A DNA stretch of 35,072 nt, from the NCBI GenBank assembly GCA_012026685.1, contig VEOY01000037.1, positions 1 through 35,072 of the forward strand, given 5' to 3'. Below the pieces are notes generated by a model. It was not told the DNA's origin and made no database searches. It was given only the letters and a program-made list of their open reading frames with translations. Both the position numbers and the translations under genes were made by a program. This DNA comes from Nitrospirota bacterium (lineage in GTDB: Bacteria > Nitrospirota > Thermodesulfovibrionia > Thermodesulfovibrionales > UBA6898). Shown in pieces: positions 1 to 35,072 of this stretch; the first letter of the stretch is position 1; every line of letters starts with the position of its first letter.

Positions 1-90
1 CCTTATCTTCAGGCTGCTGCCGTTGCTGAAATAATGTTCCCGGGCACCATGCATCATATGTACCGGCTCATCCCTCCGCATCTGCCGCAT
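1..90 (-). CDS. Possible partial CDS running off the left edge
   Basis: On the minus strand a frame is open from an ATG at 90 (further in-frame ATGs at 81 and 57) to the window edge, giving about 30 residues that end ...NGSSLKIR at the edge. A GGAGGG-like stretch lies at about 72-77, but its spacing to the ATG at 57 (14 bases) is long. An in-frame stop lies just upstream of the ATG at 90. I do not recognise the protein, and the fragment is too short for a family call. It could be the start of a gene transcribed leftwards, or chance. Confidence 0.25.
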   Translation of the reverse strand, partial: MRQMRRDEPVHMMHGAREHYFSNGSSLKIR

Positions 91-273
91 CTTCTCAAAG
101 GATATTCATAGCTGCGGCCGCCCTGAACCACATCTGAAACGGCCTTGATCCCGGGGTCCGAATCTCTTTCCCGGAGGCCGTTATGAGATTGTACACCAAA
201 CCGGCCAAGAATCTATTGCCATATCGAACATGAAAATCTAGGATTATGCACTGGCACAGAAAACTGAAAGAAG

Positions 274-302
274 AGCCTGACCGTCGCGGGATAGTCAGGC
301 TT
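274..302 (-). terminator. Rho-independent terminator after the response regulator
   Basis: The arms AGCCTGAC (274-281) and GTCAGGCT (294-301) form an 8-bp hairpin around a 12-base loop. On the minus strand it is followed by a T-rich run (CTTCTTTCAGTTTTC). It lies about 20 bases past the stop of the receiver gene at 321, so it probably ends that transcript. The stretch 91-273 shows nothing I can name. Confidence 0.6.
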
Positions 303-320
303 CATGCGAGACCGGCCTTC

Positions 321-683
321 TTAATTGTATATCCCCTTCATACGGTCCAGGAGCGCCTGAGGTGGAAACGGTTTCGCAATAAAGTTATCGGTATCTGAAG
401 ACTCATTGTGAAAGCCGCTTATGAAAATGGCCTTTATCCCCGGCTTGATCTTTTTCATTTCAGCGTATGCTTCCCTGCCGGTTTTCACCGGCATCTTCAC
501 GTCAAGCACAAGAAGCTGGATCTCCGCGGCATTGGCAGCGAATTTCTGAACTGCGTCGTCACCGTCGCAGGCCTCTATCACCTTGTATCCGGCCCTCTCA
601 AGGATGTTCTTGAGGAAGTTCCGCATAAATATCTCGTCATCGGCTATCAGGATCGTCTTGCACTCGGTCGTCTTGGCATTCAC
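321..683 (-). CDS. Single-domain response regulator (CheY-like receiver)
   Basis: This 120-residue protein is a lone receiver domain with no output domain. The acidic pair D15-D16, the phospho-acceptor D61 (LLVLDVKMP), S89 and the conserved K104-P105 are all present, so it should be phosphorylatable. Proteins of this type act by binding a partner or passing phosphate within a relay. The partner is unknown, and no kinase lies next to it. The start is a GTG at 683, the only usable start after an in-frame stop. No clear ribosome binding site precedes it. It follows gltX by 122 bases on the same strand and ends in a hairpin terminator. Confidence 0.85.
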   Translation of the reverse strand: MNAKTTECKTILIADDEIFMRNFLKNILERAGYKVIEACDGDDAVQKFAANAAEIQLLVLDVKMPVKTGREAYAEMKKIKPGIKAIFISGFHNESSDTDNFIAKPFPPQALLDRMKGIYN

Positions 684-805
684 AGGGTTACTGTATCACA
701 TCGATTTTTGTTTTTTCAAACGGCCAGGCATCGTGCATGGTCGGATTACTGACGGAAACATACAGGAACGTGCTCTTCATCGATCAAAGGACAGGACGGG
801 ATACA

Positions 806-2218
806 TCAGGTTATGCTGCTGATCGCCGTATCAAGCCTCTTCAAGGTTCTTTCTTTACCCAGGACCTCAAGCACCTCATAGATGCCGGGGCTTTCCGTCC
901 CGCCGGTCACGGCGACCCTGACGGGCTGGGCAAGCGCACCGAGCTTGACACCATGAGCCTCGACAACTGCCTTGAACACAGGCTCGAGGCCTGCATGGGA
1001 AAAATCAGTGAGTGATACAAGCGAATTCCTCAGGTCCCTGAGAAGGGGGAGGCTTTTTTCTGTCAGGAACTTCTCCTTCGCCTTTTCCTGGAACCCGATA
1101 TCGTCAGAGATATAATACCGCAATGAGGCCGCAAGCTCGACCAGGGTCTTGGCCCGCTCCTGCAGGGTCTTCACCGCCCGCCCCAGCCACACCATGTCAA
1201 GCTCCTTTCCTTCCTCGATGATCTTCTCCTTTTCGAGGAACGGGATCACCCGTTCAGCCAGACGTTCGGGAGATGCGGCCATGATGTACTGCTGGTTCAC
1301 CCAGAGAAGCTTTTCCGGGTTGAACACCGCAGCTGCGTTGCCGACATTTTCAAACGAGAAGTACCTGATCAGTTCCTCACGGCTGAAGATCTCCTGGTCA
1401 CCGTGCGACCAGCCGAGGCGCACGAGATAGTTCACCAGTGCATCAGGCAGATAGCCCATCTCATAATATGACATGACCGACGTCGCCCCGTGACGCTTCG
1501 AAAGCCGCGCCTTGTCCGCGCCGAGGATCATCGGCAGATGGGCGAACCGGGGTGTTTCATATCCAAGGGCCTTATATATGTGGATCTGTTTGGGGGTATT
1601 GTTCAGGTGATCGTCTCCCCGTATGACGTGCGTTATCTTCATGTCAACATCGTCTACGACGACGGTGAAATTATACGTGGGCGTATTGTCGGAGCGGAGG
1701 ATGATCAGGTCATCAAGCTGACTGTTCTCGAATATCACCCTGCCTCTGATCAGATCATCGACAACGGTCTCCCCATGCTGCGGGGTCCTGAAGCGCACGA
1801 CAGGCACGCGGCCCGGTACGGGCTCCTTAAGGTCCCGGCACCTGCCGTCATATTTCTGTGGCTTGCCCTGAGCCAGTGCGAGCTGCCTGCGCTGCTCAAG
1901 CTCCTCCACAGAGCAGTAACAATGATACGCCTTGCCTTCCTGCAGCAGCCGTTCGACATAGCTCCGGTACACATCGAACCGGTCGGTCTGCCTGAACGGC
2001 CCTTCGTCCCAGTCAAGGCTCAGCCATTGCATCCCCTGTATGATCGCCTCGATGTAATCATCCGTCGACCTGGTCCTGTCCGTGTCCTCGATCCTGAGGA
2101 CAAACCTGCCGCCCTTGTTCCGGGCATAGAGCCAGTTGAACAGAGCCGTCCTGGCACCGCCGATATGCAGATGCCCTGTCGGACTGGGTGCGAACCTTAC
2201 TCTAACCTGTTCAGTCAA
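806..2218 (-). CDS. gltX: Glutamyl-tRNA synthetase
   Basis: A class I aminoacyl-tRNA synthetase that charges tRNA-Glu (possibly also tRNA-Gln if non-discriminating) in the cytoplasm. The HIGH-type motif HLHIGG is at residues 16-21 and the KMSKS-type motif LSKRH at about 239-243. The zinc-knuckle pattern C100-x-C102...Y123-x3-C127 of bacterial GluRS is also visible. At 470 residues it has the usual length. I place the start at TTG 2218 because a GGAGGT box sits 4 bases upstream. The frame stays open to another TTG at 2230, but that codon overlaps the same box. tilS lies 116 bases upstream on the same strand. Confidence 0.95.
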
Positions 2219-2222
2219 AATA

Positions 2223-2228
2223 ACCTCC
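2223..2228 (-). promoter_or_regulatory. Ribosome binding site deciding the gltX start
   Basis: GGAGGT on the minus strand, 4 bases before TTG 2218. It overlaps the alternative upstream TTG (2228-2230), which argues that translation begins at 2218. Confidence 0.65.
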
Positions 2229-2237
2229 AAATGAATA

Positions 2238-2270
2238 CCAGGGTTCCAGGTTTCAAGGGTTCAGGGGTTC
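2238..2270. repeat. Short GGGTTC-type direct repeats between tilS and gltX
   Basis: Four imperfect units built on GGTTC or GGTTTC follow each other at 8-10 base steps (GGGTTCCA, GGTTTCAA, GGGTTCAG, GGGTTCGT). They lie in the 116-base spacer between tilS and gltX. They do not form a strong hairpin. They may be a degenerate simple-sequence repeat, with no function evident. Confidence 0.45.
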
Positions 2271-2334
2271 GTGTTAAAAAAATGAGAAACCTCGGTCTTT
2301 CACCAGGACCCCGGGCACCTTTGAACCCGCCTTA

Positions 2335-3723
2335 TTAAAACTTCCCTTTTACTATACCAAGTCTCAGGAACTTTTTCGTCTGTTCCGTGACCCTGAAGCG
2401 GTCGTCAGCACGGTAGCCGGCAACCCAGACGATGTCATCACCCGAAGTGACAATAGGCACGCTGTCCCGCTCGTCGCGGGGGACCTTGAGATCTACAAGC
2501 AGGTCCTGCACTTTCCGCGTTCCCGAAAAACCCATGGGACGAAACCGGTCCCCCGGCCTTCGCGGCCTGACCATGAGCGGCAGCTTCATGTTTTCCGCGT
2601 CGAACAGGACGTTCGTACGGCCATCGACCGGCTGCTCTGCGGACGACACAAATGCCGCGGTAAGCACCAGCCCCGCTCCGATGATGACTGCCTCGCCCGG
2701 TACCGCTAGTTCATACTCAGCTATTCTGTGGGGCTCCTCAGATGTTATGACCAGAAGTGCATACTCACTGATCACCCTGATCCCGTTCGGAAGGGTGATC
2801 CGCTGCCCGGCAGCGCCATTTCTGACAAGGCCGATGATTTCCTCAATGTGGCCGAATGCAATGCCCCTGAGCCCCGCGGTCTCACCAATCGCCCTCCTGA
2901 GCACTCTCCTGAGGATGACCGTTTCCATCGCCTCCATCGGAGCAAGAAAAAGCTCGATCCTTTCTTCTGACTTTCTGCTGATCAGTTTCATCAGCGTCTT
3001 GGTAACGATGATCCCGAAGTAACGCTCCTCTTCCTGCAGAATGGCCATAGTGCGGCAAAGGGAATGTACCAGGCCGGGGTTGGAACGTTTCAGAACAGGC
3101 ATGACCAACATCCTCACCACGTTCCTGAAATAATCTTCCTTCAGGTTGGAGGAATCCGTGACCGGGGCGATATCTCTGTCCCTGAGAAACCGGATGATCT
3201 CTCCCCGCTCTACCTCTAAGAGAGGCCTGATAATACTGTCCCTCATGATCGGTATGCCGGAAAGACCGGCAGGACCCGAGCCTCTGGTCATACGCATGAT
3301 AAAGGTCTCTGCCTGATCATCCGCAGTATGCGCAAGGGCGATCCTGTTGGCCTTGACCTCGAGGGCGGCATCCCGGAACGCCTGATACCTCAGCTCCCGT
3401 GCCGCCTCATGAAGGTTCATGCGGCGCTCCTTTCTGAACGGGGCAACATCAATGGACCTCTGCAGGAAGGCCACGCCAAGCGTCTCGCAGAGTGATCTGC
3501 AGAAAGCTATCTCCGCAGGCACCTCGCCGGGCCGGAGATTATGGTTCACATAGAGTGCATGGATGTCGAGATGGTATTTTTCCCTCAGGGAATGAAGGAT
3601 AGTGAGAAGACAGGACGAATCAGGACCTCCCGAAAGACCGACGAGGACAGAATCACCCGCGGAAAGAAGCCGGTTCCTGCGCATGGTTCCTTCAATCGCC
3701 GCAATAAGGTCTTCTGGTCTCAT
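2335..3723 (-). CDS. tilS: tRNA(Ile)-lysidine synthase
   Basis: This enzyme uses ATP to attach lysine to C34 of the CAU anticodon of a minor tRNA-Ile, changing both its amino-acid identity and its codon reading. The PP-loop SGGPDS lies at residues 31-36. The C-terminal TilS domain shows the RRPGDRFRPMG and KVQDLLVDLKVPRDERD patterns. The length of 462 residues fits full-length TilS. The frame stays open upstream to 3882, but that extension is low-complexity and crosses the promoter region. ATG 3723, just before the typical N-terminus, is preferred; an AAGGAG lies 16 bases upstream, which is distant. A divergent small gene starts at 3824. Confidence 0.93.
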   Translation of the reverse strand: MRPEDLIAAIEGTMRRNRLLSAGDSVLVGLSGGPDSSCLLTILHSLREKYHLDIHALYVNHNLRPGEVPAEIAFCRSLCETLGVAFLQRSIDVAPFRKERRMNLHEAARELRYQAFRDAALEVKANRIALAHTADDQAETFIMRMTRGSGPAGLSGIPIMRDSIIRPLLEVERGEIIRFLRDRDIAPVTDSSNLKEDYFRNVVRMLVMPVLKRSNPGLVHSLCRTMAILQEEERYFGIIVTKTLMKLISRKSEERIELFLAPMEAMETVILRRVLRRAIGETAGLRGIAFGHIEEIIGLVRNGAAGQRITLPNGIRVISEYALLVITSEEPHRIAEYELAVPGEAVIIGAGLVLTAAFVSSAEQPVDGRTNVLFDAENMKLPLMVRPRRPGDRFRPMGFSGTRKVQDLLVDLKVPRDERDSVPIVTSGDDIVWVAGYRADDRFRVTEQTKKFLRLGIVKGKF

Positions 3724-3744
3724 GGTCTTTTTCTGCCTGCTCCT

Positions 3745-3773
3745 TTGATAAGAGAAGTTAATTATATTATGAT
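3745..3773 (+). promoter_or_regulatory. Sigma-70 promoter of the Cys-rich small gene
   Basis: TTGATA (3745-3750) and TATGAT (3768-3773) are separated by exactly 17 bases, each one mismatch from consensus. Transcription would start near 3780, leaving a leader of about 44 bases before ATG 3824. It overlaps the divergent tilS promoter. Confidence 0.7.
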
Positions 3774-3790
3774 AAAGATGTTCCGCACAA
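3761..3790 (-). promoter_or_regulatory. Probable tilS promoter
   Basis: A perfect TATAAT box on the minus strand (3761-3766) has a weak TTGTGC -35 (3785-3790) with an 18-base spacer. The start point would be about 30 bases before the tilS ATG. The box lies inside the spacer of the divergent promoter, so the two may compete. Confidence 0.5.
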
Positions 3791-3823
3791 CACGAAGAAC
3801 ATCTCATAAGGACAGGCATCAGC

Positions 3824-4009
3824 ATGAAACGGTCATCAGCAAAAAAAATGTCCGTATCCGCAAAGACGCCGGACCCGGACAAGGCCCGGCAATCCTCTGC
3901 GGCTTACGGCGGTACGACCCCCATTTGCATAAACACCGATTGCACGCTCAGGAAAAAGGCAGGGGGCTGCTTCGGGTTCGAAGGCTGTCCCGGCTTCAAG
4001 TCCCGGTAA
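3824..4009 (+). CDS. Small Cys-rich protein, function unknown
   Basis: A 61-residue ORF. Its N-terminal half is Lys/Ser-rich and looks disordered. Its C-terminal half carries four cysteines in a C-x4-C-x8-C-x5-C arrangement (CINTDC, GGCFGFEGCPGFK), which suggests a small metal or zinc knuckle. I do not recognise a named family. Support for a real gene is the strong promoter at 3745-3773, an AAGGA box 10-11 bases before the ATG, and a stop two bases from the end of the convergent neighbour, with no overlap. It is divergent from tilS. Whether it binds metal or nucleic acid is inference. Confidence 0.65.
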   Translation: MKRSSAKKMSVSAKTPDPDKARQSSAAYGGTTPICINTDCTLRKKAGGCFGFEGCPGFKSR

Positions 4010-4011
4010 TT

Positions 4012-5718
4012 TCAGGACTTCACTTCTTCGGTCAGACTGAGCCCTTCCGTTGCGCGGGGGTTTGAGGGATCGAACGTCAGGGCCTTTTCGAAGGCATGGC
4101 GTGCCCGGGTCTTGAACCCGAGTTTAAGGTAAATATATCCAAGTTCGGTAATGTAACCGGCATTGTGCGGAGAGAGCTGCAATGCCTTGCGTATCGATGT
4201 CTCCGCGTCCTTGATCTTCTTGTTCCGGAAAAGAGCCACCCCGTAAAAGAAATGGTAATCCGGCACTGTCTCATCTATATACACGGCCTGGCCGAGGAAG
4301 GTCGCAGCTTCTTCGAGATTGCCCGCAGCCAGATGCTCTCTCCCCTCGCGGTACTTGTCGGACGCGAGATTCCTGTTCTTCTGATCTTCGGACGGCTCCT
4401 GATGTCTCCTTGCTCCGGCATGCACACTGCCGGCAGTGCTGCTCTTTGAAAGTTGCCGGTATGCTTCGTTGATATAGGCGAAGATTACATTCAGCTTCTC
4501 TTTCAGGGCATCTGAACCATGCTGGTAGCGGTCCGGATGGTACTCCTTTGCCATGTCATGATAGGCACGCTTGAGTTCTGTGGACGTCGTGATCTGTTCA
4601 TTGAGTCCAAGCACGCCGTGATACCCGAGCTTCATATGCTCGTGGTACAGCTTATCGATCTTATCTATGGCATCCTGCTCCATCGGCCGTCGAGCATGAG
4701 GAGCTTCCGGCTCCCCGTGCTTTTGTGCTTCGTCGTCACGAGGCAGAATCTCTTCCTCAAAATCAACCAGATGGGTGTTGATCAGAGCCTGCATGATCAT
4801 CATCGTTTCTTCCCTGGCGAGTGGCGAGCGGGTAAGGACTTCGGCGAGCGTTGTATTTTTCTGCACAAGGGAAAGGATCTGAGAATCATGTTCATTGAGC
4901 GAAAGACGGCTAAGCATATCTCCCTTCCCGATCGAAGGGCCCAGCAATGCGCCGGGGGTCAGCAGTTTGTTCCTTACCCTGTCCAGGCGTTCCGACCTCT
5001 TGGAGCCCTGATACAGCAGACCGGCGGAATTCAGTCTCATGATCACGATCTCATTTCTGGGCAGCGCCTCTTCCCTGAAAGAGAATTGCGCGTCCTCAAT
5101 ACCACAGAGATTCATAATAACGTTCTCCACCCTCTGATGCACTGCCTTGATCAGTTCCGGCGGCGAAAGATATCGCATCTCGACCAATACCGTGCCCTGA
5201 CTCTTCCCCGTCTGCCTGGCAAGAGCAAGCGAGTTCTGGTACTGATGCAGCGAGATCCGGCCTGAGGAAAGGAGCATGCGGCCGAGCTGTTCATCCTCGA
5301 TATCAGACGTCGCATAGACCATCTCACCATCTTTGAAGAATATCTTCCTGGACCACTGCCCTGTTCCCACCGTGAGCACGCCCGTCTTCCGCGAGCGATA
5401 TATGCCCACTGCCAGGTCAGCAAAACAATAGCTGCGAAATCTCCCCGCGACAGGTCCGCTGCAGAGCACACCGACTTTGAGGCCCGAGAACATTTCCCGC
5501 TTCCAGACGATCTTGCCGGTCGTATTCAGGTCAATATCATGGATCCTGAGGTCCAGGACCTGGGAGCTGAGATCCGACCTTCCTTTTATGAGGATCCCCA
5601 CGCCATAGAGGGAAAAATCCGTAATGATGGCGGGGACGTATTCTCCGGTCAGGACAAGGTCAAAATCAAGGTTGAGTTTCTTGCGGGGGAATGTCCTTTT
5701 TTGTGTACCCTTTATCAT
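4012..5718 (-). CDS. PilZ-PATAN(DUF4388)-DnaJ-TPR multidomain protein
   Basis: A 568-residue cytoplasmic protein with no signal peptide or membrane segment. In order it has: a PilZ-like domain at about 7-95 (PRKKL near the start and a DFSLYGVGI stretch); a DUF4388/PATAN-type domain at about 98-240, with a winged-helix-like stretch to about 320; a J domain at about 350-425 with the HPD signature at 394-396; and TPR repeats at about 450-560. The PilZ part suggests c-di-GMP binding, although the second binding motif is not clear. The J domain should stimulate a DnaK-type chaperone. It overlaps the upstream rodZ-like gene by four bases (ATGA), so the two are co-translated, hinting at a role at the cell envelope or polarity. 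The exact role is unknown. Confidence 0.85.
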   Translation of the reverse strand: MIKGTQKRTFPRKKLNLDFDLVLTGEYVPAIITDFSLYGVGILIKGRSDLSSQVLDLRIHDIDLNTTGKIVWKREMFSGLKVGVLCSGPVAGRFRSYCFADLAVGIYRSRKTGVLTVGTGQWSRKIFFKDGEMVYATSDIEDEQLGRMLLSSGRISLHQYQNSLALARQTGKSQGTVLVEMRYLSPPELIKAVHQRVENVIMNLCGIEDAQFSFREEALPRNEIVIMRLNSAGLLYQGSKRSERLDRVRNKLLTPGALLGPSIGKGDMLSRLSLNEHDSQILSLVQKNTTLAEVLTRSPLAREETMMIMQALINTHLVDFEEEILPRDDEAQKHGEPEAPHARRPMEQDAIDKIDKLYHEHMKLGYHGVLGLNEQITTSTELKRAYHDMAKEYHPDRYQHGSDALKEKLNVIFAYINEAYRQLSKSSTAGSVHAGARRHQEPSEDQKNRNLASDKYREGREHLAAGNLEEAATFLGQAVYIDETVPDYHFFYGVALFRNKKIKDAETSIRKALQLSPHNAGYITELGYIYLKLGFKTRARHAFEKALTFDPSNPRATEGLSLTEEVKS

Positions 5719-6560
5719 TGCCCGCCGTCGGCCCCGGACTCCTTGACCACCCGACGGTTCTCGGGAAATGCAATGCTCATGATCTGCCCCTTGCCGCCCG
5801 GAATGCCGATGTCCCTGCCGTCCAGGATCAGCTTCGCACCTCCGGCATTGCCCATCTTGAGCATCGCCTTATCCGGGAAGCTCCATACCTTTACCATGCC
5901 CGGCTTGAGCAGTGCTTCTTCAGATTTTCCGCCGGCGTACGTTATCTGTACCCAGGTAAGCTCATGCGCCGTGATCTCGACCGTATGACCTGTTCCTGCA
6001 GCAGCTCTTTCCCGGGGTTGGCTCCGGACATCTGGTACCGGCTGTACCGGCTGGGGAATGACAGGCGATGCTGTCTGCGCCGGCGGCTCTGGCTGGGGCA
6101 CGACAGGGGATGCTGTCTGCGCCGGCGGCTCCGGCTGCGGTTTTTCTGCCGGGACAGGCAGCGCAGGGGCGGCAATCTGCTTCACTTGTCCGTCAGAATC
6201 GTTCTGCCGCTTGAAAATGAATACCGTGAGGCCGATCAGCAGGAGAACGAGCGGAGGAATGACGTAATAGGAAAAAGGAACTTTTTTCATAGATGACGAA
6301 ACCGGGAGGATGGTAGAGGGCGGCGGATACGAAAGATGACCTGAATAAATGGCCAGGATCGGCTCGGGATCAACCTGCAGATACTCCGCATAACAGCGTA
6401 TGTATCCGATGGTGTAAACGGCAACCGGAAGTTTTTCGAACCGGTCTTCTTCTATAGACGAAAGATATTCCGCCTTGATCTTGATACGTTCGGCAACTTC
6501 CTTAATGCCAAGGCCCAGCTCCTCTCTTCGTTTTTTCAGGACCTCTCCTGCCACACGCAC
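5715..6560 (-). CDS. RodZ-like membrane protein (HTH_25, DUF4115)
   Basis: 281 residues with the RodZ layout. An N-terminal Cro-type helix-turn-helix (about 4-70, including LGIKEVAERIKIKAEYL) is followed by one transmembrane helix at about 98-115, a Pro/Gln-rich periplasmic linker with a tandem 14-residue repeat, and a C-terminal DUF4115 beta domain (about 195-265). RodZ links MreB to the wall-elongation machinery. The start is ambiguous: GTG 6560 is the most upstream possibility, but GTG 6554 has the better-placed AGGGG box. The downstream PilZ-DnaJ gene overlaps its stop. Confidence 0.85.
   Translation of the reverse strand: MRVAGEVLKKRREELGLGIKEVAERIKIKAEYLSSIEEDRFEKLPVAVYTIGYIRCYAEYLQVDPEPILAIYSGHLSYPPPSTILPVSSSMKKVPFSYYVIPPLVLLLIGLTVFIFKRQNDSDGQVKQIAAPALPVPAEKPQPEPPAQTASPVVPQPEPPAQTASPVIPQPVQPVPDVRSQPRERAAAGTGHTVEITAHELTWVQITYAGGKSEEALLKPGMVKVWSFPDKAMLKMGNAGGAKLILDGRDIGIPGGKGQIMSIAFPENRRVVKESGADGGQ
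6049..6132. repeat. Tandem 42-base repeat inside the rodZ-like gene
   Basis: Two near-identical 42-base units beginning GGCTGGGG at 6049 and 6091 encode the 14-residue Pro-rich unit PQPEPPAQTASPV(I/V), with a decayed third copy beyond. They lie in the periplasmic linker, where length changes would be tolerated. Confidence 0.8.
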
Positions 6561-6586
6561 CCCTCATATTGAATTAAAGGCGTTTT

Positions 6587-6615
6587 ATTATTATCAATTA
6601 AATGACTTTATGCAA
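6587..6615 (-). promoter_or_regulatory. Possible promoter of the rodZ-like gene
   Basis: On the minus strand TTGCAT (6610-6615) and AATAAT (6587-6592) are 17 bases apart in an AT-rich divergent spacer. The -10 matches 5 of 6 consensus bases and the -35 only 3 of 6. A plus-strand pair, TTGAAT (6569-6574) and TATCAA (6592-6597), also 17 apart, could serve the ketosynthase gene. Confidence 0.35.
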
Positions 6616-6666
6616 GCAGAGGAATTGAGGACATTTGTAAACCTCTATGCTACCATATGGTTTACA

Positions 6667-7938
6667 ATGAGCAGGATCGTCATCACCGGCATAGGCTCTG
6701 TGACCCCTCTTGGCAGCACGTTCGTGGACTCATGGACAGCCGCCCGCGCAGGCCGCACCGGTATCCATCCGGTTTCACGTATAACCGACTTCGAAACATC
6801 GTGGGTTGTTTGCGGAGAAGTGAAGGGATTTGACCCATTCAACTATCTTGGGGACAGGGAGGTACGAAGGCTCGATCTTTTTGCGCAATATGCCGTTTCC
6901 GCAGCGATCATGGCTGCCGGGGATGCGGGACTGACACGACAGGCGAAAGACGAATGGCTGCGGGCCAAAGGCGAACAAAAATGCGGGCCGGATGATTATC
7001 TGAGCTCGGGCGGGGTGATCATCGGATCAAGCAGGGGGGGCATCGCCATGATCGAACACGCGCTGCTGAAATCCGCCAGGATGCCGAAGTCGCGCATATC
7101 CCCCTATCTGATGCCTGCCACGACAGTGAGCATGGCTGCGTCGTATACTGCTCAGAAACTCGGCATAGAGGGGCACTGCCTCGGCATATCGAACGCGTGC
7201 GCTTCAGGCACGAACGCCATCGGCGAAGCTTTCCGGCTTATCAGGTCAGGGTATGAAGGGCCGGTCTTCGCCGGGGGAGCTGATGCCCCCATATGCAGGA
7301 TATGTATCCAGGGATATGGCGTCACCGGTGCGCTTTCCCGGCGCCCTGACCAAACGGCGAGCAGGCCCTTTGACAAAGACCGCGATGGCTTTGTGCTTTC
7401 CGAGGGAGCCTGTGTCGTCGTGGTCGAACGATACGAGACCGCGATAAAACGCGGCGCACGCATCTATGCGGAGATATCCGGATACGGCAGCACTGCTGAC
7501 GCGTTTCACCAGACCCGGCCGCAACCCGCCGGCGAGGCCCGCGCCATGCGTTCTGCTCTCGCCCTCGCGAAAAAGAAACCGCAGGAAATAGATTTCATCA
7601 GCGCCCATGGCACATCGACACCCCGCGGGGACAGTGCTGAAGCCCAGGCTATCCAACAGGTATTCGGGGATCACACCCCCTTCATTCCGGTTTCGGCCAT
7701 GAAATCCATGACCGGCCATATGCTTGCCGCATCAGGAGCATTTGAAACAGCATCGGCAGCCATGGCCATTGATCAGGGTCTGATATTTCCGACGATCAAC
7801 CTGTCGGCGCAGGATGAGAACATCCCCCTGCGCGTTGTCAGGAAAGCCACCCGGGCCGATATTCGAACCGCGCTTATCAACTCATTCGGCTTTGGCGGAG
7901 TGAATGCCGTGCTTGTTCTGCAGAAGAGACAGGGTTGA
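6667..7938 (+). CDS. Beta-ketoacyl-ACP synthase, FabF-like
   Basis: A 423-residue thiolase-fold condensing enzyme that elongates an acyl thioester with malonyl-ACP. The full Cys-His-His triad is present: C178 in SNACASG, H314 in AHGTSTP and H351 in MTGHMLAA. The 37-residue step between the histidines equals that of FabF. ATG 6667 matches the usual N-terminus (MSRIVITGIGSVTPLG). No good ribosome binding site is seen, and the frame is open further upstream. It converges on the ceramide-type genes (30-base gap), so it may be a paralogue dedicated to supplying chains for that pathway; that link is inference. A housekeeping FabF role is the alternative. Confidence 0.88.
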   Translation: MSRIVITGIGSVTPLGSTFVDSWTAARAGRTGIHPVSRITDFETSWVVCGEVKGFDPFNYLGDREVRRLDLFAQYAVSAAIMAAGDAGLTRQAKDEWLRAKGEQKCGPDDYLSSGGVIIGSSRGGIAMIEHALLKSARMPKSRISPYLMPATTVSMAASYTAQKLGIEGHCLGISNACASGTNAIGEAFRLIRSGYEGPVFAGGADAPICRICIQGYGVTGALSRRPDQTASRPFDKDRDGFVLSEGACVVVVERYETAIKRGARIYAEISGYGSTADAFHQTRPQPAGEARAMRSALALAKKKPQEIDFISAHGTSTPRGDSAEAQAIQQVFGDHTPFIPVSAMKSMTGHMLAASGAFETASAAMAIDQGLIFPTINLSAQDENIPLRVVRKATRADIRTALINSFGFGGVNAVLVLQKRQG

Positions 7939-7968
7939 GTCACGAACTCGCTGTCCGTGAGCAGGCAG

Positions 7969-9072
7969 TCAGAGGTTTTTTTCATAGATACGGTACTTCT
8001 TGTACAATCTTCCGCCGACCATGTCAATGATCAGCTGCATCGGGATATTGTCCTCCAGGATCCAGGAAAACTCTACCCGTCGGTATCCCCCGCTCCTGAC
8101 CCCTTTAAATCCTTCCCTGAAGAGAAGCGCATCTACTCCCTTGTTGCGGTACTGCTTCTTAATACCGAGGAGCAGTATCCTGAGGTCCCTGATCTTTCTC
8201 GAATAGTACAGGGCCTTCAAGACACTGAAAGGGTTCATCTTTCCGTTCATTTTCTTCAGCACGACATTGAAGTCCGGTACCATCCCCAGAAAGCCTACGG
8301 GGCGTCCTTTATCCTCTGCGATCAGGGTCAGTTCAGGCACGGCGATCTGCTTCAACCGTTCGCCGAGGTAAAAGATCTCTTCGTCAGTCAGAGGGATGAA
8401 GCCCCAGTTTTTTTCCCAGGCATCGTTATAGACCTCTCTGAAAACGAGCATCTCGTCACTGAACCTCTTTTTGTCAACAGGCCTGACCGTGATCCCTCTT
8501 TTTTCCGCGATCGCTGCGACACGCAAGACCTTTTCAGGAAGCGTCTCCTTTGTCTCATAGATATAGGCATAGAGGTCCTTCGCTTTTTGAAGTCCCTGCT
8601 GCTCCATGAGATCGTTGTAGTACGGCGGCGTGTACGGCATCATAAGCATGGGAGAACTGTCAAATCCTTCAAGCAGGAAGCCGCATTCCTCGTTCGTCGA
8701 AAAATTCATCGGCCCTCTCATGACCGTCATCCCTTTGGCTTTCAGGTCGCCGGAAGCCGCATTGAGCAGCGCCCCGGCCACCTCCCGGTCATTCTCCGAC
8801 TCAAAGAAGCCGAAAAAACCCGCGTCCTCATGCTGAAATTCACGGTGCCGCCGATTGAAGACCGAAGCAACTCTGCCGGCAAGTCTTCCCTCTTTCTCCG
8901 CGAGAAAATATCTGACATCTGCATGCATGAAAAAAGGGTTCTTTTGAGAGAATTGATCCCTCAGCTCTTTCCTGAGCTGGGGAACATAGTGAGGATATTT
9001 CTTATAGAGAGAAAACGGCAGGTCTATGAAGCGGTCTCTGTCCCTTGCGGTTGTGGCTTCAAAGACCTTCAA
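7969..9072 (-). CDS. GNAT-fold acyltransferase, bacterial ceramide synthase (bCerS)-like
   Basis: 367 residues related to the long GNAT-superfamily proteins of the bCerS type, which N-acylate the sphingoid base or its 3-keto form. Visible landmarks are an N-terminal DLPFSLYKKYPHYVPQLR segment, a GFFGFFE motif near residue 95, a MRGPMNFSTNEECG segment, and a C-terminal GNAT half with a CoA-loop-like QYRNKGVDALL stretch. The start is TTG 9072, four bases after the serine palmitoyltransferase-like stop; the ribosome binding site is weak. The family call rests on remembered similarity and on context: Spt-like and CerR-like genes lie directly upstream. It might instead acylate another amine. Confidence 0.72.
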   Translation of the reverse strand: MKVFEATTARDRDRFIDLPFSLYKKYPHYVPQLRKELRDQFSQKNPFFMHADVRYFLAEKEGRLAGRVASVFNRRHREFQHEDAGFFGFFESENDREVAGALLNAASGDLKAKGMTVMRGPMNFSTNEECGFLLEGFDSSPMLMMPYTPPYYNDLMEQQGLQKAKDLYAYIYETKETLPEKVLRVAAIAEKRGITVRPVDKKRFSDEMLVFREVYNDAWEKNWGFIPLTDEEIFYLGERLKQIAVPELTLIAEDKGRPVGFLGMVPDFNVVLKKMNGKMNPFSVLKALYYSRKIRDLRILLLGIKKQYRNKGVDALLFREGFKGVRSGGYRRVEFSWILEDNIPMQLIIDMVGGRLYKKYRIYEKNL

Positions 9073-9076
9073 GGGA

Positions 9077-10276
9077 TCAGCTGATCAGACCGAGTTGCCT
9101 GCCCACCTTCTGAAATGCGGACAGGACCCTGTCGAGCTGCTCATCGGTGTGCGTCGCCATATAGCTGGTGCGGATGAGGGCATGCCCCTCAGGTACCGCA
9201 GGACTGATCGCAACATTCACGAATACCCCCTCTTCCTGGAGCATCATTGCCATTTTGAATGCAGTTTCGTTCTCACCCACGATCACCGGGATGATAGGGG
9301 TTTCGCTCTGACCGGTCTCGAAGCCAAGGTCGCGGAAACCCTTCAACATCTTATGGGTGTTCTTCCAGAGCTGCGCGATCCGTTCCGGTTCGTTCTCAAT
9401 GATATCGAGCGCCGCGCTCACGGCAGCGACCGATGCAGGCGGCGGGCTTGCGCTGAATATCAGCGCCCGGGCAAAATGTTTGATGTAATGGATGACCTGT
9501 TCTGAACCGGCGATAAAACCGCCGATTGATGCAAGCGATTTACTGTACGTGCCCATGATCAGGTCGACCTCGCTCTCAAGACCGAAATGCTCTGCTGTCC
9601 CCCTTCCGGTCTTGCCCAGAACGCCAATACCGTGGGCATCGTCCACCATGACCCGTGCGCCGTACTGCTTTGCGAGCTTCACGATCCCGGGCAGATTCGC
9701 GATATCTCCCTCCATGCTGAAGACACCGTCAACAATAATGAGCTTCCCTCTTCCGTCATGGTTTCGGAGTACCCTCTCAAGGTCTTTCATGTCATTGTGA
9801 CGGAATTTCATCACATCGCCATAGGTAAGCCTGCAGCCGTCGATAATGCTTGCATGGTCCATTTTATCTATGATCACCACGTCATCCTTGCCGATCAGTG
9901 CCGAGATCACGCCGAGGTTGACCTGGAAGCCGGTTGAGAAAACCAGGGCAGCTTCCTTTCGAATGAAACCGGCAAGTTTCTCCTCCAGCTGGACGTGTAT
10001 ATCAAGCGTGCCGTTCAGAAACCGTGAACCGGCACAGCCGGAACCGTATTTCTTCACGGTCTCGATCACGGCGTCCTTGACCTTCGGGTGACTGGTAAGA
10101 CCAAGGTAATTGTTCGACCCGATCATGATCATCTTTTTCCCGTCAATGATCACCTCGGGGTCCTGAGCGCTCTCGATCACCCGGAAATACGGATACAGAT
10201 GGGCAGACATCAGTTCCTTTGCCCTGGTGAACCTGAAACACTTGTCAAATACATCACTCTTCTTTTTTATAGCCAT
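9077..10276 (-). CDS. spt: Serine palmitoyltransferase-like alpha-oxoamine synthase
   Basis: A PLP enzyme of the alpha-oxoamine synthase family (399 residues) that condenses an amino acid with an acyl thioester. H141 (DHASIIDG) stacks on PLP, D212-D213 with H215 form the DDAHG motif, and K246 (GTYSKSLASIGG) is the Schiff-base lysine. The text around NNYLGLTSHP, GSGCAGSRFLNGTLD and RHNDMKDLE closely follows Bacteroidetes-type serine palmitoyltransferases. Biotin-type (BioF) or threonine-type (Kbl) relatives remain possible. ATG 10276 has an AGGAAAG box about 6 bases upstream, so the open extension to 10375 is discarded. It overlaps the CerR-like stop by 10 bases. Confidence 0.82.
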   Translation of the reverse strand: MAIKKKSDVFDKCFRFTRAKELMSAHLYPYFRVIESAQDPEVIIDGKKMIMIGSNNYLGLTSHPKVKDAVIETVKKYGSGCAGSRFLNGTLDIHVQLEEKLAGFIRKEAALVFSTGFQVNLGVISALIGKDDVVIIDKMDHASIIDGCRLTYGDVMKFRHNDMKDLERVLRNHDGRGKLIIVDGVFSMEGDIANLPGIVKLAKQYGARVMVDDAHGIGVLGKTGRGTAEHFGLESEVDLIMGTYSKSLASIGGFIAGSEQVIHYIKHFARALIFSASPPPASVAAVSAALDIIENEPERIAQLWKNTHKMLKGFRDLGFETGQSETPIIPVIVGENETAFKMAMMLQEEGVFVNVAISPAVPEGHALIRTSYMATHTDEQLDRVLSAFQKVGRQLGLIS

Positions 10277-11229
10277 TTCTCTTTCCTGTACCAGTCGGTC
10301 GTTATGGAAAAACCTTTCTCCAGTGTCATTTCGGCATAAAAGCCGAGTCCCCTCCCGGCCATTCCGGGATCGCATGTCCAGTTCGGATAGCGGATTTCCT
10401 GCATCTTGTCAGCGTTAATTATACCTTTTTTCTTAAATTTTTGAATAAACGAAGCAAGAGGAGGCAGTACCGACCTCGGCAGTCGCAGACGCATGGCATT
10501 TCGGCCCACGGCAGCGGTAAGCGCATGCAGGATATCATCATTGGAATATATCCTGCTGTCTGCGAGGAAATAGGTTTTACCTGCGGCTTCACTGTTTTCC
10601 GCAGACAGAATGAGACCTCTGACGAGATCCTCTATATAGATCAGCGAATATGAGCATTTTCCCCAATAGGGGAATATCCCGCTCTGCACCGCTTTAAACA
10701 CGAGGAAGAAATCCCTGTCCCGGGGTCCATATACCGCCGGAGGCCGGACCACGGTAACCGGCATACTGCCTGCGTTCGACAGAGCGGCCCGCTCCGCTTC
10801 GAGCTTGCTCCTGCCATAGGCAGAAACCGGCTGCGGGGTCATTGCTTCTGTCAATGGTACGCCGTCACGGCTCGGTCCCGCAGCAGCAAGACTGCTCACC
10901 AGAACGAACCGTTTCAACCCTTGATTTTCTTGCGCGGCTGCCGAGGCAAGGATCCGGGTGCACTCAGCATTGGCGTGGAAGAACTCTTTTTCAGAATCCG
11001 CTTTGGTAAGGCCCGCAACATGGTAGATATAGTCAAAATGCCCGAGCTTTCCCGCGTACGCGTCTCGATCCGCAAGGTCGGCACACAGAATGTCCAGGTC
11101 AAGGTGTTCTATCCATCTGCGATTCGAGGTCCTTCGGACAAGACATGTCACAGCATGGCCTTTTCGCAGGAGTGCTTCTGTCAGAAAACTGCCGACAAAG
11201 CCGCTTGCCCCGGTTACAAGGACATTCAT
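10267..11229 (-). CDS. NAD(P)-dependent epimerase/dehydratase, ceramide reductase (CerR)-like
   Basis: A 320-residue extended short-chain dehydrogenase. The Rossmann GASGFVG motif covers G7, G10 and G13. S112-S113 precede the catalytic Y138-x3-K142 pair (YGRSK), and the PPAVYGPRD stretch is typical of the family. In characterised bacterial sphingolipid loci, an enzyme of this type (CerR) reduces the 3-keto group. Here the gene overlaps spt by 10 bases and is followed by the bCerS-like gene, so that role is likely. A nucleotide-sugar or hopanoid-type epimerase is the alternative. No clear Shine-Dalgarno precedes ATG 11229. Confidence 0.78.
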   Translation of the reverse strand: MNVLVTGASGFVGSFLTEALLRKGHAVTCLVRRTSNRRWIEHLDLDILCADLADRDAYAGKLGHFDYIYHVAGLTKADSEKEFFHANAECTRILASAAAQENQGLKRFVLVSSLAAAGPSRDGVPLTEAMTPQPVSAYGRSKLEAERAALSNAGSMPVTVVRPPAVYGPRDRDFFLVFKAVQSGIFPYWGKCSYSLIYIEDLVRGLILSAENSEAAGKTYFLADSRIYSNDDILHALTAAVGRNAMRLRLPRSVLPPLASFIQKFKKKGIINADKMQEIRYPNWTCDPGMAGRGLGFYAEMTLEKGFSITTDWYRKEKWL

Positions 11230-11302
11230 GCAGAGGCGCGGAGAACCGTACGAAAATGGGAGATCAGGAGACAGAGCTTCAAGGGAGGGGAACCAGAGTG
11301 GC

Positions 11303-11656
11303 TCACTGCTCCATGCACTTTTTCAGGGTATCGTTCAGTTCCTCAAGCTTGAAGGGTTTCTTGAGCATGCAGATGCCCTTTGCCTTGAACTCATCTTCAA
11401 GTTCCGGGGTAATGAAAGCCGAGCAGACAATGATCTTCGGCCGCGATGCAGACTGATCCAGCTGCCGGATAAGTTCGACGCCGCTTCCTTCGGGCATACG
11501 CAGGTCGAGGAACAGCAATTCGATCGCATCTGTCTTCAGTGTCTCCGCTGCCTCGGCAATATTGGAGACCGTGACAACTTCGTACCCGCTTTTTCTAAGA
11601 GCCCGGTCGAGAAACCACCGTACCAGCTGCTCGTCATCTACGACAAGGACTTTCAT
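11303..11656 (-). CDS. Single-domain response regulator
   Basis: A 117-residue receiver domain with D7-D8, phospho-acceptor D51 (LLFLDLRMPEGSG), S79 and K100-P101 all intact, and no output domain. It resembles the receiver of the NtrC-type regulator 49 bases upstream (DDEQLVRW against DDEKLLRW), suggesting duplication. It probably competes for, or relays, phosphate from the same kinase. The next gene downstream is the CerR-like reductase, 73 bases away. No strong ribosome binding site is seen before ATG 11656. Confidence 0.87.
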   Translation of the reverse strand: MKVLVVDDEQLVRWFLDRALRKSGYEVVTVSNIAEAAETLKTDAIELLFLDLRMPEGSGVELIRQLDQSASRPKIIVCSAFITPELEDEFKAKGICMLKKPFKLEELNDTLKKCMEQ

Positions 11657-11705
11657 GCCGATATATTAATACATCCCGTGGATTAAATAAAGAAAAGATG
11701 CCATG

Positions 11706-13091
11706 TCAGGATTTTTCCGGGAGAAAACCGAATTTCTGCATGCGGTACCTGAGCGCGTCCCGCGTGAGGTTCAGCAGACGTGCTGCCCGTGTCTGGTTCC
11801 ATTTGGTCTGCTCGAGTGCCTGCTTGATCAGATCCTTCTCGACCTCCTCAATGTCCAGTCCCTCCGGCGGTACCGTAACCGATGATGACCTCGCAGCCGG
11901 AGAGGCCGCATCCCTCGTGGTCATTTCTGCCGGCAGGTGCTCGGGAAGAATGTGTTCCTCGTTCTCCAGGATCATGGCCCGTTCGATCACGTTTTTCAGC
12001 TCTCTGACATTTCCCGGCCACGCATACTGATGGAAAGCAGTTTCTGTTTCCTTTGAAAGCCCTTTGACATGCTTCTTGAAGTCCCTGTTGAATTCCCCGA
12101 TAAAAAAATCCGCGAGCAGCAGGGTATCGTCCGGCCGGTCACGAAGGGGCGGCAGCAGGATAGGAATGACCTTGAGACGGTAATAGAGATCCTCCCTGAA
12201 GTTCTCTTTCCTTACCTCCTCAAGAAGGTTCTTGTTCGTTGATGCTATGATCCTGAGGTCGACCGTGATGTCCCGTGTCCCCCCGATCCTCTTGAATGTC
12301 TTATTCTCGATCACCTTGAGAAGCTTGGCCTGGGTGCTGAGCTTCATGTCGCCGATTTCGTCAAGGAATATGGTGCCCCCGTCGGAAAGTTCAAAGAGAC
12401 CTTTCTTCATCTGCTTGGCGTCGGTAAAGGCTCCTTTTTCAAACCCAAAAAGTTCGCTTTCGATGAGCGTTTCGGGAAGCGCCGTACAATTGATGTCCAT
12501 GAACGGTCTGCCGGCCCTGCTGCTCTCATAGTGGATAACCTTGGCAACAAGGTCCTTTCCCGTGCCGCTCTCACCCTGAAGAAGAATGGTGGTAGCATCA
12601 CTTTTAGCGACCTTTCTCACAAGGTCAACGATCTTGACCAACTGTCCTGACGTACCGATAATACTGGAGAAATTGTACTGACGGGATATCTTGTCCCTGA
12701 ACTGTGATACCTCCGTCCTCAGCGTAACGGTCTCAAGGGCCTTACTGATCAGGATCTTGAGCTTATCCATGTTGAACGGCTTTTCAACAAAATCGTAGGC
12801 CCCGGTCTTGATCGTCTTGACCGCTGTCTGGACGTCGCCGAACGCGGTTATCATGATCACAAGAGCGTTCCTGTTCTCTTTCTTGATGCTTTCGAGCACG
12901 TTCAGGCCGGAAATGTCAGGGAGGTGGATGTCGAGCAGGACAATGTCCGGCTGCTCGGCAGAAAACAGGTCAAGCCCTTCGAGTCCCTTCTCCGCACTGA
13001 TAACGCTGTACCCTTCCTTGCTCAGGTTCTGTTCCAGGGACCAGCGGAGAAGTTTTTCGTCATCTATGACAAGGATCTTGGGGCTTTCCAT
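11706..13091 (-). CDS. NtrC-family sigma-54-dependent response regulator
   Basis: 461 residues with three domains: a receiver (1-120, phospho-acceptor D54, K104 in EKPF), a sigma-54 AAA+ domain (about 140-375) and a Fis-type HTH (about 420-455, RAARLLNLTRDALRYR). Walker A is GESGTGKD at 173-180 and Walker B is IFLDE at 241-245. The sigma-54 contact loop reads GAFTDA (220-225) instead of GAFTGA, a variant whose effect here is unknown. It starts two bases after the sensor kinase and is surely its partner. Targets are unknown. I found no convincing -24/-12 site in the window by eye. Confidence 0.93.
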   Translation of the reverse strand: MESPKILVIDDEKLLRWSLEQNLSKEGYSVISAEKGLEGLDLFSAEQPDIVLLDIHLPDISGLNVLESIKKENRNALVIMITAFGDVQTAVKTIKTGAYDFVEKPFNMDKLKILISKALETVTLRTEVSQFRDKISRQYNFSSIIGTSGQLVKIVDLVRKVAKSDATTILLQGESGTGKDLVAKVIHYESSRAGRPFMDINCTALPETLIESELFGFEKGAFTDAKQMKKGLFELSDGGTIFLDEIGDMKLSTQAKLLKVIENKTFKRIGGTRDITVDLRIIASTNKNLLEEVRKENFREDLYYRLKVIPILLPPLRDRPDDTLLLADFFIGEFNRDFKKHVKGLSKETETAFHQYAWPGNVRELKNVIERAMILENEEHILPEHLPAEMTTRDAASPAARSSSVTVPPEGLDIEEVEKDLIKQALEQTKWNQTRAARLLNLTRDALRYRMQKFGFLPEKS

Positions 13092-13093
13092 GG

Positions 13094-14542
13094 TTACCTT
13101 TTCAAGGGGATTATAATACGAAATGAGTTGCCAATACCAAATTCGCTGGAGACCCTGATCCTGCCACCATGACTTTCCAGGATGTTCCTGACAATTGCAA
13201 GACTCAGGCCGGTAACCGTATGCTTTGTCGAGAAGGACGGCTTGAAGATGCTCCGTATCCTGTCGTCGGTCAGCGCGCCTCCGGTATCACAGCAAAGGAT
13301 CTCCACCTCCCCGCGTTCTTCCTTTAGCGTTGCGGATATATTGATCACCCCTCCATCCGGCATCAGGCTGAACTGGAAGAGAAGGATATCCTTGACCACG
13401 TTCACCATCTGCTCGGGGTCGATCATGACCAGGGGAAGTTCAGCGGCGAGAAACGATATGCCGATGCCCATACTCCCGGCGTGCCGGCCGATGGATGCAA
13501 CCGCGTCCTCTATGATCTCACACAGGTTCGTCAGCACCGGGTTGATCTCCTGCGGACGCGCATACGCGACCAGATCCTTTACCGCCCGATCGAGACGCTC
13601 GATTTCAGCAAGGATCTCATTGCAGATCTCCTTGCGCGGGCTCTCATCCGGGATATCCTCCGTCATGACCTGGAGCGCCCCGCTGATCCCTGCCAGCGGG
13701 TTCTTTATCTCATGGGCCACGGTAGCGGCGACCTCGCCGATAGAGGCCATCTTCTCCATCTGTCCCAGTTCCCTGCTCTCATGAACGATCAGCTCTTCCC
13801 GCGCATTCCAGAGCTCATCCGCGAGCCGGTTCACCGACGTCGCGATGGCACCGATCTCGCCGGTATCGGGGACCGAAGCGCGGACCTTGAGATTGCCTCC
13901 TGCCATCTCCCGGATTTCTGCCAGGAGATGCATCAGGGGCTTTTGGATCTGGGAACGGCTCAGGAAATAGAGAGACGCTGAAAGTATCACGGTCATCAGG
14001 ACAGCGGAAAGAACGAACCAGCCGGTGGCGGATTTGGCCGATGTATCAACCTTGCGATGGGACACTTCCAGATCTATCAAGGCCCTGACCTGATCCTCAG
14101 CGCCATGACACTGCTGACAAGGCCAGTCATTGCTCATGACGATGATGCTGGAATAGACATTTCTGCCGGCAGATTCGTGGATAAAGACCGAACGTCCCTT
14201 GTTCTCCTCATATTCCTGCAGATGCTTCGGGCCTATCTTATGGCCGATTTCGCCCGGAACGGTCGAGCTCAGGATCGTACCGCTCTCGGAAAAGATCCGG
14301 ACCGCTTCGATATCCTCAGCAGCAAGACCCTCGATGAACCTCTGGAAGTCCTCTTTTGGCTTTCCTTCGAGCATGATCGTTTTCAGCCCGTTCGAAACGA
14401 TCTCTGCAAGGAGTTCGACACGCTGCATCTTTGCATTGTCGACCATCTTTTTATTTATCTCATAGTTCTGCCACGAGAAAAACCCGATGACAGCCGACAA
14501 CAGGGCAATTCCTGAAATGATATGCTTTCTGTAAAGACTCAT
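13094..14542 (-). CDS. Membrane sensor histidine kinase with periplasmic CxxCH haem motif
   Basis: 482 residues. Transmembrane helices at about 7-24 and 174-195 flank a periplasmic domain of about 145 residues, which ends in CQQCH (142-146), the covalent haem c attachment motif. A HAMP domain (about 196-248), a HisKA helix with H277 (VAHEIKNPL) and an HATPase_c domain follow. The ATP-binding boxes are somewhat degenerate: the N box reads NVVKDILLF, the G1 box DTGGA, and the G2 box TGLSL in place of TGLGL. With resB and ccsB just upstream, haem attachment is plausible, making it a redox, NO or O2 sensor. It feeds the sigma-54 regulator two bases downstream. Confidence 0.9.
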   Translation of the reverse strand: MSLYRKHIISGIALLSAVIGFFSWQNYEINKKMVDNAKMQRVELLAEIVSNGLKTIMLEGKPKEDFQRFIEGLAAEDIEAVRIFSESGTILSSTVPGEIGHKIGPKHLQEYEENKGRSVFIHESAGRNVYSSIIVMSNDWPCQQCHGAEDQVRALIDLEVSHRKVDTSAKSATGWFVLSAVLMTVILSASLYFLSRSQIQKPLMHLLAEIREMAGGNLKVRASVPDTGEIGAIATSVNRLADELWNAREELIVHESRELGQMEKMASIGEVAATVAHEIKNPLAGISGALQVMTEDIPDESPRKEICNEILAEIERLDRAVKDLVAYARPQEINPVLTNLCEIIEDAVASIGRHAGSMGIGISFLAAELPLVMIDPEQMVNVVKDILLFQFSLMPDGGVINISATLKEERGEVEILCCDTGGALTDDRIRSIFKPSFSTKHTVTGLSLAIVRNILESHGGRIRVSSEFGIGNSFRIIIPLKR

Positions 14543-14614
14543 GGGACGTTCACTTTCTCCGGATATGCCCCGGTCTGCCGGAGAAATGCGGGCGTCCGGG
14601 ACATACCGATGGGC

Positions 14615-15700
14615 TTACTGCGAACCGTAGCTATGAAGACCGGAGAGCAGCAGGTTCACCCCAAGATAGGTAAAGATGACAGCGACAAATCCGAGAACTG
14701 CTACGGCAGCGACCTTCCTGCCCTTCCATCCCCTCATGAGACGGCTGTGGAGATAGAACGCATAAAAGAACCAGGTGATGAGCGACCAGGTCTCCTTGGG
14801 GTCCCAGGTCCAGTACTTGCCCCAGGCCTGATCAGCCCATATAGCACCGAAGATCAGGCCTCCGAGCGTAAAGATCGGGAACCCGATCGCGATGCTCTTA
14901 TAGGTGAGGTCATCGAGCGTGTCTGCTGATATATTGAAACTGGAGATGATCTTTTTCAGTATTCCCCCGTAACGCCAGACCAGGAAGATGAATGCAGCCG
15001 ATACCGCAACGCTTACCAGCGATATCGCGGCCGATTCATTCCTGAACGTGGCCCTGAAGAGATATCCCTTGATGAACTCCTCCTGGCTCTTCACCGCCAT
15101 CTTAAACGTCAGGTAATCAAGGCCCATAGCAGCAAGAACAACCACAAAAATGCCGAGCGTGACGGTCCAGAAGATATAGGAGCCCTCCGTCCGTTCTTCG
15201 GACCGGACGATGAGATACATCAGGCCCGTACTGAATGAAACGGCAAAGAGCGCGTACGATATGAAGCTCATCATCACATGCGCAAGGAGCCAGTTGCTCT
15301 GCAGTGCAGGAACCAGGGGCTGGATGTTCTTCGACATGCCCGAAATATCGATAAAGGCAAGCGCAAGAGCAGCTACCGGCGTGATGAACGCACCAAAGCT
15401 GCGGTTCCGGTATTTGAACTCGATGATGAGATAGGCAAGTATAAGACACCAGACAAAGAAGATAAGCGACTCATACAGGTTCGTGAGGGGTACGGCCCTG
15501 AGCCACCCCATCCCGCCGATTTCCTTGAACTCTGCCCACCTCAGCAGGATCGCAAACGTTTGAGATACAAAGCCCGCAATGGTAAGGGTCGTTGCCACAA
15601 TACCCACCGTGCTTTTTCTGAACGCAAGATAGCTGATATAGAGAATCATGGCGAAAATATATGCAATGGTTGCCAGCCCGAAAAAGACAGAACTGTTCAT
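14615..15700 (-). CDS. ccsB: Cytochrome c biogenesis protein CcsB/CcsA (system II)
   Basis: A 361-residue polytopic membrane protein of the haem-handling family (about 8 transmembrane helices). The tryptophan-rich haem motif WGKYWTWDPKETWSLITW lies at about residues 290-307, followed by the conserved YLHSR and a later SGLHSYG histidine. With ResB it moves haem across the inner membrane and attaches it to CxxCH apocytochromes. It starts one base after the resB stop, with a GGGGG box about 9 bases upstream, so the two are translationally coupled. The CxxCH sensor kinase follows 72 bases later. Naming as CcsA or CcsB (ResC) varies between organisms. Confidence 0.93.
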   Translation of the reverse strand: MNSSVFFGLATIAYIFAMILYISYLAFRKSTVGIVATTLTIAGFVSQTFAILLRWAEFKEIGGMGWLRAVPLTNLYESLIFFVWCLILAYLIIEFKYRNRSFGAFITPVAALALAFIDISGMSKNIQPLVPALQSNWLLAHVMMSFISYALFAVSFSTGLMYLIVRSEERTEGSYIFWTVTLGIFVVVLAAMGLDYLTFKMAVKSQEEFIKGYLFRATFRNESAAISLVSVAVSAAFIFLVWRYGGILKKIISSFNISADTLDDLTYKSIAIGFPIFTLGGLIFGAIWADQAWGKYWTWDPKETWSLITWFFYAFYLHSRLMRGWKGRKVAAVAVLGFVAVIFTYLGVNLLLSGLHSYGSQ

Positions 15701-15701
15701 C

Positions 15702-17144
15702 TTACTTACCCCCTTTATGGCCGGCGCTGATCACGCTGACCATCTTCTCGATCTTTCGTTCCAGGGACGCCCTGTTCCTGTTGGCAGAGGCGCCGATAAG
15801 GACCTTTACGCTCCCCTTCTCTTCTGTCAGGGAAACCCAGACCCTCCGGTGGCTCATAAAGAAGGTCATATAAAGTCCCACCGCCATGATAATACACCCA
15901 AGATAGACGATAACTACCCCCGGGTCTTTCCGCACCTGCATCCCTGTATACTGCACACCCCAGTAATCGAGGAACTCGACCCTGTTTCCGTCAGGAAGGT
16001 CCCACGTCCGGGGGAAACGCTTCAGGATCCATCCGGAAAAACTCCGGGTCCCCTTATCGGCAAATTCGACATAGATCGCAGGGTTCGTCATCTGATCCGA
16101 ATAGGTAAACGGGTTACCTCCCTGGTCAAAGGAAAGTGCCGGGCTGAAGTCGCGTATCGTCCCCGTGACCGTTGTCCCGGGAATAGTAAAGGTGGTACCG
16201 AACTTCAGGTTCAGCTGCTCTGACTTTCCCTCTTTTGAAACGGCTCTCAGGATCAGGACGCCCCGTCCGGCGCTGTTCGGCACCATGCCGTAGCTCGACT
16301 GATAAAAGGTAATGCCCTGATAGGTCAGCGGGTCATTCACCACGATCGCCTTTTTCATGACCTCCTGTCCGTTTTTCAGGACCGTAAGCCAGCTCTTGTA
16401 TGCCTTGGGCATCTCCGAATTCGGATAGAACTCCACTTCGAAGTTGTCGCAACGCATCTCAAAACCAAGCGGCACCTCGATCCCGCGGTCTTTATACGCC
16501 ACGGATGTCGTCTCTCCCTCAGGAAGGTTCAGAAAGGCATTGAAGCCGAAAAAAATACCGATGATCGCGCCGGCAAGGATTATCAGTATGCTCAGATGGG
16601 TAATGTACACGCCCAGCCGCGAATAGTTGCCCTTTTCCGCGTAAAGCTGGACCGCAGCAGCTTCCGCAGCCTCGGCAGGTTTGAACCCGCCTGACCTCAA
16701 TGCAGCGGCAACCGTGTCCTTAAGGCCCGAGGCCTTCCCTGGTATGGCAAAAGCGTGCTTTATGGACATTTTCTCAAGATACGGGGCAGGCACAGGCCGT
16801 ATCTTTTCCTGAACCAGTTTCCATATCCTCGGAAGCCGTTCAAGGGAGCAGATGATCAGGTTGGCCGCAAACAGGAGCAAAAAAGCAAGGAACCACCATG
16901 AATGATACATATTGGTGAATCCCAGGCTGTCAAGCACTCCCAGTATACTGTGCGCAGTATCATGGCTGACCCCGAACATCTTGACGAGCACCTGGATGTT
17001 CTTTTCCGGCTCTGCCTGCTGCTCAATGACCGTGCCGACGACTGATGTCATCGCGATAAGCGCGAATATGATGATTGCCAGCTTGACCGACGCAAATACG
17101 TCCCAGATCCTGTCGAAGAGAGACTTCTTCTTTTCTTCCGTCAT
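15702..17144 (-). CDS. resB: ResB-like cytochrome c biogenesis protein (system II)
   Basis: 480 residues with four predicted membrane helices at about 17-37, 83-99, 183-203 and 411-430. A large periplasmic domain between the last two is typical of ResB/Ccs1. It partners CcsB to keep apocytochrome thiols reduced and present them for haem ligation. ATG 17144 has a GGGGAG box 6 bases upstream, which fixes the start. Of the pair it is the first gene. A plausible promoter is at 17174-17203. Confidence 0.93.
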   Translation of the reverse strand: MTEEKKKSLFDRIWDVFASVKLAIIIFALIAMTSVVGTVIEQQAEPEKNIQVLVKMFGVSHDTAHSILGVLDSLGFTNMYHSWWFLAFLLLFAANLIICSLERLPRIWKLVQEKIRPVPAPYLEKMSIKHAFAIPGKASGLKDTVAAALRSGGFKPAEAAEAAAVQLYAEKGNYSRLGVYITHLSILIILAGAIIGIFFGFNAFLNLPEGETTSVAYKDRGIEVPLGFEMRCDNFEVEFYPNSEMPKAYKSWLTVLKNGQEVMKKAIVVNDPLTYQGITFYQSSYGMVPNSAGRGVLILRAVSKEGKSEQLNLKFGTTFTIPGTTVTGTIRDFSPALSFDQGGNPFTYSDQMTNPAIYVEFADKGTRSFSGWILKRFPRTWDLPDGNRVEFLDYWGVQYTGMQVRKDPGVVIVYLGCIIMAVGLYMTFFMSHRRVWVSLTEEKGSVKVLIGASANRNRASLERKIEKMVSVISAGHKGGK

Positions 17145-17173
17145 GTAAGACTCCCCTAAACCTATAGTTTTCT

Positions 17174-17203
17174 ATAATAAAATTTTTACGGAGAACAAAA
17201 CAA
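17174..17203 (-). promoter_or_regulatory. Probable promoter of the resB-ccsB operon
   Basis: On the minus strand TTGTTT (17198-17203) and TATTAT (17174-17179) are separated by 18 bases in an AT-rich patch. The -10 matches 5 of 6 consensus bases and the -35 is weak. It lies about 30 bases before the resB ATG. Confidence 0.42.
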
Positions 17204-17251
17204 GGGAACGCTGTTTCCTCTGCATGGACCCGCTGCCCGGGATTCGCCGGC

Positions 17252-17719
17252 TTATCTCTTCAGGAGCTGCGGCCGGGCACGCCGTGCGTTGACGATACAG
17301 AGGAACCCGAAGGGTTCCTTAAAGGGATTCATGAGCTGATGCGGAACATCAGGGGAGATATACAGCGTATCGAGATACGTCATGGGCCTCTTTTTTTTGC
17401 CGGTGAGCACCACCCCTCTCCCCCTGATGCAGATCACCACGTGTTCATGCCGGTGTTTCTCCAGGCTGCTGTTGCCCCCCGGGGAGATTTCAAAATACCG
17501 TACGTGGAACTTCGCTGTTTCGCCATGGGAACCGACAAGCACCCGCCTGATGATTTTCGTCCAGCCAGAGCCTTCAGGCTTATACGGCTCGTCCCTGACC
17601 CCCTTCCATCTGTAATCCCGGCGGTGTTTATAAAAAGCGCAGATATTGGGCTTTTCCGTTTTTCGGGTTGCCGCAGGCAGTTCACAAAATGACTGTTCAG
17701 CACCGGCCTTTTTTTTCAT
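17252..17719 (-). CDS. Cupin-domain protein
   Basis: 155 residues with a basic N-terminal tail and one small beta-barrel cupin (about 65-145). The metal-binding first motif is visible as GGNSSLEKHRHEH, and the second as DTLYISPDVPHQLMN, with its histidine. No substrate can be read from the sequence; relatives include isomerases, dioxygenases and sugar-binding regulators. An AGGTGAT box precedes ATG 17719. It follows two zinc dehydrogenase genes by 36 bases and probably shares their transcript, so it may act on the same carbonyl or alcohol compound. Confidence 0.82.
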   Translation of the reverse strand: MKKKAGAEQSFCELPAATRKTEKPNICAFYKHRRDYRWKGVRDEPYKPEGSGWTKIIRRVLVGSHGETAKFHVRYFEISPGGNSSLEKHRHEHVVICIRGRGVVLTGKKKRPMTYLDTLYISPDVPHQLMNPFKEPFGFLCIVNARRARPQLLKR

Positions 17720-17755
17720 CTCTGATCATCACCTTTCTGCGCCATCCGCATAATT

Positions 17756-18781
17756 TCACTGAAACACTATCAGTGACTTCAGCGATTCGCCTGCCCGGGC
17801 TGTGAGTTTGAACGCCTCGTCAGTCCTTTCGATGGGAAACCGATGCGTCACCAGCTTGTCTGCAGATACGACCTTCTGCGCGACCAGATCGCAGGCATCC
17901 GCTGTATCGTCCGGCCCGCAGGAATAGCTCGTGATGATATCGATATCCCGGAAATACAGGTAATTCGGGTCAACGGTCAGTTGTTCGCCGGGTTTCGCCG
18001 GCGTAAAAAAAAGCACCTGACCTCCGGGCCGAACGCATTCCATACCCTGCATCATTGCCTCTGCACTGTTCGGCCCCACAACCACGAGTTCTGCCATTTC
18101 ACCGCCCGTGAGGTCCTGCAGACCCTGTCTGAGCCCTGTGGTCGTCACATCGATCACCCCGTCCGCGCCGAACCCAAGCGCCTTGTCCAGCCGGTACGGG
18201 TTCCTGTCGGCGGCAATGACCCTTCCCGCACCGTATCTCTTCAGCAGAAGGACGTGGATCATCCCCATGACCCCGAGCCCGATCATCAGGACAGTGTCAC
18301 CGCTCTTCACCCTTGTCCTTCTTAACCCCTTCACCACGCATGCAACCGGTTCGATGAGTGTTGCGTCCTCAAAGCTCATGGTATCGGGAATGACAATGGT
18401 ATCGTGCTCGAGATTCACGGAAGGCACAAGGATATACTCTGCAACTCCCCCCGGAATGATGCGCGAGGACCTCCAGGTTTCACACTGGACATAATCTCCG
18501 CGTCTGCAGTACCTGCAGTCAGTGCACGGGGCATGATGATGAACAAAGACCCTGTCACCCTTCTTGTATGAGGTCACATCTTCGCCCACGGCAACTATGA
18601 CACCGGCCGGCTCATGGCCGACCACGACCGGCGCCTTCTTTTCAATGTACCACGGCATGACATCGCCGGAACATATGCCGCAGGCGCGGGTCCTGACAAG
18701 TGCGTCGCGAGGTCCGGGCTCAGGCACTGGAATGTCCTCAATGCGTATGTCGTCAAAAGAATACAGGCGGGCAGTCTTCAT
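17756..18781 (-). CDS. Zinc-dependent alcohol/polyol dehydrogenase (MDR family)
   Basis: A 341-residue medium-chain dehydrogenase. Catalytic-zinc ligands are C34 and H56-E57 (GHE). Structural-zinc cysteines are C86, C89, C92 and C100. A GLGVMG NAD-binding loop lies at about 170. It resembles threonine or sorbitol dehydrogenases, but the substrate is undetermined. I start at ATG 18781, eight bases after the stop of the preceding dehydrogenase; the frame is open 29 codons further, but that stretch overlaps the neighbour and lacks family features. It probably arose by ancient duplication with its neighbour. Confidence 0.88.
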   Translation of the reverse strand: MKTARLYSFDDIRIEDIPVPEPGPRDALVRTRACGICSGDVMPWYIEKKAPVVVGHEPAGVIVAVGEDVTSYKKGDRVFVHHHAPCTDCRYCRRGDYVQCETWRSSRIIPGGVAEYILVPSVNLEHDTIVIPDTMSFEDATLIEPVACVVKGLRRTRVKSGDTVLMIGLGVMGMIHVLLLKRYGAGRVIAADRNPYRLDKALGFGADGVIDVTTTGLRQGLQDLTGGEMAELVVVGPNSAEAMMQGMECVRPGGQVLFFTPAKPGEQLTVDPNYLYFRDIDIITSYSCGPDDTADACDLVAQKVVSADKLVTHRFPIERTDEAFKLTARAGESLKSLIVFQ

Positions 18782-18789
18782 GTCATCGT

Positions 18790-19806
18790 CTACGGCCGTA
18801 CCGCATACTTGATGCCTTCTCCGCAGGAGAGTCTGATAAATACGTCCTGTATCCCGTCCAGTCCGCATCTGCCCGATATCAGGCGCTTGACCCTGATCGT
18901 GCCGTTTTTCAGAAGAAGGTAGGCCGCCCTGACATCACGAGGGGTGAAATGGAATGTTCCTTTCAGCGTGATCTCATCATAATGGAGCCTCCCGGCATCA
19001 TAGGTCACGGTCGCGCCCTTTCGGCATCCGCCAAAAAGGACCACCGTCCCTCCTCTCCGCACATGATCAACAGCGGATTCCCATACGTCAGCCTGCCCGG
19101 TGCACTCAAAGACATAGTCCACTCCCATGCCGTCAGTCGCTGCGCTGACGGCACCCGCTGTTTTCGACGGATGGAATACCGCCGCGGCGCCCAGTGCCTT
19201 TGCGGTCCTGAGACGTTTCTCTTCAAGGCCTGTCATAAGCACCCGTGCACCCCGGGACCGCGCAAGGAGAAGATGAAGCAGCCCGATAGGACCCGATCCG
19301 ATGATCAGCACGGTATCCCGCCCGGTGATGCCGAGCGGTTCCATGCCGTGCACGACACAGGCAAGGGGCTCCAGAAATGCCGCCTCGTCAAAACTTATAT
19401 TATCGGGTTTCGTGAAGATGTTCTGCTCGACAATGCGCCGCGGTATGAGAATATACTCGGCGAATGCACCCAGGACCTTGGTCGCCATGATATCCTCGCA
19501 GAGATGGTACAGTTTCCGCCGGCAGAATTCACAGGTGAGGCAGGGGGCGCTGTGAACGCCCATGACAGGATCTCCGATCCTGAAACGTTTCACGCCTTTT
19601 CCCCTTTCCGCAACAATACCGGAATATTCATGACCAAACGGCCCCGGCATCGGAATGAGCGGATGGCCGCGCAGATATGCCTTGAGGTCGGTACCGCAGG
19701 TAAGAGCGGTCTTTACCTTTACCAGCAGTTCGCCCTCACCAGGGAAAGGACGCTCAACGCCGCAGACCTCAATGCAGCCCGGTTTTTTCAGTATGGCAGA
19801 ACGCAC
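18790..19806 (-). CDS. Zinc-dependent alcohol/polyol dehydrogenase (MDR family), second copy
   Basis: 338 residues with the same layout as the gene downstream. C37 and H59-E60 are the catalytic-zinc ligands, C89, C92, C95 and C103 the structural-zinc set, and GSGPIGL at about 171 the dinucleotide loop. The start is GTG 19806, three bases after the stop of the small membrane protein gene. The catalytic-site pattern (CGTDLKAYLRGHP) is of the threonine/sorbitol/galactitol dehydrogenase kind. The substrate is unknown. The pair and the cupin look like one short pathway. Confidence 0.88.
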   Translation of the reverse strand: MRSAILKKPGCIEVCGVERPFPGEGELLVKVKTALTCGTDLKAYLRGHPLIPMPGPFGHEYSGIVAERGKGVKRFRIGDPVMGVHSAPCLTCEFCRRKLYHLCEDIMATKVLGAFAEYILIPRRIVEQNIFTKPDNISFDEAAFLEPLACVVHGMEPLGITGRDTVLIIGSGPIGLLHLLLARSRGARVLMTGLEEKRLRTAKALGAAAVFHPSKTAGAVSAATDGMGVDYVFECTGQADVWESAVDHVRRGGTVVLFGGCRKGATVTYDAGRLHYDEITLKGTFHFTPRDVRAAYLLLKNGTIRVKRLISGRCGLDGIQDVFIRLSCGEGIKYAVRP

Positions 19807-19809
19807 GGA

Positions 19810-20058
19810 TCAGATTTCCAGCTTGCCGCCGAAGATCTGGCCCAGAACAGCAGCGAGAACAAAAAAGGGGATATACCGATAGTCAAGTCCGGAATGGATC
19901 CGCGCAGCGAAAATGGCCGGGATCGGGAGATGAATACAGAAAAACCATTTCAGTGAATATTTCCTGGCCTTCGCCCTGAAATATCCGAAAAAAAGATTGA
20001 GCAGAAAGGTAAGAAAAAAAATGCCGGCAGCGGTTGCGATATGCGATGAAAGGTCCAT
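19810..20058 (-). CDS. Small conserved membrane protein
   Basis: An 82-residue protein with two or three hydrophobic segments (about 8-26, 38-50 and 62-78). It carries the pattern NLFFGYFRAKARKYSLKWF followed by IHLPIPAIFAARI and a C-terminal GQIFGG. I recall similar short membrane proteins in many anaerobes, but no named function. ATG 20058 is preferred over the open extension to 20142, which has no family pattern. An AAGG lies 11 bases upstream. It is the first gene of the dehydrogenase-cupin cluster and divergent from the pseudo-receiver/PilZ gene. Confidence 0.72.
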   Translation of the reverse strand: MDLSSHIATAAGIFFLTFLLNLFFGYFRAKARKYSLKWFFCIHLPIPAIFAARIHSGLDYRYIPFFVLAAVLGQIFGGKLEI

Positions 20059-20172
20059 TGGGAAACATACCTTAAACCCGATTGGCAGGTCAAGCGGCCC
20101 CGGACACCGCTGAACGCGGGGCAATAAGAAAAAGAAGCTCATGACGTGCTAAAATATCTTTTGCCAATCCTT

Positions 20173-20841
20173 ATGAAAAATATATTCATCATAGAGCGGT
20201 CGCCTGATGTGTTCCACACCGTGGAAAATTATCTCAAAGAGGGCAGTTTGTCCTACACGTCATTCCCAACTCCTGATGAAGCTGTCCTGTGCGACGGGCT
20301 TCCCGCCCTGATCATCCTGTTCGGTGTCAATAATTTTCAGGATATCAGGGAAGACGTGAGCATACTGAAGAACAATCCCGCATTTGCCCGCATACCCAAA
20401 ATGCTTATCCTGCCCTATGAATCATCGGTCACGGAAGCCCAGTGCAAGCCGCTGGATGTTCAGGCGATAGTGTCCATCCCGGTGCAGAGGCTGCAATTTC
20501 AGACCCTGGTCTCAAAGTTTCTCAATCGGTCGCCCCGACGCGTGTTCCGGATCCTCGTGACCATACAGCAGGACACGAGCAAGGTCCGGTATTCGGGCAT
20601 CTCGATCGATTTCAGTGAAAGCGGTATGGCATTCGAGTGCGTTACGGAATTTCAGGTCGGAGAAAAGCTGCTCGTAAGCTTTGTGAACCCGCGCAACCGA
20701 AGCAGGTTCTCGCTCAGGGCAGAGGTAGCACGGAGGACGTCAACGCCGACCGGCAGTTCCATATTTTATGGTGTAATGTTCCGCCAGTTGTCGTCAAAAG
20801 AGGTCCACGATCTCAGTTCGTTCATCACCGGCGCTTCGTAG
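20173..20841 (+). CDS. Pseudo-receiver plus PilZ domain protein
   Basis: 222 residues. The N-terminal half (1-115) folds like a receiver by its alternating pattern (IFIIERSPDV, LIILFGVNN, KMLILPYES). It lacks the phospho-acceptor aspartate, since the beta-3 end reads ILFGVNN, so it should not be phosphorylated in the normal way. The C-terminal half (about 120-218) is PilZ-like, with RRVFRILV as the RxxxR-type lead and DFSESGMAFE as the D/NxSxxG motif. It probably binds c-di-GMP. ATG 20173 is chosen; a GTG at 20146 is an alternative. It is monocistronic and divergent from the dehydrogenase cluster. Confidence 0.75.
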   Translation: MKNIFIIERSPDVFHTVENYLKEGSLSYTSFPTPDEAVLCDGLPALIILFGVNNFQDIREDVSILKNNPAFARIPKMLILPYESSVTEAQCKPLDVQAIVSIPVQRLQFQTLVSKFLNRSPRRVFRILVTIQQDTSKVRYSGISIDFSESGMAFECVTEFQVGEKLLVSFVNPRNRSRFSLRAEVARRTSTPTGSSIFYGVMFRQLSSKEVHDLSSFITGAS

Positions 20842-21037
20842 CAGGTCACAGCCGGGCGCCAACTAAGTCTTCTGCCGGAGCAAGGTCGACGACGCAACAC
20901 GCAGTCCCCCTGATGTTCGGATCCGTACGTGCACTCCTGTCTGCTATGCGTCATGAGGCACCAAAAGGACATTCGTCTCCATGAAGATTCCCGGTCTTTA
21001 CCGATGATGCGGGCCTTGCAACGGCCGCGCAAGATTA

Positions 21038-21544
21038 TTACCTGACTGCCTTGAGAATTCCGTTCAGCAGGTCTGTCGGAGAAGGTGGGCATCCGGGGAC
21101 ATAAGCATCCACGGGGATGATCCTGTCGATGCCGCCCAGAGAGGCATAGCTCTCACCGAATATGCCGCCGTTGCATCCACAATCACCGACAGCAACCACC
21201 AGCTTCGGAGAGGGCGTAGCATCATAGGTCCTGCGGAGCGCGATCTCCATATTCCAGGCAACCGGTCCGGTGACGAGCAGCATATCGGCGAAACGCGGTG
21301 ACGCAGTGAAGTGCATGCCGAACCGTTCGCAATTGTATATCGGGTTGTTCATGGCATGGATCTCGAGCTCACAGCCATTGCATGAACCGGCATCCACCTG
21401 CCTTATCGTAAGGCTTCTTCGGAACCGCTGCCGTATGGCCTCTTCAAGTTTGGCCCCGACCTCCCTGATCTCCTCTTCGAGCGCCGGAGGCAGCTGCTCG
21501 GTTACAATGCCTGTCCTGAAGATCTGTCTGAGTATCCGTATCAT
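21038..21544 (-). CDS. HyfI/NuoB-like iron-sulfur subunit of an Ehr complex
   Basis: 168 residues, the small peripheral subunit homologous to HycG/HyfI and NuoB. The cysteines that bind the proximal 4Fe-4S cluster are present: C55 and C58 (SCNGCELE), C122 (GDCGCNGG) and C152 (PGCPPSP). So this subunit can carry a cluster even though the large subunit cannot hold NiFe. The ATG overlaps the large-subunit stop (ATGA), and the gene closes the operon. The 196 bases between it and the convergent PilZ gene hold no feature I can name. Confidence 0.92.
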   Translation of the reverse strand: MIRILRQIFRTGIVTEQLPPALEEEIREVGAKLEEAIRQRFRRSLTIRQVDAGSCNGCELEIHAMNNPIYNCERFGMHFTASPRFADMLLVTGPVAWNMEIALRRTYDATPSPKLVVAVGDCGCNGGIFGESYASLGGIDRIIPVDAYVPGCPPSPTDLLNGILKAVR

Positions 21545-23115
21545 AGATCGTGTCCCGAATAGGACTGGTTAAAGCTCTTATTGCAGAGCGGAAAATCCGG
21601 CACGATATTGCCGAGCACGGCCAGTTCAAGTCCAAGCCAGTTGATGCTGGACGGGTCCCGTACCATGCAGCGGTTGATCTCGCCTGCCGGTCCGGACTGA
21701 AGCCAGTAGATGATTTCCCCCCGCCATCCCTCAACAGCAGAAAATCCCGAACTGTCAGGAGCAGGCTGACCGGCAGGCACGTGGGTCCCGGTGTCCGGCA
21801 TCTCTTCGATCATCTTGCGGACGATCCTGATCGACTCCCGCACTTCCTGTATCCTCACCCATGCCCGTGCGTGCACATCCCCCGAAATGAGGACGGGCAC
21901 ATCGAGTTCCATCCATTCATGCCGGTCGTAGGGAGGGAACGGATTGAAGATGCGGCAGTCAAGATTCAGGCCGCTTGCCCGGGCCACGATCCCGACAGCA
22001 CAAAGCTCTCGGGCCCTGGCAGGCTTCAGTATGCCCGTATCCCTCACTCTGTCCTCAAGGGAAGGGTTTTCATCGTATATCGTGACCAGTTTTTCGAAAT
22101 CCGCAGCAAGCATATCCATCTCTGCGAGGATCTCCCGCTTGCCGGCAGGCTCGATATCGACGGTCACACCGCCGGGAACGACCCTGTCCATCATAAACCG
22201 GTGGCCAAAAAGCCTGAGGTTCGTGCGGAGGAGCATCTCCTTGAGCCGCGAAAGCTGGTACAGCATGAAGGCGAATGCGGCGTCGTTGCAGATAGCGCCT
22301 ATATCGCCGAGGTGGTTCGCTATGCGTTCGCGTTCAAGGAACAGGGCCCTGAGCCAGTGGGCCCGTTCGGGCACCTGGCACCCTGTCATGGATTCCATGG
22401 CCATACAGTAGGCAAGAGAATGGGCAACCGTGGTGTCCCCGGAGACCCTACCCGCAAGCTTTGCGCCATCCTGCCAGACAAGTGATTCAAATTTCTTCTC
22501 TATGCCTTTGTGCACATAGCCCAATCGTTCCTCGAGGTTGATCACGTCCTCGCCGACCGCCTGAAAGCGGAAATGACCCGGCTCGATGATCCCGGCATGA
22601 ACCGGGCCGACCGGTATTTCGTACACCCCCTCGCCTTCAGCGCGTGTCCAGATATATTCGCCTGTGACCCTCGGCATCCGTTGTGCTGCATCAAATGATT
22701 TCCTGAGCGGCCACGCTTCCGCGGGCCAGTCCTCAAATTTTATCCACGGACGCACATCCGGGTTCCCTGCAGCCGCTATCCCCATCAGGCTCATGATCTG
22801 ACGTTCAAAGCGGAATGCCGGGACAAAACTCCGGCAAAGACTGGGGAACCAGGGATCGCCGGACGGCACCTCGGTCTTTACGATCAGATATTCGCTCCCC
22901 CACCGGTAACAGGCAAATACCCCGTACCCCCTGCCCAGCGAGGTCTCATCCGAAGCCCATTCTGCGGCGAGGAGCGCATAGGCCTTTTTCATCACCTTTG
23001 CAGCCTCACCGAACCGGTCTCTCGGTACAACACAGGCAGAGACCGAAGCGGGACGCTGGCTGCCGTCAAACCGGACATGCCCGCCGAATGCCGCAATTAT
23101 CGCCTCTTTCAGCAT
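21541..23115 (-). CDS. HyfG/NuoCD-like large subunit lacking all NiFe ligands
   Basis: 524 residues: a NuoC-like N-terminal part (about 1-150) fused to a NuoD/large-subunit part. In HycE/HyfG, NiFe is held by R-x-C-G-x-C and D-P-C-x-x-C. Here the first reads RVSGDTT (223-229, Ser and Thr replacing the cysteines). The second, at the extreme C-terminus, reads FNQSYSG (515-521, Ser and Gly). Alignment is anchored by IVPDFPL just before it. It cannot hold a NiFe centre of the known kind, so the product belongs to the energy-converting hydrogenase-related (Ehr) group. A GAGGG box precedes ATG 23115. A palindromic repeat separates it from the hyfF-like gene. Confidence 0.9.
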   Translation of the reverse strand: MLKEAIIAAFGGHVRFDGSQRPASVSACVVPRDRFGEAAKVMKKAYALLAAEWASDETSLGRGYGVFACYRWGSEYLIVKTEVPSGDPWFPSLCRSFVPAFRFERQIMSLMGIAAAGNPDVRPWIKFEDWPAEAWPLRKSFDAAQRMPRVTGEYIWTRAEGEGVYEIPVGPVHAGIIEPGHFRFQAVGEDVINLEERLGYVHKGIEKKFESLVWQDGAKLAGRVSGDTTVAHSLAYCMAMESMTGCQVPERAHWLRALFLERERIANHLGDIGAICNDAAFAFMLYQLSRLKEMLLRTNLRLFGHRFMMDRVVPGGVTVDIEPAGKREILAEMDMLAADFEKLVTIYDENPSLEDRVRDTGILKPARARELCAVGIVARASGLNLDCRIFNPFPPYDRHEWMELDVPVLISGDVHARAWVRIQEVRESIRIVRKMIEEMPDTGTHVPAGQPAPDSSGFSAVEGWRGEIIYWLQSGPAGEINRCMVRDPSSINWLGLELAVLGNIVPDFPLCNKSFNQSYSGHDL

Positions 23116-23155
23116 GACACCCTCGTAAAAAATAATGGCCCGCTATTGAAAACAA

Positions 23156-23277
23156 CGGTTTTGTAAAAAGCTCCGGAGGCAAGGCGCGCAAGTGCCGAGG
23201 AATGAGGCGTACTTGGCAGTACGTCGCAATGACGAAGCATGCAGCGTAACACAGCATATGGACTTTTTACGAAACCG
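23156..23277. repeat. 122-base palindromic (MITE/REP-like) element
   Basis: The ends are imperfect inverted repeats: CGGTTTTGTAAAAAG at 23156-23170, and CTTTTTACGAAACCG at 23263-23277. A central hairpin, CGTACT-TGGC-AGTACG (208-223 of 23,000), sits almost exactly in the middle. The inner part (AAGGCGCGCAAG, GAGGAATGAGGCGTAC, CGCAATGACGAAGC) resembles dispersed non-coding palindromes I recall from delta-proteobacterial and related genomes. It has no ORF. It fills the only large spacer in an otherwise overlapping operon, so it probably inserted there and may form an RNA stem. Confidence 0.8.
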
Positions 23278-23287
23278 CCCAGCATGC

Positions 23288-24748
23288 TCATTTCAGCAGC
23301 TCCACGGCAGTATGGAACCAGACATTCAGGAAGTCGGGCATGTAAAGGCCGAGCATCAGGACCAGAATGAGATGCAGAAGCACCGGCAGATGCGCCACCT
23401 TCATCGGCTTCTGGTATGAGGGCACATCGCCTGCCACCATGGGCTGCACCTTGCGGAAAAGCGCGGCGAAGGCCACTCCGAGACCCAGGAGAAGGAACGG
23501 CGTAAGATATGGAGCATCCTTCATGGTGGCGGTAAGTATCAGGAACTCGCTCGTAAAGATACCGAAAGGCGGCATACCCACAATGGCCATGACACCGAAC
23601 ATGAGGCCCCAGCCGACAAGGGGGTTGCCCTTGAACAAGCCCCTGATCCGCGACATATCCTGTGACCAGTGCATCTGGGATGCATGTCCTACCGTGAAGA
23701 ATATGGCGGATTTCGCAAGGCTGTGCACCAGCATGTGAAGAAGCGCTCCGAACGTGGCGATGGGCCCCCCCAGACCGAATGCGAAGGTAGCAATCCCCAT
23801 ATGCTCTATGGACGAGTAGGAGAACATACGTTTTATGTCCTTCTGGCGGAGAAGCGAAAAGGCCGCAACAATGATCGAAAGCAGGCCGAAGCCCATCATG
23901 ATGTAGCCGGCATGATGTGTACGGGTCGATCCGTCAACAAGCACCTTGCATCTCACCAGCGCATACAGCGCAATGTTCAGGAGGAGGCCGGAGAGCACTG
24001 CTGAAATAGGAGTAGGACCTTCGCTGTGCGCATCCGGCAGCCAGTTATGGAGCGGCACCAGCCCCACTTTTGTACCATAGCCTACCATCAGAAAGACAAA
24101 CGCCAGGGACAGCACCGTAGGTTCCAGGCTTCCGCTCACCCTGCTCAGGTTCGTCCACAAAAGGGCCTCGCCTCCCTCGCCGCGCACTTTTTCCGCGGCA
24201 AAATACAGCAGCACGGTACCGAAAAGGGCCTGTGCGATCCCGACGCCGCAGAGAATGAAATATTTCCAGGCCGCCTCGATAGCCGTCGGAGTGCGATACA
24301 GCGAGACCAGCAGGACCGTTGAGAGCGTCGCAAGCTCCATGGCTATCCAGAGCACCCCCACATTATTGGTCAGCAGGCAGAGGAGCATTGCGAAGATAAA
24401 GAGCTGGAACATGGCATGGTAGAACCTCATGCCAACGTGGCCGACGCGCCCGTGCTCGCGCTCCCTGCGCATGTATCTCCGGCTGAAGATGGCCGTGGTC
24501 ATCGACACGAATGCAGTCAGCACGGAAAGGTACACATTGAAGGCGTCGACAAAGAAGAATTTCCCGCCGGCAAGCATCGGGCCCTGCATATATACCTCAA
24601 GCGCAAGGCCCAGGCCGGCAGCAAAGGTGGCAGCGGAACCCAGGATGTTTATTTCCGGGGCAAACTTCCGATCACCCACAAAGGCGAGGACCACCGCTGA
24701 GCAGAGCGGCATACCGAGAAGGATGAGGAGCATCATGCTGCTGGTCAC
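23288..24748 (-). CDS. HyfF-like (NuoM/N-type) antiporter-like membrane subunit
   Basis: 486 residues with about 13-14 transmembrane helices, of the Mrp-antiporter/NuoM family. The proton-channel glutamate lies in LWIAMELATL (TM5), and the lysine in GYGTKVGLVPLHNWLPDAH (TM7). A later lysine lies in VHSLAKSAIFF. It is thus expected to pump ions. The start is GTG 24748, two bases after the hyfE-like stop; ATG 24736 with an AAGGTGA box 8 bases upstream is an equally good start. A palindromic repeat follows its stop. Confidence 0.9.
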   Translation of the reverse strand: MTSSMMLLILLGMPLCSAVVLAFVGDRKFAPEINILGSAATFAAGLGLALEVYMQGPMLAGGKFFFVDAFNVYLSVLTAFVSMTTAIFSRRYMRREREHGRVGHVGMRFYHAMFQLFIFAMLLCLLTNNVGVLWIAMELATLSTVLLVSLYRTPTAIEAAWKYFILCGVGIAQALFGTVLLYFAAEKVRGEGGEALLWTNLSRVSGSLEPTVLSLAFVFLMVGYGTKVGLVPLHNWLPDAHSEGPTPISAVLSGLLLNIALYALVRCKVLVDGSTRTHHAGYIMMGFGLLSIIVAAFSLLRQKDIKRMFSYSSIEHMGIATFAFGLGGPIATFGALLHMLVHSLAKSAIFFTVGHASQMHWSQDMSRIRGLFKGNPLVGWGLMFGVMAIVGMPPFGIFTSEFLILTATMKDAPYLTPFLLLGLGVAFAALFRKVQPMVAGDVPSYQKPMKVAHLPVLLHLILVLMLGLYMPDFLNVWFHTAVELLK

Positions 24749-24750
24749 CT

Positions 24751-25416
24751 TCAGTCACTCTCCTTCAATTTCGCCATCTGTTCCACGTCGAGGCTGTCAA
24801 ACGTAGTATGGATATGAAAAAAGAATATGCCGAAAATAAACGCAGCGATGAGCACGTCGAGGGCAACGCCCAGCTCAACAACAAGAGGCATGCCGTAGGT
24901 GGCGCTCGTGGCGGCAAAAAAGAGGCCGTTCTCCAGCGCCAGAAAGCCGATGATCTGCGTAACGGCATGTCTTCGCGTTATCATCATGAGAAGACCGAGC
25001 ATGACCGTTGCGAGCGCCACGGCCAGAGTTGAACGCGTTATGAGCGTGGACAGTTCCCTGATGGGCGCCGTGAGGTGATAGGAAAATATGACCAGTGCTA
25101 TGCCGATCATCATGGTCATGGGGATATTCACGACCGTCTCGACCTCCTTGCGGATCCTGAGGCGATTGATCAGCACATGGAGGATATAGGGAAGGACAAC
25201 CACCTTCAGGGAAAGGGTCAGCACGGACGATATATACAGATGGTGCTTGTTCGCCACAAATCCGACAACCGCGGTGTTCAGCGACAGGAAGAAGCCCTGC
25301 CATGCAAACAGATGAATGAGGCCATAGATCCTTTTCTGCACCAGCATGCCGAATGCGGTCAGAAGAACCAGGGCTGCGAGAAAACTGTTTATCTGTGACG
25401 CCATATGCAGGTTCAT
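24751..25416 (-). CDS. HyfE-like membrane subunit
   Basis: 221 residues with about seven membrane helices. The C-terminal part is NuoK-like, with a membrane glutamate in FLALENGLFF. HyfE is found in hydrogenase-4-type and Ehr complexes. It lies one base after the hyfC-like stop and two before the hyfF-like start, so it is co-translated. ATG 25416 is used; ATG 25404 is a possible internal alternative. Confidence 0.87.
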   Translation of the reverse strand: MNLHMASQINSFLAALVLLTAFGMLVQKRIYGLIHLFAWQGFFLSLNTAVVGFVANKHHLYISSVLTLSLKVVVLPYILHVLINRLRIRKEVETVVNIPMTMMIGIALVIFSYHLTAPIRELSTLITRSTLAVALATVMLGLLMMITRRHAVTQIIGFLALENGLFFAATSATYGMPLVVELGVALDVLIAAFIFGIFFFHIHTTFDSLDVEQMAKLKESD

Positions 25417-25417
25417 A

Positions 25418-26362
25418 TCAGTCCAGGATATAATAAGCCAGCATCCCCAGCGTAGCCATCAGGAATGCCGAGCCCAAAAATTCGGTTAACCGGAAAAGTC
25501 TCATCTTTGCGAGGCCGGTCTCTATCAGGACAAGAATCACCCCTGACACCGCAAGCTTGAGCAGCAGGAATACGAATGCGAGAACCACTCCCACCGCACT
25601 GCCCGTCGCATCTATTCCCCAGGGGAAAAACAGTACGGCTCCGAGCGACATGAACAAAAAGAGCTTCATCATGCCTGCCCACTCTATCAGCGCAAGGTGC
25701 CTCCCTGAATATTCAAGTATCATTGCCTCGTGGATCATGGTCAGCTCCAGGTGCGTCGCAGGATTGTCAACAGGAATCCTGCCGGTCTCCGCGAGGCTGA
25801 TCAGCACAAAAGCAAGGAACGCAAAGGCAAGTGACGGCCTCAGCACAGACTGGCCGCTGTAAATCACCTGCACGATCTGCGACAATGACGTAGACCTGGC
25901 TGCCAGGGATATGGTGAATATCGCCATGAGCATGGCCGGCTCTGCAAGTGAAGCTATGGTCATCTCCCTGCTTGACCCCATGCCGCCGAAAGCCGTGCCG
26001 ATATCCATTCCCGCCAGCGCGGTAAAGAAACGGGCGATGGCAAAGAGCGCAACAAGCACGATAACGTCGGCCGTGGCAGACAGAGGCAGGTCAATGGACA
26101 ACATCGGGATGATCCCGCCTGCAAGCACGGTCGTCCCGAACACGAGATATGGGGTGAAACGGAAAATCCAGGATGCGTTCTCCGCAAGGACCACATCCTT
26201 TGCGAAAAGTTTGCTGATGTCACGGTATGGCTGAAGCAGTCCTGCAGACGTCCGTCCCTGGGACCAGCACTTCAACATCCTCACCCATCCGATAAAGGCC
26301 GGCGCAATGCCGAGAACGATCGCGATCTGCAGTATCTCTGATATAAAGGGATAAACGTTCAT
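25418..26362 (-). CDS. HyfC-like (NuoH-type) membrane subunit
   Basis: 314 residues with about eight helices. NuoH-family hallmarks are visible: LLQPYRDISKLFAKD near residue 50 and AETGRIPVDNPATHLELTMIHEAM near 195, the loop that contacts the peripheral arm. This subunit joins the redox arm to the pump modules. Its ATG overlaps the hyfB-like stop (ATGA). Together with hyfB, hyfE and hyfF it makes a complete membrane arm. Confidence 0.93.
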   Translation of the reverse strand: MNVYPFISEILQIAIVLGIAPAFIGWVRMLKCWSQGRTSAGLLQPYRDISKLFAKDVVLAENASWIFRFTPYLVFGTTVLAGGIIPMLSIDLPLSATADVIVLVALFAIARFFTALAGMDIGTAFGGMGSSREMTIASLAEPAMLMAIFTISLAARSTSLSQIVQVIYSGQSVLRPSLAFAFLAFVLISLAETGRIPVDNPATHLELTMIHEAMILEYSGRHLALIEWAGMMKLFLFMSLGAVLFFPWGIDATGSAVGVVLAFVFLLLKLAVSGVILVLIETGLAKMRLFRLTEFLGSAFLMATLGMLAYYILD

Positions 26363-28404
26363 CTCATAAATATCAGCAGGACAATAATAGTGACAAAGGA
26401 ATATATCAGATATGCCTGAATGCGGCCCTGCTGCAGCCTGCCCGCCGTGCGTGATATCCAGAAGCTGATATCGACAATCGGTTTATATAACCAGTTCCAG
26501 AAACGGTCCCTGATGCGGAGATAATAATGCATCCTCCTCGGGAAGGCCCTGTGCGGTGCCTGAGGGTTCAGTCTCACCTGCTCCCGGATACTGAAGAGGA
26601 AGCCGAATATCCGCCGTATCGGCATGGAAAAAGCAGTGGCGGTGTACTGCATCCTCGGCGTCACCTTCTCAAATCCACAGTCCCAGAGCGGCACCCGTTT
26701 AATGGATCCGGCCCTGACATGCAGCAGAAGATATGCGATGACAATAACGGACAGCGTCACCAGGAACACGAGCGGCCCTGAGTACGATGCGCGTTCCCGG
26801 GCCACAGGTGTCAGCCACATCCATCCGAAGGCGCCTGCTGACTCGCCTATCCGGGTCCCCACAAGCTGTCCGGACACCGTGTCCATCCAATCTATGACCA
26901 GCGTGGGCAGTATGCCGAAGCAGAGGCAAAGGGCCGCAGCCATGATCATGCCAACCCGCATAAACCAGTCTGCTTCATGGATGTGCGGTGTATGGTGACC
27001 GCGCCAATGTCCCAGGAACGTAACACCGAATGCCTTCACAAAGCAGGCAGCCGCCAGGGCCGCGGTAAGTGCAAGGAGTGCAGCTCCCATCGGGATAAGA
27101 AGCTTCATCAACGGACTCGGCAGAGAAGGAGAGAGCAGGAATGCCTGGAAGGTAAGCCATTCCGAAACAAAACCGTTAAAGGGAGGAAGTCCTGATATCG
27201 CAATGCAGCCGACAAGAAAAAGCGCTGCGGTCCACGGCATGTAACGTATGAGGCCTCCCATCTCCTCCATGTTCCTTTCGCCGGTCGCGTGCAGCACGGA
27301 ACCGGCGCCCATAAAAAGGAGCCCTTTGAAAATCGCGTGGTTCAGGGTGTGGTAGAGCCCCGCAGTAAGGGCAAGGGCAGCGAGCAGGGGAAAGTTAAAG
27401 GAGCGGAATATCATGGCCAGCCCTATGCCGATCAGAATGATCCCGATATTTTCGACCGAATGATACGCGAGGAGCCTCTTGAGATCATGCTGCATCAGGG
27501 CATACAGAACACCCATGACCGCCGAAATGAGACCGAATACCAGGACAACCGTTCCCCACCACCAGGGAAAGACCCTGATGAGATCAAAGGTCACCCTCAC
27601 AATGCCGTATATGGCGGTCTTCAGCATCACGCCGCTCATCAGAGCAGATACGTTCGAGGGGGCGACAGGGTGGGCCTCAGGCAGCCAGACATGCAGAGGG
27701 ATTACGCCGGCCTTTGCGCCAAAACCGACGAATGCGAGCAAAAATGCAGCAGTCGCCCACGCAGAAGGGAATTGGGCCTGGCGCATGGCATCGAACGTAT
27801 AGCCATGAAACCCTTCAAACCCCGTGGCAAGGCCGGACATGACCCCGAACGACAGGAGAATGGCGATGGCACCTACATGGGCAACGACCATATACAAGAA
27901 CGACGCCCTTCTGTTTTCCACGCGCTCGTCCTCAAAAAAGACGAGAAAATATGAAGCCGCCGCCATAACCTCCCATGATATGAGAAAGAAGAGCGCATCG
28001 TCCGCAAGTATGACCATAAACATCCCGGCGAGGAACAGGGCATAGAAAATCACCAGGCGCGTTATGGGCCTCTGCCGCGCGATCCCTTTGACATAGCCCA
28101 GAGAATAGACGGATACAATAAATGAGAGCAATCCCACAACAGTCATAAAAAAGCCAGCAAGCGGATCGAGCCTGAGGTGGAACGGCAGGTCAGGAAGTCC
28201 TATGGACATGACCGCCTGAATGGCGATATTGCTGCCAACTACCCAAACCCCGGCGGCAGTAGCGGCCAGAGAAGCTGCAGCGGCCGCAATAAAGCTCAGA
28301 GTATTCAGCAGGCGCTGGCGTCCGGTCAGAAACATGGCCAGAAAAGCCATTGCAAAGAGCAGGAATATTGCGCTTCCTGCAAGATTCAGGGGATCCAGCA
28401 TCAT
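26359..28404 (-). CDS. HyfB-like (NuoL/M-type) antiporter-like membrane subunit
   Basis: 681 residues with about 15-16 helices and a long C-terminal cytoplasmic tail (about 590-660) as in HyfB. Conserved channel residues are E in FLISWEVMAAAS (TM5), K in GFGAKAGVIPLHVWLPEAHP (TM7), H in LYHTLNHAIFKGLLF, and that K. It is the first structural gene of the operon. Its ATG overlaps the stop of the HTH/EIIA regulator (ATGA), so regulator and complex are translationally coupled. Confidence 0.92.
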   Translation of the reverse strand: MMLDPLNLAGSAIFLLFAMAFLAMFLTGRQRLLNTLSFIAAAAASLAATAAGVWVVGSNIAIQAVMSIGLPDLPFHLRLDPLAGFFMTVVGLLSFIVSVYSLGYVKGIARQRPITRLVIFYALFLAGMFMVILADDALFFLISWEVMAAASYFLVFFEDERVENRRASFLYMVVAHVGAIAILLSFGVMSGLATGFEGFHGYTFDAMRQAQFPSAWATAAFLLAFVGFGAKAGVIPLHVWLPEAHPVAPSNVSALMSGVMLKTAIYGIVRVTFDLIRVFPWWWGTVVLVFGLISAVMGVLYALMQHDLKRLLAYHSVENIGIILIGIGLAMIFRSFNFPLLAALALTAGLYHTLNHAIFKGLLFMGAGSVLHATGERNMEEMGGLIRYMPWTAALFLVGCIAISGLPPFNGFVSEWLTFQAFLLSPSLPSPLMKLLIPMGAALLALTAALAAACFVKAFGVTFLGHWRGHHTPHIHEADWFMRVGMIMAAALCLCFGILPTLVIDWMDTVSGQLVGTRIGESAGAFGWMWLTPVARERASYSGPLVFLVTLSVIVIAYLLLHVRAGSIKRVPLWDCGFEKVTPRMQYTATAFSMPIRRIFGFLFSIREQVRLNPQAPHRAFPRRMHYYLRIRDRFWNWLYKPIVDISFWISRTAGRLQQGRIQAYLIYSFVTIIVLLIFMR

Positions 28405-29093
28405 TCTGAAGCACCAGCCTTGAAGATCTCCTGCTCCTTCGATGAGAACAGTGTGATAAGCTCCTCCGGCCTGAGCTTCTTCTTTATGGCAGACAGAAGC
28501 TGCTCGTCCCGCAAGAGCCTGGAGAGCTTGGCATGTATCCTGAGGAATCTTCTTTCAGTCTTCGGAAAAATGAAAAAAAGCGTCTCCACATATTCATTGT
28601 CCGGCGCATTGAACGGTATCGGCCCCGCAAGCCGGCAGAGTGCGACCGAAGACAGGGACGCGGTGAATTCCTTGAATGGTCGGGGATGAGGAAACGCGAT
28701 GGCATTGCCTGCAGACGTGGAGCAGAGACGTTCCCTCTCCATGATGGCAGCGAAGAGCCGCCGGATGTCGATCTGCGGTATGGATGACTTGATCCGGTCG
28801 AGACACGACATGATAGCCGTTTCCCTCGAGTCACCGGGCACATCATAATGAATGCCGCCCCTTCCCATCAATGCCGTGATAATGACCGACTCATCATCCT
28901 GAGAAGAGCCCTTGCCGGATGCATCGTAACGGAACTCTCTGGTGTCTTCTATCCATGACGAGATTTCCCTTCGGTCAAACCGCCACTGACCGCCGACACG
29001 GAAGCAGGGTATTGTTTCTTCCTTGATCATGCGGTAGATGGTTTTTTCCGACACACTCAGAAGCTCAGCTACCTCTTTTACACTGAGTATCAT
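28401..29093 (-). CDS. Excisionase-type HTH fused to a PTS EIIA (PtsN-like) domain
   Basis: 230 residues. The N-terminal HTH_17 module (1-50) reads LSVKEVAELLSVSEKTIYRMI and ends with GGQWRFDRREISSWI. The C-terminal EIIA type-2 domain (about 90-225) carries the phosphorylatable H136 in AIAFPHPR. The ERLCSTSAGNAIAFPH run matches the EIIA-Ntr signature. I set the start at ATG 29093 because AAAGGA lies 4 bases before it; the open frame to 29285 crosses the promoter. It heads the Ehr operon behind a near-consensus promoter and overlaps hyfB. It probably autoregulates the operon in response to nitrogen-type PTS phosphate; no PTS partner is in the window. Confidence 0.87.
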   Translation of the reverse strand: MILSVKEVAELLSVSEKTIYRMIKEETIPCFRVGGQWRFDRREISSWIEDTREFRYDASGKGSSQDDESVIITALMGRGGIHYDVPGDSRETAIMSCLDRIKSSIPQIDIRRLFAAIMERERLCSTSAGNAIAFPHPRPFKEFTASLSSVALCRLAGPIPFNAPDNEYVETLFFIFPKTERRFLRIHAKLSRLLRDEQLLSAIKKKLRPEELITLFSSKEQEIFKAGASE

Positions 29094-29138
29094 AATGTCC
29101 TTTAATGTCTCTTTTTGTACCATGCTGTCAAACGCTGT

Positions 29139-29167
29139 ATCATAATTAAACGGTTTTCTCTTGTCAA
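29139..29167 (-). promoter_or_regulatory. Sigma-70 promoter of the regulator-Ehr operon
   Basis: On the minus strand a perfect TTGACA (29162-29167) and a TATGAT (29139-29144) are separated by exactly 17 bases. The start point near 29132 would leave a leader of about 40 bases with an AAAGGA box (29098-29103) before ATG 29093. No other promoter of this quality is seen inside the operon. Confidence 0.78.
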
Positions 29168-29269
29168 GAAGTATGTATTTACCAGTTCTGACAAAGATTG
29201 TCATCCCGAAATCCGCACATGTCGGATGACCGTTATCCAACAGAGCAGCCATGAAGGCAAATTGATTGA

Positions 29270-29278
29270 TGCTATAAT
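29270..29278 (+). promoter_or_regulatory. Extended -10 promoter of the NYN-PAP2 operon
   Basis: TGCTATAAT is a perfect extended -10 (TGnTATAAT). The -35 region is poor, which is normal for this class. The start point near 29285 leaves about 20 bases before the first coding triplet and includes the AGGAGG box. Confidence 0.6.
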
Positions 29279-29293
29279 AGCCCATACCTTTAC

Positions 29294-29299
29294 AGGAGG
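29294..29299 (+). promoter_or_regulatory. Strong ribosome binding site with no canonical start codon downstream
   Basis: A full AGGAGG box. Six bases later the reading frame of the NYN gene shows ATC (29306); no ATG, GTG or TTG occurs in that frame before the conserved N-terminus. Confidence 0.75.
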
Positions 29300-29305
29300 A
29301 TACAC

Positions 29306-29797
29306 ATCAGTCAGGTCATCATAGACGGGTATAATCTTATCGGCGTACAGCACCGCGACCTTCGCAGGAAACGGGAGGAGCTCATACAGCAGCTTATCGC
29401 CTATAAAAACCGGAAAGGGCATGATATAACTGTCGTATTCGACGGCTGGCGGACCGGCGGTCACCAGCAAGAGCAGACATCAGCCGGGGGTATTCGTGTC
29501 GTCTATTCACGGCTCGGGGACCGCGCCGATGACGTGATCAAAAAGATGATGGAGCCTGACGGAAAGGAGCGGATTGTCATTACCTCAGACCGTGAGATCG
29601 CAGAGCATGCGTGGTCACGGGGCGCCGTTCCGGTGCCTTCCGCTCAATTCATGGAGCGTCTTGAACGGAACGACCTGCGCCCGGCGGGCACATCCGGGGA
29701 CGAGGGCAATGGGGAAGATGAGATGCGGGGCCGGGGCAACCCGCGGCAGCCTTCAAAAAAGGAAAAGGCGCTTATCCGGGTCCTCAGGAAACTGTGA
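29306..29797 (+). CDS. YacP-like NYN-domain (PIN-fold) ribonuclease, apparent ATC start
   Basis: About 163 residues of the YacP/Rae1 NYN family, RNA endonucleases with a PIN-like fold. The acidic active-site set is visible: D7 in VIIDGYNLIG, D in TVVFDGW, the pair in RADDVIKKM, and D in VITSDRE. The C-terminal tail is basic and low in complexity (PSKKEKALIRVL). The frame opens after a stop at 29267, and no ATG, GTG or TTG precedes the conserved core. The AGGAGG box points to ATC 29306 as the initiator (ATA 29300 is the alternative), unless the base is a sequencing error for ATG. The stop overlaps the PAP2 start by one base. Confidence 0.8.
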   Translation: MSQVIIDGYNLIGVQHRDLRRKREELIQQLIAYKNRKGHDITVVFDGWRTGGHQQEQTSAGGIRVVYSRLGDRADDVIKKMMEPDGKERIVITSDREIAEHAWSRGAVPVPSAQFMERLERNDLRPAGTSGDEGNGEDEMRGRGNPRQPSKKEKALIRVLRKL

Positions 29798-30678
29798 TGC
29801 TGAATGTCCTGCTGCAGCTCAGGCCTGCCGATGCCCTGAATTTCTTCTTTCTCGCCATCCTTACGGTCATCACGGTCGCTTACCGCCATGTCGTGGATCA
29901 TACGGCGCATCTCATTTTGCTCTATTCCGGGCTGTTCTTCGCGCAGGCATTCCTCATCCTGTTCAGGGAAAAAAACAGGGCCTTTCATTGGGTCTACCAC
30001 CTGATCTTCCCGACCATATCGATACTTGTCATCTTTGACAGCCTCGGGCATCTCGTGCATGCGATCAACCCGCAGGACATTGACCCCCTGCTCATCAGTC
30101 TCGACCGTCTGCTGTTCGGAGGCCATCCCACGGTCATGATGGAGCATATCATGACACCTCTTCTGACAGACCTTCTCCAGCTTGCCTATTCGAGCTATTA
30201 TTTTCTCCCGGTCACGCTGGGCGCGGTCCTCCTGATCAGAAGGAGGGAAGATGCCTTTGATCGTTCTCTCTTTCTCATCATGTTCTGTTTCTATCTGTCA
30301 TATGCCGGGTACCTTCTCTTTCCTGCGCTTGGTCCCCGCTTCACCATGAACCACCTCCAGCATGAAGAACTGCGCGGCCTGTTTCTGACGGGACCGGTCC
30401 AGGAACTGCTGAACAGACTCGAGGGCATAAAGCGGGATGCGTTCCCAAGCGGGCATACCGGTATAGCCCTCACGGTCCTCGTTCTTTCCCGGCAATATGA
30501 AAAAAAACTGTTCCGCCTGTTCCTTCCTTTTGTAACGGCGCTGATATTTTCGACGGTTTACCTCAGGTACCATTATGTGGTAGATGTATTAGCAGGGGTG
30601 ATACTTGCCGCCCTGACACTATTTCTGGGAGACGCGTATTATGGATACTGGCAGAAAAGATTCCGTTCTGGTCATTGA
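29797..30678 (+). CDS. PAP2-superfamily membrane lipid phosphatase or phosphotransferase
   Basis: 293 residues with six or more membrane helices. PAP2 motifs lie at FPALGPRF (about 175-182), FPSGHTG (216-222, H220) and YLRYHYVVD (255-263, H259 and D263), which gives the H-H-D catalytic set. The usual lysine-rich first motif is weak, as in the PAP2_3/Aur1-like branch that includes inositol-phosphorylceramide synthases. The substrate could be undecaprenyl or phosphatidyl phosphates, or a ceramide acceptor; the last is only suggestive given the sphingolipid-type genes elsewhere in the window. ATG 29797 is preferred over GTG 29794. Its end overlaps the response-regulator start by 38 bases. Confidence 0.83.
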   Translation: MLNVLLQLRPADALNFFFLAILTVITVAYRHVVDHTAHLILLYSGLFFAQAFLILFREKNRAFHWVYHLIFPTISILVIFDSLGHLVHAINPQDIDPLLISLDRLLFGGHPTVMMEHIMTPLLTDLLQLAYSSYYFLPVTLGAVLLIRRREDAFDRSLFLIMFCFYLSYAGYLLFPALGPRFTMNHLQHEELRGLFLTGPVQELLNRLEGIKRDAFPSGHTGIALTVLVLSRQYEKKLFRLFLPFVTALIFSTVYLRYHYVVDVLAGVILAALTLFLGDAYYGYWQKRFRSGH

Positions 30679-31345
30679 GGACGAGAAAAAGATCTCGGAT
30701 ATCGTCAGGGCCTACCTCGAAAAAGAAGGATACAGGGTAAGGATAGCCGAAAACGGCAGGGACGCCCTCGCACTCTTCTCGGAAGGGCCTGACATCATCG
30801 TGCTCGACCTCATGCTTCCGGACATGTCAGGTGAAGAGCTTTGCAGCATCTTCAGGGAAAGCTCGGACGTGCCGATCATCATGCTCACGGCAAAGAGCGG
30901 TGAAGAGGACAGGATCAAGGGTCTCGGCATCGGTGCCGATGATTATATGGTCACGCCGTTCAGCCCGCGAGAACTGGTGGCCCGGGTCAAGGCGCACCTG
31001 AGAAGGGCCGGCAAGATAAAGAAGAAGGTCCTGAGTTACAACAAGGGCAGGCTCAGGCTGGACCTTGAACGGCATGAAGTGGTGAAAGAAGGCATGCCCC
31101 TTCAGCTCACTCTTACGGAATTCAAGATACTGACCGCGCTTGCCGAGAACCACGGAAGGATCCTTTCACGCAATCAGATCGTGAACATTGTTCAGGGCTA
31201 TGACTTTGAAGGATACGACCGGACCATCGATGCACATGTGAAAAATCTCCGCCACAAGATCGAAAGAGACTCCAAATCCCCTGAGTTCATACAGACGGTC
31301 TACGGCGTGGGCTACAAATTCATCGGGACACCGGATGCGGAATAA
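30641..31345 (+). CDS. OmpR/PhoB-family response regulator with Lys-to-Thr receiver change
   Basis: 234 residues: a receiver (1-115) and a winged-helix DNA-binding domain (about 135-230, ending TVYGVGYKF). E13-D14, phospho-acceptor D56 (IIVLDLMLP) and T83 are present. The invariant lysine before P106 is T105 (DDYMVTPFSPRE, where KPF is expected), so phosphorylation-driven switching may be altered. The start at ATG 30641 has a GGGAG box and lies within the end of the PAP2 gene. The partner kinase overlaps by 11 bases. Confidence 0.93.
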   Translation: MDTGRKDSVLVIEDEKKISDIVRAYLEKEGYRVRIAENGRDALALFSEGPDIIVLDLMLPDMSGEELCSIFRESSDVPIIMLTAKSGEEDRIKGLGIGADDYMVTPFSPRELVARVKAHLRRAGKIKKKVLSYNKGRLRLDLERHEVVKEGMPLQLTLTEFKILTALAENHGRILSRNQIVNIVQGYDFEGYDRTIDAHVKNLRHKIERDSKSPEFIQTVYGVGYKFIGTPDAE

Positions 31346-32681
31346 GCTCTTCCTCGCCTTTCTCGCGGTCATCTTCCTTGTCATCGTCTCACACCTCATT
31401 GACGAACAGCTGATAAGCCGGGATTTCGATGACTATGTCAACGGCACCAGGGAGGACAAACTGTACTGGGTCCTTGCCTCGATCGAGGGCAGTTATGCTG
31501 ACGGGAAATGGGATAATATGCCGCTGCATGAAGCGCTTCACTGGGCGATCATGCTCGGTTTCGATGTCAGGGTGCTGGACATTAATAAAAGAGAAGTGAT
31601 CAACTCCGCGATGGTGATGGGTATGCTGTCGCCTTCCATGAAGCGGCGCATGACATCCATTACAGATCTTTCTTCTGCAACCGGCGAATTCGAGCCCTAT
31701 CCGCTCTATGAAGGCGGGAAAGAGATCGGCACCCTGCTTGCGAGAAAGCTGAGCAGGCCGGGAGTAGACAAGAAAGAGGCCGACTTCAGGCAGCGGGGAA
31801 AATATTTTCTCGTAGTCTCCTCGGTCATCGCCGGCGGAGGGGCGCTCCTGTTGGCGCTCTTCTTTACCCTGTTCTTCTCGCGCCCGCTCAAGAAGATGAA
31901 AGAAGCGGGTGAGGCAATGGCAAACGGTGACCTTTCGGTCAGGGTATCCACGGCAGAACGTGATGAGATCGGTCGTTTGGCAGAAAGTTTTAACTACATG
32001 GCCGAGGCACTCCAGAAGGAAGACGCCCTGCGGCGGCGCCTCACCTCGAACATTGCTCATGAACTGCGGACACCACTGGCCGTGATGAAAGCAAATGCCG
32101 AAGCTATGATCGACGGCGTCGTCGCTGACCACGCACAGGGACTTGAAAACATACGGCTGGAGATCGAGAAGCTCATTCGGCTCGTGGAAGGTATAGAGGA
32201 CATCACAAAAGCTGAGGCAAGCTTTTTTTCGAAAAAAGACCATGCGGAGATCGATCTGTCCGAATTCCTCGCGCGGATGGCGTCGACCATGCTTCCCCTC
32301 GCTGCCGAAAAAGGGCTGCATATGACGGCACCGCCGGAAAGGAGCATTCGCGTTATAACTGACCCGGAAAAGCTCGAACGCATACTGCAGAACATTCTTT
32401 CCAATGCCATAAAATACACGGAAAAAGGAGAGATCAGTATCGATTGCGGACAGAAGAAAAAAAGGTTCTTCATCGAAGTCAGGGATTCAGGAATCGGCAT
32501 CCCTGAAGACAAGAAGGAGCTTATCTTCAGGAGGTTCTATCGGGGTGACAGATCCCATGGCATTGGACTGGGGCTGGCAATCGTGAAAGAACTGCTCGAT
32601 GTCATGGGGGGAAGCATCGAAGTGGACAGCTCAGAAGGGAAGGGAACAACATTCAGGATATGGCTCCCGGAAAACCCGTGA
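31335..32681 (+). CDS. Sensor histidine kinase (HAMP, HisKA, HATPase_c)
   Basis: 448 residues. Transmembrane helices at about 4-20 and 158-182 flank a periplasmic domain of about 135 residues of unknown ligand. HAMP (about 183-235), HisKA with H242 (NIAHELRTPLAV), and a complete HATPase_c follow: NILSNAIKYT as N box, DSGIGIP as G1, and GIGLGLAIV as G2. It overlaps its response regulator at the start. The operon also holds the NYN, PAP2 and YggU genes, so an envelope or lipid stress signal is possible. Confidence 0.93.
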   Translation: MRNKLFLAFLAVIFLVIVSHLIDEQLISRDFDDYVNGTREDKLYWVLASIEGSYADGKWDNMPLHEALHWAIMLGFDVRVLDINKREVINSAMVMGMLSPSMKRRMTSITDLSSATGEFEPYPLYEGGKEIGTLLARKLSRPGVDKKEADFRQRGKYFLVVSSVIAGGGALLLALFFTLFFSRPLKKMKEAGEAMANGDLSVRVSTAERDEIGRLAESFNYMAEALQKEDALRRRLTSNIAHELRTPLAVMKANAEAMIDGVVADHAQGLENIRLEIEKLIRLVEGIEDITKAEASFFSKKDHAEIDLSEFLARMASTMLPLAAEKGLHMTAPPERSIRVITDPEKLERILQNILSNAIKYTEKGEISIDCGQKKKRFFIEVRDSGIGIPEDKKELIFRRFYRGDRSHGIGLGLAIVKELLDVMGGSIEVDSSEGKGTTFRIWLPENP

Positions 32682-32959
32682 TACCCTTGATAAAATTGCC
32701 TTTCAGGAAGACAAAGAACGGCATTACCCTCGACGTCAAGGTGGAGCCCCGTTCGTCAAAAAAGGGTATTTCCGGGATCATGGATGGTCATATCGTAAAA
32801 GTAAAGCTCACGGCACCTCCTGTTGAAGGTTCTGCAAATGAACAGTTGATCGAGGTGCTTGCCGAAGAACTGTGCATAAAGAAGTCACAGGTGCGGGTCG
32901 TCAGGGGACACACCTCGAAACGCAAGATCGTGGAGATAACCGGTGTGGAACCGGATTAA
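32678..32959 (+). CDS. YggU/DUF167 family protein
   Basis: 93 residues of the small alpha/beta YggU family, whose function is unsettled. Signature runs are ITLDVKVEPRSSKKGISG, VKVKLTAPPVEGSANEQLIEVLA, and VRVVRGHTSKRKIVEITG. GTG 32678 overlaps the kinase stop (GTGA), with GGAAAA five bases upstream. ATG 32660 in the same frame is a longer alternative. It ends the transcript of the two-component operon. Confidence 0.85.
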   Translation: MIPLIKLPFRKTKNGITLDVKVEPRSSKKGISGIMDGHIVKVKLTAPPVEGSANEQLIEVLAEELCIKKSQVRVVRGHTSKRKIVEITGVEPD

Positions 32960-33012
32960 GCATGCCGTACCTTCATAATTTCTTCACGACTATGTCATAT
33001 CATAAAACTGAG

Positions 33013-33336
33013 ATGGTCATTTCATTTATAGGCAAAATATTCATTGCTGTCGCACTCATCCTGTCCGTTACGACCGTGGTGATAGCAGAAGAGGGGCCGG
33101 TCACACCTTATGGAGACCACTGCAGGGACTGCACGATCTACGGCACAGGCAGGGACCCGATCCCTCCGCCCGAAGCAGTGCATGCACTGAAAAAGTACTA
33201 TGAGGCGCGCGGGTACGACCTCGGCATCGTTTCCCATAAGGGCCGGTTCATAGAGGCAGAGATATTCAGAAACGGAAAACAGGTGGACAAGGTGATATTT
33301 GACCGCAGGACTGGAAGGGTCCGTTCCATATATTAA
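33013..33336 (+). CDS. Small secreted protein with CxxC motif
   Basis: 107 residues with a Sec-type signal peptide (hydrophobic FIGKIFIAVALILSVTTVV, likely cleaved after VIA-EE near 25). A CRDC motif lies shortly after, and the C-terminal half (about 58-107) resembles a single PepSY-like repeat (FIEAEIFRNGKQVDKVIFD, RTGRVRSIY). I do not recognise a named family. Starts at ATG 32992 and 32962 are also open. None has a good ribosome binding site, so the start is uncertain. The Spy-like gene follows 15 bases later, and both products are periplasmic. Confidence 0.68.
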   Translation: MVISFIGKIFIAVALILSVTTVVIAEEGPVTPYGDHCRDCTIYGTGRDPIPPPEAVHALKKYYEARGYDLGIVSHKGRFIEAEIFRNGKQVDKVIFDRRTGRVRSIY

Positions 33337-33351
33337 GAAAAGGAGACGCAA

Positions 33352-33999
33352 ATGAAAAAGGTATTGTTGTTCGCAATCGCACTGTTTTTGGCAGCCGGCA
33401 TCTCCACCTCTGCAGATGCTGCAATGCACGGCAAGAAAAAAGGCAAAGGAATGGGACCGGGAAAGGGTCCGGATATGGGGATGATGGGCTGCTGCATGGA
33501 GGACGGGAACCTCATGATGGAGAAACTCATGTCACTCGGACTGACCGACCAGCAGAAGGAATCCATTCGGTCCATCCATATGAACATGAGAAAGGAGAAT
33601 ATCCGGGGAAGAGCCGGGATCGATGTGGCCGAGATCGAGTTGAAGGAGGTCCTCATGAAAGACCCGGTCGACCTCAAAGCAGCTGAGGCAAAACTGAAAC
33701 AGATCGAGGCATTGAAAACAGACCTTCATTTCGGCCATATCAAGGCCCATGAAGAGGTCAAGGCTGTACTCACCGCTGAGCAGCGAAAGAAGTTCAATGT
33801 TATGAGGATGGAGATGGGCCCGATGGGTATGTGCGGCTGCGGAATGGGTTGCGAAATGGGCATGATGCGTGAACACGGCGGTATGGGGATGGGCAAAGGA
33901 ATGAAGCATGGCTGCAACATGAAAGGCGGTATGGAAACTCCCGCTCATGCAGACAAAAAAGAGAACGCAACGCCTCCTTCAGCAGGCCATCAGCACTGA
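33352..33999 (+). CDS. Spy/CpxP-like periplasmic protein with Met/Cys/His-rich ends
   Basis: 215 residues. A signal peptide (1-about 23, ending TSADA) is followed by a Gly/Met/Lys-rich stretch with MMGCCMED. A helical Spy-type core (about 55-155) follows, with two LTxxQ motifs (LGLTDQQKE and LTAEQRKKF). A C-terminal tail rich in Met, Cys and His (MCGCGMGCEMG, MKHGCNMKGG, ending GHQH) completes it. The core suggests a periplasmic chaperone of the CpxP/Spy/CnrX type. The ends suggest copper or other soft-metal binding, which is inference. An AAGGAG box lies 7 bases before ATG 33352. A strong terminator follows. Confidence 0.88.
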   Translation: MKKVLLFAIALFLAAGISTSADAAMHGKKKGKGMGPGKGPDMGMMGCCMEDGNLMMEKLMSLGLTDQQKESIRSIHMNMRKENIRGRAGIDVAEIELKEVLMKDPVDLKAAEAKLKQIEALKTDLHFGHIKAHEEVKAVLTAEQRKKFNVMRMEMGPMGMCGCGMGCEMGMMREHGGMGMGKGMKHGCNMKGGMETPAHADKKENATPPSAGHQH

Positions 34000-34028
34000 G
34001 CTGACCGCATCATTTATTAACAATCCAG

Positions 34029-34064
34029 ATAAGGGCGGCCGACCATGGCTGCCCTTATTGTTTT
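34029..34064 (+). terminator. Rho-independent terminator after the Spy-like gene
   Basis: A 12-bp stem pairs ATAAGGGCGGCC (34029-34040) with GGCTGCCCTTAT (34047-34058), including one G-T pair, around a 6-base loop. TGTTTTAT follows. It lies 30 bases past the stop at 33999. Confidence 0.88.
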
Positions 34065-34251
34065 ATCCCTTTCGGTCACGTCATGTCTGCCGCCGTTTTC
34101 TATTAGTACATCCGCACAGCTAAGCTCACGCCGCATCGGGCTGGCATCGACCCATGCCGCTTTACCCGCGGTCCGACCGCTATGAAATATCTTTCAAAGC
34201 CGCAGTTTCTGAAAATCGGATGATAGCCTGCTCTTAATACATATTAAGCAT
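34065..34251. other. Non-coding spacer, nothing identified
   Basis: Between two terminators there is no convincing ORF. A small hairpin, GGCAT-CGACCC-ATGCC, lies near 34150-34166. A short stretch near 34100-34130 weakly resembles the end of 23S rRNA on the minus strand but is not convincing. No promoter facing either way stands out. Confidence 0.5.
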
Positions 34252-34284
34252 AAAAAAAGGCGGGATGATTTCTCACCCCGCCTT
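34252..34284 (-). terminator. Rho-independent terminator of the beta-barrel gene
   Basis: On the minus strand a 12-bp stem (AAGGCGGGGTGA and TCATCCCGCCTT, one G-T pair) closes a GAAA tetraloop and runs into seven Ts. It lies about 35 bases past the stop at 34319. Confidence 0.94.
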
Positions 34285-34318
34285 CCCATCTCAGCGCATC
34301 GTTCGATGCACGGTAAAA

Positions 34319-35072
34319 TCAGAAGCTCAGCTGGATAGCGTGCCTGAGCGCCGTAACACCCTTCTTGTCGTCAAGCGGCAGGATGTCCTCGTAGAACTTG
34401 CCCGGCTTGAAGTACCCCGCATCGATCTGATAGGTCAGGTTCTTTGCGATCTGGTACCTGAACTTGGCGTCCACTTCCCATCCTGCATTGCTGGATACGT
34501 CGTCTCCCGTGTAGTCCTCCCATGCGCCGGTCTGCGATGCCCAGAAATAGTAGCCGTCCAGCGACAGCGTGATGTCCTTGGTCGCATTCCAGTCCACCCC
34601 CAGGTTCGCATAGGTGGTGTTGGCTACGCCTGCTGCATGGCCGTTTGACGGTGCCTCAGGGTTCAGCCCGCTTTTGTTGAACGCGGTCGTTGCCACCTGG
34701 TACTCATAGATGAACGAGTAGTTCTGGGTCTTGCCGACAAACGGTACGAATTCCTTGATGTCGTCGCTGGTTGCATCTTTTTCACCGCTGCCGTAGACGA
34801 ATGCGCCCCTCAGCGTGACCGGGTTGATCCGGTAGTCAGCGTTCAGGCTCAGTGCGTAGCCCTTGAAATTGACGTCTTCGCCTGCATCGCCGAACTGGAA
34901 GTCAACAGCTGCCTTGTAGCCGAAGTTGCCGATCTTGCCGTCTGCGTGCACGCCAAGGTTCTGCTGGCTGAAGTCAGCATCGGAAAGGTTCAGGTAGGTG
35001 TAGTTGGCGCCAAGTTTCAACGCATCGCTGAACTTGTAGGTCATCAGCGCTACATAGCCGTCGAGGTCGTCG
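34319..35072 (-). CDS. Outer-membrane beta-barrel (porin-like) protein, C-terminal part
   Basis: The frame is open from the right edge to the stop at 34319, so about 250 C-terminal residues are seen and the start lies outside. Alternating hydrophobic and polar strands with Tyr/Trp/Asn/Asp turns (LKLGANYTYLNLSD, ITLSLDGYYFWAS, LTYQIDAGYFKPG) and a final aromatic HAIQLSF are typical of an outer-membrane barrel recognised by the Bam machinery. There are no cysteines. An ATG at 35042-35044 is internal, not the start, since the frame continues upstream with strand-like sequence. A porin or alginate-export-like barrel is likely; the substrate is unknown. Confidence 0.87.
   Translation of the reverse strand, partial: DDLDGYVALMTYKFSDALKLGANYTYLNLSDADFSQQNLGVHADGKIGNFGYKAAVDFQFGDAGEDVNFKGYALSLNADYRINPVTLRGAFVYGSGEKDATSDDIKEFVPFVGKTQNYSFIYEYQVATTAFNKSGLNPEAPSNGHAAGVANTTYANLGVDWNATKDITLSLDGYYFWASQTGAWEDYTGDDVSSNAGWEVDAKFRYQIAKNLTYQIDAGYFKPGKFYEDILPLDDKKGVTALRHAIQLSF

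Follow-up and report, generated by a model that had tools for sequence, protein, structure and literature searches.

An HTH_17-EIIA fusion protein encoded ahead of an Ehr operon in Nitrospirota: a candidate PTS-independent regulator with a 10-bp repeat array

The REG-Ehr locus and its conservation

The window (the whole stretch of DNA analysed, 35,072 nucleotides of a Nitrospirota genome) carries on its minus strand a regulator gene, here called REG, followed downstream by a six-gene operon for hydrogenase-4/complex-I-like subunits. The first-pass annotation had placed this gene at 28401-29093, and its limits were confirmed, with 230 codons and a stop; an alignment of 29 sequences backs the start codon. 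The features of the locus, with the operon subunits assigned from profile matches, are as follows.

29139..29167, minus strand: promoter, TTGACA-N17-TATGAT
29096..29131, minus strand: candidate operator, four direct repeats of xxGACA type at 10-bp spacing (TTGACA, GGTACA, GAGACA, AGGACA)
28401..29093, minus strand: REG, a regulator of 230 aa with HTH_17 and EIIA fold (ATG at 29093, stop TGA at 28403-28401)
28944..29087, minus strand: HTH_17 domain, residues 3-50 (Pfam E 2.6e-17)
28440..28853, minus strand: EIIA-fold domain, residues 81-218 (PTS_EIIA_2, Pfam E 1.1e-16)
28686..28688, minus strand: codon of H136, numbered from the ATG at 29093
28401..28404, minus strand: ATGA overlap of the REG stop and the hyfB-like start
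26359..28404, minus strand: HyfB/NuoL-like Ehr membrane subunit
25418..26362, minus strand: HyfC/NuoH-like Ehr membrane subunit
24751..25416, minus strand: HyfE-like Ehr membrane subunit
23288..24748, minus strand: HyfF/NuoN-like Ehr membrane subunit
21541..23115, minus strand: Ehr large subunit (NuoC+D-like), without CxxC pairs (also by motif check)
21038..21544, minus strand: Ehr small subunit (NuoB-like)

Divergent to REG, at 29308-32681, lie a gene that we take to be NYN-like and genes for a PAP2-like phosphatase, a response regulator and a histidine kinase; these remain neighbours of REG in several genomes. Since the large subunit lacks the CxxC motifs that form the Ni/Fe cysteine pairs, the operon was assigned to an Ehr-type complex and not to a NiFe hydrogenase, in line with a passage of PMC6349859 that defines Ehr complexes by group-4-like subunits and a large subunit without those pairs. 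An excerpt of PMC7894505 reports Ehr subunits of Geobacter to be more abundant on formate and states that the role of Ehr in that genus had never been studied.

The arrangement is conserved. Among 29 orthologs, one of which (L097) lies at a contig end, a hyfB-like gene adjoins REG in all 28 readable loci, and so conserved a gene with so constant a neighbour is not a chance reading frame. The two genes are co-directional in 26 of these loci and divergent in two (G009/L109 and G017/L108). The ATGA coupling to the Ehr operon proposed in the first pass is borne out by the overlap at 28404-28401, and the same 4-nt overlap recurs in 18 of the 26 co-directional pairs. All 26 pairs fall within -65 to +23, although the value of -65, seen in two pairs, is doubtful because starts were taken as the earliest possible. 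Distances between REG proteins track those between HyfB proteins (Pearson r=0.81, a value as high in 0 of 2000 permutations). The 29 orthologs are related, and counts over them are therefore not independent. A distant HTH-EIIA homolog in genome G080 also stands directly before a hyfB-like gene. The proposal that REG is a DNA-binding regulator heading the Ehr operon is thus supported by a conserved arrangement, as far as sequence can indicate function.

A 10-bp direct-repeat array behind the promoter

The near-consensus promoter that had been predicted for REG is present, reading TTGACA-N17-TATGAT at 29167-29139. It lies inside 29130-29170, the region put forward earlier for binding assays; the candidate operator, at 29096-29131, had been missed. 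The array starts immediately after the -10 element, and a fifth in-phase ACA overlaps the end of that element. TTGACA was exact in 27 of the 29 best promoter calls made on the orthologs, and in L102 and G028 a TTGACA promoter was seen by eye.

Direct repeats of the form xGGACAA run between the -10 element and the ATG in REG orthologs. With a unit defined as at least four of the five letters of GGACA with ACA intact, at least two tandem units at exactly 10 bp were found upstream of 26 of the 29 orthologs, compared with 0.94 of 29 expected from dinucleotide shuffles of the same upstreams. Spacings of 8, 9, 11, 12 and 13 bp were found in 0, 1, 0, 0 and 1 of the 29, respectively. By this strict count, two regular units were absent from L089, L098 and G002. 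The array of L102 has about ten units, and a further ortholog outside the count of 29, in G167, has two by eye.

The repeats accompany REG itself. Upstream of Ehr operons without REG, two units were found in only one of 17 cases, and that genome (G058) retains a REG remnant; these 17 come from 19 REG-less genomes, G011 and G026 having been left out with assemblies 70% and 66% complete. In the genome of the window, a three-unit pattern with one mismatch allowed occurs once, at the REG promoter. A wider regulon was considered and rejected: over 61 genomes the array pattern was not enriched, with 69 matches where its reversed control had 101, in a search that recovers the REG promoter in only seven of 13 REG genomes.

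An EIIA fold without a phosphorelay

The earlier description of an HTH_17 joined to an EIIA domain with H136 is confirmed, and both domains of REG score above their curated cut-offs: 61.5 bits against PF00359 (cut-off 27) for the EIIA domain, and 63.3 bits against PF12728 (27) and 54 bits against TIGR01764 (28.8) for the HTH. REG falls below the NCBIfam cut-offs of the PtsN equivalog TIGR01419 (50 bits, cut-off 138.7) and of HTH_BldC (21.6 bits, cut-off 77; a weak match, E 1.4e-4). H136, part of an AFPHPR motif, is shared by all 29 orthologs; its counterpart in an alignment with E. coli PtsN is the active-site His, which we take to be H73. An AlphaFold2 model, built with the 29 orthologs as input, had a mean pLDDT of 82.8; Foldseek matched its EIIA part to 1a6j (E 8e-8), and VIA matched the model to 2oqt (Z 17.7, rmsd 2.1, 147 aligned), the VIA matches covering mainly residues 67-230 of REG and hardly the HTH fold. 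REG shares its fold and its active-site His and Arg with PtsN/EIIA-Ntr proteins (PF00359; 1a6j, 3urr, 4gqx), but is fused to an HTH_17 domain, belongs to a lineage without Enzyme I (EI) or HPr, has Phe or Tyr in place of the second His and has gained C124. An EIIA-like fold outside any PTS is also known from the cytoplasmic domain of anion exchanger band 3 (VIA Z about 12), a eukaryotic membrane protein with only 12% sequence identity to REG.

REG is the single EIIA of PF00359 type in its genome (assembly 97% complete, 213 contigs). Of the distant matches from the genome scan (L114-L128), most have the HTH but no EIIA motif. A mobile-element origin for REG was rejected, as phage and plasmid matches were partial, below 60% identity, and none covered 80% of the query. 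The first-pass view that such a regulator is uncommon is only partly right, because a chlamydial gene, ptsN_2, is already annotated with the HTH plus EIIA architecture. We know of no link of this gene to Ehr, and EI and HPr are both present in Chlamydia. In part of PMC5723314, ptsN_2 (Cpn0061 of Chlamydia pneumoniae) is annotated as 'PTS IIA protein + HTH DNA-binding domain', and so resembles REG in its annotated domain architecture.

Four residues, R120, C124, H136 and C153, never vary across the 29 orthologs (an alignment of the window's REG, 25 loci and loci of three further genomes), and T126, G129 and P135, which adjoin R120 and H136, are among the other invariant positions. The second His of PTS EIIAs helps phosphotransfer. 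At that position, which is His in E. coli PtsN (H120, by our assumption) and in other solved EIIAs, the 29 orthologs have Phe (26) or Tyr (three); it is F183 in the REG of the window.

The first-pass annotation had suggested that phosphate from a nitrogen-type PTS sets Ehr expression, and had proposed a search for PTS donor genes as a check, with the lack of any donor in the genome to count as refutation. None was found. EI and HPr were each absent from all 61 genomes searched (that of the window and 60 relatives). So was HprK above the cut-off, with partial sub-cut-off matches in 11 genomes, including those of the REG carriers G017 and G018. Among 395 genomes of the phylum, REG was found in 21 at E <1e-100 (close orthologs) and in G080 at 3.9e-30, while EI was found in 25, above the cut-off in 24, and the EI search therefore works in this phylum. 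None of the 21 close-ortholog genomes has EI, and only G080 pairs a REG homolog with it. The loss of the second His from all 29 orthologs likewise speaks against the suggested PTS control. The only EI-like match from the order in the phylum draw is a 1016-aa protein, also sigma-54-activator-like, at L206:3736-6786 in G242.

The G080 protein (L201:3318-3992) has both domains and the same place before a hyfB-like gene as REG. It differs in having 30% identity to REG, an EI in its genome, the second His, Gly at the C124 position and no upstream repeats; C153 is kept. A deltaproteobacterial HTH-EIIA protein (L113) also keeps the second His. With a single EI-bearing genome in the sample, the correlation between EI and the second His is a lead and not a law.

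Two orphan EIIA proteins of 266-280 aa are encoded in EI-less genomes of the same order (L145:1702-2544 in G025 and L146:2194-2994 in G042), each with a gene for a cation-transporting P-type ATPase immediately upstream. Both keep CPH and have Tyr at the second-His position, as seen by alignment for G025 and by eye for the near-identical G042. This His-to-Tyr change may hint at a general route of EIIA reuse.

A proposed self-repressing switch and its alternatives

We suggest that REG is probably a dedicated, PTS-independent, BldC-like self-repressing switch of the REG-Ehr operon. We infer that REG binds the repeats, represses and responds to a sensed signal; by analogy, its binding mode would be that of BldC. 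An extract of PMC5859096 describes BldC as binding 9-bp direct repeats, variable in number, head to tail. BldC belongs to the same HTH class as REG and likewise has sites with a variable number of direct repeats, about one unit per turn, but its repeats are 9 bp and it has no effector domain, where REG has 10-bp repeats and an EIIA fold. RdfS, also of this HTH class, forms head-to-tail filaments according to a section of PMC11963761. The HTH_17 domain of REG would thus bind the 10-bp repeats head to tail and co-operatively, and the occupied array, reaching from about the transcription start to the start codon, would block the strong promoter. The Ehr genes, predicted to share the transcript of REG and to be translationally coupled to it, would come under REG control by this route.

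The EIIA-fold domain would not be a member of a PTS relay, having lost the second His while keeping Arg120, His136 and their neighbours and gaining Cys124. Because REG carriers lack a phosphorelay, this module has probably taken on another sensing role, most likely as an effector pocket through which the filament on the DNA is loosened or tightened. The signal would be independent of a PTS and could reflect redox or metabolite levels, or else the state of the Ehr complex. A portion of PMC13104625 notes that EIIA-Ntr proteins often act unphosphorylated, via protein contacts.

Several other explanations were weighed against this switch. The one that survives best, though we regard it as unlikely, is that the EIIA domain acts solely as a scaffold for oligomerisation and that REG represses itself without any signal, keeping Ehr at a fixed level. 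The single array target in the genome of the window would fit such a role, as would the repeated loss of REG without loss of Ehr. REG is dispensable, a point that also weighs against the proposed switch, being present in only 12 of 31 genomes that have a close Ehr large subunit. On the tree of that subunit its presence changes eight times, five of them forced by well-supported branches, and 79 of 500 shuffles clustered the REG label at least as well, the pattern to be expected for a gene that is patchily distributed and frequently lost. Within the genus of the window, G001 and G005 have the same flanking genes with REG missing. Pieces of REG persist before hyfB in G039, G050, G042 and G058 (loci L140, L143, L141 and L135), where the Ehr operons are intact; in G039 and G050, REG is reduced to end pieces, its promoter is kept and two repeat units are now 9 apart by eye. 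Against a mere scaffold, the residues held invariant include those of the pocket. No replacement regulator common to REG-less Ehr operons was seen when 17 neighbourhoods were inspected by eye.

Less likely again is phosphorylation of H136, as the signal, by a non-PTS donor, either a small-molecule phosphate or an unrelated kinase. The invariance of H136 could equally mean phosphorylation by some such donor, and R120, T126, G129 and P135 are as constant as H136 in 29 orthologs without a PTS. However, the second His has given way to Phe or Tyr, and the searches for EI, HPr and HprK offered no candidate donor.

Two further explanations we hold to be improbable, and to the same degree. In one, another factor binds the repeats, or they act in the mRNA leader, for instance as GGA motifs for a CsrA-type protein. 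The last unit does overlap the likely ribosome-binding site (by eye), but the exact 10-bp phase suits DNA better than RNA, the GGA core is present in at most 48 of 96 units and the arrays accompany the presence of REG. In the other, REG controls only itself and stands before Ehr by accident. Such a role is conceivable in the divergent genomes G009 and G017, where repeats were found at the REG promoter only and none at the Ehr promoter, so that REG may control only itself there. The adjacency in 28 of 28 loci, the conserved ATGA overlap, the congruent divergence of REG and HyfB, the like position of the G080 homolog and the survival of the promoter before Ehr when REG decays all argue against an accident. 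The divergent Ehr promoter, in the REG-hyfB intergenic region of L040 and L041, has an inverted repeat inside its spacer (ATCGGG-N5-CCCGAT in L041), a possible site for another regulator.

Finally, classic nitrogen-type PTS control, with EI and HPr phosphorylating H136 to set Ehr expression, is very improbable for REG: its EIIA fold is close to that of PtsN with H136 and R120 invariant, and the distant G080 homolog, with both histidines and an EI in its genome, suggests that an ancestor of REG may have worked by PTS, but the donors are missing from the genome of the window and 60 relatives (HprK above cut-off), EI is missing from all 21 close-ortholog genomes of the phylum draw, and the second His is lost in all 29 orthologs.

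For the self-repressing switch we would add a more specific and tentative idea, which we think less probable than the switch itself. After loss of the PTS in this lineage, C124, H136 and C153, together with R120 and the Phe or Tyr at the second-His position, may have become a site responsive to redox state, metal or metabolites, at which a BldC-like repressor filament on the 10-bp array is made to assemble or dissolve; Ehr expression would thereby follow the respiratory chain and its state.

A search of the open-licence PMC literature returned no paper on REG, its repeats or its link with Ehr, nor did we meet there a BldC-like operator of direct repeats paired with a regulator that carries an effector domain, the combination that REG would represent. 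In REG, a phosphorelay module has stayed strongly conserved in genomes that lack the relay, a clear-cut natural example that comes with a defined candidate operator, and the poorly understood Ehr complexes would gain a dedicated regulator.
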